Shown piece by piece: positions 1 through 64,000 of a DNA stretch of 64,000 bases. The DNA comes from Gimesia sp. (GTDB taxonomy: Bacteria > Planctomycetota > Planctomycetia > Planctomycetales > Planctomycetaceae). The position numbers and the translations under genes were made by a program. The notes beneath the pieces are model-generated. The model did no database searches. It saw only the letters and a program-made list of their open reading frames with translations, and was not told where the DNA came from. The first letter of the stretch is position 1; each line of letters opens with the position of its first letter. Where the stretch lies: positions 34,394 to 98,393 of the forward strand of contig PAJV01000062.1 in the NCBI GenBank assembly GCA_002706765.1, written 5' to 3'.

Positions 1-940
1 TCAAATTAATCCAGGTTAGAGAAAAATATTGTCCCCGATGTGGGAACGAGATCCACGAGAATAGTGATGGCCAACTCCAGCGACGATTCTTTCTTCCTGT
101 GAGATCCAAACTCCGCGTTCCATAACGCTGCGTGAACCAGTACCCCAACCCGCAGAGCATCAGTACATTCAAACACAAAGGCAACCAGATACGATTTGAA
201 ATATCAAGATCACTGAAACTGCCGACTCCATCTCCATCTCCATAGCCATAATATATAACCATCGACTGGGGAAACAGCACACCAATCCAGTCTTCCAGAT
301 AAAACAACCCCGCTCTGGTTAACATCATGCGGGCTTCCGTTGGTAGAATCCAGGCAAACGAAATCGCTGCTCCCAGAAAACCGATGTGTGATTCTTGTCG
401 TCGTCGCGCACCAGCCAGCACTAGAACCATAAATAAAGCAGTCGCCGATACGGAAGCGACACTGGTAACTTTTGCCAACAGGATCAAGCCTGCCGCGGGT
501 GTCAGACTCGTAAGTTCCCCAATGGAGAAACCGGAAGGGTACCCATCTCGACGCTGAGGAACCTGCTCCAGTATCCCCAAAGCCAGAAGTAAAGCGAGTA
601 TCATTGATCCCAGAAAGATGGGGCCCACGAGAGAAATGATTCCCCCAACCAACTTTATAACCGCCACCCACGAAAGAGATACCGGTAAGGACGAAGTAAA
701 CGGAAGAGTGCCTTGCGTGACTTCGCTCAAACAAACCCGCATCGCCAGAAACACGGTCATGAACATACTGTAGACCATACAGATCGAACCGAAACGGGCA
801 ACCGGTGTGCGATATCCTGAGGCCAGCTCATAGATAGTCACATAAACCACACCACACAGAATCCAGGACAGACAGACAAAAAATGTCCGCCTGCGTTCCC
901 GCCATTCTTTATAAAACAGTGACTGTAATACTAAATCCAT
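1..940 (-). CDS. ABC-2 type transporter permease (partial, runs off left edge)
   Basis: Read from the minus strand with ATG at 940, this frame stays open to the window edge for about 313 codons, so the C-terminus is missing. The protein starts MDLVLQSLFYKEWRERRRTFF, a short cytoplasmic stretch typical of ABC-2 permeases. Several hydrophobic membrane segments follow, at roughly residues 23-40, 53-70, 90-120 and 150-175. It lies 43 bp downstream of an ABC ATPase gene and a GntR regulator on the same strand, the usual YtrABC-like order. Its likely role is the membrane channel of an exporter with unknown substrate. I chose the ATG because the hydrophobic pattern begins directly after it. Confidence 0.75.
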   Translation of the reverse strand, partial: MDLVLQSLFYKEWRERRRTFFVCLSWILCGVVYVTIYELASGYRTPVARFGSICMVYSMFMTVFLAMRVCLSEVTQGTLPFTSSLPVSLSWVAVIKLVGGIISLVGPIFLGSMILALLLALGILEQVPQRRDGYPSGFSIGELTSLTPAAGLILLAKVTSVASVSATALFMVLVLAGARRRQESHIGFLGAAISFAWILPTEARMMLTRAGLFYLEDWIGVLFPQSMVIYYGYGDGDGVGSFSDLDISNRIWLPLCLNVLMLCGLGYWFTQRYGTRSLDLTGRKNRRWSWPSLFSWISFPHRGQYFSLTWINL

Positions 941-983
941 CTGATAGTTCCCTGAAACGAGCCCGTTTTTTCGACACTGTTGC

Positions 984-1898
984 TCACACAACGATGGGCA
1001 TTCCCGCCTGAGGCCAGGCTTGCGTACGACCAATCACAAACGATTCAAATATATCATCCAGGCTCAACTCGACAATTTGGTGTTCGACCCCCAGTGCAGT
1101 CAGCTGTTCCATGAATGGTTCCGCCCCGTCGACGGTCACAACAAACTGCGATTCCCAAACTCGAATATCTAATAATCCGGGAGGGGGCGTGACTCCTGCT
1201 ATTTCCACTGAATTCAGCACAAAGCGTTTGACCTCGGATCGCAGTGTTTCCGTCGCAGACTGTCGAATGATCTTTCCTCCATCCAGAATCGCCACGGCAT
1301 CGGCGACTGCTTCGACTTCATCCAGCAGATGCGAACTGAACAGCACCGTCCGACCCGCTGCCTGCAGATGTTCAATCAGATCACGATTGAATTCTTTACG
1401 GGCAATCGTATCCAGCCCCAGAGCCGGATCGTCGAGAATAACCACATTCGGCTCATGCGCCAGGGCCAGCGTCAGTCCCAGTTTGACGTTCTGCCCTTTG
1501 GAAAGCCGCTCAATCCTCTGATGACGGGGAATATGGAACCGTTCCAGATAGTCGTCCGCCAGTGACTGATTCCAGGCCGGATAAAAAGGATTCAGAAAAT
1601 GGCACAATTCCACCGCCGTCATCCAGCCATACATCGTCTGATCTTCCGCCAGATAACCGACGCGACGGCGTAGCTCAATCGCTTCCTTAGTGGGATCGCA
1701 GCCATCCACTTGTATTGAACCGGCATCTGGTTTCAGCAACCCCAGCAACATGCGAATCAGTGTGGTCTTTCCGGCTCCATTTCTGCCCAGCAACGCCAGT
1801 GTCTGTCCCCGGGGAATCTCCAGTGAAACATTTTCCAGTACAACATTCTTACCAAACTGTTTTTGGACCTGATCAATTTTGATGGCTGCTGCTGACAC
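984..1898 (-). CDS. ABC transporter ATP-binding protein
   Basis: Nucleotide-binding subunit expected to drive the adjacent permease. Walker A is GRNGAGKT, the signature is LSKGQ, and Walker B plus D-loop read VVILDDPALGLD. An H-loop histidine follows in SSHLLDEVE. The residue after the Walker B aspartate is Asp where most ABC ATPases have catalytic Glu. The last 80 or so residues are a weakly conserved C-terminal extension. The frame is open back to a TTG at 1931, but I prefer the GTG at 1898 because AGGAG (1905-1909) sits six bases upstream of it. Only 45 bp separate it from the GntR gene, which supports co-transcription. Confidence 0.85.
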   Translation of the reverse strand: MSAAAIKIDQVQKQFGKNVVLENVSLEIPRGQTLALLGRNGAGKTTLIRMLLGLLKPDAGSIQVDGCDPTKEAIELRRRVGYLAEDQTMYGWMTAVELCHFLNPFYPAWNQSLADDYLERFHIPRHQRIERLSKGQNVKLGLTLALAHEPNVVILDDPALGLDTIARKEFNRDLIEHLQAAGRTVLFSSHLLDEVEAVADAVAILDGGKIIRQSATETLRSEVKRFVLNSVEIAGVTPPPGLLDIRVWESQFVVTVDGAEPFMEQLTALGVEHQIVELSLDDIFESFVIGRTQAWPQAGMPIVV

Positions 1899-1943
1899 GT
1901 TCGACTCCTGTGAAATAGATGACGTTTCCAATTCTGTCTTGTG

Positions 1944-2366
1944 TTATTGACGCGTTGCTGCTTCTGTTTTCAACTCCCGTTTTGCATCCGCAATTGAGGT
2001 TGTCAACAGCTTCCTCAGTTCAGCCGCTGTGAGCCCCAGCAGCAATCCCTGGTGAACCACCGCTGAAAATTCCCGTTCCAGTTGCTCCCGCTGCTCCGCC
2101 AGTTGCTGACGATTTTCGGAAATGGCAGCTTGGGGTAACACAAACGTGCCCTCCCCATGTCGCATTTCCACCAGCGATTCAGCTGCCAGTCGCTCATACA
2201 CTCGAACCACAGTATTAACGTTCACACCCAGCCGCGTTGCCAGCTTACGTACGGAAGGAAGACTGTCACCCGGCTGCAAAGTCCCGGAAAGACAGTGCGC
2301 CCGGATCTGCTCCATAATCTGCCGAGAGATCGGCGTTGAAGAACCACGTTCGATTCGGATATGCAT
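1944..2366 (-). CDS. GntR-family regulator, YtrA type
   Basis: A protein of about 140 residues with an N-terminal winged helix-turn-helix (GDSLPSVRKLATRLGVNVNT, then VRVYERLAAESLVEMRHGEGTFV) and a short helical tail rich in Glu and Arg. It lacks the large effector domain of FadR or MocR regulators, which is the YtrA-subfamily plan. It heads the ABC operon and probably represses it from the GTAC-rich site just upstream. The frame opens at 2408, but the ATG at 2366 begins the conserved MHIRIERGSSTPIS segment and leaves room for a promoter, so I place the start there. Confidence 0.85.
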   Translation of the reverse strand: MHIRIERGSSTPISRQIMEQIRAHCLSGTLQPGDSLPSVRKLATRLGVNVNTVVRVYERLAAESLVEMRHGEGTFVLPQAAISENRQQLAEQREQLEREFSAVVHQGLLLGLTAAELRKLLTTSIADAKRELKTEAATRQ

Positions 2367-2384
2367 AAAAACCCACCCCAAAGA

Positions 2385-2421
2385 GTACACAGTACCATAA
2401 CAGTACAAATTGGGGTGTCAA
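2385..2421 (-). promoter_or_regulatory. Promoter with overlapping GTAC operator for the GntR-ABC operon
   Basis: On the minus strand, TTGACA (2416-2421) is followed after 16 bp by TATGGT (2394-2399), a plausible -35/-10 pair. GTAC occurs three times, at 2385-2388, 2392-2395 and 2403-2406. It is self-palindromic, so any pair forms an inverted repeat: GTAC-N3-GTAC and GTAC-N7-GTAC. The repeats overlap the -10 region and downstream, as expected for autorepression by a YtrA-type regulator. That the regulator binds here is inference. Confidence 0.5.
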
Positions 2422-2497
2422 CATTAATTCCTGGAGATTCAATAATCACTCATACTTAATGTGCTCACACAAGTTTTTGTTTCAGCGAAAGACTTGA

Positions 2498-2797
2498 AGT
2501 CGGCACTATGCTGTCGCTGTCAAACTGAAAGGGGAAGACAAACCGCGGGCCACCTGGTTCAAACTGGAACTCGATCCTCCATTCGGTCATTTCGCCTACC
2601 TGCTTCAGGCCATCGAACACATGTTTCACACTGGAGAACCCGCCTATCCGGTCGAGCGTACCCTGCTGACCACCGGTACCCTGGACGCGATCATGCACAG
2701 TCTGGCAGAAGACGGTAAACGCATTGAAACGCCGCAACTGGCCATCGATTACACACCCACCAACTGGCCGTATGCGAATCAGCCTGACAAATCCTGA
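2498..2797 (+). pseudogene. 3' remnant of a Gfo/Idh/MocA-family oxidoreductase
   Basis: A 99-codon open stretch after an in-frame TGA (2495-2497), ending at TGA 2795-2797. The encoded segment (KLKGEDKPRATWFKLELDP, then FGHFAYLLQAIEHMFHTG and a PAYPVERTLLTTGTLDA motif) resembles the C-terminal end of planctomycete Gfo/Idh/MocA-like oxidoreductases. There is no suitable start codon, no Shine-Dalgarno sequence and no NAD-binding Rossmann domain, so roughly three quarters of the gene is gone. The break lies within 80 bp of the neighbouring GntR operon promoter, which suggests a deletion joined the two. The family call comes from recall of such C-termini and was not aligned. Confidence 0.55.
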
Positions 2798-2812
2798 CAT
2801 TCAATGTGAACG

Positions 2813-4060
2813 CTATTTCAAGACATCGCTCAAACGTTGTGCCAGAACGCTGACCTGATCTGCTCTCAGACACAGTGGGTTGACCGTCAGCAGACCAGAA
2901 TGCAGCCGGGCATGACCGACATACACCGCAGGTGTACCCTGCCTCAATTTCCGGCAGACATCAAAGGCTGTTCCGACTTTGTCTTCTTTAACCTGAATCT
3001 CCAGCAGCGGCCAGCGTTCACTGCATTCCGGTATCACCAGAGAACAGACGGCATTCACATTCGCCTGTTCCAGTTCCCCTGCGATCTGCTCCAGCCAACG
3101 GCGGAACTCCTGATTCTGCGCATCATAGGCCCCGAAAGAAAACAGTTCTAATGCGGTCAGCAACGCAATGATCTCTTCTTTCGAAACTTTCAAGGCGCGA
3201 CCTATTCCGTGGCGGGGAATGCCATCGAACAGAGTCAGGTCAATCAGATCGGCCGGAGGATCCCACAACTGACCATGATCGTCCATGTCCAGCATCTGTA
3301 GCGCGGCCGAAGAAATCAGTTCTCGTTTTCCACACAACAGACCAGTTGACTGCGGACCGCGTATTGCTTTTCCTCCGCTGAAGGCGACCAGGTCAGCTCC
3401 CGTAGCGGCAATCGTTTTCAGATTGGATCGCGGCGGCACTTCTCCCGCCGCATCAACGAGAACCGGAATCCCCCGCTGTTGAGCAACTTTAACAACTTCA
3501 CTCAACGCCGGTTGAGAATCCGACGCATGCACATAGACAATGCCCGCAGTTTGCTCATTGATCGCAGCAGCATACTCCCAGGGCTCCGTTCGTCGTACAC
3601 CGGCATTCGAAACAATTTCATTAAAACCGACTTCTACCAGCCGCGCCCCGGAAGCACGTACGGCATGATCGTATCCGCTCCGCTGTTCTCGCGCGATGAT
3701 GAATTCATGCGAAAAACCGTCACAGTGAGGCAGTTGTTCCATCCGCCTCAAATCATGCCGGGCCAGTATCGCAGCCGCTCCCAGTGTCAACGCTCCTGCA
3801 GCACCGGAGGTCACCAGGCCGGCTTCTGTACCGGTATGCTCGGAAATCTTGCGTGAAGCTGCCGCCTGCAACTGCTCTAATGAAACTGAAACCTCAGACG
3901 CCTGTCGAAAAGCTTCCAGCACTTCTTCAGGCATTGGCGCACCACCCAAACGGGTCACACTTCCACAGGCATTGATGATTGGCTCCACGCCGAAGCGATG
4001 ATAGATACTCACCCGCGACTCACTTTCCCTATTTCTGGAGTGCCTGGTTTTTGAAGACAT
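2813..4060 (-). CDS. SelA-like PLP-dependent aminotransferase-fold enzyme
   Basis: A 415-residue fold-type I PLP enzyme related to L-seryl-tRNA(Sec) selenium transferase and D-glucosaminate-6-phosphate ammonia lyase (DgaE). Visible features are an N-terminal YHRFGVEPIINACGSVTRLGG segment, the PLP-phosphate region TSGAAGALTLGAAA, the cofactor aspartate in VLVDAAGEVPP, and the probable Schiff-base lysine in FSGGKAIRGPQSTGLL. No selenocysteine machinery is nearby, so a lyase or racemase role on an amino or amino-sugar acid is more likely than Sec synthesis. The frame is open upstream to 4270, but that part reads through a remnant of another gene. The ATG at 4060 is the likely start. Confidence 0.75.
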   Translation of the reverse strand: MSSKTRHSRNRESESRVSIYHRFGVEPIINACGSVTRLGGAPMPEEVLEAFRQASEVSVSLEQLQAAASRKISEHTGTEAGLVTSGAAGALTLGAAAILARHDLRRMEQLPHCDGFSHEFIIAREQRSGYDHAVRASGARLVEVGFNEIVSNAGVRRTEPWEYAAAINEQTAGIVYVHASDSQPALSEVVKVAQQRGIPVLVDAAGEVPPRSNLKTIAATGADLVAFSGGKAIRGPQSTGLLCGKRELISSAALQMLDMDDHGQLWDPPADLIDLTLFDGIPRHGIGRALKVSKEEIIALLTALELFSFGAYDAQNQEFRRWLEQIAGELEQANVNAVCSLVIPECSERWPLLEIQVKEDKVGTAFDVCRKLRQGTPAVYVGHARLHSGLLTVNPLCLRADQVSVLAQRLSDVLK

Positions 4061-4107
4061 CCTGTGTGTATATCCCTTTCCCGGGAAATCCACAATGTTG
4101 CCTTCTC

Positions 4108-4257
4108 TAGTGCAACAGCCCCCGACAGCTCGCAACGATCTACATACGGTTGCAATACGGAAACTGCTGATTCCGGTGTTTCTGCAGAGGCGATACTTGC
4201 CAGAACTCCATTCGATGCCAGAATGAGAATTGTCAGGAGTCGAATCCGAAAACTCAT
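4108..4257 (-). pseudogene. 5' remnant of a secreted serine beta-lactamase-like protein
   Basis: The minus-strand ATG at 4257 opens with a clear Sec signal peptide (MSFRIRLLTILILASNGVLA, cleavage near SIASAE). It is followed by SVLQPYVDRCELSGAVAL, which resembles the beginning of class C beta-lactamase-like hydrolases. Homology stops at about codon 50. The reading frame continues to 4009 with unrelated residues and overlaps the start of the SelA-like gene. The SxxK catalytic motif and everything after it are missing. A deletion therefore seems to have fused this 5' end to the region before the SelA-like gene. The remnant may still supply a promoter. Confidence 0.5.
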
Positions 4258-4559
4258 ACGTGTCCTTCAACTGTTAGAGTTCATCTTTCACGGCACTCAT
4301 CTTACCGAACAGGCATGATCAAGGTAAAGCTGGCAGACCAGAAACAGAGTGTATCGTTATTATCAATCAGATGAATTAATTCTCTGTGTTACATTATGGT
4401 ACGGGCTTTTTTCCTGAATCCGGGCAATCATGAACAACTGCACTATAGCCGAGACTCTCGTTTTGTCTATGATTGAGTGTAGACTGCAGGTTCTGATAAT
4501 CGCCTGCCCAGCACAATATCGACTTAAAATACTAATCCAAACTGGAATGAGATAGCTTT

Positions 4560-5966
<1,407 letters not shown>

Positions 5967-6019
5967 ACGTCACACACAACTTCTACGACAACTCTCCCAA
6001 GAGAGATTGAGATACGACT

Positions 6020-7720
6020 ATGTCTGATAAACGACTGACCGGCGGGATTATTCATACGTACCAGAAGTACGACCCGAAACGTATCCCCGATCCGATGCAA
6101 CCCCCTCCCGACCTGGTCTCCCCCGCTTTGAATCACATGATGTATTATGGTTCCATGCGGGAACTGACGGAGGAAGAACTGGCACGGGCGATTAAACTGG
6201 ATCCCAGCCAGATCGCCGGACTGGGGCCCAGCCTGGATGCACTCGTCGCCATGCTGGAAGAACGGAAACGTAAGATTCTGGAAACGTACGAAACGGACAG
6301 CGTCCGCAAAAAAGCCCGCCGCACTTATCGTGATTTCGCCAGACAGATGCAGCCCCCCCGTCGCCTGAAAGATTACTTTAAACAGGCGGTCCGCGAAGAG
6401 CAGATCTACGACCTGGAACGAATCTGGTATAAAACAGAAGATGACAGCAGTCCCTTTGCCCGCGGGCTGGTTCAACTGGTGGATCGTCTGGGTGACAAAT
6501 ACGAAATCGATGAGCTGGCATCCAAGTATTACTTCACCGGACAAACGTCGATGACGATTCCGCAGGCCCTCGAAATCAAAGCCGAGCTTGAGAAAATCGA
6601 CGAACTGCTCAAGCAGCTGGAAGAAGCCCGCGAGACCGCACAGATCGCCATCATCGATATGGAAGCCCTGTCCGAATTCACACAACCGGGCGACATGGAA
6701 ACGCTGAATGCCCTGCAGAAACAGGTCCGCGACCTGATGCGGGAGATGGCCGATCAGCAGGGACTCGAGTTTTCCAAAGGCCAGTTTCGGCTGACCCCCA
6801 AAGCCTACCGTCTGTTCCAGAGTCGCATTCTGGAAAAGATCTTCAGCGACCTGCAGGCATCACGCACCGGACGCCACACAGGTCCCGTGGTCGGCGAAGG
6901 AGCCGTGGAACTGCCTACCACCAAACCCTACGAGTTCGGCGACTCCGTTTCGAATATGGACATCACGCAGTCCTTCACGAATGCGATTCTCCGCGATGGT
7001 CCCGGCTTACCCATTCGTCTGAAATCAGATGACCTGGTCATTCACAAAACTCGCAACACTCCCAAGTGTGCTACGACCGTACTAATGGACATGAGCGGTT
7101 CCATGCGCTACGAAGGTCAATACGTCAACGTCAAGCAGATGGGCCTGGCACTGGAAGCATTAATTCGCGGCGAATATCCCGGCGACTACCTGCAATTCAT
7201 CGAGATGTATACCTTCGCCAAGCCGCGAACAGCAGCAGAAATTGTCGAGCTGATGCCCAAGCCGGTCACCATTTTTGATCCTGTTGTGCGTCTGAAGGTC
7301 GATATGAGTGACGCAAAAATCAGCGAACAGATCGTTCCACCACACTTCACGAACATTCAAGATGCCCTGCAGCTCTCACGACATTTCCTCGCGCTGCAGG
7401 ACACACCCAACCGCCAGATTATTCTGATCACTGACGGACTGCCCACCGCGCACTTCGAAGGCGAGCAACTTTACCTGCTCTACCCTCCGGATCCCCAGAC
7501 CGAAGCCGCCACAATGCGGGAAGCCCATCTATGCAAACGCGAAGGCATCACCATTAACATCTTCCTGATCCCCAGCTGGTCACAGTCCAGCGAAGACATC
7601 CAGTTCGCGCACCGCCTGGCCGAAGCGACCCAGGGCCGCGTCTTCTTCACCGCCGGCCGCGATCTCGACCGCTACGTCGTCTGGGATTACGTCTCCCATC
7701 GCCGGGATATCATCGGGTAA
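6020..7720 (+). CDS. VWA-domain protein, partner of the AAA+ ATPase
   Basis: A 566-residue protein with no signal peptide, so probably cytoplasmic. Residues 1-340 are highly charged and largely helical, including a long Lys/Glu-rich segment around 180-260 that could be coiled coil. The VWA domain occupies about 345-560, with the MIDAS motif DMSGSMR (DxSxS) near residue 356, a threonine-containing YTFAK and the ITDGLPTAHFEG strand. Co-transcription with the AAA ATPase is likely (54 bp gap, GAGAT before the ATG). The pair probably works as a MoxR-VWA remodelling complex. Confidence 0.85.
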   Translation: MSDKRLTGGIIHTYQKYDPKRIPDPMQPPPDLVSPALNHMMYYGSMRELTEEELARAIKLDPSQIAGLGPSLDALVAMLEERKRKILETYETDSVRKKARRTYRDFARQMQPPRRLKDYFKQAVREEQIYDLERIWYKTEDDSSPFARGLVQLVDRLGDKYEIDELASKYYFTGQTSMTIPQALEIKAELEKIDELLKQLEEARETAQIAIIDMEALSEFTQPGDMETLNALQKQVRDLMREMADQQGLEFSKGQFRLTPKAYRLFQSRILEKIFSDLQASRTGRHTGPVVGEGAVELPTTKPYEFGDSVSNMDITQSFTNAILRDGPGLPIRLKSDDLVIHKTRNTPKCATTVLMDMSGSMRYEGQYVNVKQMGLALEALIRGEYPGDYLQFIEMYTFAKPRTAAEIVELMPKPVTIFDPVVRLKVDMSDAKISEQIVPPHFTNIQDALQLSRHFLALQDTPNRQIILITDGLPTAHFEGEQLYLLYPPDPQTEAATMREAHLCKREGITINIFLIPSWSQSSEDIQFAHRLAEATQGRVFFTAGRDLDRYVVWDYVSHRRDIIG

Positions 7721-8300
7721 CGAAATCAGGCCCGGGTGATCGAATCAACAAATCTGAAGCCAGATTCCTTTATTCCAGGTAAGGACGCACCTCACCACCC
7801 ACCCCGTCAGCGGCACCATTCGCCTGCAGGACTGAACATCCCACATCTGCTGCGACACATTTCCACACTCCCGCTGCATAAACTGAACTTGACCGCTGCG
7901 CGCCACCAGCGATAAGCACCTAACTGAGTCGCGCGCGTGACCAGTTTACAGTGCACCGAAACACGGGCCACCTGTTCTGACTCTTCACTACAAATGAGCC
8001 GGTTTTTTCCAGATTTGCAGTTCGCATTTTAACACCCGTTCGTGATGTAACCCTGCGGGTCGACACACATCGCAAAGCTTCGCCCCGAAACCGCCCCGAC
8101 GTCGCAGCAGCTCGGTTCCCTGTCAACCCGTATCGCCACATTTTATTGTTCATCCCCCTTGACCTCCCCAAGTCTTTCCACAAAATAATCCACCATGAAT
8201 AACCCCACATGCAACGAAACCACAGACCACAAAAAACAGATCGAACACCAGAATGAACCCACAAAGACAACAAGTTTTCAATGTCCCCTCCCCCGAGCGC

Positions 8301-8334
8301 GTGCCACTGTCGGCTTGCCCGACCGTATGCGAAC
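8301..8334 (-). repeat. Hairpin element, GGRCAAGCC-core family, copy 1
   Basis: Read on the minus strand it contains GGTCGGGCAAGCCGACAGTGG. The short stem GTCGG/CCGAC surrounds the core, and it ends in TGGCAC. The same layout (GCAC, stem, GGRCAAGCC, stem, TGGCAC) recurs at 8453-8482 and 8532-8570. This is a REP-like intergenic palindrome. Confidence 0.5.
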
Positions 8335-8359
8335 AACCAGCCCGCCATCTAATAAAACA

Positions 8360-8482
8360 GGGTGAGCCCGAATAAAATTCGGGCCGAGCGCAGCGAGCAG
8401 GAGGTCGCAGCTCCCACGTACCATCCAGCACCAGACTTTCCGCACCCATTCGGCACGGCCGGACAAGCCGGCCATGGCACCC
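8360..8482 (+). repeat. Approx. 120-bp intergenic repeat, copy 1
   Basis: Starts GGGTGAGCCCG and shares GGGCCGAGCGCAGCGAGCAG, GGTCGCAGCTCC and an ACGGCCG block with the copy at 8821-8938. It opens with a perfect hairpin, GCCCGAAT (8366-8373) / ATTCGGGC (8377-8384) with loop AAA. It closes with a second, GGCCGG (8457-8462) / CCGGCC (8468-8473). The second hairpin belongs to the GGRCAAGCC-core family (8453-8482). Confidence 0.7.
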
Positions 8483-8531
8483 AGAAACCTCTTAAGTAAT
8501 TGTAATCTTCCCTGCCAGATCAAATGTGCGT

Positions 8532-8570
8532 GTGCCATCTGTCGGCTTGCCCAACAGTGCTGGTGCGAAC
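8532..8570 (-). repeat. Hairpin element, GGRCAAGCC-core family, copy 3
   Basis: On the minus strand it reads GCACTGTTGGGCAAGCCGACAG followed by ATGGCAC. Outer stem CTGT/ACAG surrounds the conserved GGGCAAGCC core. It shares flanking GTTCGCA with copy 1 at 8301-8334. Confidence 0.5.
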
Positions 8571-8691
8571 GTCCCTTACCTGTTTCATAAAGCATTATAA
8601 AAGAAGTTCCCCCAACCCGTGCAGATGAAAATCCCGAACCACTGATCAATCAAAAGAAGGTTCAAAAAGGTGTCATCGATATTCACCATAG

Positions 8692-8745
8692 GATTAAAAA
8701 GGTGTCAGGAACCTTATATTTAAGGTTCCTGACACCTTTTTAATC
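8692..8745. repeat. Perfect 25-bp inverted repeat (REP/RAYT-like hairpin)
   Basis: The left arm 8692-8716 and right arm 8721-8745 are exact reverse complements around a TATT loop. Each arm contains AAAAAGGTGTCAGGAACC or its complement. A partial half-copy (AAAAAGGTGTCA) lies just upstream at 8664-8674. The GGTGTCAGGAACC core resembles palindromes that I associate with REP-type elements and IS200/RAYT-type transposases in other genomes. No transposase is present here. The run of T after the right arm means it could also act as a terminator. Confidence 0.75.
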
Positions 8746-8820
8746 TATCAACCCGGCATTGCGACCCATGGGAACAGATGAGACACCACGAACAACACAA
8801 AACGGCACGAAAGAAACAAC

Positions 8821-8938
8821 GGGTGAGCCTGGATGTAATCCGGGCCGAGCGCAGCGAGCAGGTGGTCGCAGCTCCGACGTTCGTTCCAGAACCAAGCTTC
8901 CCCTGCTCTGTTTTCACGGCCGAACGAGCCGGAAAATA
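8821..8938 (+). repeat. Approx. 120-bp intergenic repeat, copy 2
   Basis: Starts GGGTGAGCCTG and aligns with 8360-8482 over most of its length. The leading hairpin is GCCTGGAT (8827-8834) / ATCCGGGC (8838-8845). Compared with copy 1, one A-T pair has become G-C by changes on both arms, and one C-G pair has become a T-G wobble, so the stem is kept. The distal hairpin is degraded (GGCCGAACGAGCCGG). Confidence 0.65.
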
Positions 8939-8979
8939 GCTCACGTTTTGTGGTCAGGAATCAGCAATACTTCCCAGAA

Positions 8980-10284
8980 TCAGGGACTCCCCTGACGCCA
9001 GACAGTCAGACAGCCGAAGTGCTGCTGTTGCAGTGAAGTGATCAGCTGCTGACCGGACTTGCCATAGCGGTCAGCATTCAATGCCATCGCCTGTGTGGCG
9101 TGTTTCCGTGCCTTGGCCGTCTGTTGAGTATCTTCATAAAACTGGGCGAGTAAGAAATGCTGGTCGGCTTGAGGTGCCAGTGACAACGCCGATAAATACG
9201 CACTTTCTGCTTCTTCATAGTTCCCTCGTTTCCTTTCAGCAAATGCAATCCCTTTCCAGGCAGAGACGATCCCCGCCTGTTGCTGTTCTGAATGCGGCAA
9301 TCGTTTCCAGGCATTCAGGGACTTTTGGTACCAGTCTTCACTTTCTCCCCATTGCTCCTGCTGTTGATAGATATTTCCCAGCAACTGACAGCTGAGGGGA
9401 CTGACGGTCTGTTGATCTTTCCAGGGAGCCAGCACGCGGATCGCTGCTTCGCCTTTTCCCAGGATGGTCAGGAGCCTGGCCCGCTGGTAGGCCGATTCTT
9501 CACTATCTGCAGGCTCCAATTGCATATAAGCGAGGTTACGTTCGATTTCATAACAGCTGCGATCCAGGTCACGGGCCAGATCCCCAGCGGGCAGTCCGCC
9601 GATTTTCTGCCAGGGAGCCAGTACACAGACTTCGCGCGTCAAACGCCGCGCCTCTCCCAGACGACCACTGCTCAGCGATTCATCAATGGTTGTTACGATC
9701 TCATCCACCCGCGATTGAATATAGATCGCTGGCACCACGACCGCTGTGATCAAGGCCAGCCCCCAGATCAGAGGCCCCTGTTTCCAGGACAAATCAGTGC
9801 ATGTCCCTCTTCCCGAGACCTGTCCTTCGAGCAGACATAAAGTCAGCATCAGCCAGAAGGCCAGGACTGGTCGTAAAATAATAGACTCCCAGGCATCGTA
9901 GCTGCTTAAGGTGCCACTGGGAGGACTGCTGCTCAACGCCAGAATCAGAATCACTGCCGCCCCGATATAGAAAATGATCTGAACCAGTTTAAACAGGGGA
10001 GGACTCTGATGGCTGAATATACGATACAACCAGTCAGAGATCAGAATTGCCAGAGGCAACATGCAGATAAAACAGACAATGGCGATATCAACTCGCAGAT
10101 AAGGCAGGCTGAGACTTCCCGTATTACGGACCGTTGATACCCATCCGCCCATCAGACAGGAAACAATGATCGCCAGTATAATTATCAGGCTGCGACCCGG
10201 AGACGCCTTTGTTGTTTCGCACTCACGATCGACTTCGGTCATAGAAGGATCCGTAGAGTGCCCTTGCAGTTTCTGTCGTTTCAT
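8980..10284 (-). CDS. Membrane-anchored TPR protein
   Basis: 434 residues. Membrane helices lie at about 32-52, 68-88, 100-118, 135-152 and 172-190. They are followed by a soluble C-terminal half with tetratricopeptide-like repeats (LLGNIYQQQEQWGESEDWYQKSL, IAFAERKRGNYEEAESAYLSAL, LAQFYEDTQQTAKARKHATQAM, each given here only as a landmark). Its ATG overlaps the stop of the upstream membrane-protein gene by ATGA (10281-10284), so the two are translationally coupled. The function is unknown; the plan suits assembly or scaffolding at the inner membrane. No enzyme motif is seen. Confidence 0.7.
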   Translation of the reverse strand: MKRQKLQGHSTDPSMTEVDRECETTKASPGRSLIIILAIIVSCLMGGWVSTVRNTGSLSLPYLRVDIAIVCFICMLPLAILISDWLYRIFSHQSPPLFKLVQIIFYIGAAVILILALSSSPPSGTLSSYDAWESIILRPVLAFWLMLTLCLLEGQVSGRGTCTDLSWKQGPLIWGLALITAVVVPAIYIQSRVDEIVTTIDESLSSGRLGEARRLTREVCVLAPWQKIGGLPAGDLARDLDRSCYEIERNLAYMQLEPADSEESAYQRARLLTILGKGEAAIRVLAPWKDQQTVSPLSCQLLGNIYQQQEQWGESEDWYQKSLNAWKRLPHSEQQQAGIVSAWKGIAFAERKRGNYEEAESAYLSALSLAPQADQHFLLAQFYEDTQQTAKARKHATQAMALNADRYGKSGQQLITSLQQQHFGCLTVWRQGSP

Positions 10285-11315
10285 GCGCGCGCGGGCCTCC
10301 TCGACTTCCAGAGTAAGCCATCATAGGCATAATGCAGAAACGCCATAATCAGATTGGCCGTGAGCCAGAGTTCGAGCAGCTGGGATTCCATCAACCAGGC
10401 ACCCATCCCCAGAATCACCACAAACACCGCCAGAATCAGTCCCCAGCGAGGCATCAGACGACGAAACAGCGGGGTGGTGGATTGGCCAGACTTCCGGGTT
10501 CGATCAACGGACCAGTTCACGATCGCCAGGTATTCAATGGAATGAAACAACGCAGAAACCGTCGTCAGAACCAGCAGCATCATCGGGTTTTGAGCAACCA
10601 CGGCTCCCAGCATCGCCAGGTACAAAGTCATCACACTGGTAAAATACAGACAGCGGCCGACTGTTTGTGCTTTGAGTTGCCAGAGTTCCCTCAGAATCAT
10701 CGAGACGGGAATCACAGCAAAGGCATAGTCCAGTATTCCCCACCCCTGACTTGCAGTGGTTCCAGCAGATGCCCAGCTAGCGATTCGGAACGTCACATAC
10801 AACAGAAAGCCCCGCATCAGCCATTTATCAATCCGCAACCGCCCGGGGGAAAGCCCCCCTGCTTTACGGCCGTAGATACTGTAGATGCCATGGTGCTGGG
10901 CGGCAAAATGCCAGGCATTCCAGATATAATCAATCGTAAGCAGACACGTAAGTGCGCCGGTGGAAATCTTGACCGCCACTGGAATGGTCAACAGACAGAC
11001 CGTAATCAGAATGTATTTTGTCTTGTTGGCCTGCAGGCGATCCCGTTCTAAAAACAGTAACGCCGGCGTAATCCAGCGATGAGGGGTCGTGATAAAATAA
11101 ACCTGCCAGAAACTGATGCCGCTCTGGATCTCCAGTCCTCCCCACCACTGGAGGAAGACGAGTACAGGCCACCCCAGGTTCGCAAAGAAGAACAGATCGT
11201 AGCGGGGATCCACCAGCCAGCCTGACTGTAGGGACTGGCGAAAGCTGGCTACAGAGGATTCTGGCTGTGTTGCCACCACCTGAGGCAGAAGTGTGGTTTG
11301 AGTGATTTGCGACAT
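10281..11315 (-). CDS. Polytopic membrane protein of unknown function
   Basis: 344 residues with roughly eight hydrophobic segments. Conserved-looking histidine motifs lie close to helices: TTPHRWITP (about 95), WHFAAQHHGIYSIYGRK (about 150), LFHSIEYLA and FLHYAYDGLLW near the C-terminus. Several His residues in and near helices could bind metal or haem, as in membrane di-iron or haem enzymes, but I recognise no family with certainty. It is coupled to the TPR membrane protein by a 4-bp overlap. The start is unusual: the dispersed 90-bp repeat begins six bases upstream of the ATG and no Shine-Dalgarno sequence is visible. Confidence 0.65.
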   Translation of the reverse strand: MSQITQTTLLPQVVATQPESSVASFRQSLQSGWLVDPRYDLFFFANLGWPVLVFLQWWGGLEIQSGISFWQVYFITTPHRWITPALLFLERDRLQANKTKYILITVCLLTIPVAVKISTGALTCLLTIDYIWNAWHFAAQHHGIYSIYGRKAGGLSPGRLRIDKWLMRGFLLYVTFRIASWASAGTTASQGWGILDYAFAVIPVSMILRELWQLKAQTVGRCLYFTSVMTLYLAMLGAVVAQNPMMLLVLTTVSALFHSIEYLAIVNWSVDRTRKSGQSTTPLFRRLMPRWGLILAVFVVILGMGAWLMESQLLELWLTANLIMAFLHYAYDGLLWKSRRPARA

Positions 11316-11320
11316 ACTTT

Positions 11321-11376
11321 AGACTGTGTCCCGTTTTACTCCAGCGTCTCCAGAGCCATTTGAGCCCGTATTTAGT
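11321..11376 (-). repeat. Dispersed 90-bp repeat, copy E (3' half only)
   Basis: The reverse complement contains CAAATGGCTCTGGAGACGCT, then GGAGTAAAACGGGACACAGT. This matches the 3' half of the copies at 28312, 47971, 56911 and 63665. The 5' half is absent. It abuts the start codon of the membrane-protein gene (ATG at 11315), so it forms that gene's leader. Confidence 0.65.
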
Positions 11377-11870
11377 CCGACTCACCCCTCTCGGACCAGA
11401 CATACCAGTTGAGTCATCGATCGAGAAATCGCACCGAGATTTCAGAATCTGCCATCTCGTGTGTCACACATCTTAAGCGTGAATTATTAAGAATCTGTGT
11501 GCAAATGAAGAATTTGAATGGAGCGCAGGGACTGACGAGTGAAATCGTCCTGTGACGGCCTGATTCGAACGGAATGTTTCCTGATTTATTTTTCGCGAAG
11601 CGCAATTTCAGGACGAAATATCCTGTCAAAATCAGTTTCTTTACTCAGTAATTGAGTAGAAGGAGTGGACAGGGAGATTCTTCCAGATGTCGCGCAGCAG
11701 GGAATTTCTGGCCGATCAGAGATACTGAAATACGACTGCCGACGCCAGAGATTACCAAACTTGTGGAGTGTCATTTTTAAATTTTGGGTTGATAGAAATC
11801 ACGAGAGTGCGACAGCGGAGCACGTCAACAACATCCACAACCCTCAATTTCCAGCTTGACAAAGCACTCG
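11377..11870. other. Intergenic, nothing recognised
   Basis: About 490 bp between the half-repeat and the end of the LamG/glycosidase-like gene. Short open frames on both strands (for example 11414-11629 minus and 11665-11859 plus) have no ribosome site or family resemblance. I see no terminator, RNA or regulatory motif I can defend. Confidence 0.5.
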
Positions 11871-14800
11871 TTAGCCGGCTGGCTGTTCGGGATTGAATCC
11901 TTGAATTTTCTGGCCATGCGGTTTGATGAGCGAGTTGTCATCCGCAATGCGAATAAAAGCGGTGCTGCTCTTTCCTGAAGCCAGTTCTTTCACCCGTACA
12001 GTCCAGACCCCTGCTTTATCGTTGGGGGCAATCTGCAGTTGAAAACTCAGTTCGCCATCCTGGAGCGCACGGTATCCGGACATCTCTGCCACACGCCCTT
12101 CCGCATCCTCAATCGATACATCCACGGGAATCACAGCGGCAACCGGCTGTCCCTGCTCATCAGTCACCTTAATCGAAACCGTTCCCGTTTCCCCTCTCTT
12201 CAAGGAGTCCGGAACTTGAACGCCTACCTGATCAATGGGTTGATCAGTACGCAGATAAATCCTGCCTGCCCCCGGTCCCAGCTTCACATTAGCTGTCTGC
12301 TGTTGATGAGAGGATGTGGTATGGATCTGCTGATGCTGAACCAGATCATAAAAATGACCAGCCTTGCGATTCACAGACAATGTGGTTTCCGCAGGCAGAC
12401 CGTTTTCCATGACGCGGCCATGATGCCCCACATAATCCCCGAATTCACGATTGTCATTCACCACAAAAATATAATCCGCGTGAGAGGATGATCGGATATA
12501 AGGAATTACATTCGGATTGGAAGAATCGATAGCGCGTGTATATTTACCGGTAAGTGCCTGCCGCAGTTCTTCCGCCTTCTTTTGCAACTCATGTTTATCA
12601 AGATCCGCTTTGCCAGTCCGGTTATAGGAGGAAATGCGTATATCTGGCTTGACTGCCGGTGAAACCCGTTCGTCAGCAATTACAATTCCACCCCGCTGCT
12701 GGAAGTCTTTGATCGCCTGCAGGATCGATTCGGTAATGACATCACAGTCCATCATCACCAGTACTTTGTACTGATCCAGGCCTGACTGCTTGATCGACTC
12801 ATCGAATACGACGTCTGTCTGTAAGCCGGCCCACTGCAGTACCTGGTGGGCATCTCCCAGCCAGTAACCGTTCCAGCCATAAGTTCCCCGTCTGGCGAAA
12901 ACCTGAGAAGCAAAGCTTTCATAAAAGGCAATGTCATTTTTTGCAGCAGGCATCGTTTTCAACGCGGGTCCCAGAGGCTGAATGACGTCGTGAATCAGAC
13001 GCTCCAGTTCATTCTGGGTCTGTGAATTGGTATAGCGATAACCGCCGGACCCGTCAGTTGGTACCAGCGACTGCCAGCCATGATACATGATCCCTTTGAT
13101 GGGACGGGAGATTTTAGCCCAGAACGCTTCGCGTAAATGGATGGGAGAGATCGTAATGAAGGCGGCATCGGGTTGCTCCTCTTCCCAGTGCGCCAGCGTC
13201 TCCGGTCCATCGCCTGGTTTCTTTGAAATCGGCGCGGTCTGCGATCGATACCAGATGATCTGTGTCATATTCATCACGTCCTGATGCTTCCCGGAACCTT
13301 TCGCCATGGCAAAGAGTTCGTCCCCGACAACATTAATACGGATGGGATCCGGATAACTGTAAGTCCAGTGTGAAAGCACATCCACATTGCCACCGGAGCC
13401 AAATACACTGGCTACCCGCATCGCCGGGTCATACCAGGTCCAGAATTTCTTCGCAGTCGAATTCAGACCGCGTTCCAGATCACTGTTTAATTCATTCCAG
13501 CCATCCCCTGTTTTCCAATGCCACTTGTAGTAGACATACAGTGGATCGTCATCCGGGACGACGCGGTCAGCAGGAAAATCTTTCAACTTCTTATAGTCCA
13601 CTCCCCGCGGTGGTCCCGCTTCTGCTGGGATGTCAATTCCGGCGAATTTTTTAAATGCTTCCCGGTCATGCTCATGAAAACAGGGACGTGAATGCCCCCG
13701 GACTTCAGTATGCAATAGAGCTGCATCCAGCGCGGGATAATCCTGATACGTCTGTGCCAGGGAAGCACCCACGTTATAGGTAAACTCTTTGATTTCCGGT
13801 ATCAGCGGACAGATATCTTCGCGTGAGGAATGCGTGGTTCCATCCCGATTCACACGTTGTAGTGATTCACGCGATCTCAGATAGGAACCGGGGGACAGAG
13901 ATGCATAAAAAGAAATACCGTTGGCCAGTCCCCGATCCAGACCCGCACGCATTTCAGCCACATTCTCTTCACTATCGGCCAGGGTGGGTTTTCCTGCTTC
14001 CAGAATTTTCGAATAATTGGCCCTGGTTCCCACGGCATGGGTAAACCCGATTTTCTTCAAGCGATCAATTTCGCCAATCCCGGCTCCCCACATGATGACA
14101 GGAAACTGGTCCGGTAATTTTCGGCTCACAATCTGAATCGGAAATGCCGCCTCCGCAGTTGTCCCGGCAGGCCCCGCGGTTTTCAACCGAGCCGTCAATT
14201 GATATTGATCCGGGCGTAGGGCGGTATTTAATGGAAACAGAACCTGTTGTGGTTTTCCCGAATTCAGATTTTTCAGAGTGGAAGTTCCCTGGACATCGCC
14301 ATTCAGTAACCAGGTGACCGTCGCTTCTGGAAGAACGTCGGCTTGCAGGTTCGTGACCTGAAAGGCGAGTGACGGATTCTGCTCCATGCGAATATAACAG
14401 GATCGCTGTGTAAGTCGATCAAAGCGAACCGGACGAAATTCCAGTTCACCACTGCTGATGCGGACCTGATCGACCAACCCCGGAAAGCCACCGTAGTTAC
14501 TTCCGTTACGATCCCCGATCGTTAACGGTCTCGTCCCGGCTGTGATCGCTCCCACGCCGGCAACGGTCTTTTCGCCATGTGGTAATCCATTGACCAGGAA
14601 ACGGCCACGACCGGCCCCATCATACATAAAGACGATGTGATACCAGGTTTCTGGTTCCAGTTGCAGCGGATCGGAATACCAGGTTTCTGAAAAATCACCA
14701 AAGCCAAGAACGGCCCTCAGCGTTCGGGTACCGGTCCGTCCTGCCGGATTAAACAGGAGTTGATAATCAGTATGGCTCACGTATTTCTTATCGAGCAGAT

Positions 14801-15206
14801 AAGCTGTGTTTGCTTTCTCAATGTCTGCTTCAGGCTTGATCCACGTTTCCAGAGTGAATGCACCACGTGGTGAGAGTTTCGCAGAATTTTTGACGGATGC
14901 ACCATGACGTTTGTCTTCCACGGGAAAACCAGGGAAAGAACGCATCGCTGCGCCAAATTTTCCCTGGACTTCAATTTCAGTGCCATGAAATGTTGCCTGA
15001 TGACCATTCCCGGAAAGATCAGCACCAGGATTGGCTCCGTCAAACGTCCATAACCCCAAAACATGCGGACCCGTGGCATTTTCTTTTGTATATTGTGACT
15101 GCCAAGGTTCCTGTAACGCGATTGAACCGGTATCAGCAGCAGGAAGGCTGGCAACAGCGCCGAGTGATACTAATAACAGAGCAGCAGATTGAATCAATTT
15201 TCGCAT
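11871..15206 (-). CDS. Secreted LamG plus glycoside-hydrolase-like protein
   Basis: 1111 residues from the ATG at 15206, chosen because it begins a Sec signal peptide (MRKLIQSAALLLVSLGAVAS). Residues about 25-260 form a LamG/concanavalin-like domain (LGLWTFDGANPGADLSGNGH, FTLETWIKPEAD, WYHIVFMYDGAGRGRFLVNG). The centre (about 360-760) resembles a TIM-barrel glycoside hydrolase of the beta-galactosidase type, with IMWGAGIGEIDRLKKIGFTH, ALLHTEVRG and GIMYHGWQSL. An amidotransferase-like alpha/beta segment (VLVMMDCDVITESILQAIKD) follows, as in GH42-type trimerisation domains. The C-terminus holds beta-sandwich repeats. A role in surface polysaccharide breakdown is inferred. The catalytic acids were not verified. 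Confidence 0.65.
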   Translation of the reverse strand: MRKLIQSAALLLVSLGAVASLPAADTGSIALQEPWQSQYTKENATGPHVLGLWTFDGANPGADLSGNGHQATFHGTEIEVQGKFGAAMRSFPGFPVEDKRHGASVKNSAKLSPRGAFTLETWIKPEADIEKANTAYLLDKKYVSHTDYQLLFNPAGRTGTRTLRAVLGFGDFSETWYSDPLQLEPETWYHIVFMYDGAGRGRFLVNGLPHGEKTVAGVGAITAGTRPLTIGDRNGSNYGGFPGLVDQVRISSGELEFRPVRFDRLTQRSCYIRMEQNPSLAFQVTNLQADVLPEATVTWLLNGDVQGTSTLKNLNSGKPQQVLFPLNTALRPDQYQLTARLKTAGPAGTTAEAAFPIQIVSRKLPDQFPVIMWGAGIGEIDRLKKIGFTHAVGTRANYSKILEAGKPTLADSEENVAEMRAGLDRGLANGISFYASLSPGSYLRSRESLQRVNRDGTTHSSREDICPLIPEIKEFTYNVGASLAQTYQDYPALDAALLHTEVRGHSRPCFHEHDREAFKKFAGIDIPAEAGPPRGVDYKKLKDFPADRVVPDDDPLYVYYKWHWKTGDGWNELNSDLERGLNSTAKKFWTWYDPAMRVASVFGSGGNVDVLSHWTYSYPDPIRINVVGDELFAMAKGSGKHQDVMNMTQIIWYRSQTAPISKKPGDGPETLAHWEEEQPDAAFITISPIHLREAFWAKISRPIKGIMYHGWQSLVPTDGSGGYRYTNSQTQNELERLIHDVIQPLGPALKTMPAAKNDIAFYESFASQVFARRGTYGWNGYWLGDAHQVLQWAGLQTDVVFDESIKQSGLDQYKVLVMMDCDVITESILQAIKDFQQRGGIVIADERVSPAVKPDIRISSYNRTGKADLDKHELQKKAEELRQALTGKYTRAIDSSNPNVIPYIRSSSHADYIFVVNDNREFGDYVGHHGRVMENGLPAETTLSVNRKAGHFYDLVQHQQIHTTSSHQQQTANVKLGPGAGRIYLRTDQPIDQVGVQVPDSLKRGETGTVSIKVTDEQGQPVAAVIPVDVSIEDAEGRVAEMSGYRALQDGELSFQLQIAPNDKAGVWTVRVKELASGKSSTAFIRIADDNSLIKPHGQKIQGFNPEQPAG

Positions 15207-15244
15207 GAACGCAAACTTTCGAATTCCATGTTGTAGGAGTCTGT

Positions 15245-15316
15245 GGTGCAGGCAGCAATTATTTAACACAGTTTAACAATGGTGCAGGCAGCAATTATTT
15301 AACACAGTTTAACAAT
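15245..15316. repeat. Perfect 36-bp tandem duplication
   Basis: The unit beginning GGTGCAGGCAGCAATTATTT is present twice back to back, at 15245-15280 and 15281-15316, with no differences. It lies in the leader of the LamG/glycosidase-like gene (start 15206, minus strand). Identical copies imply a recent slip or duplication. Confidence 0.9.
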
Positions 15317-15492
15317 CAGCGGCACCGAAGAAAACTGTCTCGCTTCTGACATTTGTCTACAATGATTGGCACGATGATTCTTATCGAATCCCGAGACGGA
15401 TTTGTTCGCTGGAATGATACCTGTTAGGATGCAGTCAGCGTTTCTCGCAAGCCGCTCATTTACAGTCTCTCCTTTCGCTGCACTGACAGGTT

Positions 15493-16347
15493 ATGTCCAC
15501 TGAAACTCAACAGGCTCCAGAAAGAATTCCCCCTTTAATCGTAATGAGCGATCTGGACGGCACATTGCTGGATCATGATTCGTATTCGTATGCGCCCGCA
15601 GTCCCCGTCATGACACGATTACATACAGCGGGAATTCCTCTGATTCTGAATACCAGCAAAACAGCTGCTGAACTGGCTTCGCTGCGAGAAGCACTGAATA
15701 ATACCGATCCCTACGTGGTAGAAAATGGTTCTGCCATCTATTTGCGGGATTCATCCTCGATGACAACAATGTGCTCCCCTGCACAATTATCAGGAAATGA
15801 CGTGCATGTTTTAGGCGCACGCAGAACGGAAATTCTGGCGATCATTCAAAATCAACGACGCCAGGAAAATTTCCTGTTTACCGGATTCTCTGACATGAAA
15901 GTCTCTGAAGTCATTGCATATACGGGATTATCGGAATCCGAAGCAGAGCAGGCGATGACCCGGGAATTTTCAGAGCCTTTAATTTGGCAAGACTCGGCAC
16001 ATCAATTGCGTAAGTTTGAAGCACTGATTGCCAATCATGGTCTGCGGCTGCTGCGAGGTGGCCGGTTTGTGCATGTGATTGGCGCGTGTGACAAAGGAAA
16101 ATGTCTGCAGTGGTTCAGGGAGTGTTATCGCCGTTCCGGTAATCCCATTCCTCGATTCGTGGCACTTGGTGACAGTCAGAATGATGTCGCCATGCTGAAC
16201 GCGGCAGACATCGCGGTCATTGTGCGCTCTTCCCATCACGAACCTCCCGATCTTGAGAAGCAATCTTCGGTCATCATTACTGAAGAGACAGGCCCACAGG
16301 GATGGGCTGATGCGTTAACCCAGATACTGGATGAAACACTGACCTGA
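15493..16347 (+). CDS. HAD-superfamily mannosyl/glucosyl-3-phosphoglycerate phosphatase
   Basis: 284 residues with HAD motif I SDLDGTLLD (about 18-26), motif II threonine/serine in LILNTSKT, and motif IV GDSQNDVAML near the C-terminus. The arrangement fits the Cof-like mannosyl-3-phosphoglycerate phosphatase branch. The next gene encodes a GpgS-type glucosyl-3-phosphoglycerate synthase, so the natural substrate is probably glucosyl-3-phosphoglycerate, giving glucosylglycerate. Enzymes of this branch are known to accept both sugars. It is first in a three-gene operon, with 44 bp to the synthase. Confidence 0.8.
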   Translation: MSTETQQAPERIPPLIVMSDLDGTLLDHDSYSYAPAVPVMTRLHTAGIPLILNTSKTAAELASLREALNNTDPYVVENGSAIYLRDSSSMTTMCSPAQLSGNDVHVLGARRTEILAIIQNQRRQENFLFTGFSDMKVSEVIAYTGLSESEAEQAMTREFSEPLIWQDSAHQLRKFEALIANHGLRLLRGGRFVHVIGACDKGKCLQWFRECYRRSGNPIPRFVALGDSQNDVAMLNAADIAVIVRSSHHEPPDLEKQSSVIITEETGPQGWADALTQILDETLT

Positions 16348-16391
16348 TCATTCCGGTTTTGGCGCTCAAACATCGATCATGGAGATCTGGT

Positions 16392-17612
16392 ATGGGAGAC
16401 TTTTACCAAAACGGTATCATTACGACGTTACACAATCTTTCGTCACGACCCATTGATGAAATGGAAGCAGAACTGCTTCAGTTTTCTCAAATCCGCCCGA
16501 TGAGCCTGGTGCTGCCCTGTCTGTACAGCGAACTGGAAGGACCCGCTCTCGATAAAATCGTCACAGAGCTGGCGAAAGTCCAGTATCTGAACGAAATTGT
16601 AATTGGCCTGGATCGGGCAGATGAAACACAATACAAACACGCCATTCAGTTCTTCAGCCGCCTGCCCCAGAAACATCGGATTCTCTGGAACGATGGACCC
16701 CGGCTGCAGGAAGTCAATAATGTCCTGCAAAACCAGGGTCTGGCTCCCAATGAACTGGGGAAAGGCTGCAATGTCTGGTACTGCCTGGGTTATATTCTGG
16801 CGCAGGGCACTTCTGCCTCTGTCGCTTTGCACGATTGTGACATTCTCACTTATGATCGCAATCTCCTGGCACGATTGATTTATCCCGTAGCCAATCCCAG
16901 TTTCAACTATCAGTTCTGCAAAGGATATTATGCCCGAGTGGCTGACAGTAAAATGAATGGTCGGGTAACCCGACTGCTGGTCACACCGCTGTTAAGGGCA
17001 TTGAAAAAAATACTCGGCTCACTGGATTATCTTGAATATCTCGACAGCTACCGCTACCCTCTGGCAGGCGAGTTTTCTTTTCGCGTTGATGTCATCAACG
17101 ATATCCGGATCCCCAGCGACTGGGGGCTGGAGATTGGCGTACTCTCCGAGGTGAAGCGGAATTTCTCGACCAACCGTCTGTGTCAGGTCGACATCGCTGA
17201 CTGCTATGATCACAAACATCAGAACCTGTCTGTAGACGATGCCCAGGCGGGGTTGTCAAAAATGTCGATTGATATTTCGAAAGGCATCTTCCGCAAGCTG
17301 GCTACAAACGGCGTCGTCTTTTCTACCGAAACCTTTCGTTCGATTAAAGCCACTTATTACCGTATTGCTCTCGATTTTATCGAGACCTATCGAAACGATG
17401 CCACCATTAATGGGCTGGTGCTGGATATCCATAACGAAGAGAAAGCGGTTGAGCTGTTCGCAGAAAATGTGTTAAAAGCGGGTCTGCATTTTCTGGATAA
17501 TCCGATGGAAACACCGTTTATCCCGAGCTGGAATCGTGTGCAAAGCGCCGTTCCGGATATTTTTGCGAGCCTGTGTGCTGCAGTGGACGATGACTATCGG
17601 GAGTTTGCCTGA
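16392..17612 (+). CDS. gpgS: Glucosyl-3-phosphoglycerate synthase, GT81 type
   Basis: 406 residues. A GT-A fold is indicated by MSLVLPCLYSELEGPALDKI, a DxD motif in LHDCDILTYDR (about residue 147), and the acceptor/donor loop LAGEFSFRVDVINDIRIPSD. WGLEIGVLSEVKRNFS and the histidine segment DCYDHKHQ are characteristic of GpgS and related MpgS-like transferases. The expected reaction joins NDP-glucose and 3-phosphoglycerate. The frame is open from 16359, but GGAG at 16381-16384, seven bases before the ATG at 16392, decides the start. It lies between its matching phosphatase and a phosphorylase, all co-directional. Confidence 0.82.
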   Translation: MGDFYQNGIITTLHNLSSRPIDEMEAELLQFSQIRPMSLVLPCLYSELEGPALDKIVTELAKVQYLNEIVIGLDRADETQYKHAIQFFSRLPQKHRILWNDGPRLQEVNNVLQNQGLAPNELGKGCNVWYCLGYILAQGTSASVALHDCDILTYDRNLLARLIYPVANPSFNYQFCKGYYARVADSKMNGRVTRLLVTPLLRALKKILGSLDYLEYLDSYRYPLAGEFSFRVDVINDIRIPSDWGLEIGVLSEVKRNFSTNRLCQVDIADCYDHKHQNLSVDDAQAGLSKMSIDISKGIFRKLATNGVVFSTETFRSIKATYYRIALDFIETYRNDATINGLVLDIHNEEKAVELFAENVLKAGLHFLDNPMETPFIPSWNRVQSAVPDIFASLCAAVDDDYREFA

Positions 17613-17616
17613 AACC

Positions 17617-19377
17617 ATGAGTGATCCAGTTGAGCATTCCGCTGTCAGTGAGTATCAGTTCCTGGTAGAGAACCATTTAAAGACCATTTATCCCGGAATC
17701 GATCAGAGTGCCTTTGCCTGGGAACTGATACAGATCATGTGTCCCGATGGAAAATGCCAGACGCCTCAGACGCACCAGAACCACTGGGATCAGAAAAACG
17801 TGGTGATGATCACCTATGGTGACAGTCTGCTCACGGAGGAGCAGCAGCCACTGGAAACGCTACTGCAGTTCTCGGAAGAATTCCTCAAAGAAACCATCAG
17901 CGGCATCCATATCCTCCCGTTTTTCCCTTTTAGCTCAGACGATGGCTTTTCCATCATTGATTACCACCAGGTAAATCCGCGACTGGGTGACTGGACTCAC
18001 ATCAATGCCATCGCAGAAAAGTATCAGCTGATGTCAGATCTGGTGATCAATCACTGCTCCCGCCAGAGTGAATGGTTCCAGCAGTTCCGACGTGGAGAAT
18101 CGCCGGGTAAAGATTATTTTTTCTGTGCCTCTCCTGAAGACGATTTATCTGAAGTAGTCCGCCCGCGCATCAGTGAACTGTTAAGCCTGATTGAAACTCC
18201 CGATGGCCCACGATATGTCTGGTGCACATTCAGTCATGATCAGGTTGACTTGAATTTTTCTCACCCCGGGCTGCTGCGGGAAATCGTCAAAATTGTCAAG
18301 CTTTACCTGGACCAGGGGGTCAATATTTTTCGGCTCGATGCGATCGCCTTTATCTGGAAGGTGGCAGGAACGAGTTGTCTGAGTCTGCCGGAAACACATG
18401 AAGTCGTGCGACTCATCCGGACATTGATCCAGTTCGTGGCACCAACTGCGATGATCATTACTGAGACCAACATTCCCAACAGGGAAAACCTGGCTTACTT
18501 CGGAAACTCAAATGAAGCGCATGCGATCTATAACTTCTCACTCCCTCCGCTGCTGGTGAACGCCATGCTGTGTGGCAGCTGTCAGCATTTGAAGACCTGG
18601 ATGATGAGCATGCCCCCTGCCCTGCATGGCACAACGTACTTGAATTTCATTGCCTCACATGACGGAATCGGACTCAGGCCGGCTGAAGGTCTGATGAGCG
18701 AAGAAGAAATCGGAAACATGGTCGCCATGATGGAACGGTTTGGTGCACGCATCTCGATGCGATCTCTCGCGGGAGGAGTCATGCGTCCCTATGAAATTAA
18801 TATCTCGCTGATCGACGCGATGAAAGGCACTCTGGAGGGGGAAGATGAATGGCAGGTCGAACGCTTCCTCTGTGCGCACGCCATCATGTTTGCATTGGAA
18901 GGGATTCCCGCAGTCTATATCCACAGTTTCCTGGGAACACCCAATGATCATGCGGGCGTCGCAGAGACCGGACAGAATCGTTCGATTAACCGCCATCGCT
19001 GGGATTATCACAAACTGGCACTGGCCCTCGCCGATGAAACTTCCCTTCATGCGCAGGTCTTCCAGGGAATGTGCCATCTGCTGAAAGTACGACGTCAGCA
19101 ACCGGCGTTTCACCCGAATGCCACGCAGTTCACCTTGCATCTGGGAGACTCTGTCTTTGCCTTCTGGCGCCAGAGCATGGATCGCCAGCAGAGCATTTTC
19201 GCCCTCAATAATGTTTCCCACCAGGAACAGATCGTCCCCTTATCAGAAATCAACCTGATCGGAACGGATAACTGGACCGATCTGATCAGCGGCGAATTAT
19301 ACTCCGATCTGCGCGCAGAACTGGTCCTGAAACCGTACCAGGTGATCTGGCTGACCAATCGGTGGTCGCACGATTAA
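17617..19377 (+). CDS. GH13_18 phosphorylase (sucrose/glucosylglycerate phosphorylase-like)
   Basis: 586 residues with the GH13 barrel: LPFFPFSSDDGFSIIDY (region I), nucleophile Asp in FRLDAIAFIWK (about residue 240), acid/base Glu in ITETNIPNREN (about 281) and the SHDGIGLRP aspartate (about 348). These match the sucrose-phosphorylase subfamily, which includes glucosylglycerate phosphorylase. Four bases after gpgS, it probably performs reversible phosphorolysis of glucosylglycerate to glucose 1-phosphate and glycerate, recovering the solute when osmotic stress ends. The frame extends upstream inside gpgS, but the ATG at 17617 just after the gpgS stop is preferred. Confidence 0.8.
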   Translation: MSDPVEHSAVSEYQFLVENHLKTIYPGIDQSAFAWELIQIMCPDGKCQTPQTHQNHWDQKNVVMITYGDSLLTEEQQPLETLLQFSEEFLKETISGIHILPFFPFSSDDGFSIIDYHQVNPRLGDWTHINAIAEKYQLMSDLVINHCSRQSEWFQQFRRGESPGKDYFFCASPEDDLSEVVRPRISELLSLIETPDGPRYVWCTFSHDQVDLNFSHPGLLREIVKIVKLYLDQGVNIFRLDAIAFIWKVAGTSCLSLPETHEVVRLIRTLIQFVAPTAMIITETNIPNRENLAYFGNSNEAHAIYNFSLPPLLVNAMLCGSCQHLKTWMMSMPPALHGTTYLNFIASHDGIGLRPAEGLMSEEEIGNMVAMMERFGARISMRSLAGGVMRPYEINISLIDAMKGTLEGEDEWQVERFLCAHAIMFALEGIPAVYIHSFLGTPNDHAGVAETGQNRSINRHRWDYHKLALALADETSLHAQVFQGMCHLLKVRRQQPAFHPNATQFTLHLGDSVFAFWRQSMDRQQSIFALNNVSHQEQIVPLSEINLIGTDNWTDLISGELYSDLRAELVLKPYQVIWLTNRWSHD

Positions 19378-19402
19378 TCCCAGGCTGACATTTCAGGAAT
19401 GA

Positions 19403-19792
19403 TCAGACCTGATTCTGAAAACAGAGTTCATATCCATCGGGATCTTTGAGAAACAGTTGATTCATCCCGTAAAAGGCCACCTGGGGAGGCTCCAGGTTCA
19501 ATCCCTTTGCTGAGAATTCCTCAAACATCAGCTGCGCGTCAGGACAGAGAAAAAAGAAACCCACACCTTTAATACGTTCTGCTCTGACTCCATCCTCATC
19601 GGGACAGGCCGATTGCAGCATCAGCGCCGCGGCCCCCCGTTCCAGTCGGCACCACATGATTTTTCCTTCAGGTTCCCATTTCATACTGATTTCAAACCCC
19701 AGTTTGTCAGTATAAAAGGCAACGGAAACGTCAATGTCCTCAACAAACAGGAGAGGCACCAGTTCCTGGATCGTATTATTTTCCAGCGACAT
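19403..19792 (-). CDS. VOC-superfamily (glyoxalase/bleomycin-resistance-like) protein
   Basis: 129 residues with one complete VOC module: LVPLLFVEDIDVSVAFYTDKLGF at the start and NQLFLKDPDGYELCFQ at the end, giving paired beta-alpha-beta-beta-beta units. The usual first metal ligand (His or Gln) is not obvious at its normal site, while the terminal Glu in GYELCF is kept. The substrate cannot be assigned. It converges on the GH13_18 gene with 25 bp between them, and AAGGTG precedes the ATG. Confidence 0.75.
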   Translation of the reverse strand: MSLENNTIQELVPLLFVEDIDVSVAFYTDKLGFEISMKWEPEGKIMWCRLERGAAALMLQSACPDEDGVRAERIKGVGFFFLCPDAQLMFEEFSAKGLNLEPPQVAFYGMNQLFLKDPDGYELCFQNQV

Positions 19793-19836
19793 GACTGCAC
19801 CTTATGATTTCGGGAAAGGATTGCCCACAGGGCCTC

Positions 19837-20205
19837 TTAATCATCGGTTTCACGATGCACGGTTTCAGGCGAAAATGCGGGCAGACAGATGGCGATATAC
19901 TCCGCTCCTGCTTCACCCGGCGTGCTGTAGCGAACCCATTCACCGGCATCCAGAATAATCGCCTGGCCCGTTTTGACTTCATAAATCCCCTGCTTTGTTT
20001 CCACGTGCAGTACGCCTTTCAATACAACTGACATCTCCTGGAACTCGGGAGATTGCGCAGGCTCAACCCAGCCACCAGGAGAAACCATACGAGCCACGCT
20101 GATCGTTTCATCTCCTGTATTCACGCGGCCCACAAATTCTTCAATCTGTTTGGGTTTGTTACCGGCTGCTTTTACAATGGTGGGAAGTTCAATATAACGA
20201 GGCAT
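19837..20205 (-). CDS. Small cupin-domain protein
   Basis: 122 residues. The core beta-barrel shows SPEFQEMSVVLKGVLHVETK, then GQAIILDAGEWVRYS, but the first cupin motif has no HxH. The histidines are replaced, so metal binding is doubtful. The family is the small single-domain cupins often annotated as conserved-barrel proteins. The frame is open from 20310, but an AAAAGGAG ribosome site immediately precedes the ATG at 20205. It lies upstream of the VOC gene on the same strand with a 44-bp gap, so co-transcription is likely. Confidence 0.75.
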   Translation of the reverse strand: MPRYIELPTIVKAAGNKPKQIEEFVGRVNTGDETISVARMVSPGGWVEPAQSPEFQEMSVVLKGVLHVETKQGIYEVKTGQAIILDAGEWVRYSTPGEAGAEYIAICLPAFSPETVHRETDD

Positions 20206-20358
20206 GCTGGCTCCTTTTAAAAAATGACACTCCACTAGGAATGCAATATGTGAATGCTTATCATAATAGCACAATCTGAGAATCAAGCTATTAATAAACA
20301 ATCCTGTCACTCTGTTCCATTCGGACCTGCTGAATCCATTTTTTCCCGGAGCCTGAAC

Positions 20359-20901
20359 ATGTTGACCAGTTTACTGCTTCCCGTCCTGTTGTCAGCCATT
20401 GCCCTGTTTTTCGCCAGTTTTCTATCCTGGATGGTCGTGCAGCTTCATAAGGATGACTGGAAAAAAATGGAGCAGGAAGATGAGTTCCTCAAAGCAATGC
20501 AGGATCTCAATGTGCCCGTTGGCAGCTACATGTTTCCGGGATGCCAATCGTCTGATGAGATGAAAAGCAAAGAGTACCAGGAGAAATGGAACACAGGCCC
20601 CTGCGGTGTGATGACAGTGTATCCCAAAGTCAATATGGGCAAAAACCTGGGTCTGACGTTCGTATTCTTTCTGGTCATCAGTTTTTCACTCGCTTATCTG
20701 GCCACGCTGGCGATTCCGCCCGGCGCAGAATTCATGACGGTTTTCCGCTTTATGTCTACTGCCGGACTGTTGACCTTTTTAGCGGCTACGATTCAACACG
20801 CGATCTGGTTTCATAATCGGATCACAGTCCATATCATAGAATCCATCGCTTATGCTGCCATCGTTGGTACCATTTTTGGTCTGATGTGGCCCGCTGCTTA
20901 A
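20359..20901 (+). CDS. Small integral membrane protein
   Basis: 180 residues with an N-terminal membrane helix (LLLPVLLSAIALFFASFLSW). A soluble loop of about 75 residues contains KKMEQEDEFLKAMQDL and the PVGSYMFPGC and GPCGVMTVYP motifs. Three further helices follow (about 98-118, 130-150, 160-178). I know this layout as a conserved unknown protein of planctomycetes and some proteobacteria; no function is established. GGAG at 20348-20351 supports the ATG at 20359 over an upstream one at 20254. It precedes the DJ-1 family gene by 42 bp. Confidence 0.7.
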   Translation: MLTSLLLPVLLSAIALFFASFLSWMVVQLHKDDWKKMEQEDEFLKAMQDLNVPVGSYMFPGCQSSDEMKSKEYQEKWNTGPCGVMTVYPKVNMGKNLGLTFVFFLVISFSLAYLATLAIPPGAEFMTVFRFMSTAGLLTFLAATIQHAIWFHNRITVHIIESIAYAAIVGTIFGLMWPAA

Positions 20902-20943
20902 TTTTTCTATTCCTGTTTTCAATTTAAAAACTGAGGTATATCA

Positions 20944-21480
20944 ATGACTGTCTCACTACCGCTGTCAGGTCAAAGGTTTCTTCTCTTTACAGGTGAAGAC
21001 TATGAAGACCTGGAACTCTGGTATCCCAAACTTCGCCTGGAAGAAGCAGGTGCCACAACCACACTGGCAGGTCTGGAAGCGGAAAAAACCTACCTGGGAA
21101 AGCATGGATATCCTTCTGTCTCGGAAGTCAGCATTGATAGTATCAACTCAGCTGACTACCAGGGAGTCATCTGTGCCGGCGGTTGGATGCCCGATAAGCT
21201 CAGACGCTCCGCAAAGGTCCTCTCACTTCTCCAGGAATTCCATGAAAGCGGGAAACTGATTGCCGCCATTTGTCATGGAGGCTGGATGCCCATTTCAGCC
21301 GGAATCTATTCCGGCGTCAAAGTGACGGGTTCACCGGGAATCAAAGACGACCTGGTGAATGCAGGTGCCATCTGGGAAGATGCCAGCGTGATCGTCGATC
21401 GCCATTTTGTCTGCAGCCGACGCCCCTCTGATCTGCCTGATTTCTGCCGGGCTATTCTGGATGTTCTGCAGGCAAATTAA
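20944..21480 (+). CDS. DJ-1/PfpI-family protein
   Basis: 178 residues. The fold signature is GQRFLLFTGEDYEDLELWYP at the start and the nucleophile elbow LIAAICHGGW with Cys about 110. Family members act as glyoxalases, deglycases or amidases on damaged metabolites; which applies here is not readable. GAGG lies seven bases before the ATG. It follows the small membrane protein on the same strand and ends only four bases from the stop of the convergent 1811-residue gene. Confidence 0.85.
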   Translation: MTVSLPLSGQRFLLFTGEDYEDLELWYPKLRLEEAGATTTLAGLEAEKTYLGKHGYPSVSEVSIDSINSADYQGVICAGGWMPDKLRRSAKVLSLLQEFHESGKLIAAICHGGWMPISAGIYSGVKVTGSPGIKDDLVNAGAIWEDASVIVDRHFVCSRRPSDLPDFCRAILDVLQAN

Positions 21481-21484
21481 CAGG

Positions 21485-24400
21485 TTATTCAAAAAGCTGC
21501 CTGGCAAGCTGCTGCACTTCTGCTGAGGGATGGGTCTTCAGTTGCTGCTGCAGTTCGGCATCGATCAGTTTTCCTGTGCGCGGCTGTTGTTGAATGGCCT
21601 TCAACAAGGCCATCGCGCGGGAATCCGTTCTGATCAATGCCTGCAACGCAATCTTCAGATTACGGGCGGTCAATGCAGGCAGTGATTCGATCAGATCATC
21701 AGTTGCTGCTGACACATCGACATCACCGATCCCACTGACGGCTCCCATCTGCAGTTCTGGATGACTGGCATCATGCAGATACCGCTTTAACTGTTTCTGA
21801 CAGGCGGCATAATCCAGCATGGCAATCATCCGCAGCGCATCATAACGGGTTCCCCCTTTCACATCGGGATCATCGGCCATCTTGACGGCCCGCTGGAGTG
21901 CCTGCTCCCATCGGACCGTCAATTCCGGCTTGTCTTTGAGTAGCGAATCGAGTTTGCTGCGAGGCCAGTCGCTGGCGATCGTAATTCCATTGATCACTCC
22001 ACCGCCGATAACCACCGCCTGCCAGCATTGCAGCGGTTCACCCTGCTCCGGCAGAGACGCAGCCAGCAGACGCAACAGTTCGTCTGACTGATTTCGTTTT
22101 CCGACGGCGATCGCAGTACGCCAGATCTCGGGAATATTGCGATATTCATCCGGCGTTCCCACTTTGACATCAGCGACCAGGGTTTTGATCTTTACGACGG
22201 GATCTGTCTCTTCTGTTTTGGCAGTTTTCTCACCCGGCAGGACCGGCACCGCTATATTTTGATTTTCCGTAGCGGCACTGGTCAATGAGATTTCTGAAAG
22301 AAAGATCCAGCCCTGCTTCCCCTTAAAGTCGAGGCGAACAAACTGCGCCCGCTGTTCCGGTATGTTGATGACGATTGTCCGTCGATCGATTTCATACAGC
22401 CCGAGGCCATCGGCACTGTCATCGAAAGCGGAAAATTGATGAGGATTCCCATACTCTTGATTGTTATTGCTGAAAGCTAACTGAATTGAGGAAGGGGCGT
22501 GAATTGCCCCCGGCTCATGATTGACACCATAGACAACTCTCAAAGCGTTGACAGGCATTTTTCGCTGCAGATCAATCACGAGGCGCGGCTGAGGCTCTGT
22601 TCCCGCAAAGCGAAACCCGACCCACTGACCATCATTAAATCGCGTCGACCCCGTAGAATGATTCACCAGTTTTAATTTCTGGGAATCATCCGGGTAATTT
22701 GCATCCGGTTTGACGGCTCCTGTGTAAGCGTATTTCAAAGGTGCGCTGTGTTCCTGCAGAAATACCAGCAGATCCGCCATCGCTGCCGGTGAAACTTCTC
22801 GTTCGAGACCTTCAGGCATCAGAGACTTCCCACTGTTAATCAATTCATCCAGTTGCGCTCTGAGAATGGTCTGCACCTTACCCTGCTGCGCTTTCAAGGT
22901 AATGCTGTTACTCTGTTCTGACACCAGAATTCCGGTATTGATGCGACCATCGTCGGTCACTGCCAGATACGATGCGTAACGACCATCGACTGCTTTGTTC
23001 GGGTCAAGAATGGAAGTCAGCAGAAATGACTTCGACTGATCGGTCAACGCAGCCAGGTCAGGTCCGACGACATGCCCCTTTCCATTCAGACGATGGCAGC
23101 TGGCACATTGTTTTTCAAATACCCGGCTGCCTCGCTCGACATTTCCCTGCTTTAAATCGATCGATGTGTACTGCTTCAGGACCGCTTCTCGACTGGCACT
23201 GGTGGCGACGGAAAACAATTTTCGCGCACGCTGTTTAATCTTTTCATTATTATGATCGATCAGAGTCTGACGGTTTGTTAAATCGATCTGGGCAGGTTGA
23301 ATGACCTTCTGCTCAATCTTGTTTAACAGCTCCAGAGTCAATGATTCACGCCCCAGTAACTGACTGATGACCTCAGCCTGTAATACAGGCGTAAATTGTT
23401 TCCAGTTATTGAATACCAGCTCTGTCGCGGCTGGACTCTGCGACTTGATCAGACTTTTCAAGGCAGCCATCTGGATGTTTAAGGCTGTTTGAGGTGTTAA
23501 CAACTCGGAAACCAGCTCAAGGCTGTGCTGGCTTTGATCCACCGTCAACACAAACTGTAATGCTGCAATCCGTACAGGCTCTGGTTGTTCCGGATCAGAA
23601 ACCTGTGCGCCTGCGAGACTGACGAGTTGTTTCAATTGCGCCCCCAGTTTCTCAACCTGCGAACTGTCACGACTCTGCATTGCTTCGGCCAGTTCTGTTA
23701 ATGCCAACCACTCCCAGGCTTCCGTTTTTTGATCTTGAATAACATGCACTGAAAAAGCGCTGGAAACCTGTTTCAATAATCCAGGATCCCGGGTCGCAAC
23801 CGCCATTGTCAGCAATGAATGAAACATCGGTAACAATTGCGGTTTCTCTGATATTCGGGGAAGCAGACTGACCAGGGCCGGCCCCAAACGCGCTGGATCA
23901 AAACTGGTCAATACGGCTGACCTGATATAGACATTCTCCGAATTTCGCTCCAGCAGTTGCAGCAGAGCGTTGGTTGTGGCATCGCCTTTCAGATACCCCA
24001 GTGTGTAAGCCAGCTGAAGCTGCACCGGAAGTTCCTGCTCCTGGCCAGCTTGTCTGAGTACTGCCTTCGCCAGCGGTTTTGATTGCTCGAGAAAGGGTTC
24101 GGCTAATCGTAGTGCTTCTCTACGCACACCCGGATGTGGATCGTCAATTCGAGGCAGCAGTATGTCAGGAGTCAACGCCTGCAGTCCGTCCAGGGTGCAC
24201 AATGCCTGTAACCGGGATTGAGCTGACTTCCCTTCACTGGCAATCTCTGCCAGGAAGGGCGTGACTTTGAGATCAGCCCGCAAGACCAGTTCCTGCTGAA
24301 TCATATCACGCAGCGTTCCATTCTCACTGTTGAGCAATTGAGCCAGCTCTGGCGCAGGCATCTGTTTTAAATTGGGAAGGCGCCGATACGGTTGATCTTT

Positions 24401-26920
24401 CGCAGTAATCCGATAAATTCTGCCACGCGTCTCGCCGGCACGCACGTTTAATTTCTGCACTGCTTCTGGAGACAGAAACTTGGGGTGCTCAATCAGATAT
24501 CGGTACATGTCCACAATCAGCAGTGAACCATCCGGGGCCGTTCTCGCCTGGACGGGTCGAAACCAGTTGTCTGTGGATGTCAAAAAATCCCGTTCCTGTT
24601 CTTCATCTGCCCGCAAACCCGAAAATGTGACTCCTTCTGGTTTCACGACCAGGCGATGCACCAGCTGATTGACGGGTTCACAGACAAACGCATTTCCATA
24701 AAATGTTCTTCCCAGTTGATGATCCCGATACAGTCCCAGACCGCAGGCAGACGTCGGACGGCCCCGCTGTCCACTCAAGTGAAATTGCACCAGTTCTCCC
24801 ACCGGAAACAACTGGTTTGCATTTTCCCCTTGAGGAATCGAAACTTCCGGGGGCGGCGAACTCACAAAAGGATTTTTCTGGAAATAGGATTCCTGGACCG
24901 GGTAGTGCACACACAATGTCCCATTCCGGCAGCCAAACCAGTTGCCCCAGTCATCACGCACACGCCCTTGTTGAGTGCGGCCGCTCACCGGTTCCAGGAC
25001 GCCGGTCTCAGGTTGAAATCGAAAATCCCGGTTGGTCACGTTAACAGTCTGCCCGTTGAAGGATTGAATGACACCGCCAAACAACCCACCCGATGCATAG
25101 ACCCAGTTATCGAGTCCGGGCACCAGACTATTGACCCGCGCCTGATAATTATGCGTTGCGAAACCCGTCAGAATCGTCTTTTGAAGATCGGCTTTCCCAT
25201 CACCGGTGGTATCTTCTGCATAGATCACATCCGGCGCCGTACAGACGAGAATGCCCTGTTTCCAGACCATCAATCCTGTCGGAAAAGCCAACCCTTCCAG
25301 AAACACAGTGGCCTTGTCATACCGGCCATCCTGATCCAGATCTTCCAGATACTTCACCACTCCACCCGGCTTGTAATTTCCATCCATGCCCGCTGGATAA
25401 TCTCGCATTTCCACAACCCATAGTTTACCATCCGGACCAAATTCCACCGCCACCGGATCTATTACCAAAGGTTCTGACGCGACGACTTCTACTTTCAGAT
25501 CGTCTGCCAGATTCATACGGGAAATGGATTCCGCGGGAGTCAAAGGCCGTTTGCCTCCGGTACGACTGATATCCTCAGTTGCCTGGAAAGAATCAGGGAT
25601 CTGCCGGGAAACAACATCCCGTATTTTTTTCTCCAGTCCAGGGGCGAAGGGGCCAGGCAGATCGTACCACACCATGGCGTTTTTCCCTTCATAGCCGCCT
25701 TGCTGTAAAACCCGTTCTGACGGGATGTAACAGGGAACATCATTCGCATAGGAAGTTACCCAGACTTTCGCACCATGTTTTTGTTTGATTGCCAGTGAGT
25801 AATCGACGACCACTTCACCGCCGAGAAAGACCATTGCCAGATCATCACCAAAGGACCAGGTCTTGATCGGATACACAACCTCATCTGTTAACGCTTCGCC
25901 CCGTTTCAATCGGTCCAGATTTTTTTTTGCATGGTATCCGGTGATCCCCGATTTGCTGGCACGTTGCTTCCACTCTTCCTCATTGGGTAGATCCGCCAGG
26001 GGCAGATTGATTTCTTTGCTTTTCGCTGTGAGATTTCCGGAAATGGCTGTGAGACCGGTTTTCAGACGTTGTTGTACGCCTGCAGCAACAGCCTGTCCGT
26101 TCACCCGCGCAGCCCCCTGATCATCACCTCGAAACTTGGGATTCTGATCCGCCCCACAACCGATCACGACCATTGCCATACAGCCGGGTAGATCTGCTTC
26201 GATTTCCTCGACCGCACAGCCGGCCCAGTCGCCGGACATGAAAGGCACACCTCCCAACGTAGTACAATGACAGGCATATCCAACCAGAATCGCCCGTGAT
26301 TTACCTTCCGGACTTTTCACGCGTAAAATCGGCAGGTCATAGTCGGTGGGGCCGGTGATGTTTCTACGGTTTTTCGCAAAAGTGGCTGTTCCGATCCCCC
26401 ATTCAAGTAATGCCGGCTGTGCATCTTGGATCGCCTGTTGAGCAACGATTGTTAATTTTTGAATCAGGTCGCCGGTATACCGATCCACGACTGCCTGTTC
26501 TGAGTGGGAAAGATCCTTTGTGTAAATATTAGGAAGCACTCCCGTGAGCATGGGCGCCGCGTGCGTGTGTGTCGAACAGACAACCACGTTGGCGGGTGTG
26601 ATCTCGTGTTGTTCTTTCAGATGAGCGACAACGGCTTTCGTCAAAGATGCTGGCACACCACAATTTTCAACCGAGATCAGGACGTACGGTTGTCTCTGAT
26701 GATCCAGGACAGCGATCGCTCGTGCCCAGAGAGGCTGCTCGACCTGATTGATTAAATCCGTGCCCCTAGATGCATATCCATTCAGGAGCACGGGATAATC
26801 AGGAGTAATATTGATTTTTGCCACACCAACCTGACACGATTTATCAAATTCAGCATGGCAGTTGGAAAAAGAAAAAAACAGAACGATGAGCGACAGTAAC
26901 AAATGGGTAAGATGATGCAT
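21485..26920 (-). CDS. Giant fusion: neutral ceramidase-like + PVC-type dehydrogenase + HEAT + cytochrome c
   Basis: 1811 residues with a Sec signal peptide. Residues about 28-470 resemble neutral/alkaline ceramidases (VGVAKINITPDYPVLLNGYASRG, the STHTHAAPML histidines, GYACHCTTLGG). About 480-860 is the planctomycete membrane-bound dehydrogenase domain, a beta-propeller of the NHL/PQQ-like type (GPDGKLWVVEMRDYP, APDGSLLIVDMYRYLIEHP). About 880-1240 carries HEAT-like helical repeats. A c-type haem site CASCH is near 1271 in the PVC-type haem-binding segment. About 1390-1560 looks like a discoidin-type sandwich, and HEAT-like repeats close the protein. The work is likely done in the periplasm or on the cell surface. 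The frame is continuous, so I treat it as one protein. Confidence 0.8.
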   Translation of the reverse strand: MHHLTHLLLSLIVLFFSFSNCHAEFDKSCQVGVAKINITPDYPVLLNGYASRGTDLINQVEQPLWARAIAVLDHQRQPYVLISVENCGVPASLTKAVVAHLKEQHEITPANVVVCSTHTHAAPMLTGVLPNIYTKDLSHSEQAVVDRYTGDLIQKLTIVAQQAIQDAQPALLEWGIGTATFAKNRRNITGPTDYDLPILRVKSPEGKSRAILVGYACHCTTLGGVPFMSGDWAGCAVEEIEADLPGCMAMVVIGCGADQNPKFRGDDQGAARVNGQAVAAGVQQRLKTGLTAISGNLTAKSKEINLPLADLPNEEEWKQRASKSGITGYHAKKNLDRLKRGEALTDEVVYPIKTWSFGDDLAMVFLGGEVVVDYSLAIKQKHGAKVWVTSYANDVPCYIPSERVLQQGGYEGKNAMVWYDLPGPFAPGLEKKIRDVVSRQIPDSFQATEDISRTGGKRPLTPAESISRMNLADDLKVEVVASEPLVIDPVAVEFGPDGKLWVVEMRDYPAGMDGNYKPGGVVKYLEDLDQDGRYDKATVFLEGLAFPTGLMVWKQGILVCTAPDVIYAEDTTGDGKADLQKTILTGFATHNYQARVNSLVPGLDNWVYASGGLFGGVIQSFNGQTVNVTNRDFRFQPETGVLEPVSGRTQQGRVRDDWGNWFGCRNGTLCVHYPVQESYFQKNPFVSSPPPEVSIPQGENANQLFPVGELVQFHLSGQRGRPTSACGLGLYRDHQLGRTFYGNAFVCEPVNQLVHRLVVKPEGVTFSGLRADEEQERDFLTSTDNWFRPVQARTAPDGSLLIVDMYRYLIEHPKFLSPEAVQKLNVRAGETRGRIYRITAKDQPYRRLPNLKQMPAPELAQLLNSENGTLRDMIQQELVLRADLKVTPFLAEIASEGKSAQSRLQALCTLDGLQALTPDILLPRIDDPHPGVRREALRLAEPFLEQSKPLAKAVLRQAGQEQELPVQLQLAYTLGYLKGDATTNALLQLLERNSENVYIRSAVLTSFDPARLGPALVSLLPRISEKPQLLPMFHSLLTMAVATRDPGLLKQVSSAFSVHVIQDQKTEAWEWLALTELAEAMQSRDSSQVEKLGAQLKQLVSLAGAQVSDPEQPEPVRIAALQFVLTVDQSQHSLELVSELLTPQTALNIQMAALKSLIKSQSPAATELVFNNWKQFTPVLQAEVISQLLGRESLTLELLNKIEQKVIQPAQIDLTNRQTLIDHNNEKIKQRARKLFSVATSASREAVLKQYTSIDLKQGNVERGSRVFEKQCASCHRLNGKGHVVGPDLAALTDQSKSFLLTSILDPNKAVDGRYASYLAVTDDGRINTGILVSEQSNSITLKAQQGKVQTILRAQLDELINSGKSLMPEGLEREVSPAAMADLLVFLQEHSAPLKYAYTGAVKPDANYPDDSQKLKLVNHSTGSTRFNDGQWVGFRFAGTEPQPRLVIDLQRKMPVNALRVVYGVNHEPGAIHAPSSIQLAFSNNNQEYGNPHQFSAFDDSADGLGLYEIDRRTIVINIPEQRAQFVRLDFKGKQGWIFLSEISLTSAATENQNIAVPVLPGEKTAKTEETDPVVKIKTLVADVKVGTPDEYRNIPEIWRTAIAVGKRNQSDELLRLLAASLPEQGEPLQCWQAVVIGGGVINGITIASDWPRSKLDSLLKDKPELTVRWEQALQRAVKMADDPDVKGGTRYDALRMIAMLDYAACQKQLKRYLHDASHPELQMGAVSGIGDVDVSAATDDLIESLPALTARNLKIALQALIRTDSRAMALLKAIQQQPRTGKLIDAELQQQLKTHPSAEVQQLARQLFE

Positions 26921-27119
26921 TAACTTCTTTCTTCATCCGATTCACTATTTTGTGAGCAGGGCATAAACTTCCAGCCATCCGCCGGGTCAAGCATCGCTTT
27001 CAAAATAATTAGACTTCTTTAGTATCATGCAGATTTTCAGTGTACCAGTCATCTTCAGGCCTTATCAATCCAGTGATGCGACAATCTATTTCAATTTTAC
27101 GACAACAGAAGACTGAGCA

Positions 27120-27449
27120 ATGAACCCTGCCCCAACTCCACAGGTCGCGATTTTTATCGAATCGTCGAAAACATTCGGGCGTGAAATTCTACAGAGAATT
27201 TCCACCTGCGCGCGTACTCTTGGCCCCTGGTTGATTTACATTGACGAATGGGGACCGCAGACGGTTTTGCCAGAGAAGATCAACAGCTGGCAGGGAGACG
27301 GTGTGATTGCCCGGCTATTGCTGATCGATACCGATTTTACACTTGGGCAGATTGCGCAGATGGCGGGTTATTCCAGTGCTGCTTATTTGAGCGTCGTGAT
27401 CAAGGAACATGAAAACTGTACCCCTACCGAGTTTCGGCAGAAACCATAA
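27120..27449 (+). pseudogene. Internally deleted XylR-like AraC-family regulator
   Basis: A 109-codon frame joining two ends of a regulator that normally has about 390 residues. Codons 1-66 match the start of XylR-type periplasmic-binding-like sensors (QVAIFIESSKTFGREILQRI, then GPWLIYIDEWGP and GDGVIAR). Codons 67-109 match the last helix-turn-helix of an AraC domain (IDTDFTLGQIAQMAGYSSAA, ending TPTEFRQKP). About 280 residues, including most of the sensor and the first HTH, are missing, with the frame kept. It is divergent from the ceramidase fusion and may once have controlled it. Whether a mini-protein is still made is unknown. Confidence 0.65.
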
Positions 27450-27683
27450 CGTGCCTGTCTGGAAACATACTTTACCATCGTGATTTTTGTCGTTTAAACC
27501 AGTCGACCCGCATTCAGCACCCCTGTCGCTTTCACAGGAAATACCCGCTCCACTCAATCCGCTTTACAGAGAATCTACTCCAATCAGGATGACCTGGCTC
27601 GAATTGATGTCATTCAGCCTATTGACGCTTTGATTGTTTACACATAAAATGGTCGGATTCTGTTCCATTATTCAGGGGTCAAA

Positions 27684-28163
27684 ATGTCACACAGCAATCT
27701 GCAGCATGAGATTAAAAAAAAGCAACCTTTTGACTCATTGGAGCAGGCGGCCATTCTGAATATTCTGAGGACCAGCGATGTCTTCCACAATCAGTTTGGC
27801 AGACTCTTCAGGGAATACAGCTTAACCCCCTCACAATACAACGTATTGCGCATCTTGCGGGGAGAAGGCAAACCGATGCCTTCACTCGAAATAGCAAACC
27901 GTATGGTTCAGGTGGTCCCTGCGATCACAGGGTTACTCGATCGGCTTCAGGCACAGGATTTGATAAAACGTAATCGCTGTACTGAAGATCGACGAGTCGT
28001 TTATATCGAAATCACCCCCAAAGCCCTGAAGTTATTAAAAGAGATTGATAAACCCGATCTGGATCTGCATCGTAAACTGATTGGTCACCTCAGTGCGTCT
28101 GAACTCAAAGAACTGTCCCGCTTGTTGGAAAAAGCCAGAACTTCATTGATTAGCAGCCCCTGA
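27684..28163 (+). CDS. MarR-family transcriptional regulator
   Basis: 159 residues with the MarR winged helix: LTPSQYNVLRILRGEG, recognition region PSLEIANRMVQVVPAITGLL, and the wing LIKRNRCTEDRRVVYIEIT with the diagnostic D-R-R. Dimerisation helices flank it at both ends. AGGGG stands before the ATG. It is monocistronic here: the upstream gene is a remnant and a 570-bp intergenic stretch follows. The target and ligand are unknown. Confidence 0.88.
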   Translation: MSHSNLQHEIKKKQPFDSLEQAAILNILRTSDVFHNQFGRLFREYSLTPSQYNVLRILRGEGKPMPSLEIANRMVQVVPAITGLLDRLQAQDLIKRNRCTEDRRVVYIEITPKALKLLKEIDKPDLDLHRKLIGHLSASELKELSRLLEKARTSLISSP

Positions 28164-28732
28164 TCTCTGCTCAATCAACCAACTTTCTGAACTTTATCAA
28201 TTCTCGAAGTGATAGAAATCTTCTCCCGGGAATCAGCACGATATCGGTTCCCTGATGCGAACCTGCTTTTGTTTTCATAATCTATTTAAGTAATGAAAAC
28301 AGAAATCTGGATCGCGTCACATTTAACCATAGCGTCTCTCAATCTATTATTCTCGGTCCAAATGGCCATGGAGACGCTACAGTAAAACTGGGTAGAGTCT
28401 GGCGATGGCGATCTACTTAATCACTACCTTGAGACAGCTCGCATCCTGATTTCAGCCCTTTCCAGCAAAGAATCTCTCTTGAGAGCCTGGAACTGGTTTC
28501 CCAACTGTAATGTTTTTCAATTGATTATTAGATACTCTTGTCAGACTTAGTGAATATTTTTATTTCATTCGAGTACGAGGTTGAGTAAATTGATTTTAGA
28601 CGGTTCTCTAATTTAGAAACATAAAATGACCCGTAACTAGTTATGAAGGTCTATAAGCCACCAGACAAGATCCATAAGTCCACTAAACAACTGACAAGCA
28701 ACCACTCAGAAGCCTCCCTGAGGAAGTGATTT
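28164..28732. other. Intergenic region carrying dispersed repeat copy A
   Basis: About 570 bp between the MarR and ECF sigma genes. It contains the 90-bp repeat at 28312-28402. The rest is AT-rich, especially 28520-28640. It presumably holds the promoter of the sigma-kinase operon, but I cannot fix one. No open frame has a ribosome site other than the sigma gene itself. Confidence 0.5.
28312..28402 (+). repeat. Dispersed 90-bp repeat, copy A
   Basis: Reads CGTCACATTTAACCATAGCG, then TCTCTCAATCT, GGTCCAAATGGCCATGGAGA and CGCTACAGTAAAACTGGG. Within it AGCGTCTC and GAGACGCT are exact inverse complements about 32 bp apart, so the element can fold into a hairpin. It is nearly the same as copy B at 63665-63756. 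Confidence 0.85.
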
Positions 28733-29347
28733 ATGAAGTACAGCCCCGATTGGCCTTCGACTCATGTCACTCTTCTGAATCGAGTCCGATTCCAGACCGA
28801 TTCCGAAGCATGGAGAGAATTCGTTCGCATCTATGGGCCTCTCATCTACAATTATTGTCGAAAGCTCCATCTCAAAGACTGCGATGCTGAAGATGTATGC
28901 CAGGAAGTATTTCGACAGATCAGCACGTCCTTACCCTCATTTGAATACAATCGGAAGCTGGGACGGTTTCGCTCCTGGCTGGGAACGGTGACCTACCACG
29001 AAATCTGTCGTTTTTTCAAGAAAAACAAAAAATTTCAGAATCAGATGGGAACACCAGGTATTCAGGATGAGATCTATGAGCAGGCAGGCGAATCCGACGC
29101 CGTCTGGTCTGATGAATTCTGCAGTCATATTTTCACAACAGCCTTAAATAATATTCAACCGCTGTTTGATGATCAGACCTGGAAAGCATTTGAACTGACC
29201 TGGATCGATGATGTAGGAGCTCAGCTGGCTGCAGAAAAACTGAAGAGGGAAATATCCTGGGTATATAAGGCAAAATTTGTTGTACAGAAAAAACTGAAAG
29301 AGGAGATCCAGCGACTCTCATTTGACAGTATCATATTTCAAAAGTGA
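28733..29347 (+). CDS. ECF-type RNA polymerase sigma factor
   Basis: 204 residues. Region 2 is clear (AWREFVRIYGPLIYNYCRKL, DAEDVCQEVFRQI, then the FEYNRKLGRFRSWLGTVTYH stretch), as in planctomycete ECF sigma factors that pair with kinases. Region 4 at about 140-195 is more divergent (FELTWIDDVGAQLAAEKLKR then EISWVYKAK). GAGGAAG precedes the ATG. A kinase gene with an anti-sigma-like zinc finger starts 18 bp downstream, so phosphorylation or zinc-finger binding probably controls this factor. Confidence 0.87.
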   Translation: MKYSPDWPSTHVTLLNRVRFQTDSEAWREFVRIYGPLIYNYCRKLHLKDCDAEDVCQEVFRQISTSLPSFEYNRKLGRFRSWLGTVTYHEICRFFKKNKKFQNQMGTPGIQDEIYEQAGESDAVWSDEFCSHIFTTALNNIQPLFDDQTWKAFELTWIDDVGAQLAAEKLKREISWVYKAKFVVQKKLKEEIQRLSFDSIIFQK

Positions 29348-29365
29348 AGTTTTTTTGGGCCATTT

Positions 29366-31495
29366 ATGCAAAAGTGTCTTTCCGACAGCCAGATTATTCA
29401 TTATCTGCGCAACGAGCTGGTTGAACCTGAAAATCAGCACGTCAAGGAACATCTGTGTCAATGCGCAAGTTGTCAGAAGCGAACTGAGTTCTTCTCAGAA
29501 GATTCAGAGTTGAAGAGTTGGCAGAAATACCAGCCACGGCAAGATGATATCGGGGCTTCCAATCAGCAACCTTTTTCGGAACAACAACTGGAACGTATCT
29601 ACAACTCCACAATATCCTCGATTAATCAGCCATCATCAACGGCTTATTCACCCACCCCGCACGCTGGCTCTTCTAATCACATCCCTGTCGATGAAGAATT
29701 GAACCGGATTACAATTCAGGTCATTGGAATTTATCACCTCATCGAGAAAATAGGCCAGGGAGGCATGGGAGTCGTTTACAAGGCGATCCACGCTCGTCTG
29801 AAAAAACAGGTTGTCCTCAAATTACTGTTGAATAATCAATGGGACAATGCCACTCAGACGCAACGATTCTATCGGGAAATGGAACTGGTCGGGCAGTTAG
29901 ACCATCCCAATATTGTCAAAGCTACCGATGCCGGTGAAGCCAATGAAACCTGTTTTCTGGTAATGGAATATTTATCCGGTCATGATTTAAAAACGATTCT
30001 CAAATCAGAAAAAAAAATCTCCATCAAGTCCGCCTGCTATATCGTCAGGCAGGTCGCCAACGGGTTACAATATATCCATAACCATAATCTGATTCACCGG
30101 GATATCAAACCCTCCAATCTGTTTCTCACTGCGGAAGGGGAAGTAAAAATTTTAGATCTCGGCCTGGCTGGTCTCAGCGAGACGAATACGCACTTAAGCG
30201 ATCTGACAGACAGTCAGTGTATTATGGGCAGTGTGCAGTATATGGCTCCCGAGCAGGCCTACAGTGTAAAAAAAATCGACCATCGAGCAGACATTTACAG
30301 CCTGGGTTGCACATTTTATAAACTGTTGACAGGACAGGTTCCCTTCAAACAGCAGACCCAGATTGCCACGATTCTCGCGCATCGCGAAGAAACGCCTCCC
30401 CGACTGTCAGATGTGATTCCGAAGATTCCGGACACGTTGGAAGATCTGTTTCAGTCGATGATGAAAAAAAATCCCGCTGACAGAATCCAGTCCATGGCGG
30501 AAGTTGTGGAAATACTGGACCGATTTCTGAGCCAGCAGAATGAAACCCCTCTGACTGAATCTGCAGAAACCCATCTGAGTGAAAGCCAGGAACTGATCGA
30601 GCTCTGCCGAAACACCATTCTGACCCCGCCGATCGAGGTCATCGCCAGCGACGCCAGTACACAGATTCAACAATCAAACCATTTCGTGAGAAAAAAACGG
30701 GGGATTCTGTTTTTAACATTCATTCTGCTGTTTAGTCTCGGAACTTGGGGCGCGTGGATGTACCCGACTGCGGAGCCCCCGCTCACAGGTAAGGAACCGA
30801 CGCCTTTACCGGAGATACTGCCAGTGAAAGAACCATCAGAACAACAGGCTCATATTGAGCGGGAGACAGCAGAATGGCTTCTGAACCATGAATGCGAAAT
30901 CGTGATTGACGGGCGCTACGAACCGGTAACCCAGGTACAGGACTTACCAGAAACTGATTTTTATATCAGAGAGATTAAGTTTCATCCCCAGACTGTGACA
31001 CATGAAATCATGACTCCCCTGAAGGGACTGGCGAAACTGGAAGTTCTGCACCTGGAAGACTGTCACGTCATGGATGATGCGCTGGCTCCTCTCAACGGGA
31101 AGCTTACTCTGAAAAATCTGGATCTGCATGAAACAGGTTTGACAGATGCAGGCCTCTCTCACGTCAGCAGCCTGCTGAACCTGACTCACCTTTCGCTTCA
31201 GAAAAATCGCCAGATCACTGACGAGGGTTTACAGGCTCTGGCAACCTTGAAAAAACTGAGTTCGGTGAATCTGGATCGGCTGAATATTTCTGATCAAGGC
31301 ATCACATTTATCAAACACAATCCACGTCTGGACTGGTTGAACATCAAAGACACGCAGATCAGTGATAAATCCATTCCACTCCTGACAAAACTGAACCGTA
31401 TGAAGAACCTGTATCTTGAAGGTTCCAAAATTTCAGATCAGGGAATTCAGCAAATCAGAAATGCTTATACGGGCAGAGATCCTGTCAAATATTGA
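29366..31495 (+). CDS. Ser/Thr protein kinase with zinc finger, TM segment and leucine-rich repeats
   Basis: 709 residues. A zinc-finger motif H29-x3-C33-x2-C36 of the anti-sigma type sits at the N-terminus. The kinase domain runs about 125-400: glycine loop IGQGGMGVVYKA, lysine in VVLKLLL, catalytic HRDIKPSN, and DLGLAG in place of DFG. One membrane helix lies at about 443-463 (ILFLTFILLFSLGTWGAWMY). The C-terminal 190 residues are leucine-rich repeats (LEVLHLEDCHV, LKNLDLHETGLTDAGLSH). The LRR part should be outside the inner membrane as a sensor and the kinase inside, acting on the neighbouring sigma factor. This is a known planctomycete design. Confidence 0.88.
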   Translation: MQKCLSDSQIIHYLRNELVEPENQHVKEHLCQCASCQKRTEFFSEDSELKSWQKYQPRQDDIGASNQQPFSEQQLERIYNSTISSINQPSSTAYSPTPHAGSSNHIPVDEELNRITIQVIGIYHLIEKIGQGGMGVVYKAIHARLKKQVVLKLLLNNQWDNATQTQRFYREMELVGQLDHPNIVKATDAGEANETCFLVMEYLSGHDLKTILKSEKKISIKSACYIVRQVANGLQYIHNHNLIHRDIKPSNLFLTAEGEVKILDLGLAGLSETNTHLSDLTDSQCIMGSVQYMAPEQAYSVKKIDHRADIYSLGCTFYKLLTGQVPFKQQTQIATILAHREETPPRLSDVIPKIPDTLEDLFQSMMKKNPADRIQSMAEVVEILDRFLSQQNETPLTESAETHLSESQELIELCRNTILTPPIEVIASDASTQIQQSNHFVRKKRGILFLTFILLFSLGTWGAWMYPTAEPPLTGKEPTPLPEILPVKEPSEQQAHIERETAEWLLNHECEIVIDGRYEPVTQVQDLPETDFYIREIKFHPQTVTHEIMTPLKGLAKLEVLHLEDCHVMDDALAPLNGKLTLKNLDLHETGLTDAGLSHVSSLLNLTHLSLQKNRQITDEGLQALATLKKLSSVNLDRLNISDQGITFIKHNPRLDWLNIKDTQISDKSIPLLTKLNRMKNLYLEGSKISDQGIQQIRNAYTGRDPVKY

Positions 31496-31690
31496 GTGCT
31501 CAAGATCCCATACCTTCTAAATTGACAGATCGTTGCTTCATAAAATCTCTTCGTGCTCATTGTCACCTTTAAATCATGATCTGAAACAGGCGAAACCTGA
31601 TTTCTCATCTTGACCCGTTCGAGCCCTTCTAAATACTACATAAAGTTAAATTTCTTTCTCCACAATATCCATGAACAAAGGGCTAAACTC

Positions 31691-33151
31691 ATGGTTGGAA
31701 ACGCTGTCTGGCCAAACGACACTCAGCCAGATATCCCACAAAGACCTCACTCCCGCACTCCTGCCGCTCGTTCTCCACAAATCAGTATTGTCATTGCAGC
31801 TCGAAATAACGCTGTGTATCTGGCTGAGACCATTGAGTCAGCTTTCAATCAGAGCATTTCCTGTGAGGTGATTTATGCAGATGACTGCAGTTTTGACAAC
31901 TCAGTCAGCGTCGCACAAAAGTACAAAAAACAGGGATTGATTATTACAGAGTCCTCCTGGCATACAGGCGTCTGCGAAACGCGAAACCGCGGTGCTGAAA
32001 TAGCGAGAGGTGATTACCTCCTTTTTCTGGATGGTGATGATATTCTGCCTCCGGATTATGTCCAGCAACATCTTGATAAAATGACCTGTAACACGCCGTT
32101 CGCGTATGGTGCTGCTGAAGCATTTGGAGATTATTCCACGCTCTGGAACGCACCTGAATGGACGGAGGGACAACTCTGGCTGCGAAACTTCGTGAATACG
32201 TCCGCACTCTGGAATCGCCAGGCGTTTGAAACTGCAGGTCGGTGGCGGAATAAGATTAATACGATGTGGGACTGGGATCTGGCTTTACGCGGGTCACGCC
32301 TTGGTACTCCTGTCCGCAGTACTGCAGTATTAAAGTACCGTCAACATGCCAATTCCTGGTCAGCTAACATCCAGACCAAGTACCAGAAACGTCAGGAAAT
32401 ATTATTACCTCAGATGCGTCGGATCTGTTCGCGTCTCAGTATAGGTTCCATTATCAGCGGCAGGTTGCCAGATTTTTTTCCCCAATGGCTGTCTGCAGTC
32501 TCTCAATCAGTAAATCTTATCAACAGTGAGGAACCCGTGGAACTGGTTCTGTTTGACAACTCGAACAATGTAGATACTCTTTGTAAGATCAGGGCTGAAA
32601 CCAGTCGCTACATCAATACCTTTGAAACCATACGAATCGTGTCACATCCGGATACGTTTTCCTATAAAAATGAAAAAGAACGCAGAGACAAAACCGCACG
32701 TTTTATGGCTCTTGCCTGCAATCGACTGCGAAATGAAATGCGCGGAGACATACACTGGCTGATTGAAGATGACATACTGGTTCCGCTGGAAGCAGGAGTG
32801 AATTTAATGACCGAATTAACGGCCGACCGGATTCCACCAAACGCGGTCTCCGGTTGCTACCGTAATCGTCATAATGAATCACAATTAGTCGGCGGCCATT
32901 TTGATGACTACCACATTGTGAAAGCATTTACTGATATGGGGGATAAAATCTGCTCCGTCGATTATTGCGGAACGGGCTGCCTGATGTACTGGAAAGACAG
33001 AACGCCACGTTACTGGAACAGCCACTATAAGAATGCGCCCGCGCATGACTGGGAATGGTGCTCTCGACTAAAGTCAGCTAACGGCGTCATCAGGATGTTG
33101 CCCAGCGTCCATTGCGGGCACGCGAAGTCTCCCAGCGAAATTATCTATTAA
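31691..33151 (+). CDS. Glycosyltransferase family 2 protein with two GT-A-like domains
   Basis: 486 residues from the ATG at 31691; an ATG at 31610 in the same frame would add 27 residues without homology. The first domain is a standard GT2 (ISIVIAARNNAVYLAETIES, EVIYADDCSFDNS, and LFLDGDDILPPDY with its DxD). The second, about 260-480, starts VELVLFDNSNN and has WLIEDDILVPLEAG, a second DxD-like site, then ending DWEWCSRLK. Two transferase modules in one chain suggest polymer synthesis or two sequential transfers. It stands alone after the kinase operon, with AT-rich DNA on its right. Confidence 0.78.
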   Translation: MVGNAVWPNDTQPDIPQRPHSRTPAARSPQISIVIAARNNAVYLAETIESAFNQSISCEVIYADDCSFDNSVSVAQKYKKQGLIITESSWHTGVCETRNRGAEIARGDYLLFLDGDDILPPDYVQQHLDKMTCNTPFAYGAAEAFGDYSTLWNAPEWTEGQLWLRNFVNTSALWNRQAFETAGRWRNKINTMWDWDLALRGSRLGTPVRSTAVLKYRQHANSWSANIQTKYQKRQEILLPQMRRICSRLSIGSIISGRLPDFFPQWLSAVSQSVNLINSEEPVELVLFDNSNNVDTLCKIRAETSRYINTFETIRIVSHPDTFSYKNEKERRDKTARFMALACNRLRNEMRGDIHWLIEDDILVPLEAGVNLMTELTADRIPPNAVSGCYRNRHNESQLVGGHFDDYHIVKAFTDMGDKICSVDYCGTGCLMYWKDRTPRYWNSHYKNAPAHDWEWCSRLKSANGVIRMLPSVHCGHAKSPSEIIY

Positions 33152-33179
33152 GACATGCGATGCAGGGAGAAAAAAGAAA

Positions 33180-33261
33180 GCACGAGCTCACTTTCACAAT
33201 GATAGGAAGCAGGCACTAGTCCCCTAACGTTGTGTGCTCATTAAAGCGTGTGAGCTCGTGC
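33180..33261. repeat. Long-spaced perfect 12-bp inverted repeat
   Basis: GCACGAGCTCAC at 33180-33191 and GTGAGCTCGTGC at 33250-33261 are exact reverse complements with 58 bp between. There is no T tract after it, so it does not look like a simple terminator. It follows the glycosyltransferase stop by 29 bp. Confidence 0.6.
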
Positions 33262-33549
33262 ATTTCCATGATGAGTTCATTCATGCTTATCACAAAAATG
33301 AATAACACCCTCTATAGGCATATAGTGACATTAACCGCATTTCTTCCCATATTATTTCAGTTTTTTGATCTCTTTTGGAAAAAACAGCCAAAAACAAATC
33401 CCATGAACACTTATGTATATTTTTACAGAATAATATTTTAATCAGTTGCCGCATTCACAACAAGTCCTGATCCTGCCAGCTGGAATGCCCACAAGTCCCT
33501 TTATATATAGTCTTACACCAATAACCTGACTAAAGTTTCAACTGAAAAG

Positions 33550-33594
33550 AAAGATTTCTGTCTTCCGACCTGGTCTTCACGATCAGAAATCTTT
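33550..33594. repeat. 11-bp inverted repeat (possible hairpin)
   Basis: AAAGATTTCTG (33550-33560) and CAGAAATCTTT (33584-33594) are exact complements around a 23-base loop. An AT-rich stretch GAGATTGTTTTCTT follows. It may be a terminator or a leader structure upstream of the GntR gene. Confidence 0.4.
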
Positions 33595-33763
33595 GAGATT
33601 GTTTTCTTAGCCTCATTACATATATTCGTTTGTATCTTATTTTGAAAATAGGATATATTTGCACTTAATCCACCTGCTCGCTCTTTTTATTTGAACCATT
33701 ATTGTTAACAATTAACATTTAATAGTCGACGTAAGGAAAAATTCATCTGTTCGAGGAATTGAA

Positions 33764-34384
33764 ATGAATGAACCACAGCTGGTCCGGGGACTGGGCGAGC
33801 AGATCGTAGAACGACTTCGCGAGGATATTCTCTCTGGCAGAATTGCCGAAGGGGAACGACTGCGTGAGGTGGATCTGGCAAAACGATTCTCTGTCAGTCG
33901 TGGGCCGATTCGGGAAGCCCTTCAGCAACTGGCATGGGAAGGTGTTGTCGAAACCGATCGGAATAAAGGCGCATTGGTCTCCACCTCAGCTCCCAATGAA
34001 ATATCCGAGTTAATCATTCCGCTGCGTTGCACAATTGAGAAATATGCGATTCGACTGTTTTTTGATCAGCTGACAGAAGAAGATTTCCTCACGTGGGAAA
34101 CGATACTCAGTAAGATGAAACAGGCGTGCGAAAGCAAAGATTTCGCCCTGATCTCCGAACATGATATTGCTTTTCACCGATCGCTTGTCAAACGGGCCAA
34201 TTCTCCCGATTTGCTGGCAATCTGGTCGGCGATGGTTTCACGCATTCGAAGACATTTTCGCGAATCGCATCTGCGATACCAAAACCCTGTCCAGATCTAT
34301 GAAGAACATCTGCCGATCATCGAGGCACTTCGTGAAGGCAGCCTCTCAGATGCACTACAGATCATCGAGGATCATATTGAATAA
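33764..34384 (+). CDS. GntR-family regulator, FadR subfamily (FCD domain)
   Basis: 206 residues. The winged helix is at 8-75 (LREDILSGRIAEGERLREVD, KRFSVSRGPIREALQQLAWE, VVETDRNKGALV). An FCD effector domain follows at 80-206 (LRCTIEKYAIRLF, then the metal-ligand-like HDIAFHRSLVKRA and a final EEHLPIIEALREG). FadR/FCD regulators usually sense carboxylates, often sugar acids. It opens the 10-kb block 33764-44003 on the same strand and is the obvious local regulator. AGGAA stands before the ATG. Confidence 0.87.
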   Translation: MNEPQLVRGLGEQIVERLREDILSGRIAEGERLREVDLAKRFSVSRGPIREALQQLAWEGVVETDRNKGALVSTSAPNEISELIIPLRCTIEKYAIRLFFDQLTEEDFLTWETILSKMKQACESKDFALISEHDIAFHRSLVKRANSPDLLAIWSAMVSRIRRHFRESHLRYQNPVQIYEEHLPIIEALREGSLSDALQIIEDHIE

Positions 34385-34425
34385 GTCAGCTGAATTCTGA
34401 TTGGAAACCTCCGGAAAACCATGCG

Positions 34426-37400
34426 ATGAAAATTTTCCTTCAAAGCCTGATCGGGATCATCAGCCTGATCGGGATCTCACCCGCAGAACTTGCTTCGGCA
34501 GAAACTTCTCAGCCCACCCACAGAGAAAAAGAGCTGTTTTTCGAACAGCACGTGCGCCCCTTGTTGGTCAAACACTGTCAGGAATGTCACAGTGCGAAAA
34601 AGCAATTTGCCGAATTAAGACTCGATTCCCGTGCTGCGCTGCTGAAAGGAGGGGAAAATGGCCCGGCGGTTAAAGTGAATCATCCCGAAAACAGCCTGCT
34701 GATGAGTGCCGTCCGTCGCGAATCCCTGGAAATGCCCCCCGATAACACTCTGACACCAGCCGAAATAGAGACCCTGTCAACCTGGATCAGACAGGGAGTG
34801 GTCTGGCCTCAGTCTGCTAATGTTAAACCCTCTGCTGTCATTGATTATTCAAAACACTGGTCTTTCCAACCCATTCAGGATCCCATCCTGCCTACTGTCA
34901 ATAATCAGGACTGGCCCCACAACGACATCGATTTTTTTATTCTCAATCGACTGGAACAGGCAGGATTACAACCAGCGCCTGCCGCGGAATCTGCCGTGCT
35001 CCTGCGTCGTATTTTCTGGGACCTGACAGGATTGCTGCCCACACGGGAACAGGTGCAATACTTCACGAGCCACGCACAGAGATCCATGGTCAATTCAGCA
35101 GTCACAGACCAACTCGCTTCTCCGCATTATGGTGAGCGGTGGGGCAGACACTGGCTGGACGTCGCACGTTATGCTGATACCAAAGGTTATGTATTTTTCG
35201 AGAAACCCGCCTTTCACTTCGCTTACACGTACCGTGATTATGTCATCAACAGTTTCAATCAGGACAAAGCCTTTGATCAGTTTATTCGTGAACAGCTGGC
35301 CGCCGATTACCTGACAGAAAACATGCCTCATGAATCACTGGCTGCCCTCGGTTTTATCACTCTGGGTCCGCGATTCAAAAATGATATTCACGATATCATT
35401 TCGGATCGCATCGACGTCGTTACGCGTGGCTTCCTGGGTCTCACTGTCGGCTGTGCCCGTTGTCACGATCACAAATTTGACCCGGTTTCCATCGAAGATT
35501 ATTACTCATTATATGGCGTCTTTCGCAATTCACTGGAACCCCTCGATCTGCCATTTCGCACACAGAATCAAATCCCTGCAGCACTACAGGATCAAGCAAG
35601 ACAAATTCAAAATGCAGCCAGAGAGTTGAAACACCTCTATCAAGGTCAACACGAAAACGTACTACGGGATACTTCAGAACGCCTGGCAGAATACCTGACA
35701 GTCGCTCATTCACGCCGACAGGGGCCTGATACCGTCAAATTCGACGTGATCGTAGATGGGGATGATCTCAACCCTGAGGTCTTACTGCTCTGGCAGGAAT
35801 TTCTCGATATTGCTGAAAAATCCGCGGACCCGGCGTTTTCCATCTGGAAGAAGCTGGAAGACATTCCCAATATCAATTTTGCTCCTCAGGCAGCAGACGA
35901 ACTAAAACGCACCGTGGATGACTCTGATCCTGACTCAGTCGAATCCCTGCTCGCCTCCCATCTGCTGAAAAAGAAACCACAGCAATTTAATGACATTATT
36001 CACGGTTATGCTACCCTCTTCCACGAGATCGACCTCGAATGGAATAACAGAATCGTCGCTGCCAGGAAACCAGAGCAGGAGCAAAACCAGCAGCCGTTTC
36101 CGATTGCCAGACAACAATTCCTGAATTCCTTTTACAGCCCTTATTCCCCCCTGGTCATTCCTTTGCATGGTTATACGGTATTAAAACTATTTCCAGACAG
36201 GAAGCTCCAGGAAAAGGTAAAAGCCCTGAATGCTGCCCTTGACCAGGCACGAGCACAGGCTCCCGTGGAACTGGCGCAAATGATGACTCTGCGTGATGCT
36301 GAGCAGATTATCGAACCGCGCGTCTTCAAGCGGGGAAATTCCGGATCACCGGGTCAACCAGTCCCCAGAAAGTTTTTGAGTTATTTCGATCAGATTTCAG
36401 ATGAACCATTTCAACAGGGAAGCGGCAGGCTGGAACTGGCCAACGCCATCACTTCACCCCGAAATCCACTCACAGCCAGGGTGATCGTGAACAGGGTCTG
36501 GCAACATCATTTCGGGCAGGGAATCGTCTCCACTCCCAGCGATTTCGGAATCCAGGGAGCCCGCCCTAGCCACCCGGAACTGCTGGAACATCTTGCCAGC
36601 TGGTTCATGCGAAATGGCTGGTCTATCAAAAAACTCCATGGCTACATCATGCAGTCAGCTACCTACCAGCAGTCAAGTACTTCACACGAGGCAGGTGAGA
36701 AAATTGATCCCGCCAACAAACTGCTATGGAGAATGAATCGCAGGCGACAGGACTTCGAATCCATGCGGGATACCCTGCTCCAGGTAAGCCATCAACTCGA
36801 TCAAACAGTCGGCGGCAAATCAATCTCGGGAATTGCATCTGAAGCGAACCAGCGACGGACGCTCTACACCATCATTGATCGCCAGGAGGTTCCCGGTCTG
36901 CTCCGCATCTTCGACTTTCCTTCTCCCGATGTCAGCACGGGTGTCCGTAATTCGACATCAGTACCCGGTCAATCACTGTTTCTGATGAATCACCCGCTGG
37001 TACTCAAAGCGGCACTCGTTCTGGGGCAGAAATCGGAACAGGCTGAAACTCAAACTGCGGGAATTCAACTTCTCTATCGGAACATACTGCAGCGGAATCC
37101 GACTCAAACTGAAATCCGTGACATGCTTGAGTTTCTCAAGGCAGATCAGATCCAATTCAAGCCGGAGCCCACTCGTTCTGAATGGGAATATGGCTACGCA
37201 GCCTATGATCTGAAAACAAAAACTCTCAGCGGTTTCCAGCCACTGCCCCACTGGAATGGCAAACAGTATCAGGGTGGGAATCAACTGCCGGATCCCCAAA
37301 TCGGCTGGGTCTTTTTAGATCAGACCGGCGGGCATCCGGGAAATGATCTGGATCATGTCGCCGTGATTCGCTGGCGCGCTCCAGAAAAAATGACCGTCTC

Positions 37401-37764
37401 CCTGACAGGAACCCTCAAACACGAACTGCCACAGGGAAATGGAATTCGCGGTCGGGTCCTGATCAACAACCAGCTGGCACTCGGCCCCTGGACTCTGCAT
37501 CAAAGTACGGAAAAAACCGATATCGAAACAATCACACTGGAGAAAAACCAGACGATTGATTTCGTCGTCGACATTGCAGGACATCTCGGCTTCGATTCAT
37601 TTGTCTGGTCGCCGGAAATCACATTAAAGGAACCACAACAACATCCGGTCCATCAGTGGAATTATTCCAAAGATTTTCGCAAACCAGAACCACTGCCTGT
37701 CACACCGTGGCAGAGTCTGGCTCAAGTTCTGTTGCTATCGAACGAATTTCAGTTTATAGATTAA
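34426..37764 (+). CDS. DUF1549/DUF1553 cytochrome-c-type surface protein
   Basis: 1112 residues with a signal peptide. An N-terminal planctomycete cytochrome c segment has the haem motif CQECH (about residue 50) and [18 protein letters not shown]. DUF1549 follows ([20 protein letters not shown]) with a second CxxCH in [13 protein letters not shown] (about 345). The C-terminal DUF1553 has [20 protein letters not shown] and [16 protein letters not shown]. A final segment after about 900 ([20 protein letters not shown]) is a lectin-like extra. It is the usual partner of the next gene. The exact biochemical role of this pair is not known; surface redox or polymer degradation is suspected. Confidence 0.9.
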   Translation: [1112 protein letters not shown]

Positions 37765-37781
37765 ATCGGCAGGAACGTATC

Positions 37782-39188
37782 ATGTCACTCCATCAGACGA
37801 CACCTCTGTCACCGCAGTATTCCCGGCGTGAATTGCTGACCCGCTCTGGCATGGGTATGGGAATGCTGGCGCTGGCGGAACTCACCGCGCGGGAAAATGC
37901 GCAGGCTGCCGGCAGGGAAACACCCGTCATACGCCACCACCCGGCACAGGCGAAACAGGTCGTGCACCTGTTTATGAATGGTGGTCCTTCCCACGTTGAT
38001 ACATTTGACCCCAAGCCATTACTCAATAAATTCCACGGCAAGCCGCTGCCCAATCCGAACCTGCCAACTGAACGGAAAACAGCAGGCGCACTGGGTTCCC
38101 CATTTAAATTCAGAAAGTACGGCGAGTCCGGTATCGAAGTCAGTGAACTGTTTGAGAAAACGGCGGCTCACGTGGACGACATGTGCATCATCCGATCCAT
38201 GCATTCTGATATTCCCAACCATGAGCCTTCGCTCTTACTTATGAACTGCGGCGACAACGCATTGCCCCGCCCCAGCTTCGGTTCCTGGGTGAATTACGGA
38301 CTTGGTGCACTCAATGAAAATCTACCCGGTTTTGTTGTGCTCTGCCCGAACGGTTTTCCTGTTGTGGGTCCCAAAAACTGGCGATCGGCTTTCCTGCCCG
38401 GTGCCTTTCAGGGAACTCATCTCGACACCAAAGAAACTTCCGTCTCACGGCTGATTGAAAATATCAATAATCCCCAAACACCAGAACGACAACGCCGCCA
38501 GTTGGATCTGCTGCAGAAAATCAATCAACGTCATCTGGATCAGCGAGGCCACGATTCCCTGCTCGAAGCGAGAATCCAGTCATTTGAACTGGCTTACCGC
38601 ATGCAGTTTGAAGCAGCGGATGTGCTCGATCTCTCCAAAGAACCAAAGCATATCCAGAAAATGTATGGAGATGGTTTACAGGGACGTCAACTTTTAATGA
38701 CGCGCCGCCTACTGGAAAAAGGAGTTCGCTTCATTCAGGTCTGGCATAGTGGAGGTCAGGAATGGGACAACCATAGTGCTATTGAAAAAAGCCTGAGACG
38801 CCTCTGCGGTCAATGGGATCAACCCATTGCTGCTTTTCTGACGGATCTGAAACAGCGTGGTATGCTTGATTCGACCCTCCTGCTCTGGGGAGGCGAGTTC
38901 GGCAGAACCCCTGTCGCCGAACTCCCTTCGATGAGTGGACGTGATCACAATCACTATGGTTTCAGCATGTGGATGGCCGGTGGCGGCACCAAAGGCGGAT
39001 ACGTCCACGGTGCTACCGATGAAACCGGCTTCGCTGCATCTGAAAATAAAGTTCACGTTCACGATCTGCACGCGACCATGCTGCATTTGCTCGGCATCGA
39101 TCACGAACGACTTACCTACCGCTATGCCGGTCGCGATTTTCGTTTAACTGATGTTCACGGACACGTTGTCAAAGAAATGATCTCATAA
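37782..39188 (+). CDS. DUF1501 protein with Tat signal
   Basis: 468 residues of the sulfatase-like DUF1501 family. The start carries a twin-arginine motif (SRRELLTRSGMGMGMLALAE), so export folded through Tat is expected. The body shows VVHLFMNGGPSHVDTFDPKP, MCIIRSMHSDIPNHEP, LLWGGEFGRTP and GRDHNHYGFSMW, all standard for the family, whose aspartates and histidines resemble alkaline-phosphatase metal ligands. The frame is open from 37656 inside the previous gene, but the ATG at 37782 begins the Tat signal 17 bp after that gene's stop. It is paired with the DUF1549/1553 gene, as in most planctomycetes. Confidence 0.9.
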   Translation: MSLHQTTPLSPQYSRRELLTRSGMGMGMLALAELTARENAQAAGRETPVIRHHPAQAKQVVHLFMNGGPSHVDTFDPKPLLNKFHGKPLPNPNLPTERKTAGALGSPFKFRKYGESGIEVSELFEKTAAHVDDMCIIRSMHSDIPNHEPSLLLMNCGDNALPRPSFGSWVNYGLGALNENLPGFVVLCPNGFPVVGPKNWRSAFLPGAFQGTHLDTKETSVSRLIENINNPQTPERQRRQLDLLQKINQRHLDQRGHDSLLEARIQSFELAYRMQFEAADVLDLSKEPKHIQKMYGDGLQGRQLLMTRRLLEKGVRFIQVWHSGGQEWDNHSAIEKSLRRLCGQWDQPIAAFLTDLKQRGMLDSTLLLWGGEFGRTPVAELPSMSGRDHNHYGFSMWMAGGGTKGGYVHGATDETGFAASENKVHVHDLHATMLHLLGIDHERLTYRYAGRDFRLTDVHGHVVKEMIS

Positions 39189-39231
39189 ATTACCATCCCA
39201 CGATTCTTTTCAGTCAAGGCTTTCAACTTCG

Positions 39232-40350
39232 ATGATAATTGAACAAATCACTTGCCAGATATTGCGTTCCGGTTCTGTCACTAACAAAACCGCCAGTTGC
39301 CAGGATTCAGTGCTGGTCCGCATTAAAACAGATAATGGACTGGAAGGCATTGGTGAAGCTGACTCCTCACCGGAAGTCGTCAAAGCCATCATTGATGCCC
39401 CCTACAGCCATAACGTCGCCTGCGGACTGCGCGAGCTGCTGATCGGGGAAAACCCGCTCGAAACAGAACGTCTCTGGCAGAAAATGTATCGCCATACGAT
39501 GTACTTCGGCAGGACCGGTGTCACGATCACCGCCATGGCAGCCATCGACATGGCGCTCTGGGACCTGAAGGGAAAACATTTTAACGAACCCATTCATCGC
39601 TTACTGGGAGGCCAATATCATTCGGAATTCCAGGCTTATGCTTCCATTCTGTTCGGTAAAGATGGCCAGGAAACCTGTGATATCGGTCAGCGGTGGATAG
39701 AAAATGGCTATACCGCGGTCAAATTTGGCTGGGAACCGATGGGCCAGTCGGAACAGCTCGACATAGAACTGGTCGCGGGAGCACGCGAAGGGATGGGCGA
39801 CGGTATATTACTGATCGACGCCGGCTGTGTCTGGGACGCCCGAACCGCGTTGCAGCGGGCACACGCTTTTTCCGAATACAATATTGGCTGGCTTGAAGAG
39901 CCTCTTTTTCCCCACGATGTCGCCGGTTATGCCTGGCTGAGAGACCGCTCTCCGGTTCCCATCGCGGCCGGTGAAGAAGAGTGCGGCCGCGAATCGTTTC
40001 GCCCTTACTTTGAACAACGTGCACTGGATGTCTATCAGATCGACCTGGCACGGAATGGTTTTACCGAAGCCAGTTATCTAAAGCAACGCGTCGCAGAAAT
40101 CGGTGCCCGCCCCTGCAATCACTGTTACACCAGCCCGATTACCGTCGCCGCCAGTCTGCACTGGCTGGCCACCTGCAAAGATGCTTTCCTCTTTGAGGAC
40201 TGCGTTGAAGATGAGCCACTCCGGCACGAGTTGACTCTCGAAAAAGTACAGGCCGAGAATGGAGTCATTCAGGTCCCCAACCGCCCCGGGCTCGGCATCA
40301 CCCTGAATGAAGATTTCGTTGCAGCCCATCTTGTCGCAGAATCGAAGTAA
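39232..40350 (+). CDS. Mandelate racemase/muconate lactonizing (enolase-superfamily) enzyme
   Basis: 372 residues. The N-terminal capping domain is followed by a (beta/alpha)7-beta barrel. Metal ligands are Asp in LLIDAGCVWD (about 196), Glu in GWLEEPLFPHD (about 220) and Glu in IAAGEEEC (about 246). A lysine sits in TAVKFGW (about 164); the second Lys of the KxK motif of true mandelate racemase is Gly here. The His-Asp dyad is probably D269 (YQIDLARNG) and H295 (CNHCYTSP). This suggests a sugar-acid dehydratase or epimerase rather than a known named enzyme. It is 43 bp after the DUF1501 gene. Confidence 0.85.
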   Translation: MIIEQITCQILRSGSVTNKTASCQDSVLVRIKTDNGLEGIGEADSSPEVVKAIIDAPYSHNVACGLRELLIGENPLETERLWQKMYRHTMYFGRTGVTITAMAAIDMALWDLKGKHFNEPIHRLLGGQYHSEFQAYASILFGKDGQETCDIGQRWIENGYTAVKFGWEPMGQSEQLDIELVAGAREGMGDGILLIDAGCVWDARTALQRAHAFSEYNIGWLEEPLFPHDVAGYAWLRDRSPVPIAAGEEECGRESFRPYFEQRALDVYQIDLARNGFTEASYLKQRVAEIGARPCNHCYTSPITVAASLHWLATCKDAFLFEDCVEDEPLRHELTLEKVQAENGVIQVPNRPGLGITLNEDFVAAHLVAESK

Positions 40351-40389
40351 TACATCCCGTGTTCATCCACAAACAGAAGAAGCCACCCT

Positions 40390-41424
40390 ATGTCTCAGAC
40401 TCCGATCAGCACAAGGATCGATTTCGATAAACCCGGTATTCAATGGGGAACTCTGAATATCCCCTTCTCTTACAACCTGAGTGGCTGGTCACAGCTGCAA
40501 ATTCCCATCTCAACCATGGCGCGCGGCACAGGCCCGACCGTGCTGCTCATGGCGGGCAATCATGGCGATGAATATCCCGGACAGATCGCTATCATGAAAT
40601 TGATGAAATCGTTGAACCTGGAAGAAATTTCGGGACGTATCATCTTTATTCCGGCAATCAATATTCCCGCTGCCAAAGCCGCCACCAGACTCTCCCCCCT
40701 GGATGGCAAAAATCTGAACCGCTGTTTTCCCGGCAATGCAGAAGGCACCGTCACCGAGATCATCGCCCATTATCTGACTCACGAAATCTTTCCCCGCGTC
40801 GATGTCGTCATTGATCTGCACACCGGTGGGCGTGGCGTTTATTTCTATCCGTGTGCTCATATGCATCTGGTGGAAGATCGGGAACAGCGTCGTCGCATGG
40901 CGGCTGCAACTGCAGCATACAATACCGACTTTTCCTTCCTGTATGCTGACATTGCCGGCAAAGGTCTGTTGCCGGTTGAAGCAGAAAATATGGGAAAAAC
41001 CGTTGTCACTACTGAAATGGGAGGCGGCGAAGTCACGAATGCCGCCGTACATCGTCTCTGCCAGTCTGGACTGCACAATGTACTCATCCACCTCAACGTT
41101 CTCGCCGGGGAAGAAACCTCGCGCTCAGATCTGGGGCTGCCTCCAACACGCTGGATCCAGGCACTGGACGCGGAAGATTATATTTTCGCCCCCGAATCAG
41201 GTATCTTCGAGAGCTTCGTTGATGTAGGCGCGGATGTCTCGGCAGATCAGCCTTTAGGCGCACTGCATTTCCTGGAACGCCCTGATCGCGAACCAACTCT
41301 GATTCACGCTCCTTCGAAGGGAATCGCCATTGCACATCGGGGACCGACTTTAACCAGTCAGGGTGATATCCTGTTCTGCCTCGCCCATGATGTGGAAGCT
41401 GATGTTCTGAAAACATTTGCCTGA
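40390..41424 (+). CDS. AspA/AstE-type zinc deacylase (M14-like)
   Basis: 344 residues. The zinc site is given by GNHGDEYPGQ (HxxE, about residue 57) and the second histidine in VIDLHTGGRG (about 142). The catalytic Glu is likely in TTEMGGGEV. The C-terminal beta domain (FESFVDVGADVSADQPLGAL) resembles a biotinyl/lipoyl-like fold, as in aspartoacylase relatives. The family cleaves N-acyl amino acids or similar amides such as succinylglutamate, N-acetyl-aspartate and N-acetyl-diaminobutyrate. Together with the enolase-superfamily gene and the symporter it suggests uptake and deacylation of an acylated small molecule. Confidence 0.82.
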   Translation: MSQTPISTRIDFDKPGIQWGTLNIPFSYNLSGWSQLQIPISTMARGTGPTVLLMAGNHGDEYPGQIAIMKLMKSLNLEEISGRIIFIPAINIPAAKAATRLSPLDGKNLNRCFPGNAEGTVTEIIAHYLTHEIFPRVDVVIDLHTGGRGVYFYPCAHMHLVEDREQRRRMAAATAAYNTDFSFLYADIAGKGLLPVEAENMGKTVVTTEMGGGEVTNAAVHRLCQSGLHNVLIHLNVLAGEETSRSDLGLPPTRWIQALDAEDYIFAPESGIFESFVDVGADVSADQPLGALHFLERPDREPTLIHAPSKGIAIAHRGPTLTSQGDILFCLAHDVEADVLKTFA

Positions 41425-41456
41425 AGACCGCTTTCGAATCAAGAGAGATCACTGAC

Positions 41457-43130
41457 ATGAGCTGGCTGGACTGGATCATTGTATTCGTGCTGAACGGGTC
41501 GGTAATCGCCTTCGGGTTTTACCTCGCTCGCAGTACCCACTCCAGCAGTGACTGGTTTCTGGGAGGTCGCTCACTCCCCTGGTGGGGACTGGGCCTTTCC
41601 ATTTTCGCAACCAGTGTTGATAATGCCGATGCCGTCTCACTCACAGGCTATGCATACAACAATGGCATGCATATCATCACGGCATTCACACTGGCCAGTG
41701 TCTGTGGCGCTGTCTTAGCATCGTTTGTTGTCGTCCCGGTACTCTACAAGGGAGGCTTCTATACGAACGCAGAATACCTGGAAACCCGCTTTGGAAAATC
41801 GATTCGCACCATCAGCGCGCTGATTCAGATTCAGTATCGCACGAGTATGCTGGGATTGATGATCTGGTCTATCTACCTGATGCTGCAGGGCATTCTTGAT
41901 TTCTCACCCGTTCAATGCTGGTCCCTGATTGTACTCCTCGTCATCTTTACTGCCGCCTATACAACCTGGGGTGGACTCACGTCTGTTGTCTGGACTGATG
42001 CCCTGCAGAGTCTGATCATGATCGCGGGTGGCATCACTATTTTCTCCGCTGTCTGGTCAGCCAGTGGTGGCTGGACGGCGACCGTTCAGAAGCTCTCAGA
42101 GTCAACCGATGCCAATGGACAGCCACTGATTAACTGGCTGCACATCGGTCAGTTTCAGGACAGCCAGTCCACTTCCCCCTACCTGATCGTGATGGGCTGG
42201 TCGATAATTGGCCTGGGATATTACACCGTAAACCACACGCAGACCATGCGGCTGATGGGGGCCCGCTCCCTGTGGGATATGAAGATGGCAACGCTCTTCG
42301 GCTGCCTGCTGATCATGCCCATCATGATTGGCACAACGCTGATGGGCGTCATGGGACGTGTCCTCGTACCTGAATTTACGGAACACTCCTCAGCCGACCA
42401 GTTGTTCCCGTATTATGCGAACCAGTTTCTGGCTCCCGGATTTAAAGGTCTGGTGGTCGCCGGAATTCTCTCCGCCGCCATCAGCACCTTCGATTCCATC
42501 GGCTCTGCGTTATCCGCGTTATTCACTCGAGATATCTATGCACGCTGGATCTGCACCAGCCAGACCGAAAAACATTATCTCAAAGTGACGCGCTGGGCGA
42601 CCGTTGGCATACTGCTGATCGGGTTTCTGTATATTCCTTTCATCGTCCGCTATGACAATATGATACAGGCCTTTCGCACACTGATTCCGATTTTTGTCAC
42701 GCCACTGTTTACGATCTATCTACTGGGCGTTCTCTCACGCGTGCCCCGCCAGAGCGGACTGGTCGGGCTGATCGCCGGCTCGTCATTTGGGCTACTGGGT
42801 TTCATCGACCGAGAACTGGTTGATATCGGCTGGCTTAGTCCTCTACTCACGGAAAAATGGTATGCCTTTCCCTGCTCCATGCTGGTCACTGCACTCGCAA
42901 TGTTTTTAGCGGCTTTCAAATGGGGCTGGCTCAAAAAGGAAACAACCCTGGTCCTCAAACAGGAAGATATATCAAAAGATCAGAACTGGCTTGAAAACAG
43001 CCGGGCAGAACTGCAGGACATCAAAATCAACCCATTCAAAAAACCCACTCCCCAATATTTGAATCCCAACTGGTACGCCCTGATCTTAATCGCGGTCTCT
43101 TTCTGGATAATTTTTGGACTCTTCTGGTAA
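41457..43130 (+). CDS. Sodium:solute symporter (SSS family)
   Basis: 557 residues with about 13 membrane segments. The family pattern is visible in STHSSSDWFLGGRSLPWWGL (near residues 30-48), ATSVDNADAVSLTGYAY, the TTWGGLTSVVWTD motif and AGILSAAISTFDSIGSALSAL with Na2-site serines. It belongs with SSS transporters for sugars, sugar acids or amino acids. It starts 32 bp after the deacylase gene and is the likely uptake route for that operon's substrate. Confidence 0.9.
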   Translation: MSWLDWIIVFVLNGSVIAFGFYLARSTHSSSDWFLGGRSLPWWGLGLSIFATSVDNADAVSLTGYAYNNGMHIITAFTLASVCGAVLASFVVVPVLYKGGFYTNAEYLETRFGKSIRTISALIQIQYRTSMLGLMIWSIYLMLQGILDFSPVQCWSLIVLLVIFTAAYTTWGGLTSVVWTDALQSLIMIAGGITIFSAVWSASGGWTATVQKLSESTDANGQPLINWLHIGQFQDSQSTSPYLIVMGWSIIGLGYYTVNHTQTMRLMGARSLWDMKMATLFGCLLIMPIMIGTTLMGVMGRVLVPEFTEHSSADQLFPYYANQFLAPGFKGLVVAGILSAAISTFDSIGSALSALFTRDIYARWICTSQTEKHYLKVTRWATVGILLIGFLYIPFIVRYDNMIQAFRTLIPIFVTPLFTIYLLGVLSRVPRQSGLVGLIAGSSFGLLGFIDRELVDIGWLSPLLTEKWYAFPCSMLVTALAMFLAAFKWGWLKKETTLVLKQEDISKDQNWLENSRAELQDIKINPFKKPTPQYLNPNWYALILIAVSFWIIFGLFW

Positions 43131-43154
43131 GGACATCCTGACAGGCAGATTATC

Positions 43155-44003
43155 ATGAATCGTTATATGCAGAATCGACTACAGATCTGTTTCTTATTGC
43201 CGTTAATCTGTTTTCTCATGTTTTCCGTAATTTACGCAGCAGATCCCGAAGCGAAACTGTCTGCTCCTCAAGAAATTGCATTCACTGCCCACTGTGACCA
43301 GAGCCGGCAACACTACGTTCTCATGCTGCCACAACCGTTTCATGACCAGCAGGCTCATTCTGTCTTGATCGCATTGCACGGACATGGCTCGGATCGCTGG
43401 CAGTTTGTCAAAGAGATGAGAGGGGAATGCAAGGCAGCCCGCGACTTCGCCGCGAAGCATCAGATGCTGTATGTCTCACCCGACTATCGCGCACGTACCT
43501 CCTGGATGGGTCCCAAAGCAGAAGCAGACCTCGTCCAGATCATCAGCAATCTCAAAAAACAATATCAGATCAGACAGGTCTACCTGTGTGGCGGTTCCAT
43601 GGGCGGTTCTTCCAGCCTGACCTTTGCGGCCCTGCACCCGGATCTCGTTGCTGGCGTTGCCGCGATGAATCCCACAGCCAACCATCTGGAATATGACAAA
43701 TTCCAGCCTGCGATTCAGGCATCCTTTGGGGGCACCAAACAGGAAATTCCACTCGAATATAAAAAACGAAGCGCGGAATACTGGCCGGAGAAGTTCACCA
43801 TGCCCGTCAGCATTTCGGTAGGCGGCAAGGATCAACTGGTGCCTCCGGAAAGTGCCCGTCGCCTGTCCCAGATTCTGAAACAACTGGAAAAGCCGGTCCT
43901 GTTGATTGATCGTCCCGAGCAGGGACATTCGACATCCTATGAGGACACTTATTCCCTTCTGGAATTCATGCAGAAACAATCAGCGCAGCAGAAACAGCGT
44001 TGA
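43155..44003 (+). CDS. Secreted alpha/beta-hydrolase esterase
   Basis: 282 residues with a signal peptide (IYAADPEA cleavage region). Hydrolase fold: SVLIALHGHGSDRWQF, the nucleophile serine in CGGSMGGSS (about 148), acid Asp in VGGKDQLVPPE, and catalytic His in EQGHSTSYED. It resembles planctomycete poly(3-hydroxybutyrate) depolymerase-like esterases. It is last in the co-directional block (24 bp after the symporter), so it may release the compound that the symporter imports. Confidence 0.85.
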   Translation: MNRYMQNRLQICFLLPLICFLMFSVIYAADPEAKLSAPQEIAFTAHCDQSRQHYVLMLPQPFHDQQAHSVLIALHGHGSDRWQFVKEMRGECKAARDFAAKHQMLYVSPDYRARTSWMGPKAEADLVQIISNLKKQYQIRQVYLCGGSMGGSSSLTFAALHPDLVAGVAAMNPTANHLEYDKFQPAIQASFGGTKQEIPLEYKKRSAEYWPEKFTMPVSISVGGKDQLVPPESARRLSQILKQLEKPVLLIDRPEQGHSTSYEDTYSLLEFMQKQSAQQKQR

Positions 44004-44009
44004 ACCCGG

Positions 44010-44471
44010 TCACTGACCTATCTGGGTATCGCTGCGCAGCATATTCCCCCGATTCAGTAACTCCTCGGTCGGCACGACTACTTTCGGCTGTAGCTGGTAG
44101 GTAAACTCGTGTCGATTCGTTACTTCAAAGGGCAGCAGATTGTCTGAGACCGCATCCAGGGGGAATACCTGATACCAGGGAGTTTGCACTTTCTGCATCA
44201 CGGTCTGCGTTTCATAACCATCTTTGGTCAGTGTAATTTCCCGTGTGGCATAATAAGTGAAATCAACGGACACCGGTGTATAACCGATTTCATCTCCATC
44301 CACCTTGACCAGCGCCCCGGCGGGTATCGAACGAATCGTCATTCTCCGATGCACACAGCCAGATTGTGTGATCGCCAACAGAACCAGAAGCGCAAACAGA
44401 CACCGCCGCTTTGTATTCACAGCGGTAACGCAGCAATCACCGGAATTTTCAGGCTGACGGGGATCGGACAT
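44010..44471 (-). CDS. PEGA-domain (probable lipo)protein
   Basis: 153 residues. A hydrophobic segment FALLVLLAITQSGC ends in a Cys that could be lipidated, though the residue at -3 is Gln, which is not ideal. The PEGA domain follows (MTIRSIPAGALVKVDGDEIG, TPVSVDFTYYATREITLTKD), a small beta domain found on bacterial surfaces. This is a common conserved planctomycete type with unknown role. It converges with the esterase gene, six bases apart. Confidence 0.75.
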   Translation of the reverse strand: MSDPRQPENSGDCCVTAVNTKRRCLFALLVLLAITQSGCVHRRMTIRSIPAGALVKVDGDEIGYTPVSVDFTYYATREITLTKDGYETQTVMQKVQTPWYQVFPLDAVSDNLLPFEVTNRHEFTYQLQPKVVVPTEELLNRGNMLRSDTQIGQ

Positions 44472-44877
44472 GAATTATTGGAATCAGAAGTAACTTGAAC
44501 GGCAAATAACTCGATTTCGGGTCGGGAAACCCGATAGAAGAGCGGGGATTCTACAGAGATCCCAGATTTCTGCCAAGACAAGTTTCTCTCGGATATATAT
44601 TCCACATTCACCTTAAGTCATTTTACTGCAATAGCTTAAAACAAGCACCAACTACATTTCTTCTCTGGAAAACTGCGAACCTCTTCCCGAATTCTTGTTT
44701 CCCTACTCTAAATAGATCACAAAAACAGCAGATTTGCGGAATGCAGGAAATTATTTTGCAGACAAAAGCGGGTAAGTGTGCCCGTTATCTTGAATTTCTT
44801 GTCCAAGCGTGCGATAAAGTGCGTATCAACAGCAAGTTATAGAACTCGGGGCTGATAAACCAGAGTTTCTCAACAAT
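44472..44877. other. Intergenic before tRNA-Pro
   Basis: About 400 bp with no gene. A possible tRNA promoter lies near 44790-44815 (TTGAAT, then GATAAA after 17 bp; or TTGTCC, then a weak TATCAA). I hold both as tentative. Confidence 0.3.
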
Positions 44878-44951
44878 CGGGACGTAGCGCAGCCTGGTAG
44901 CGCGCTACACTGGGGGTGTAGAGGTCGCAGGTTCAAATCCTGTCGTCCCGA
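44878..44951 (+). tRNA. tRNA-Pro (anticodon GGG)
   Basis: A 74-nt cloverleaf. The acceptor stem is CGGGACG paired with CGTCCCG, discriminator A. The D-arm GCGCAGCCTGGTAGCGC is present. Anticodon stem CTACA/TGTAG encloses loop CTGGGGG, giving anticodon GGG (proline). The T-arm contains GGTTCAAATCC. CCA is not encoded (CTC follows), so it must be added by the nucleotidyltransferase. Confidence 0.97.
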
Positions 44952-44963
44952 CTCACATTTCTT

Positions 44964-45005
44964 AACGACTTATCATCCCTGCCGGATGGTAAGTCGTTTT
45001 GCTTT
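44964..45005 (+). terminator. Rho-independent terminator after tRNA-Pro
   Basis: AACGACTTATCATCC (44964-44978) pairs with GGATGGTAAGTCGTT (44984-44998) with one mismatch around loop CTGCC. T-rich TTGCTTTTT follows. It is 12 bp beyond the tRNA 3' end. Confidence 0.85.
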
Positions 45006-45193
45006 TTGTGGCTTTCTCTTTCATTTCGAAGTGGAAGCCAGACCCTGCGATGTCGAGTTAAAATTTCGGCCTGGAATAAAAAGTACACGCCGCAGCCAGG
45101 AGTAGCCCGCTCCCTTTTAGACCGGTATGTATCCAATCCCCTCGCGGAGCGAGCTTTGCCTTATGGCTTGCGGTGGTATGCCGCTGTGCGATG

Positions 45194-47524
45194 TTATTCC
45201 CTGCTGGTCAACACTTGAACGATTCGATCATGCAGTGGGACCGACGTCACGAGAGATTTTTCTTGTGATTTCAGTTGCTTCGTGACAGAGCGCGTTGCTG
45301 CCGCCAGAAACTGTAGTTCTACTGCAGTGAGTGGCCGGAAGTCGCTATCGGCAATGAAGAAACCCATGGGCCACGCCTCGGGACCTGCAACAGACCAGCC
45401 AAACTGTTCCGCGGCTGCGACATCACGTGGATTCACAAACGACTGTTCGTTAAGTGAAAATGAAATCCCGTGTATCTGTTTGGCGCCGGCACCGAGATCA
45501 GACGGATCGGACGCAAACACCGACTCGAGTGCCTCGGGATCATCAAAGAAGATGATTCCGATTTCCTGTCCCATTTGCCCCATGATCACTGCATACCAGC
45601 GTCCATGAATCAACTCACTGCATTGAATCTCGACTACGGATTCAGGATGAGTCGATGTCCATACACGTGATTTATAGAAATCCGCTGCAGCTTCGTAAAA
45701 ATCTCCGACCATGTCAGGAGTCACGCTAGGCAGAGACACCAGAGCGGGAGGCCCTCCGACAGCCTCGTCCATGTGCTGCGACAGACTTTCAAACATCTGA
45801 TCTATCAACTGGCACTGTCCGACAACACATTCGACGCCGATATCGTCGGCTACCGGTTTCACATCCAGATGATGTTCGGCAGACGGTACCCAAATCGTGG
45901 TAGGTCGCGACGGAGTCCCGCCAGGCGGATTGAGTATGGCTTCTCCGATAACACTGAGAATTGTGTTGGAATCCGGTGGCGTCAGTATTAACTGCTGTGA
46001 CAGAACCAGGTCTTCCCTGTCGGCAACAATGATCATCCAGGGCTGCATGAGTTCGCCAGTCTCCTCATCCGGTAACCACTGATCGATTTGCCGCCAGTCG
46101 ATTTCCCAGGTTGCGGATGACATGAGAGTGTCTCGAAGATCATCGATATCAATCTGAACCGGCAGCCCCGGTATCGGTGCAGAACGTTCGATGAAGTCCA
46201 ATACTGCTGGTCTTTCGTCCGTCAGGTTCAATGCAATTCCCAAACGTTCGAGGCGCTTCTTCAATGATCGATGAAGTCCTGTGTCTGTCAATTCGATAGC
46301 GGCTGGCTTCCGCGGTTTCTCGTCATGGGGTGCCAGCATGCAGTTTAATAGACCATCGAGAACAGTGTCCGCCCCCAGTGGATCCTCTCCTGGTTCAAGA
46401 TAGATCACAGTTTCCGTTGACTCTTCCACAACGGTCAGCAACCAGCCATCGTCTTCCTGCTCCGAGAGCAGTTTCGCGTCGCAGAACCATGTCTCCGTAC
46501 ACGAATCCAGTTTCTTTACCTTAGTGCGGAGCTTCTGGATTTTTTTCTTCACATCTTTGTCTGGGCCGACTTCTGAGGAAGGCAAATCGCGGGCTGCCTG
46601 TCGGAGCCAGGTAATTGCTCCTGGAGTTGCCTTCCAGACAAATAGAAACTGCTGACAGTACAAGTCCGCCTCGTCCGGCGACCCAGGTACGAACAATGGG
46701 ATCGGTTCGTAACTGATTAGACTCGGGTCCAGTAATCGTGGAACAATATGTGGATTACGGTTCGCCTGTTCGCGCAGGGAAGTTCTCAGTTTCGGGGTAT
46801 CACCTTCTTTCCGGAATCGAACCAGTAAAGCGGTGAATTGCAGAAAAGGAAAACAATCATCCGGATACTTCTGCAGCAGCTGTTCGGCATCGTCCAGGCG
46901 ATCCATACGGCAATAGACTTCCATCAGCGTCCATCGCATGCCCTGGTTATCAAGGAAATTCAGCTGCAACATCTCTTCCATTTCGCCTGCGGCGTTAAGC
47001 AGATCTCCAGTTTCATAGTACCTTTCTGAGATGTCCTGTTTGGCCCGCATAAACGGTCGCGTATGGTGCAGTCCCCAGAAATCGCCCATGTTATTGCGAA
47101 GTTCATCCTCCAAATCCTCTTCGCCGAATTCGATCGCGCGACTGAGAAAATAGAACGCCGTGTTGTCGTCTTCGCAAAGTTGAGCAAGTTCGACCAGGGC
47201 ATCAATATGGCGAGGATTTTTGGCGAGTGCTGCTTCCAGCAGCCTGCAACAGGTTCCCGTAGTGGGGGCTTCCATCGCCTCATCGAACAACTCGTCCGCT
47301 TCGGCTTCATCGACAGTCACGTCACCCTCAGGACTGAGAGCTTTCGCCATTACATTTTCAACGGAAACCGAGATCTGCAAACTGTCACTATCAGCTTCGT
47401 TTATTAATTTGACGATCCCTGCCAACACTCTCGCGTGCTCCTGCCTGGCCTTTTCCTGCTTTTTTTTCTTCCGCTCCCGAACTTTTTTGGCTCGTTTCTG
47501 GCCGACGTTTTTTTTCCGTGCCAC
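45194..47524 (-). CDS. Large unknown protein with TPR-type N-terminal half
   Basis: 776 residues from a GTG start supported by AGGAGG at 47535-47540. The first 30 residues are extremely basic (KKNVGQKRAKKVRERKKKKQ). Residues about 75-260 look like TPR/ST7-type repeats (LLEAALAKNPRHIDALVELA, NNMGDFWGLHHTRPFMRAK, MLQLNFLDNQGMRWTLMEVY). The following 500 residues, acidic and rich in LP, DD and EE, include VPSAEHHLDVKPVADDIGVE and repeated WxxxxxQ patterns, but I recognise no family. There is no signal or membrane segment, so it is cytoplasmic. It stands alone; convergent with the tRNA. Confidence 0.75.
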   Translation of the reverse strand: MARKKNVGQKRAKKVRERKKKKQEKARQEHARVLAGIVKLINEADSDSLQISVSVENVMAKALSPEGDVTVDEAEADELFDEAMEAPTTGTCCRLLEAALAKNPRHIDALVELAQLCEDDNTAFYFLSRAIEFGEEDLEDELRNNMGDFWGLHHTRPFMRAKQDISERYYETGDLLNAAGEMEEMLQLNFLDNQGMRWTLMEVYCRMDRLDDAEQLLQKYPDDCFPFLQFTALLVRFRKEGDTPKLRTSLREQANRNPHIVPRLLDPSLISYEPIPLFVPGSPDEADLYCQQFLFVWKATPGAITWLRQAARDLPSSEVGPDKDVKKKIQKLRTKVKKLDSCTETWFCDAKLLSEQEDDGWLLTVVEESTETVIYLEPGEDPLGADTVLDGLLNCMLAPHDEKPRKPAAIELTDTGLHRSLKKRLERLGIALNLTDERPAVLDFIERSAPIPGLPVQIDIDDLRDTLMSSATWEIDWRQIDQWLPDEETGELMQPWMIIVADREDLVLSQQLILTPPDSNTILSVIGEAILNPPGGTPSRPTTIWVPSAEHHLDVKPVADDIGVECVVGQCQLIDQMFESLSQHMDEAVGGPPALVSLPSVTPDMVGDFYEAAADFYKSRVWTSTHPESVVEIQCSELIHGRWYAVIMGQMGQEIGIIFFDDPEALESVFASDPSDLGAGAKQIHGISFSLNEQSFVNPRDVAAAEQFGWSVAGPEAWPMGFFIADSDFRPLTAVELQFLAAATRSVTKQLKSQEKSLVTSVPLHDRIVQVLTSRE

Positions 47525-49313
<1,789 letters not shown>

Positions 49314-49325
49314 GCGTCAAGAACC

Positions 49326-49363
49326 AAGGGGCTTGAGTCGGTGTGTGCGACTCAGGCTCCCTT
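49326..49363. terminator. Bidirectional terminator between convergent genes
   Basis: AAGGGGCTTGAGTCG (49326-49340) pairs with CGACTCAGGCTCCCTT (49348-49363), with one bulge, around GTGTGTG. It lies midway between stops at 49313 and 49377, with T- or A-rich ends on both sides. Confidence 0.75.
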
Positions 49364-49376
49364 ATTGAAGATCGCA

Positions 49377-51074
49377 TTATTTCTTATTTTTCAATCCTAC
49401 AACTTTGCCGTCCAGCTGCCATTGTTCGTCAACTTTCCCCAGCAGATGAGCGAGAGCGGTTGCTGTCACATCTACCACGTATGCCTGCTCCTGAATGCGT
49501 CCCGGTGTCACTGACGGTCCATGGACTATCAGGAAGACTCGACGTATTTCAGGCACCTGATGTCCTTTACTGTGCCCCCGTTTCAGGCCGCCATGGTCGG
49601 TGCAGATGATGGTCAGCCAGTCCTCGTTTTCATAATTGGGCCGCGATTGCATTGCCTTGAGAACGGTATTCACACATGCATCCACATTTTCAATCGCCGA
49701 GATATATTCGGGGACATCGGGGCTGAATCCAATCGCATGCCCGGTCGCGTCGGTCTGATGGAAATAGACAAACATCGCCGCGGGATTCTCTTCACGCAGG
49801 ATGCGGGCTGTCTTTGCTGCGATAATCTTGTCCCGTTCGCTTTCCCGCTCCAGAGCACTGGCATTCCTTGGATCGGGAGGCTGAACATAAATACGGACTG
49901 TGTTACCTTCATGCAATTCCAGATTCAATGCGCCGGCTTTTCCATCATAATTTCCCATGAGAATATTACGTCCCTGATCCGTCGTCTGAAAACGGGCTTC
50001 AAGTGTGAAGTCCGATCGGGTGATATCGCGTAACGGTTTCTGCATCGCAATTTTCAGGCCATGCGTTTTGTCGCCTGCAGCTGGTAGCTCAAGTGCCTGG
50101 GAATCCTGACCTGTGCCGGTTTCCACAAGCTTGAGAGAGGATGTTGGCGAAATAGCCCGGGCGGGAAATGATTGCCCCGTTTGACCGGCGGTATCTGCGA
50201 ATTGCCTCTCTTGCGTATCGCTTTCTGGATGGGATTCAAACGTGTATTCGGCGAGCAGTCCCTTACGATCGACAGTTTGAACTCCTCCAGCTGCCACTTT
50301 AGCCGACTGCGCGATTTCCTCAGGCGTTAAGGCCCGCTTCCAGATACGGACCTCATCCAGTTGTCCATGAAAACAGGTTTGCCCGGCACGGGAATCTCTG
50401 CCGAGATAATAAAAGTCTCCACCGAGTGCAAAATCCAGATCAACGCCAGACAGCGAAGCGATCTGCTTACCGTCTAGAAATAACTGCAATTCATCCTGTT
50501 TCCGAACAGCCAGCAGATGATGCCATTGACCATCCCGTGTATCAATCTTGAGCTTTGAAGCAGAGACACTTAGATCAGCGGTCTGATTTTTCGATCGAGG
50601 TAACGCTTCGACCTCTGTAATATCGGCTTCGGAGAGAATAAATTCATGAATGGGTTCCCACGAGACCAGCGATACGGTCTGAGCATCAGGCCGCTCCCGC
50701 TTAAGCCGTTTGAAAAAATGCGGGAACAGCTCGTAGTTCTTTCCTTTGAAATGATTATCGTGCACGCCATGCTTGTCGGCCCAGACACCGGTCAGAATGC
50801 TTGACCAGCCGGGACCACTGATCGTATCATTTTTCTGATAGCGTTTTCCCAGGATCTGTGCCTGATCGGTAAAAGCACCTTCGCGAATCAGCCTGTCAAA
50901 TGTGGGAGTCTTCGCCTTCAACAACGCATCTGGTCGTGTACCATCCATGCCGATAATCAGTACGCGTTTCTGCGATCGCGTTTCCTCAGGGTTCGCCGCT
51001 GATAATTTTGGTATCAGCATGGTTCCAGCGAGAAGCAGGCAGAACATTCCAGCAATCTGTTTCGAGTTGCTCAT
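49377..51074 (-). CDS. Secreted type I phosphodiesterase with inserted, permuted LamG segments
   Basis: 565 residues with a signal peptide (MSNSKQIAGMFCLLLAGTML). The alkaline-phosphatase-superfamily core is split. The first part at about 35-155 has VLIIGMDGTRPDAL, the nucleophile region ISGPGWSSILTG and SLVSWEPIHEFILSEADI. The second part at about 400-560 has FVYFHQTDATGHAIGF and ICTDHGGLKRGHSKGH. Between them, at about 165-390, lies LamG sequence in the order second half (DGQWHHLLAVRKQDELQLFL, RIWKRALTPEEI) then first half (GLLAEYTFES, SDFTLEARFQTTDQGRNIL). GGAAAG precedes the ATG at 51074, preferred over an upstream ATG at 51089. Confidence 0.75.
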   Translation of the reverse strand: MSNSKQIAGMFCLLLAGTMLIPKLSAANPEETRSQKRVLIIGMDGTRPDALLKAKTPTFDRLIREGAFTDQAQILGKRYQKNDTISGPGWSSILTGVWADKHGVHDNHFKGKNYELFPHFFKRLKRERPDAQTVSLVSWEPIHEFILSEADITEVEALPRSKNQTADLSVSASKLKIDTRDGQWHHLLAVRKQDELQLFLDGKQIASLSGVDLDFALGGDFYYLGRDSRAGQTCFHGQLDEVRIWKRALTPEEIAQSAKVAAGGVQTVDRKGLLAEYTFESHPESDTQERQFADTAGQTGQSFPARAISPTSSLKLVETGTGQDSQALELPAAGDKTHGLKIAMQKPLRDITRSDFTLEARFQTTDQGRNILMGNYDGKAGALNLELHEGNTVRIYVQPPDPRNASALERESERDKIIAAKTARILREENPAAMFVYFHQTDATGHAIGFSPDVPEYISAIENVDACVNTVLKAMQSRPNYENEDWLTIICTDHGGLKRGHSKGHQVPEIRRVFLIVHGPSVTPGRIQEQAYVVDVTATALAHLLGKVDEQWQLDGKVVGLKNKK

Positions 51075-51209
51075 TACAATTCTTTCCAACCGGCGAGAGA
51101 ATAGAACTGGCTTATGAATGAAATTCTGCAGCCAGAGAAGACTACAGTATAGCGCGTCCTGTTTTAAGGACTCAACCGCCCTGAGATGAATTTATGATGA
51201 AGCTCCTGC

Positions 51210-51797
51210 TCAATCTGGAAAAGCCTGCAATGCCAGGTCAGCGACTTCGCACAACTGATTACGACTGGCTCCGCCTGCTGCCTGTACGGCGATTCCATAG
51301 GAGACTGTGGATACATATTTTGCGAGTTGCTGTGCATTGGAACCAGCGGGTAGATCTCCTTCTTCGATTGCCCGTTCAAACCTCTGGCATAACAGTTTTT
51401 CGCATTTCGCGCGGCGTTTGACCATCTCTTTGCGAATCGAATCCGCGGCATCACCACAGGCCAGTGCACTTTGCACCAGGAAACAGCCACGCGGATTTTT
51501 TGAATTTGAAATCAGTTCGATATTGCCACTCCAGAGCTTTTTCACAACCGCACGGGCCGTCGGCTCATCCAGTGAACTGTGAAGATGGCAGGCGCGCATT
51601 TCCATATAGCGATCGATGGCTTTATGAAACAACGCTGCTTTATTCCCGAAGGCGGCATACAGACTGGGACGATTGATTCCCATCGCCTCGGTTAATTCCA
51701 GAATCGACGTACCTTCATAGCCATTCCGCCAGAATACATCTAACGCATTGTCTAATGCCTGATTCGTATCAAATTCGCGTGGACGTCCTACGGACAT
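51210..51797 (-). CDS. TetR/AcrR-family regulator of the RND operon
   Basis: 195 residues. The HTH is at 9-55 (TNQALDNALDVFWRNGYEGT, ILELTEAMGINRPSLYAAFG). A helical ligand-binding domain follows, including GCFLVQSALACGDAADSIR, a feature of the TetR branch often linked with efflux genes. GGGGAGG before the ATG at 51797 decides the start. It is divergent from the RND adaptor gene and very probably its repressor. Confidence 0.88.
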   Translation of the reverse strand: MSVGRPREFDTNQALDNALDVFWRNGYEGTSILELTEAMGINRPSLYAAFGNKAALFHKAIDRYMEMRACHLHSSLDEPTARAVVKKLWSGNIELISNSKNPRGCFLVQSALACGDAADSIRKEMVKRRAKCEKLLCQRFERAIEEGDLPAGSNAQQLAKYVSTVSYGIAVQAAGGASRNQLCEVADLALQAFPD

Positions 51798-52204
51798 GCG
51801 GCAGCCTCCCCTGTTTCTTACTGAATAGTACACAATCAGACTTGACTGGCCAAGTCGAATGGTATATTTCTTACCTGTCAGTATATAATTCGATAGTATT
51901 AAGAAGTTTTAACACGGAAAATCTATCATATCAACATATAAATATTTTTTACTACAGTTGGGAAATGATTCAGAAATCAGCGCCACCTGACTGCAGTTTC
52001 AATTTGGAAAAGGCATCTGCTCTTAAAATTGCCACCAGAAGCTACAAGGCCGAACCAGTTTTGGAAACCAGGGTCTATTCCCCTGAAACCGATGTAATGA
52101 TCCCGGATTCGATGAGTTCAGGCGAAACCCGCTGTCGCTGATCCTGATTCCCGCCCACTGAAGATGCCTTTAAATTTCCAGCCAGACTCGATGGAGAATC
52201 GCAA
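51798..52204. promoter_or_regulatory. Divergent regulator/RND promoter region with palindromic operator
   Basis: GACTTG (51839-51844) and CAAGTC (51851-51856) form an inverted repeat spaced by six bases. TTGACT (51842-51847) overlaps it, and TATATT (51863-51868) or TATAAT (51884-51889) may serve as -10 elements, although the spacings are not ideal. The rest up to 52204 holds no credible gene. TetR binding here is inferred from position. Confidence 0.5.
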
Positions 52205-53614
52205 ATGTCGCGAGTGACATTGTTGATATTATCAATTCAGACACTGACGTTAATTGCCTGTACCGAGAACGCAGCCCCGCCGGTTACTCCCCCTCCCACC
52301 AAGGTGACCACAGCCCGACCTCTTGTTTTGCCCGTCATCGAATGGGATGAATACACGGGGCGCCTGGCAGCCATCGATGCCGTTGAAGTCCGGGCTCGAG
52401 TCAGTGGCTATCTGCAATCAACTCATTTTGAAGAAGGTCAATTGATCAAAAAAGGTGATCTGCTGGCAATCATTGACCCTCGCCCGTTTGTCGCTGAAAT
52501 GAATGCTGCCCAGGCGAGATTAGAAGAAGCCAATGCCAGGCTGGCTGAATCGAAATCGCTGCTGAAACAGTCACAGGCGGAACGCGCAGATGCTGCCGCC
52601 CTGTTGACACTGGCAGACCAGCGCGTGAGCCGCATCCAGCAGCTGGCGCGTAAAAATGCCACGACACAGGATGATGTCGATGTCAGCAAAAGTGAAAAAT
52701 TACAGGCGGAAGCCAACCTGGCAGCCGCCGATGCAATGATTGAATCCTCGAATGCCCGGATCAAAACTTCACAGGCAGCCATTGAAACAGCAAAAGCGAA
52801 TCTGGAAGCCGCTGAGTTAAATATTCAATACACTCAGATCCGGGCACCCATCAGCGGGCGCATCAGCCGACGTAATGTAACGGAAGGGAACCTGATCAGT
52901 GGAGGCTCTGAACAATCAACGCTTTTAACAAACATCGTCTCGGTCAATCCGATCCACTGCTATTTTGATGCAGACGAACAGGCCTTTCTCAAATACGCCC
53001 GGCTCTCAAGGGAAGGCACACGCAAAAGCTCCCGGGATGTGAAAAATCCGGTCTACATGCGGTTGATCGATGAACAGGGCTTTCCCCATATCGGACATAT
53101 GGACTTTGTAGACAACCGCATTGATCCCAATACGGGAACCATGCGGGGACGTGCCATCTTCTCAAACGACGATGACCGTCTCACCCCCGGTTTATTTGCT
53201 GAAATCCGTCTGCCCGGCAGTGGTCGGCATGACGCCATTCTGATCCCCGACAGTGCGATCGGCAGTGATCAGTCTGAAAAATATGTGTATCTGGTAGATG
53301 CTGAAAAACAGATCAAACGTCAGGCCGTAGAATTAGGTCCCATTGCCAAAGGTTTAAGAGTAATACGCTCCGGGCTGGATGGATCGGAAGTGCTGGTCAC
53401 TCACGGCCTGCAACGCATATTTCCCGGTGTCACGGTAGATCCGTCTCTCGAAACCCTGCAAGCAAGCTCCGATTCCAGCCTGCCGGATCACTACAAACCG
53501 GTACCACCAGAGAAATGGCTCACCCGTCGCTCCTCACCTGCACCACCGGGAATTTCTTCAAATATTCACCAGGCAGGCGCGCAGACATCGGCCCGCCCGA
53601 ATGGGGGGCAATAG
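52205..53614 (+). CDS. RND efflux periplasmic adaptor (MFP/HlyD family)
   Basis: 469 residues. An N-terminal lipoprotein-like leader ends in ACTENAAPP. The lipoyl half-motifs VSGYLQSTHFEEGQLIKKGD and IRAPISGRISRRNVTEGN flank a long alpha-helical hairpin (about 98-210) rich in Ala, Glu and Gln. The beta-barrel contains TGTMRGRAIFSND and LTPGLFAEIRLPG. It bridges the inner-membrane pump to an outer-membrane factor; no TolC-like gene is in this window. GGAG precedes the ATG. A Pro/Ser-rich tail of about 45 residues is longer than usual. Confidence 0.9.
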   Translation: MSRVTLLILSIQTLTLIACTENAAPPVTPPPTKVTTARPLVLPVIEWDEYTGRLAAIDAVEVRARVSGYLQSTHFEEGQLIKKGDLLAIIDPRPFVAEMNAAQARLEEANARLAESKSLLKQSQAERADAAALLTLADQRVSRIQQLARKNATTQDDVDVSKSEKLQAEANLAAADAMIESSNARIKTSQAAIETAKANLEAAELNIQYTQIRAPISGRISRRNVTEGNLISGGSEQSTLLTNIVSVNPIHCYFDADEQAFLKYARLSREGTRKSSRDVKNPVYMRLIDEQGFPHIGHMDFVDNRIDPNTGTMRGRAIFSNDDDRLTPGLFAEIRLPGSGRHDAILIPDSAIGSDQSEKYVYLVDAEKQIKRQAVELGPIAKGLRVIRSGLDGSEVLVTHGLQRIFPGVTVDPSLETLQASSDSSLPDHYKPVPPEKWLTRRSSPAPPGISSNIHQAGAQTSARPNGGQ

Positions 53615-53617
53615 CGT

Positions 53618-56600
53618 ATGAAATTTCCCCATTTCTTTATTGATCGTCCCATTTTTGCATCCGTGCTCTCGATGGTGGTGCTACTGGTGGGAAGCCTGGC
53701 TTACTTCCTGCTGCCTGTCGCCCAGTATCCGGAAGTCGCTCTCCCCACCGTCGTCGTTCGCGCCAGTTATCCGGGAGCCACACCTGATACGATTTCGAAA
53801 ACCGTCGCCACTCCCCTGGAGCAGGAAATCAACGGCGTTGACAACATGGTTTACATGGAATCCCAGGCAACAACTGACGGTTCCATGACCTTGACGGTCT
53901 CTTTCGCCTTGGGGACCGACGTTGATCAGGCCCAGGTACTGGTACAAAACCGGGTCGCCATTGCAGAGCCGACACTTCCTGCTGAAGTGCGGCAGATTGG
54001 CGTCACTACCCGAAAAAGTTCTCCTGACCTGATGATGGTGATTCACCTGTATTCTCCCGACGATTCCCGGGATCAACTCTATATCAGCAATTATGCCTAC
54101 CTGCAGATTCGCGATGTACTGTCACGCCTGGATGGCGTAGGAGACATTCAGGTTTTTGGGGGAACCCAGTACAGCATGCGGGTCTGGCTGGATGTAGAAC
54201 GTCTGGCAGCACTCGATCTGACTCCCGGTGATGCCGTCCAGGCGATGCGACAGCAGAACATTCAGGTTGCCGCCGGTGTCATAGGACAGCAGCCGCTGCC
54301 AGATACGAAAGAAGCATTTCAGGTCAATGTAAACACACTCGGCCGATTGCAGACTGCAGAAGAATTTGGGGAGATCATCCTCAAATCGGGAGAAGAAGGG
54401 CGCCTTGTCCGTCTCAATGATGTTGCGCGAATTGAACTGGGCGCGACCGACTATTCCGTGCGCAGCTATCTGGGCGACAAAAACGCAGTTGCCCTCGCCA
54501 TGTTCCAGCGTCCCGGTTCCAATGCCGTAGCGTCGGCGGAACGTATCATCAGCAAAGTCGAAGAACTTTCCCAACAGTTCCCCCCCGGGCTGAAACACGA
54601 AGTCATTTACAACCCGACCGCCTTTGTCGAAGAATCGATCGATGAAGTTTTCTCCACGCTCTGGCAGGCAGGTCTGCTTGTGACACTCACCGTATTTGTC
54701 TTTCTGCAAAACTGGCGTTCGACCATAGTGCCGACCATCGCGATCCCGATTTCACTGGTCGGTACTTTTGCCGTCATGTATGCCATTGGCTTCAGCTTGA
54801 ATAACCTGTCACTGTTCGGCCTGGTGCTCGCCATCGGTATCGTGGTGGACGATGCCATTGTAGTGGTAGAAAATGTCGAACGACTGATCGCAACCGGTCT
54901 TTCGCCTCGAGATGCGACTCGCAAAGCCATGGACGAAGTCGGTTCAGCCTTGATCGCGACCACGCTGGTTTTGATCGCGGTCTTCGTACCAACCGCTTTC
55001 ATCGCCGGAATCAGTGGCCAGTTTTACCGACAGTTCGCTATTACCATTGCCGTCTCGACTGCAATTTCGACTTTTGTCTCGTTGACACTTACACCTGCAA
55101 TGTGTGCCCTGCTGCTGCGTCCTCCGAAAGCAGCGAGTGAGAAAGCGACTTCTGCCAGCCGCTTCCGCTTCATTCGAGGACTGGTCTACCTGCGCGAACT
55201 CCCCTTTCGCCTGTTTAACAAAGTATTTGATTTTACCAGCGAACTTTATGCGGGCATTGTTTCGCGTGTATTGCGAATGAGTTTCCTGATGCTGATCGTG
55301 TACGTCGGGCTGCTCGGTTTGACCTGGTTCGGCTTCACTAAAGTTCCCTCCGGTTTTATTCCTGCTCAAGACCAGGGATATCTGATTATCGCGATCCAAC
55401 TGCCACCTGGAGCGAGTCTGAATCGAACTGATGAGGTTACGCGACAGATTACCGATATGGCACTGGATGTTCCCGGAGTCTCTAATGCGGTGTCGTTTGT
55501 CGGGTTCTCAGGAGCAACTCGTGCCAACAGCTCCAACTCAGCGGCTATTTTCCCTGTGCTCGAAGACGCCCGGCTCCGTGCGACAAAAGGGCAGTCAGTC
55601 AATGCGGTCCTGGCAGAGCTGCGGAAACGGGTCAGTGTGATTGAAGATGCCAACGTATTCGTCATCCCCCCGCCTCCCGTGCGCGGGATTGGTACCGGGG
55701 GCGGATTCAAAATGCAGATCCAGGATAAGTCCGGCGCCGGCATGATTGCCCTGCAGGATGCCACCAATGCCGTCATCAATCAGGCCAGGCAGGAACCGGG
55801 ACTGGTGCAGGTTTTTACGAACTATACTATCGGAACTCCCCAGTATTTTGCCGACATCGATCGCACCAAAGTCCGAATGCTTGATGTCCCTATCGGCAAC
55901 GTCTTTGATGCATTGCAGATTTACCTTGGCTCTTCCTATGTGAATGACTTCAACTTCCTGGGACGTACTTATCGAGTCACGGCACAGGCAGATTATCGCT
56001 ATCGTGATGAACGCGAAGACATCGCCCGGCTCCGCACCCGCAGCAGTACCGGGGCGATCGTTCCGCTCGGGTCGATGGTCACTCTTCGTGAAACGACTGC
56101 GCCGGACCGGATTGTCCGCTACAACCTGTATCCGTCGGCTGACATCAATGGAGATACCCAGGCCGGCTTCAGTTCCGGCCAGTCGATTGCCACCATGGAA
56201 CGTGTTGCCAGGGAAACACTGCCACCAGGCTTTGGCTTCGAATGGACGGATATCGCTTACCAGCAGAAAGCGGCGGGAAATACGATTATTTATATCTTCC
56301 CATTATGTGTGCTGTTTGTATTCCTGGCCCTGTCTGCACAGTACGAAAGCTGGATTCTGCCGCTCGCGGTCATCCTGATCGTGCCCCTGTGCCTGTTGTG
56401 TGCCGTCTTTGGAATCTGGCTGCGAGAGATGGACAATAACATTCTGGTGCAGATCGGCTTTATCGTGCTGATCGGACTTGCCTGTAAGAACGCCATTCTG
56501 ATCGTCGAATTCGCCAAGGCGGAAGAAGACACGGGCAAGAGTCCGTTCCAGGCAGCCGTCGATGCCTGCCGCCTGCGATTGAGGCCGATTCTGATGACCG

Positions 56601-56842
56601 CCTTTTCCTTTATCCTGGGGGTGATTCCACTTGTGATCGCCACGGGAGCCGGTTCTGAAATGCGACAGGCATTAGGAACGGCAGTCTTCAGCGGGATGCT
56701 GGGAGTGACTCTGTTTGGACTCTTTCTGACCCCCGTGTTTTATGTCGTGCTGCGAAAAATGGTCGCATCTCGGAAACAAGACTCACCGGAAAATGAGGAA
56801 CTCAATACTGCTCCTCAGCCAATGCTCGAAAACCAGACATAA
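53618..56842 (+). CDS. RND multidrug efflux transporter (HAE1/AcrB type)
   Basis: 1074 residues of standard RND length. Two halves with 12 membrane segments: the first is IDRPIFASVLSMVVLLVGSL. Family signatures are ATPLEQEINGVDNMVYMESQ, LVQNRVAIAEPTLPAEV, and the TM4 proton-relay aspartates in GIVVDDAIVVVENVERL. A Lys in the TM10 region, LIGLACKNAILIVEFA, completes the relay. Hydrophobic drug export driven by protons is expected. It starts three bases after the adaptor stop, with GGGGGG as ribosome site, and ends at a strong terminator. Confidence 0.94.
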   Translation: MKFPHFFIDRPIFASVLSMVVLLVGSLAYFLLPVAQYPEVALPTVVVRASYPGATPDTISKTVATPLEQEINGVDNMVYMESQATTDGSMTLTVSFALGTDVDQAQVLVQNRVAIAEPTLPAEVRQIGVTTRKSSPDLMMVIHLYSPDDSRDQLYISNYAYLQIRDVLSRLDGVGDIQVFGGTQYSMRVWLDVERLAALDLTPGDAVQAMRQQNIQVAAGVIGQQPLPDTKEAFQVNVNTLGRLQTAEEFGEIILKSGEEGRLVRLNDVARIELGATDYSVRSYLGDKNAVALAMFQRPGSNAVASAERIISKVEELSQQFPPGLKHEVIYNPTAFVEESIDEVFSTLWQAGLLVTLTVFVFLQNWRSTIVPTIAIPISLVGTFAVMYAIGFSLNNLSLFGLVLAIGIVVDDAIVVVENVERLIATGLSPRDATRKAMDEVGSALIATTLVLIAVFVPTAFIAGISGQFYRQFAITIAVSTAISTFVSLTLTPAMCALLLRPPKAASEKATSASRFRFIRGLVYLRELPFRLFNKVFDFTSELYAGIVSRVLRMSFLMLIVYVGLLGLTWFGFTKVPSGFIPAQDQGYLIIAIQLPPGASLNRTDEVTRQITDMALDVPGVSNAVSFVGFSGATRANSSNSAAIFPVLEDARLRATKGQSVNAVLAELRKRVSVIEDANVFVIPPPPVRGIGTGGGFKMQIQDKSGAGMIALQDATNAVINQARQEPGLVQVFTNYTIGTPQYFADIDRTKVRMLDVPIGNVFDALQIYLGSSYVNDFNFLGRTYRVTAQADYRYRDEREDIARLRTRSSTGAIVPLGSMVTLRETTAPDRIVRYNLYPSADINGDTQAGFSSGQSIATMERVARETLPPGFGFEWTDIAYQQKAAGNTIIYIFPLCVLFVFLALSAQYESWILPLAVILIVPLCLLCAVFGIWLREMDNNILVQIGFIVLIGLACKNAILIVEFAKAEEDTGKSPFQAAVDACRLRLRPILMTAFSFILGVIPLVIATGAGSEMRQALGTAVFSGMLGVTLFGLFLTPVFYVVLRKMVASRKQDSPENEELNTAPQPMLENQT

Positions 56843-56845
56843 AAG

Positions 56846-56886
56846 AAAACCTCGGCATCGATTTCGTAATCAATGCCGAGGTTTTT
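56846..56886 (+). terminator. Rho-independent terminator of the RND operon
   Basis: AAAACCTCGGCAT (56846-56858) pairs perfectly with ATGCCGAGGTTTT (56873-56885), with T residues at the end. It lies four bases beyond the transporter stop codon. Confidence 0.9.
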
Positions 56887-56910
56887 CGTATATCGACAGC
56901 AGTAATTAAC

Positions 56911-57001
56911 CAGAGTGTGTCCAGTTTGACTGTAGCCTCTCCAAGGCCGTTTGCACCAGGCATAATAGCAGGAGAGACGCTATGGCTGAATGTGATGCGA
57001 T
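56911..57001 (-). repeat. Dispersed 90-bp repeat, copy C
   Basis: The reverse complement reads ATCGCATCACATTCAGCCAT, then AGCGTCTCTCCTGC, GCAAACGGCCTTGGAGAGGC and TACAGTCAAACTGGACACAC. The inner stem AGCGTCTC / GAGAGGCT has one mismatch. Its 5' edge touches the stop codon of the OsmC gene (57002-57004). Confidence 0.8.
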
Positions 57002-57430
57002 TTAGACTACAGTCACATCCAGAGTAATGTCGGCATTAAACAGTTTCGAAACGGGACAGCCGGCTTTCGCCATCCCCGCCAGTTCTTCGACTTTGGCAGC
57101 ATCAGCACCGGGAACGCTGGCCTTCAAAGTCAGGTGAACCGATTTAATCGCAAAACCGCCTTCGACCTGATTTAAAGAGACCTCAGCAGTCGTTTCCAGC
57201 TTATCAGCTGTAAGACCGGCGTCTCCGAGAATCTTCGAAAGTGCCATTGAGAAACAACCCGCATGGGCGGCTCCCAGAAGTTCTTCAGGGTTCGTTCCCT
57301 GCTCACCTTCAAAGCGGCTGGAGAAACCATAGGGTAGACTGGATAAGGCACCACTCTCAGTAGATACAGTCCCTTTTCCATCTTTAAGTCCACCCTGCCA
57401 GACTGCAGATCCCGTTCTTTTAATCGTCAT
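57002..57430 (-). CDS. OsmC/Ohr-family peroxidase
   Basis: 142 residues, full length. The two redox cysteines are C59 in AAHAGCFSM and C125 in AKAGCPVSK. The LSSLPYGFSSRFEG segment with its Arg is typical of the OsmC branch, which reduces organic hydroperoxides in the cytoplasm. AAGGAA precedes the ATG. The stop codon is directly followed by repeat copy C, so a hairpin could form at its mRNA 3' end. Confidence 0.92.
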   Translation of the reverse strand: MTIKRTGSAVWQGGLKDGKGTVSTESGALSSLPYGFSSRFEGEQGTNPEELLGAAHAGCFSMALSKILGDAGLTADKLETTAEVSLNQVEGGFAIKSVHLTLKASVPGADAAKVEELAGMAKAGCPVSKLFNADITLDVTVV

Positions 57431-57782
57431 GATAAATTCCTTTATTTTAAATTCGATAATATTGGTCCATCAATCCTGTATTGACAGGCGCTCAACGCCA
57501 GGTGAGCACGCCAACGAGCATGCGGACCATTTCAGACAACGTGTCATTCCAAGTCTGATAAGACACTGTTAACAACACTGCCTCCTCAGCTTAATCGATT
57601 CGCTGCAAGATGTCACGTAACAGCCGGGAAAGCAGCGGCTGCCTGAAGTGAATGATCAAATTCCATCAGTTGGAGATTCCCACCATTGCCAGCGCCCTGT
57701 CTTCCAGTTTACAATTTATCACTCTAAAGAACTTAATAATATCTGAGCATCAAATTCAGGCTGAAACAAAGGGATTTATACC
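57431..57782. other. Intergenic between divergent OsmC and transglutaminase-like genes
   Basis: About 350 bp that must hold both promoters. A small inverted repeat GGCGCTCAACGCC lies near 57486-57498. I cannot fix a promoter or operator. Confidence 0.4.
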
Positions 57783-58940
57783 ATGTGTTTTCGTAAATCA
57801 CCTTCTGGTCTATTCTTACTGTTATCCATTATCGCTCTGCTTCCCCGCACTGCATTGACTGCGGAAATCCCATCTCCATTAAGTCCAGACACACCCTATA
57901 CGGCGAAAAAAAGTGCGCCGGTCACTCATGATGTCGAGTTCTCGGTCATTGTGACGCCCCCCTACCATTGCAAGGTATTGAAAGTCTGGATTCCAGTTCC
58001 CCAATCAGATGCAGCACAGAAAATTGAAAACAGTCAATTCACCACATTTCCCGACAAAGTCAAACCGCAGATCTCGAGCGAGCCTGTGTACGGAAACCGT
58101 TTTGCCTGCTTTGAGTTTCACGATCCGCACGGAGCTCAGATCATTACCCATCGCTTTCGGGCCCAGGTCTGGAACCTGAACTGGCAACTCGAGCCGGAAG
58201 CCGTCGAAACCGTTTCAAACTGGCCTGACCAGTTCGCCCCTTACCTGACTCCTCAATCCATACAGGATCAGCAGCAGTTTCAACGGGTACTGAAACAGAT
58301 TGGAAAAGCCACTGAGAAGCAAAGACCGGGACTGATGCAGGCGATGAGCTGGATCGATCAGAATCTGACCTACGATCACATCAATGCGTCCTTACAGGCT
58401 GATGCCAACCATGCCCTGAGTCAACGACGTGGCCACTGCAGTGATTACCATGGTTTATGTGCCACCCTGGGACGGGCCATGGGATATCCGACGCGTGTCA
58501 CCTATGGACTGAGCCTCTACCCCAAGAACTCACCCTCGCATTGTAAAATGGAGGCCTTCCTGCCCCCTTACGGCTGGGTCAGTTTTGACATTTCGGAAAC
58601 TCAGAAACTGGTGAAGTCGATCCAGTCCTCAAACGATTTCACACCACAACAGCAGCAATCTCTTACTACTGCCGCCCGACAACGACTTCGCTCCGGCTTT
58701 CGTGAAAACAGCTGGCTGCTGCTGACGCGCGGCACCGACTACGAATTGGCACCTCCCGCATCAAAACCAGTACGAATTGTTCGCACGGCCTATGTGGAGG
58801 CAGATGGAGCGGCACTTCCCGAACCAGATCCGGCCAACAGCAGTCAACGCGAATTTTCCTGGATGACCTCACACCGCTACACGGCTGACAGGCCCTTCAA
58901 GAAACCCTTCAAAGATCTTTCCACTCTCAGCAGTGATTAA
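57783..58940 (+). CDS. Secreted transglutaminase-like cysteine protein
   Basis: 385 residues with a signal peptide (LFLLLSIIALLPRTALTAEI). An N-terminal beta domain at about 50-135 is followed by the transglutaminase core: Cys about 218 in RRGHCSDYHGLCATLGRAMG, His in SHCKMEAFLPPYGW and Asp in WVSFDISE, giving a complete Cys-His-Asp triad. Such proteins act as proteases or peptide cross-linkers outside the cytoplasm. The gene stands alone on the plus strand beside the minus-strand YciI/VOC run. Confidence 0.85.
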   Translation: MCFRKSPSGLFLLLSIIALLPRTALTAEIPSPLSPDTPYTAKKSAPVTHDVEFSVIVTPPYHCKVLKVWIPVPQSDAAQKIENSQFTTFPDKVKPQISSEPVYGNRFACFEFHDPHGAQIITHRFRAQVWNLNWQLEPEAVETVSNWPDQFAPYLTPQSIQDQQQFQRVLKQIGKATEKQRPGLMQAMSWIDQNLTYDHINASLQADANHALSQRRGHCSDYHGLCATLGRAMGYPTRVTYGLSLYPKNSPSHCKMEAFLPPYGWVSFDISETQKLVKSIQSSNDFTPQQQQSLTTAARQRLRSGFRENSWLLLTRGTDYELAPPASKPVRIVRTAYVEADGAALPEPDPANSSQREFSWMTSHRYTADRPFKKPFKDLSTLSSD

Positions 58941-58981
58941 CCAGGCTGCAAGGTCTTGCCGCAACCATTTAAGGGCTACCC

Positions 58982-59389
58982 TTATTTCAGTGTGCGAAAG
59001 GGAATCAGCTTCCACAACCGTTTGTCGCGGAGAAACAGGCTGAGCCAGACCAGTACGCCAAGTCCTGCCTGCACCACAAAAGGATCGCCGACCCGCCAGT
59101 GCGTGCACATCGCGCCGCCCAGATAACCGGTCAATAAAATTGCTCCCACGACTGACGTCCAGGGCAGCAGATAAAGCACCAGGCAGGTCAGTTCCAGAAT
59201 CGCCAGCGGAAAAACCATCGAATCCGGCAGTCCCAGATGGGCCATGCCTTCTGCCAGTTCAGGACCTCCTTTGAGTTTCATCACACCACTCATGCCAAAC
59301 ATGAAAGCCAGGGCGGCGGCAATCAGACGACCAATCCAGACCAGTGCAGTATGGGGACGTTGACTCGGTGTGGAAATGGCGTCATTCAT
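58982..59389 (-). CDS. DoxX-family membrane protein
   Basis: 135 residues with four membrane helices. The family pattern is visible in AFMFGMSGVMKLKGGPELAE, GLPDSMVFPLAILELTCLVL and LLTGYLGGAMCTHWRVGDP. DoxX-like proteins have been linked with redox or stress functions, but the specific role is open. AAGGAATTAATC leads to the ATG. It is the last gene of the minus-strand run of small genes from 63614 down. Confidence 0.82.
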   Translation of the reverse strand: MNDAISTPSQRPHTALVWIGRLIAAALAFMFGMSGVMKLKGGPELAEGMAHLGLPDSMVFPLAILELTCLVLYLLPWTSVVGAILLTGYLGGAMCTHWRVGDPFVVQAGLGVLVWLSLFLRDKRLWKLIPFRTLK

Positions 59390-59436
59390 GATTAATTCCT
59401 TCTCGTGATGCGGGAAGCAGATTTTAAACAGTTCAA

Positions 59437-59754
59437 TTATATTGTCACATTTTCATAAGCCAGCTGCAGGGCAATTTTTATAACTTTCTTGCTGGCATTT
59501 TGCAATTTCACATTCGTGTACCCGCGTTGTCCCCAGGCACCACTGCAGGGTTGGAATACTTCGGAGTCCGATTCGATCAGCGCGGCCTGCTGTTCGGGAG
59601 TCAGCTTCACCATCCCCCACTCCGTAGTTGGACTTCCCAGTGAGGCGTAAATCAACTGCTTTTTTCCCGCTCTAAAATCAGGATGCGTCATATGAGACTT
59701 CTCGATAGCCCCTGCGAATGACAAGGCGATTTCTCTAAAAACGTCCTGATTCAT
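59437..59754 (-). CDS. MmcQ/YjbR-like protein
   Basis: 105 residues from the ATG at 59754, supported by GGGGAA just upstream; an ATG three codons earlier (59763) is possible. The CyaY-like MmcQ/YjbR fold shows FREIALSFAGAIEKSHMTHP, KKQLIYASLGSPTTEWGMVK and the terminal GYTNVKLQNASKKVIKIALQ. Some relatives are called DNA-binding, without firm proof. It lies within the YciI/VOC run. Confidence 0.78.
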   Translation of the reverse strand: MNQDVFREIALSFAGAIEKSHMTHPDFRAGKKQLIYASLGSPTTEWGMVKLTPEQQAALIESDSEVFQPCSGAWGQRGYTNVKLQNASKKVIKIALQLAYENVTI

Positions 59755-59801
59755 ATTCCCCATCTGCCTGCATCAGCGCCTGGACCAATCGCGATTCAAC
59801 G

Positions 59802-60203
59802 TTACTCTGCCGCTGCTGGATCCATGTAAAATACTTCCCAGATATGGCCATCCAGATCCTGGAAGCCATGTGCATACATAAAGCCATGATCCTGGGGCTC
59901 ATTATAAGTACTTCCCCCGGCAGCAACAGCTTTCTTTACCAGAGCGTCAACCTGCTCCCGATTCTCACAGGATAATGCCACCAGGACTTCCGTACTTTTA
60001 GTTGCATCACAGATTTCCTTGGGAGTAAACATCTTAAACTTGGGATAAGTCAACAGCATGGCATAAATTTCCTCGCTGATCACCACACTCGCAGCGGTCT
60101 CATCAGTCCACTTTTCGTTGATCGAATACCCTAACGCTTTATAGAAAGTCATCGACTTTTCCAGGTCTTTGACAGGCAGATTTACAAATATTTTTGTCGT
60201 CAT
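59802..60203 (-). CDS. VOC-superfamily protein (glyoxalase-like)
   Basis: 133 residues. The beta-alpha-beta3 modules show KIFVNLPVKDLEKSMTFYKA at the start and FMYAHGFQDLDGHIWEVFYM at the end, with the His-Glu pair that often binds metal. This resembles the extradiol/lactoylglutathione-lyase-like VOC type. GGAAG supports the ATG at 60203 over one four codons upstream. The substrate is unknown. Confidence 0.82.
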   Translation of the reverse strand: MTTKIFVNLPVKDLEKSMTFYKALGYSINEKWTDETAASVVISEEIYAMLLTYPKFKMFTPKEICDATKSTEVLVALSCENREQVDALVKKAVAAGGSTYNEPQDHGFMYAHGFQDLDGHIWEVFYMDPAAAE

Positions 60204-60280
60204 TACATCTTCCACATTCAGAGTGAGTGATTATGGGTCTTTTCCCCTGCAATGATATACGAATCCCGGGATTACAGTGA

Positions 60281-60718
60281 TTATTCTTCCGCTAATCCCA
60301 ATTGTTCCGTCGCAGCCCGGATCCGCTCTTCCTGTTCCTGCAATTCCGGTGTAAATTCCTCGCCGAAATCTTCGGGCTCAAACAGGGGACGTATTTCAAT
60401 ATCAGATTCTTCCGTCATCGGATTCGGACAGCGTTTGACCCATTCAATCGCTTCTTCCATGGATTTCACCTGCCAGATCCAGAACCCGGCGACCAGCTCT
60501 TTCGTCTCTGCAAACGGGCCATCCATCACTGTCCGATTTGTATCCGAAAAACGAACCCGGGCACCACGCGAACTGGGATGCAGCCCTTCTCCGGCGAGCA
60601 TGATTCCCGCCTTTACCAGTTCCTCATTGAAGTTTCCCATGTCTGTCAGCAACTGTTCGCTCGGCATTTCACCTGCTTCAGAACCGGGTGTTGCCTTGAC
60701 CATTACCATGACTTTCAT
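60281..60718 (-). CDS. YciI/DGPF-domain protein (long form)
   Basis: 145 residues. The central [19 protein letters not shown] carries the DGPF signature that names the domain; a catalytic or structural His is absent. A C-terminal acidic tail of about 30 residues (EDFGEEFTPELQEQEERIRA) is longer than in its paralogues here. AAAGGG before the ATG at 60718 decides the start. It is one of four YciI paralogues in this run. Confidence 0.85.
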   Translation of the reverse strand: MKVMVMVKATPGSEAGEMPSEQLLTDMGNFNEELVKAGIMLAGEGLHPSSRGARVRFSDTNRTVMDGPFAETKELVAGFWIWQVKSMEEAIEWVKRCPNPMTEESDIEIRPLFEPEDFGEEFTPELQEQEERIRAATEQLGLAEE

Positions 60719-60810
60719 TGGATTTCCCTTTCTGTTCGTATTAGGATTGCTGTTTATTTCCATGATCTAGCCATTCGTCGAACAGGCGTTTCTGAAATCG
60801 ACAATCCGGT

Positions 60811-61170
60811 TTATTTTTTTACAGGAATTTCCGGCAACTCGAAAATTGGCCTGATTTCCACAGTCCCTTTTTTCGCCGGTGGGAGACGGCTGGCGATCGC
60901 AATCGCCTCGTCCAGATGATCAACGTCGATGATGTAATATCCCCCCAGCTGTTCTGTGGTTTCCGCAAACGGACCATCGGTCACGATTCGGCGGTCGTCA
61001 CGGACCCGCACACTGGTGGCGGTCGAAACGAGATGTAACGGCGAGGACGCAAGATATTGCCCCTTCTCATTCAGCTCATGACAGATCTGGGTTGATTCTT
61101 CCATGCAGGCAGATCGTTCCTCTTCAGTCCAGTTTCCTTCTTCACCATAAATCAGCAGCATATATTTCAT
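60811..61170 (-). CDS. YciI/DGPF-domain protein
   Basis: 119 residues: MKYMLLIYGEEGNWTEEERS at the start, then DGPFAETTEQLGGYYIIDVD and a C-terminal GTVEIRPIFEL. It is very similar in layout to the next gene (61233-61592), so the pair is probably a tandem duplication. AAAGG precedes the ATG. Confidence 0.87.
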   Translation of the reverse strand: MKYMLLIYGEEGNWTEEERSACMEESTQICHELNEKGQYLASSPLHLVSTATSVRVRDDRRIVTDGPFAETTEQLGGYYIIDVDHLDEAIAIASRLPPAKKGTVEIRPIFELPEIPVKK

Positions 61171-61232
61171 TGTGTTAACCTTTATACTCAGTATGAAAGT
61201 AAAAAGAGCAAATCAGATGGAATCCCGTTTGA

Positions 61233-61592
61233 TTATTTTGCTTCAGGAAGGTTATCCAGTTCCACGATGGGCCGCACTTCTATAGTACCAACCCGCGCGC
61301 CCGGGATTCGACGTGCTACCGCGATGGCAGCTTCCCGGTTTTCCACGTCCACCAGAAAATAGCCGCCCAGCTGCTCCGTCGTTTCTGCAAAGGGACCATC
61401 CGTGATGAATGCTTCGCCTTCGCGAACCCGTATGCTGACAGAAGTGGTAGTCGGCTGTAGAGGCGCAGCGGAGCAATACTCTCCTTCCGCATCCAGTTCG
61501 TAACACAAGGCTACAGACTCCTTCATCGCCAGCTTGCGTGCTTCTTCTTCCCAGGCATCTGCTTCTGCGTAGACCAGTAACATAAATTTCAT
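61233..61592 (-). CDS. YciI/DGPF-domain protein
   Basis: 119 residues, the same length as its downstream neighbour, with MKFMLLVYAEADAWEEEARK, DGPFAETTEQLGGYFLVDVE and GTIEVRPIVEL. The strong match in length and motifs points to duplication of this pair. It starts 16 bp after the DUF1579 gene's stop, so translation may be coupled. Confidence 0.87.
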   Translation of the reverse strand: MKFMLLVYAEADAWEEEARKLAMKESVALCYELDAEGEYCSAAPLQPTTTSVSIRVREGEAFITDGPFAETTEQLGGYFLVDVENREAAIAVARRIPGARVGTIEVRPIVELDNLPEAK

Positions 61593-61608
61593 ATCCAGCC
61601 AGCTCCCA

Positions 61609-62088
61609 TTATGTTTTTCGACGGTTGTGGGAAGTCATAATCTGCAGCCATGTTCCGTCATCAGTCAGGATTTCACTTGTAAGAATCCAGTGGGAGTCGT
61701 CAACCAGTTCAATGGCGTCTTTGTAGGATGTCATGCCTTCACTACCAAACTTCGGCCCCTCTGCTTCCAGGGTCAGTTTTTTACCTGCTGTGATGACACC
61801 ATTCTGGTACTGCCAGAGATACGTCATCATGGATCCCACGAACGTCCCTGTATAACAACTCTTGACTGGATCATAGCCTAAAGTCATTAATGTCGACCAG
61901 CGTCCTCCCTCGGGTTCCTCTCCACTCCCTTCCAGCAGATACCACATCCCCTCCAGTGAACGACAGGTGGTTACTCCCGTTGATGTATGAGTTGGCTCTC
62001 CGGGGCCCATCTGGCATTCCGTTTCCGTCTGCCACTCTCCTACCAGGGGCTCCAGCCAGTTGTGTTCTGCCTGTGGCTTTTCAAACAT
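61609..62088 (-). CDS. DUF1579 protein
   Basis: 159 residues of the lipocalin-like DUF1579 type: EHNWLEPLVGEWQTETECQM, TTCRSLEGMWYLLEG, YTGTFVGSMMTYLWQYQ. The fold binds small molecules in some relatives, but no function is known. The frame opens at 62232, yet AAGGATT just before the ATG at 62088 and the start of homology decide the start there. It is inside the YciI/VOC run. Confidence 0.82.
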   Translation of the reverse strand: MFEKPQAEHNWLEPLVGEWQTETECQMGPGEPTHTSTGVTTCRSLEGMWYLLEGSGEEPEGGRWSTLMTLGYDPVKSCYTGTFVGSMMTYLWQYQNGVITAGKKLTLEAEGPKFGSEGMTSYKDAIELVDDSHWILTSEILTDDGTWLQIMTSHNRRKT

Positions 62089-62140
62089 TTGATAATCCTT
62101 GTAATAAAAGAAGGTGAAATGAAATCCTGCTCTCTGCGAA

Positions 62141-62533
62141 TCAGGAATTCTTAAATGCGGCGTCACGTGCTTCCAGTAATGCGTTGATTTCTGCATTCGC
62201 AGGCCGGATTTCAAAGGGTCCAAAACGGACACCAGGATGCTTTGACATCAGCGCGATGGCATGATTCAAATCCCGTGCTTCCAGAAAGAGTAGTCCCCCG
62301 ATCTGTTCTTTCGTTTCCGCAAAGGGGCCGTCGGTCACATCAACCTGCCCCCCCTTCATCCGCAGCGTCACAGCAGCTTCTGCACGCTGTAACGCCTCGC
62401 CTCCCACAAAATGACCGCCGCGTCTCAATTCATCATCGTAGGCAAAACACTCTTCCATGAACCCTGCCATTTCGGCTTCCGTTTTGCCTTCCATCGTTGC
62501 GTCATCATAGTAACCCAGACAGACAAATTTCAT
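62141..62533 (-). CDS. YciI/DGPF-domain protein
   Basis: 130 residues with [20 protein letters not shown] at the start, [20 protein letters not shown] in the centre and [12 protein letters not shown] near the end. It forms a separate sub-branch from the 119-residue pair. GGAG ten bases before the ATG at 62533 supports that start over 62551. Confidence 0.87.
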
Positions 62534-62582
62534 TTTTCTCTCCTCAATCATGCTTGTGTGAAATGATCGTTATGTAGTGGGA

Positions 62583-63071
62583 TCAGTAAGATTCTCCCGC
62601 CGCGGCACTCTGCAGTCGTGCGATATCCAGTTTGGTCATCTGCATCATTTCCTGCATTACCCGTCCGGCGACAACAGGATCCGGATCTGACACCAGTTCT
62701 GGCAAGACGCTGGGAACGATCTGCCATGAGAGGCCGAACTGATCTTTCAACCAGCCACACTGCCCCGGCTCCCCTCCTGCGGATAACTTTTCCCAGAGCT
62801 CGTCTATTTCATCCTGGGTATCACAGTTGACTGCAAATGAGATCGCTTCCGTAAATTGAAACAGAGGGCCGCCGTTCAATGCGAGAAACTGCTGGCCTTC
62901 CAGTTCAAACGCAGCGACCATGACCGATCCCTCAGGCCCCGGGCCTCCTGAGCCATAATGGTTGATTTTCAGTTTCTTCGAATTTTCAAATACCGACAGA
63001 TAAAATTCCATCGCCTGTTCGGCATTGTCATTGAACCAGAGAAACGGAGTAATTTTTTGAACCTTGGACAT
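62583..63071 (-). CDS. VOC/PhnB-like (3-demethylubiquinone methyltransferase-fold) protein
   Basis: 162 residues. [20 protein letters not shown] at the start, [20 protein letters not shown], then [20 protein letters not shown]. The layout is that of the family often labelled 3-demethylubiquinone-9 methyltransferase, a misnomer for these stand-alone VOC proteins. The catalytic role is not known. AGGAAT precedes the ATG. Confidence 0.86.
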
Positions 63072-63128
63072 AATTCTGATTCCTGATGATTTGAGTATTG
63101 AAGAAGCTGGAGACGGGCAACAGAGAAA

Positions 63129-63614
63129 TCAGCCCTGGCTGAACATCGCCTGCATGCCTTCCTGAATTTCTTCCATACTCAGATCACGCACATGGGTAGC
63201 GATCGCCCAGCAATGCCCGAACGGATCTTCCACCTGGCCGTAACGGTCTCCCCAGAACATGTCGGTCACCGGCATTTTCAAAGTAGCTCCTGCAGCGACT
63301 GCCTGCTCCACCAGCGCGTCTGCGTCTTCCACCTGCAAATGCAGTGTTACCGGTGACCCACTCAATTCTTTAGGTCCTTGTATGCCACAATCGCTGTTTG
63401 CATCCACCAGCATGACTTGCGAGTCACCAATTTTGAGACACGCATGCATCAGCCTTCCATTCGGGCCGGGCAGACGCATCTGTTCGACTGCTCCAAAGGC
63501 TTTTTCATAAAATGCAATCGCGTCTGTCGCCCCGTCACAGACCAGATGTGGTGTGACCGTGTGCATGCCTGTCGGGATGGGTTTGACGTTTGTGTTCTGC
63601 TTAGCCGAATTCAT
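63129..63614 (-). CDS. VOC/PhnB-like protein
   Basis: 161 residues. TVTPHLVCDGATDAIAFYEK, then AFGAVEQMRLPGPNGRLMHA and MFWGDRYGQVEDPFGHCWAI, which together give the PhnB-type glyoxalase fold. It is the first gene of the minus-strand run, so the operon promoter should lie between 63615 and 63700, where repeat copy B is found. GGAGTGAAATC leads to the ATG. Confidence 0.87.
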   Translation of the reverse strand: MNSAKQNTNVKPIPTGMHTVTPHLVCDGATDAIAFYEKAFGAVEQMRLPGPNGRLMHACLKIGDSQVMLVDANSDCGIQGPKELSGSPVTLHLQVEDADALVEQAVAAGATLKMPVTDMFWGDRYGQVEDPFGHCWAIATHVRDLSMEEIQEGMQAMFSQG

Positions 63615-63963
63615 GATTTCACTCCACTGATACTCTGAAAATGGGTAAACCGTATTTGCTTCCAGAGCGCATCACATTTAACCATAGCGTCGCTCAATCT
63701 GAGATACTCGGACCAAATGGCCTTGGAAACGCTACAGTAAAACTGGACACAGTCTGCTGGAAATCAAATACCCTTGATTACCATCTAGTCGAACGTGCCC
63801 CTGCGAAATCGACAACCTGACTGAAATATTTTTTATTTTGGAGAAAAGGAAGTTCTATCAGCACATTCTATACACATAAAACAAGTAATAGCAGCCGGTT
63901 GTGCGATAGCCCAAGACTGGCGGACTCCTGAAGAATACTTCAGAATCTTCTTAGGAGGAATTT
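63615..63963. other. Intergenic region between divergent genes with repeat copy B
   Basis: About 350 bp holding repeat copy B and the leader of the gene at 63964. A short hairpin, CTGAAG-AATA-CTTCAG, lies near 63927-63942, before AGGAGG at 63953-63958. Confidence 0.5.
63665..63756 (+). repeat. Dispersed 90-bp repeat, copy B
   Basis: Reads GAGCGCATCACATTTAACCA, then TAGCGTCGCTCAATCT, GGACCAAATGGCCTTGGAAA and CGCTACAGTAAAACTGGACA. It is the closest relative of copy A; the inner stem is reduced to AGCGT/ACGCT. Confidence 0.85.
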
Positions 63964-64000
63964 ATGAGCAAGGAGTCCAAAGTGTCAGGGAAACAGCATC
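63964..64000 (+). CDS. Start of an unidentified gene (cut by the window edge)
   Basis: The ATG at 63964 follows a strong AGGAGG (63953-63958). Only 12 codons are present (MSKESKVSGKQH), charged and without a signal peptide, so nothing can be said about its function. Confidence 0.5.
   Translation, partial: MSKESKVSGKQH

Follow-up and report, generated by a model that had tools for sequence, protein, structure and literature searches.

A 90-bp inverted-repeat element of Gimesia, frequent at gene 3′ ends, is very probably a MITE of the IS630 type

The window analysed here, that is, the whole 64,000-nt stretch of contig PAJV01000062.1 of Gimesia sp. (contig C62 of genome G000), carries five copies of a palindromic repeat at the positions and in the orientations reported by a first-pass annotation of the same DNA, four of them whole and one a fragment (Table 1; strands follow the orientation of that annotation). 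The words listed there as common to the five copies recur in them with some substitutions. Searching the window for ACAGTAAAACTGG with up to two mismatches gave nine matches against 1.13 expected, four of the nine at the copies, and CGTNNCATNNAACCATAGCGTCTC with up to three mismatches gave three matches against 0.00 expected; chance is excluded as the source of the five copies. The fragment at 11.3 kb extends over approximately 11320-11366 by the profile and over 11319-11390 by the covariance model. The flanking dinucleotide of the copy at 28 kb is TG on both sides, reflecting either matching decay or a TG target. The statement that all copies are intergenic was nearly right, the exception being the copy at 56.9 kb, from which the adjoining gene takes the final base of its stop codon. 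The OsmC domain encoded by this gene is complete (profile positions 3-99 of 100), and therefore the gene has probably not been cut short by the element. In an Rfam scan of the window, the tRNA alone reached the gathering score, and the element matched no Rfam family.

Table 1 Copies of the element and associated features in the window, and copies elsewhere that share a boundary.
Feature	Position	Strand	Extent with flanking dinucleotide and one base per side	Remarks
Partial copy	11319-11390	-		Conserved part about 11320-11366; one arm and centre kept, other arm lost
Whole copy	28310-28399	+	28307-28402	90 bp between flanking dinucleotides, TG on both sides
tRNA gene	44878-44951
Whole copy, diverged	47972-48061	-	47969-48064
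Whole copy	56913-57002	-	56910-57005	Terminal base completes stop codon 57004-57002 of adjoining minus-strand gene
OsmC-like gene, 142 aa	57002-57430	-		Stop codon shared with the copy at 56.9 kb
Whole copy	63665-63754	+	63662-63757	Highest model score among the five copies of the window
Boundary-sharing copies, G000	C78:121441-121628
Boundary-sharing copies, G002				L338, L352, L427, L430, L441
Boundary-sharing copies, G012				L355, L356

The element is 90 bp long between two TA dinucleotides and consists of imperfect terminal inverted repeats of approximately 28 bp separated by about 40 bp, with no gene. Alignment of 30 copies with their flanks gave the form YTA-GAGCGCATCACATTTAACCATAGCGTCTC ... 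GAGACGCTACAGTAAAACTGGACACAGTC-TAR, in which each end begins with GA, and the span of 96 bp (including the TA and one base per side) is nearly constant. Among the aligned copies outside the window, TA was present on both sides in 18 of 29 and on one side in nine of 29. A covariance model based on 33 copies, four of the window and 29 of other parts of the genome, was searched against the whole of G000, in which at least 150 copies were found, all 150 of the 150 scored candidates matching the model. By direct count, the first 600 kb of contig C76 contain 25 copies and the 98.4-kb contig C62 contains six, which corresponds to one copy per 20-odd thousand bases in the sampled part of G000. Extrapolated from these 31 copies in 698 kb, the family is estimated at about 350 copies in the 7.9-Mb genome, and the first-pass guess of hundreds of copies, made from the window, thus proved sound.

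Target-site duplication, which the first-pass annotation had proposed to look for, was examined at two loci (L006 and L021) across 17 genomes of the genus, G000 included. At L021, the empty site of genome G009 is CCCT-TA-GAGC, against GCCT-TA-[element]-TA-GAGT in the window genome, so that the TA is duplicated; the element is likewise missing from G002, where one TA is present. At L006, the element is missing from G002, G009 and G011, in which the flanks are joined. All three read TG at the site, within TGAG, and the filled site implies TAAG, so that a TA target at L006 would fit only if one base differed before insertion. The protein encoded at 53618-56842 is very widespread (80 related loci); loci L257 to L261 were compared with the window and were left out of the empty-site comparison. 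By name, the closest relatives of one window protein belong to a Planctomycetaceae bacterium (95% identity) and to an uncultured Gimesia (91%), which makes Gimesia the probable genus.

The flanks of the copies define the target further. Of 85 copies in G002, 78 have TA on one side and 72 on the other; the position next outward from the TA is G in one flank of 83 of them and C or T in the opposite flank of 80. Among the 61 G000 copies scoring 60 bits or higher, these two preferences are seen in 49 and 56. Judged from these base counts, the target is an oriented YTAG in both genomes. IS630 itself prefers CTAG. By eye, the two sides differ the opposite way in G066, a genome of a second genus, with C on the first side in 19 of 20 copies and mostly A on the second. 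Copies with a common boundary were all head to tail and none inverted, with one junction in G000, six in stretches of G002 and two in G012 (Table 1); the G012 junctions and L338 had been selected for their tandem appearance. Such head-to-tail junctions are to be expected from an oriented YTAG target. Some of the boundary-sharing arrays look like tandem duplications, and others contain unlike copies.

The element was present in all 17 genomes searched in the genus (G000 included), with at least 150 matches in three (G000, G002 and G009), 19 to 68 in ten and a single match in four. Among 120 genomes sampled from the family, seven, belonging to two of 58 genera, contain it. These per-genome counts derive from the candidates scored (150 per genome in the genus and 34 in the family sample) and may be low. 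In G066, which represents the second genus, a diverged version of equal length occurs in at least 30 copies, and the 20 copies fetched are much alike. This version keeps the arms, the 96-bp span and the central CCATTTGG; by eye, a TATAAT word of the element consensus, considered as a promoter, is absent from its consensus. Four of the 20 G066 copies (L165, L175, L178 and L180) have mutually similar flanks (84-90% across 157-194 bp, element included), which would fit insertion into another dispersed repeat or into paralogous genes. The single matches of G006 (L104) and G014 (L133) lie at one place (3 kb, 95% identical), so that one insertion is common to both. A plasmid collection gave no match to the element, and a 22-base word of the second arm had no exact match in viral contigs.

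For copy and neighbourhood analysis, parts of G000, G002, G009 and G066 were read. Among 83 standard-length copies in G002, taken from 78 stretches that were mostly best-scoring places, 14 have a core identical to that of another copy and unlike flanks. In G000, copies are mostly diverged, and each of 81 copies differs from its nearest neighbour by two to 28 bases. These data indicate that some copies are recent in G002 and that most are older in G000.

A DDE_3 search of G000 gave five matches, and through these IS630-type pieces were found with an end similar to one arm of the element. In G005, L119 is an IS630-family element of 1021 bp between TAs, with a helix-turn-helix (HTH) frame of 111 aa and a DDE frame of 213 aa; the DDE frame scores 143 bits with the IS630 transposase model NF033545 (cut-off 100), and DDE_3 and helix-turn-helix domains were found in the frames of L119. 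One arm of the small element matches L119 at 25 of 27 bases at each of the two IS ends, and both ends of a whole, putative IS630 element in G008 (L111) match that arm at 24 of 27. The DNA pattern of the IS right end has matches in five of the 17 genus genomes. Among these matches is L357 in G002, which is a copy of the small element; over 27 bases, one of its arms does not differ from the IS right end found in G009, that of an IS630 derivative. Two related IS630 elements from alphaproteobacterial plasmids begin with TTAGAGCG at both ends. Other IS630 copies, L034 and L035 (contigs C21 and C27 of G000) and L247 (G005), have a recognisable left end, and the stretch fetched shows no similar right end; an opposite-strand frame of L035, overlapping the end of the DDE frame, looks by eye like another transposase. 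At about 1420-1936 of L108 (G009), a short derivative of IS630 type has both ends and the first frame and seems to lack the DDE part, and G009 gave no DDE_3 match. The DDE_3 genes L031 (G000) and L245 (G002) were rejected as partners, having no similar ends.

The second arm (GACTGTGTCCAGTTTTACTGTAGCG) shows 8-11 mismatches in 27 bases to seven IS ends, the best match being 19 of 27. Within three mismatches it was found at 42 places in seven genomes; all of the 30 fetched were copies of the element itself, and no full-length parent with a second-arm end was among them. Likewise, none of 33 single second-arm ends (up to six or seven mismatches, in the sampled 1.26 Mb of G000) was traced to a longer element. 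Many of these continue into the element interior and thus appear to be decayed copies, some may be chance matches, and one adjoins a whole copy. The three genomes richest in copies (G000, G002 and G009) yielded no intact partner, and G005 has a complete IS yet one copy of the small element. The search for a source element, also put forward in the first-pass annotation, gave an IS630-type relative whose ends match one arm and no parent with the second arm.

These observations bear on the possibility that the element is of the same kind and is moved by another transposase with ends like the unmatched arm, its IS630 likeness reflecting shared ancestry only. The unmatched arm is recognisable in two genera, and G002, a single-contig genome with near-identical copies, has two DDE_3 matches only, neither of them with matching ends, as this explanation would expect. 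It has to be set against the identity of the L357 arm to an IS630-type end and against the target, which is TA as in RUP/IS630-Spn1 as described in the consulted part of PMC2229807, and we regard it as unlikely. We consider it very probable that the element is a non-autonomous mini-transposon (MITE) of the IS630 type, the IS630 assignment being based on one arm together with the insertion target and the hybrid copy L357. The first-pass annotation had named a MITE, without a gene and dependent on an enzyme elsewhere, as one of its options, and this agrees with the hundreds of copies, the terminal inverted repeats, the TA duplication observed at one empty site, the near-identity of one arm to IS630 ends, the variable copy number and the near-identical copies in one congener. 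Mobilisation by an IS630 transposase is what we infer from these features: an IS630-family transposase, supplied in trans by an IS with similar ends, would bind the ends of the element and would cut and join at TA, and insertion would take place at TA, usually within YTAG, with duplication of the TA.

The other option, a REP-like repeat, is not supported, the unit being a 90-bp element bounded by terminal inverted repeats with a TA duplication. A REP/REPIN-type palindrome would be moved by a RAYT (REP-associated tyrosine transposase), and REP/RAYT systems have a linked RAYT transposase gene. The high copy number, the palindromic form and the mostly intergenic position would suit such a system, the arms contain GTAG and CGTC by eye, and REPs are reported from Planctomycetes in the available part of PMC3733652. 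However, REPs are defined in the same source as palindromes of 20-40 bp with a GTAG or CGTC tag at one end, and the Gimesia unit, with its 90 bp, terminal repeats of about 28 bp and TA duplication, falls outside this definition. In addition, one arm matches IS630 ends that bear the same TAGCG. We regard a REP/RAYT origin as extremely improbable.

Among known MITEs, RUP is described in the consulted parts of PMC2229807 and PMC3049150 as a non-coding element of 107 bp with 108 copies, ends resembling those of IS630-Spn1 and TA at the target. The Gimesia element is alike in being short and non-coding, with a TA target and one arm that resembles IS630 ends. It differs in its unrelated host and in that one arm only matches the partner ends, the two being compared by description and not by alignment; in addition, crowding at 3′ ends and stop codons is quantified for the Gimesia element. 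The Correia/NEMIS element of Neisseria, as portrayed in portions of PMC2229807 and PMC10969869, is also a small MITE with TA termini and inverted repeats (24 bp), with more than 120 copies in one species. Correia elements lie predominantly upstream of genes and carry promoters and RNase III sites according to the same portions, whereas the Gimesia element is below expectation in divergent regions and shows no orientation bias. The family is apparently new as such and would be a MITE of the RUP/Correia kind; in the literature on planctomycete MITEs and Gimesia transposases, no title or abstract among the matches listed describes it.

The gene neighbourhood was analysed over 1.26 Mb of G000, comprising 600 kb of C76, all of C62 and further stretches chosen partly around known copies; a home-made hexamer caller rather than a standard program called 886 genes there (82% coding). 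Of 85 copies placed, 46 were between co-directional genes, 18 between convergent and 17 between divergent genes, two within genes and two at edges. The shares expected by intergenic length are approximately 58% co-directional, 11% convergent and 31% divergent; convergent regions are over-used and divergent ones under-used (chi-square 12.8, P = 0.0016). In 21 of the 85 copies, the stop codon of a gene is made up of the target TA and the first base of the element, 20 in one register and one a base off. Beyond these cases, no gene call that begins outside an element terminates within it. Two calls have their start within an element, and a single copy is contained in a call. Occupancy of target-like sites (CTAG, CTAA and TTAG; all copies counted, including those with flanks that are no longer YTAG) was 22% at stop codons, 15% up to 50 bp downstream, 9% at 51-150 bp, 5% beyond and 0.1% in coding sequence. 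Stop codons are occupied more often than other non-coding sites (P = 1e-5), and the difference from the first 50 bp downstream is not significant (P = 0.21). Cruder criteria place eight of the 20 G066 copies and 11 of the 85 G002 copies at stop codons, three and four of these cases, respectively, having long or coding-like frames in other registers.

Enrichment at gene 3′ ends is also what a structured RNA or regulatory repeat kept by the host (a terminator, an RNase site or a 3′-end stabiliser), with incidental spread, would show, and the first-pass annotation had allowed for a regulatory or RNA element. The two single strands of the consensus fold unequally (-36.0 versus -23.7 kcal/mol). By eye, the consensus arms differ at ten positions, six of them transitions that all give G-U on one strand; the unequal folding arises because these six pair as G-U on one strand and as A-C on the other. 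The recurrence of the CCATTTGG centre and the 96-bp span in the second genus also speaks for such a role. An RNA role of the well-folding strand would be expected to favour transitions that preserve pairing as G-U, but among the copies 86 transitions make G-U on this strand and 108 break pairs. In addition, copies between co-directional genes are oriented 23:23, none of the 22 strongest column associations falls on stem pairs, contrary to the stem covariation that the first-pass annotation had suggested looking for, and four congeners have a single match.

Folding of the individual copies gave a further comparison. A set of 81 copies, from which copies below 50 bits, of a length other than 96 or near stretch ends were excluded, folds better on both strands than uniformly mutated and column-shuffled controls, none of 120 controls reaching it; the mean values are -28.5 and -21.7 kcal/mol for the copies, -25.0 and -19.8 kcal/mol for one type of control and -26.3 and -20.6 kcal/mol for the other. 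This result favours a structured RNA. Because both strands behave alike, we attribute the better folding to constrained DNA ends, the score threshold and unequal copy ages rather than to an RNA role, an attribution that falls short of proof. Taken together, the orientation, covariation and substitution tests gave the RNA or regulatory possibility no clear support, the better folding than controls stands on its side, and we consider it very unlikely as the main explanation.

On the MITE reading, copies persist mainly at gene 3′ ends. Upon entry into a TAA or TAG stop codon, the TA and the G of the element would remake TAG in either orientation, and gene length would be kept. The stop-codon habit has a precedent in the pneumococcal BOX element, which, as reported in the part of PMC3049150 consulted, overlaps gene 3′ ends and encodes the stop codon in 36 of 58 overlapped CDSs; BOX differs in being modular and in its proposed partner, ISSpn2. 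Apart from BOX, nothing evidently on point was among the matches listed in the literature on stop-codon insertion. It may even be that the element is adapted to stop codons, its G-starting ends and YTAG preference leading it to gene 3′ ends with a hairpin in the mRNA tail, although we think this unlikely. Active preference for stop codons and selection are not separated by the occupancy data (P = 0.21, as above).

With this element, the planctomycetes gain a large MITE family present throughout one genus, for which a candidate partner transposase and empty sites are available. With congeners carrying from one to more than 150 copies, bursts of a MITE and its survival at gene ends become testable within one genus. 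The high occupancy of stop codons, found also in a second genus, offers a simple reason why so many insertions are tolerated. Moreover, it is a warning for annotation, as gene ends and 3′ UTRs in these genomes are often transposon sequence.
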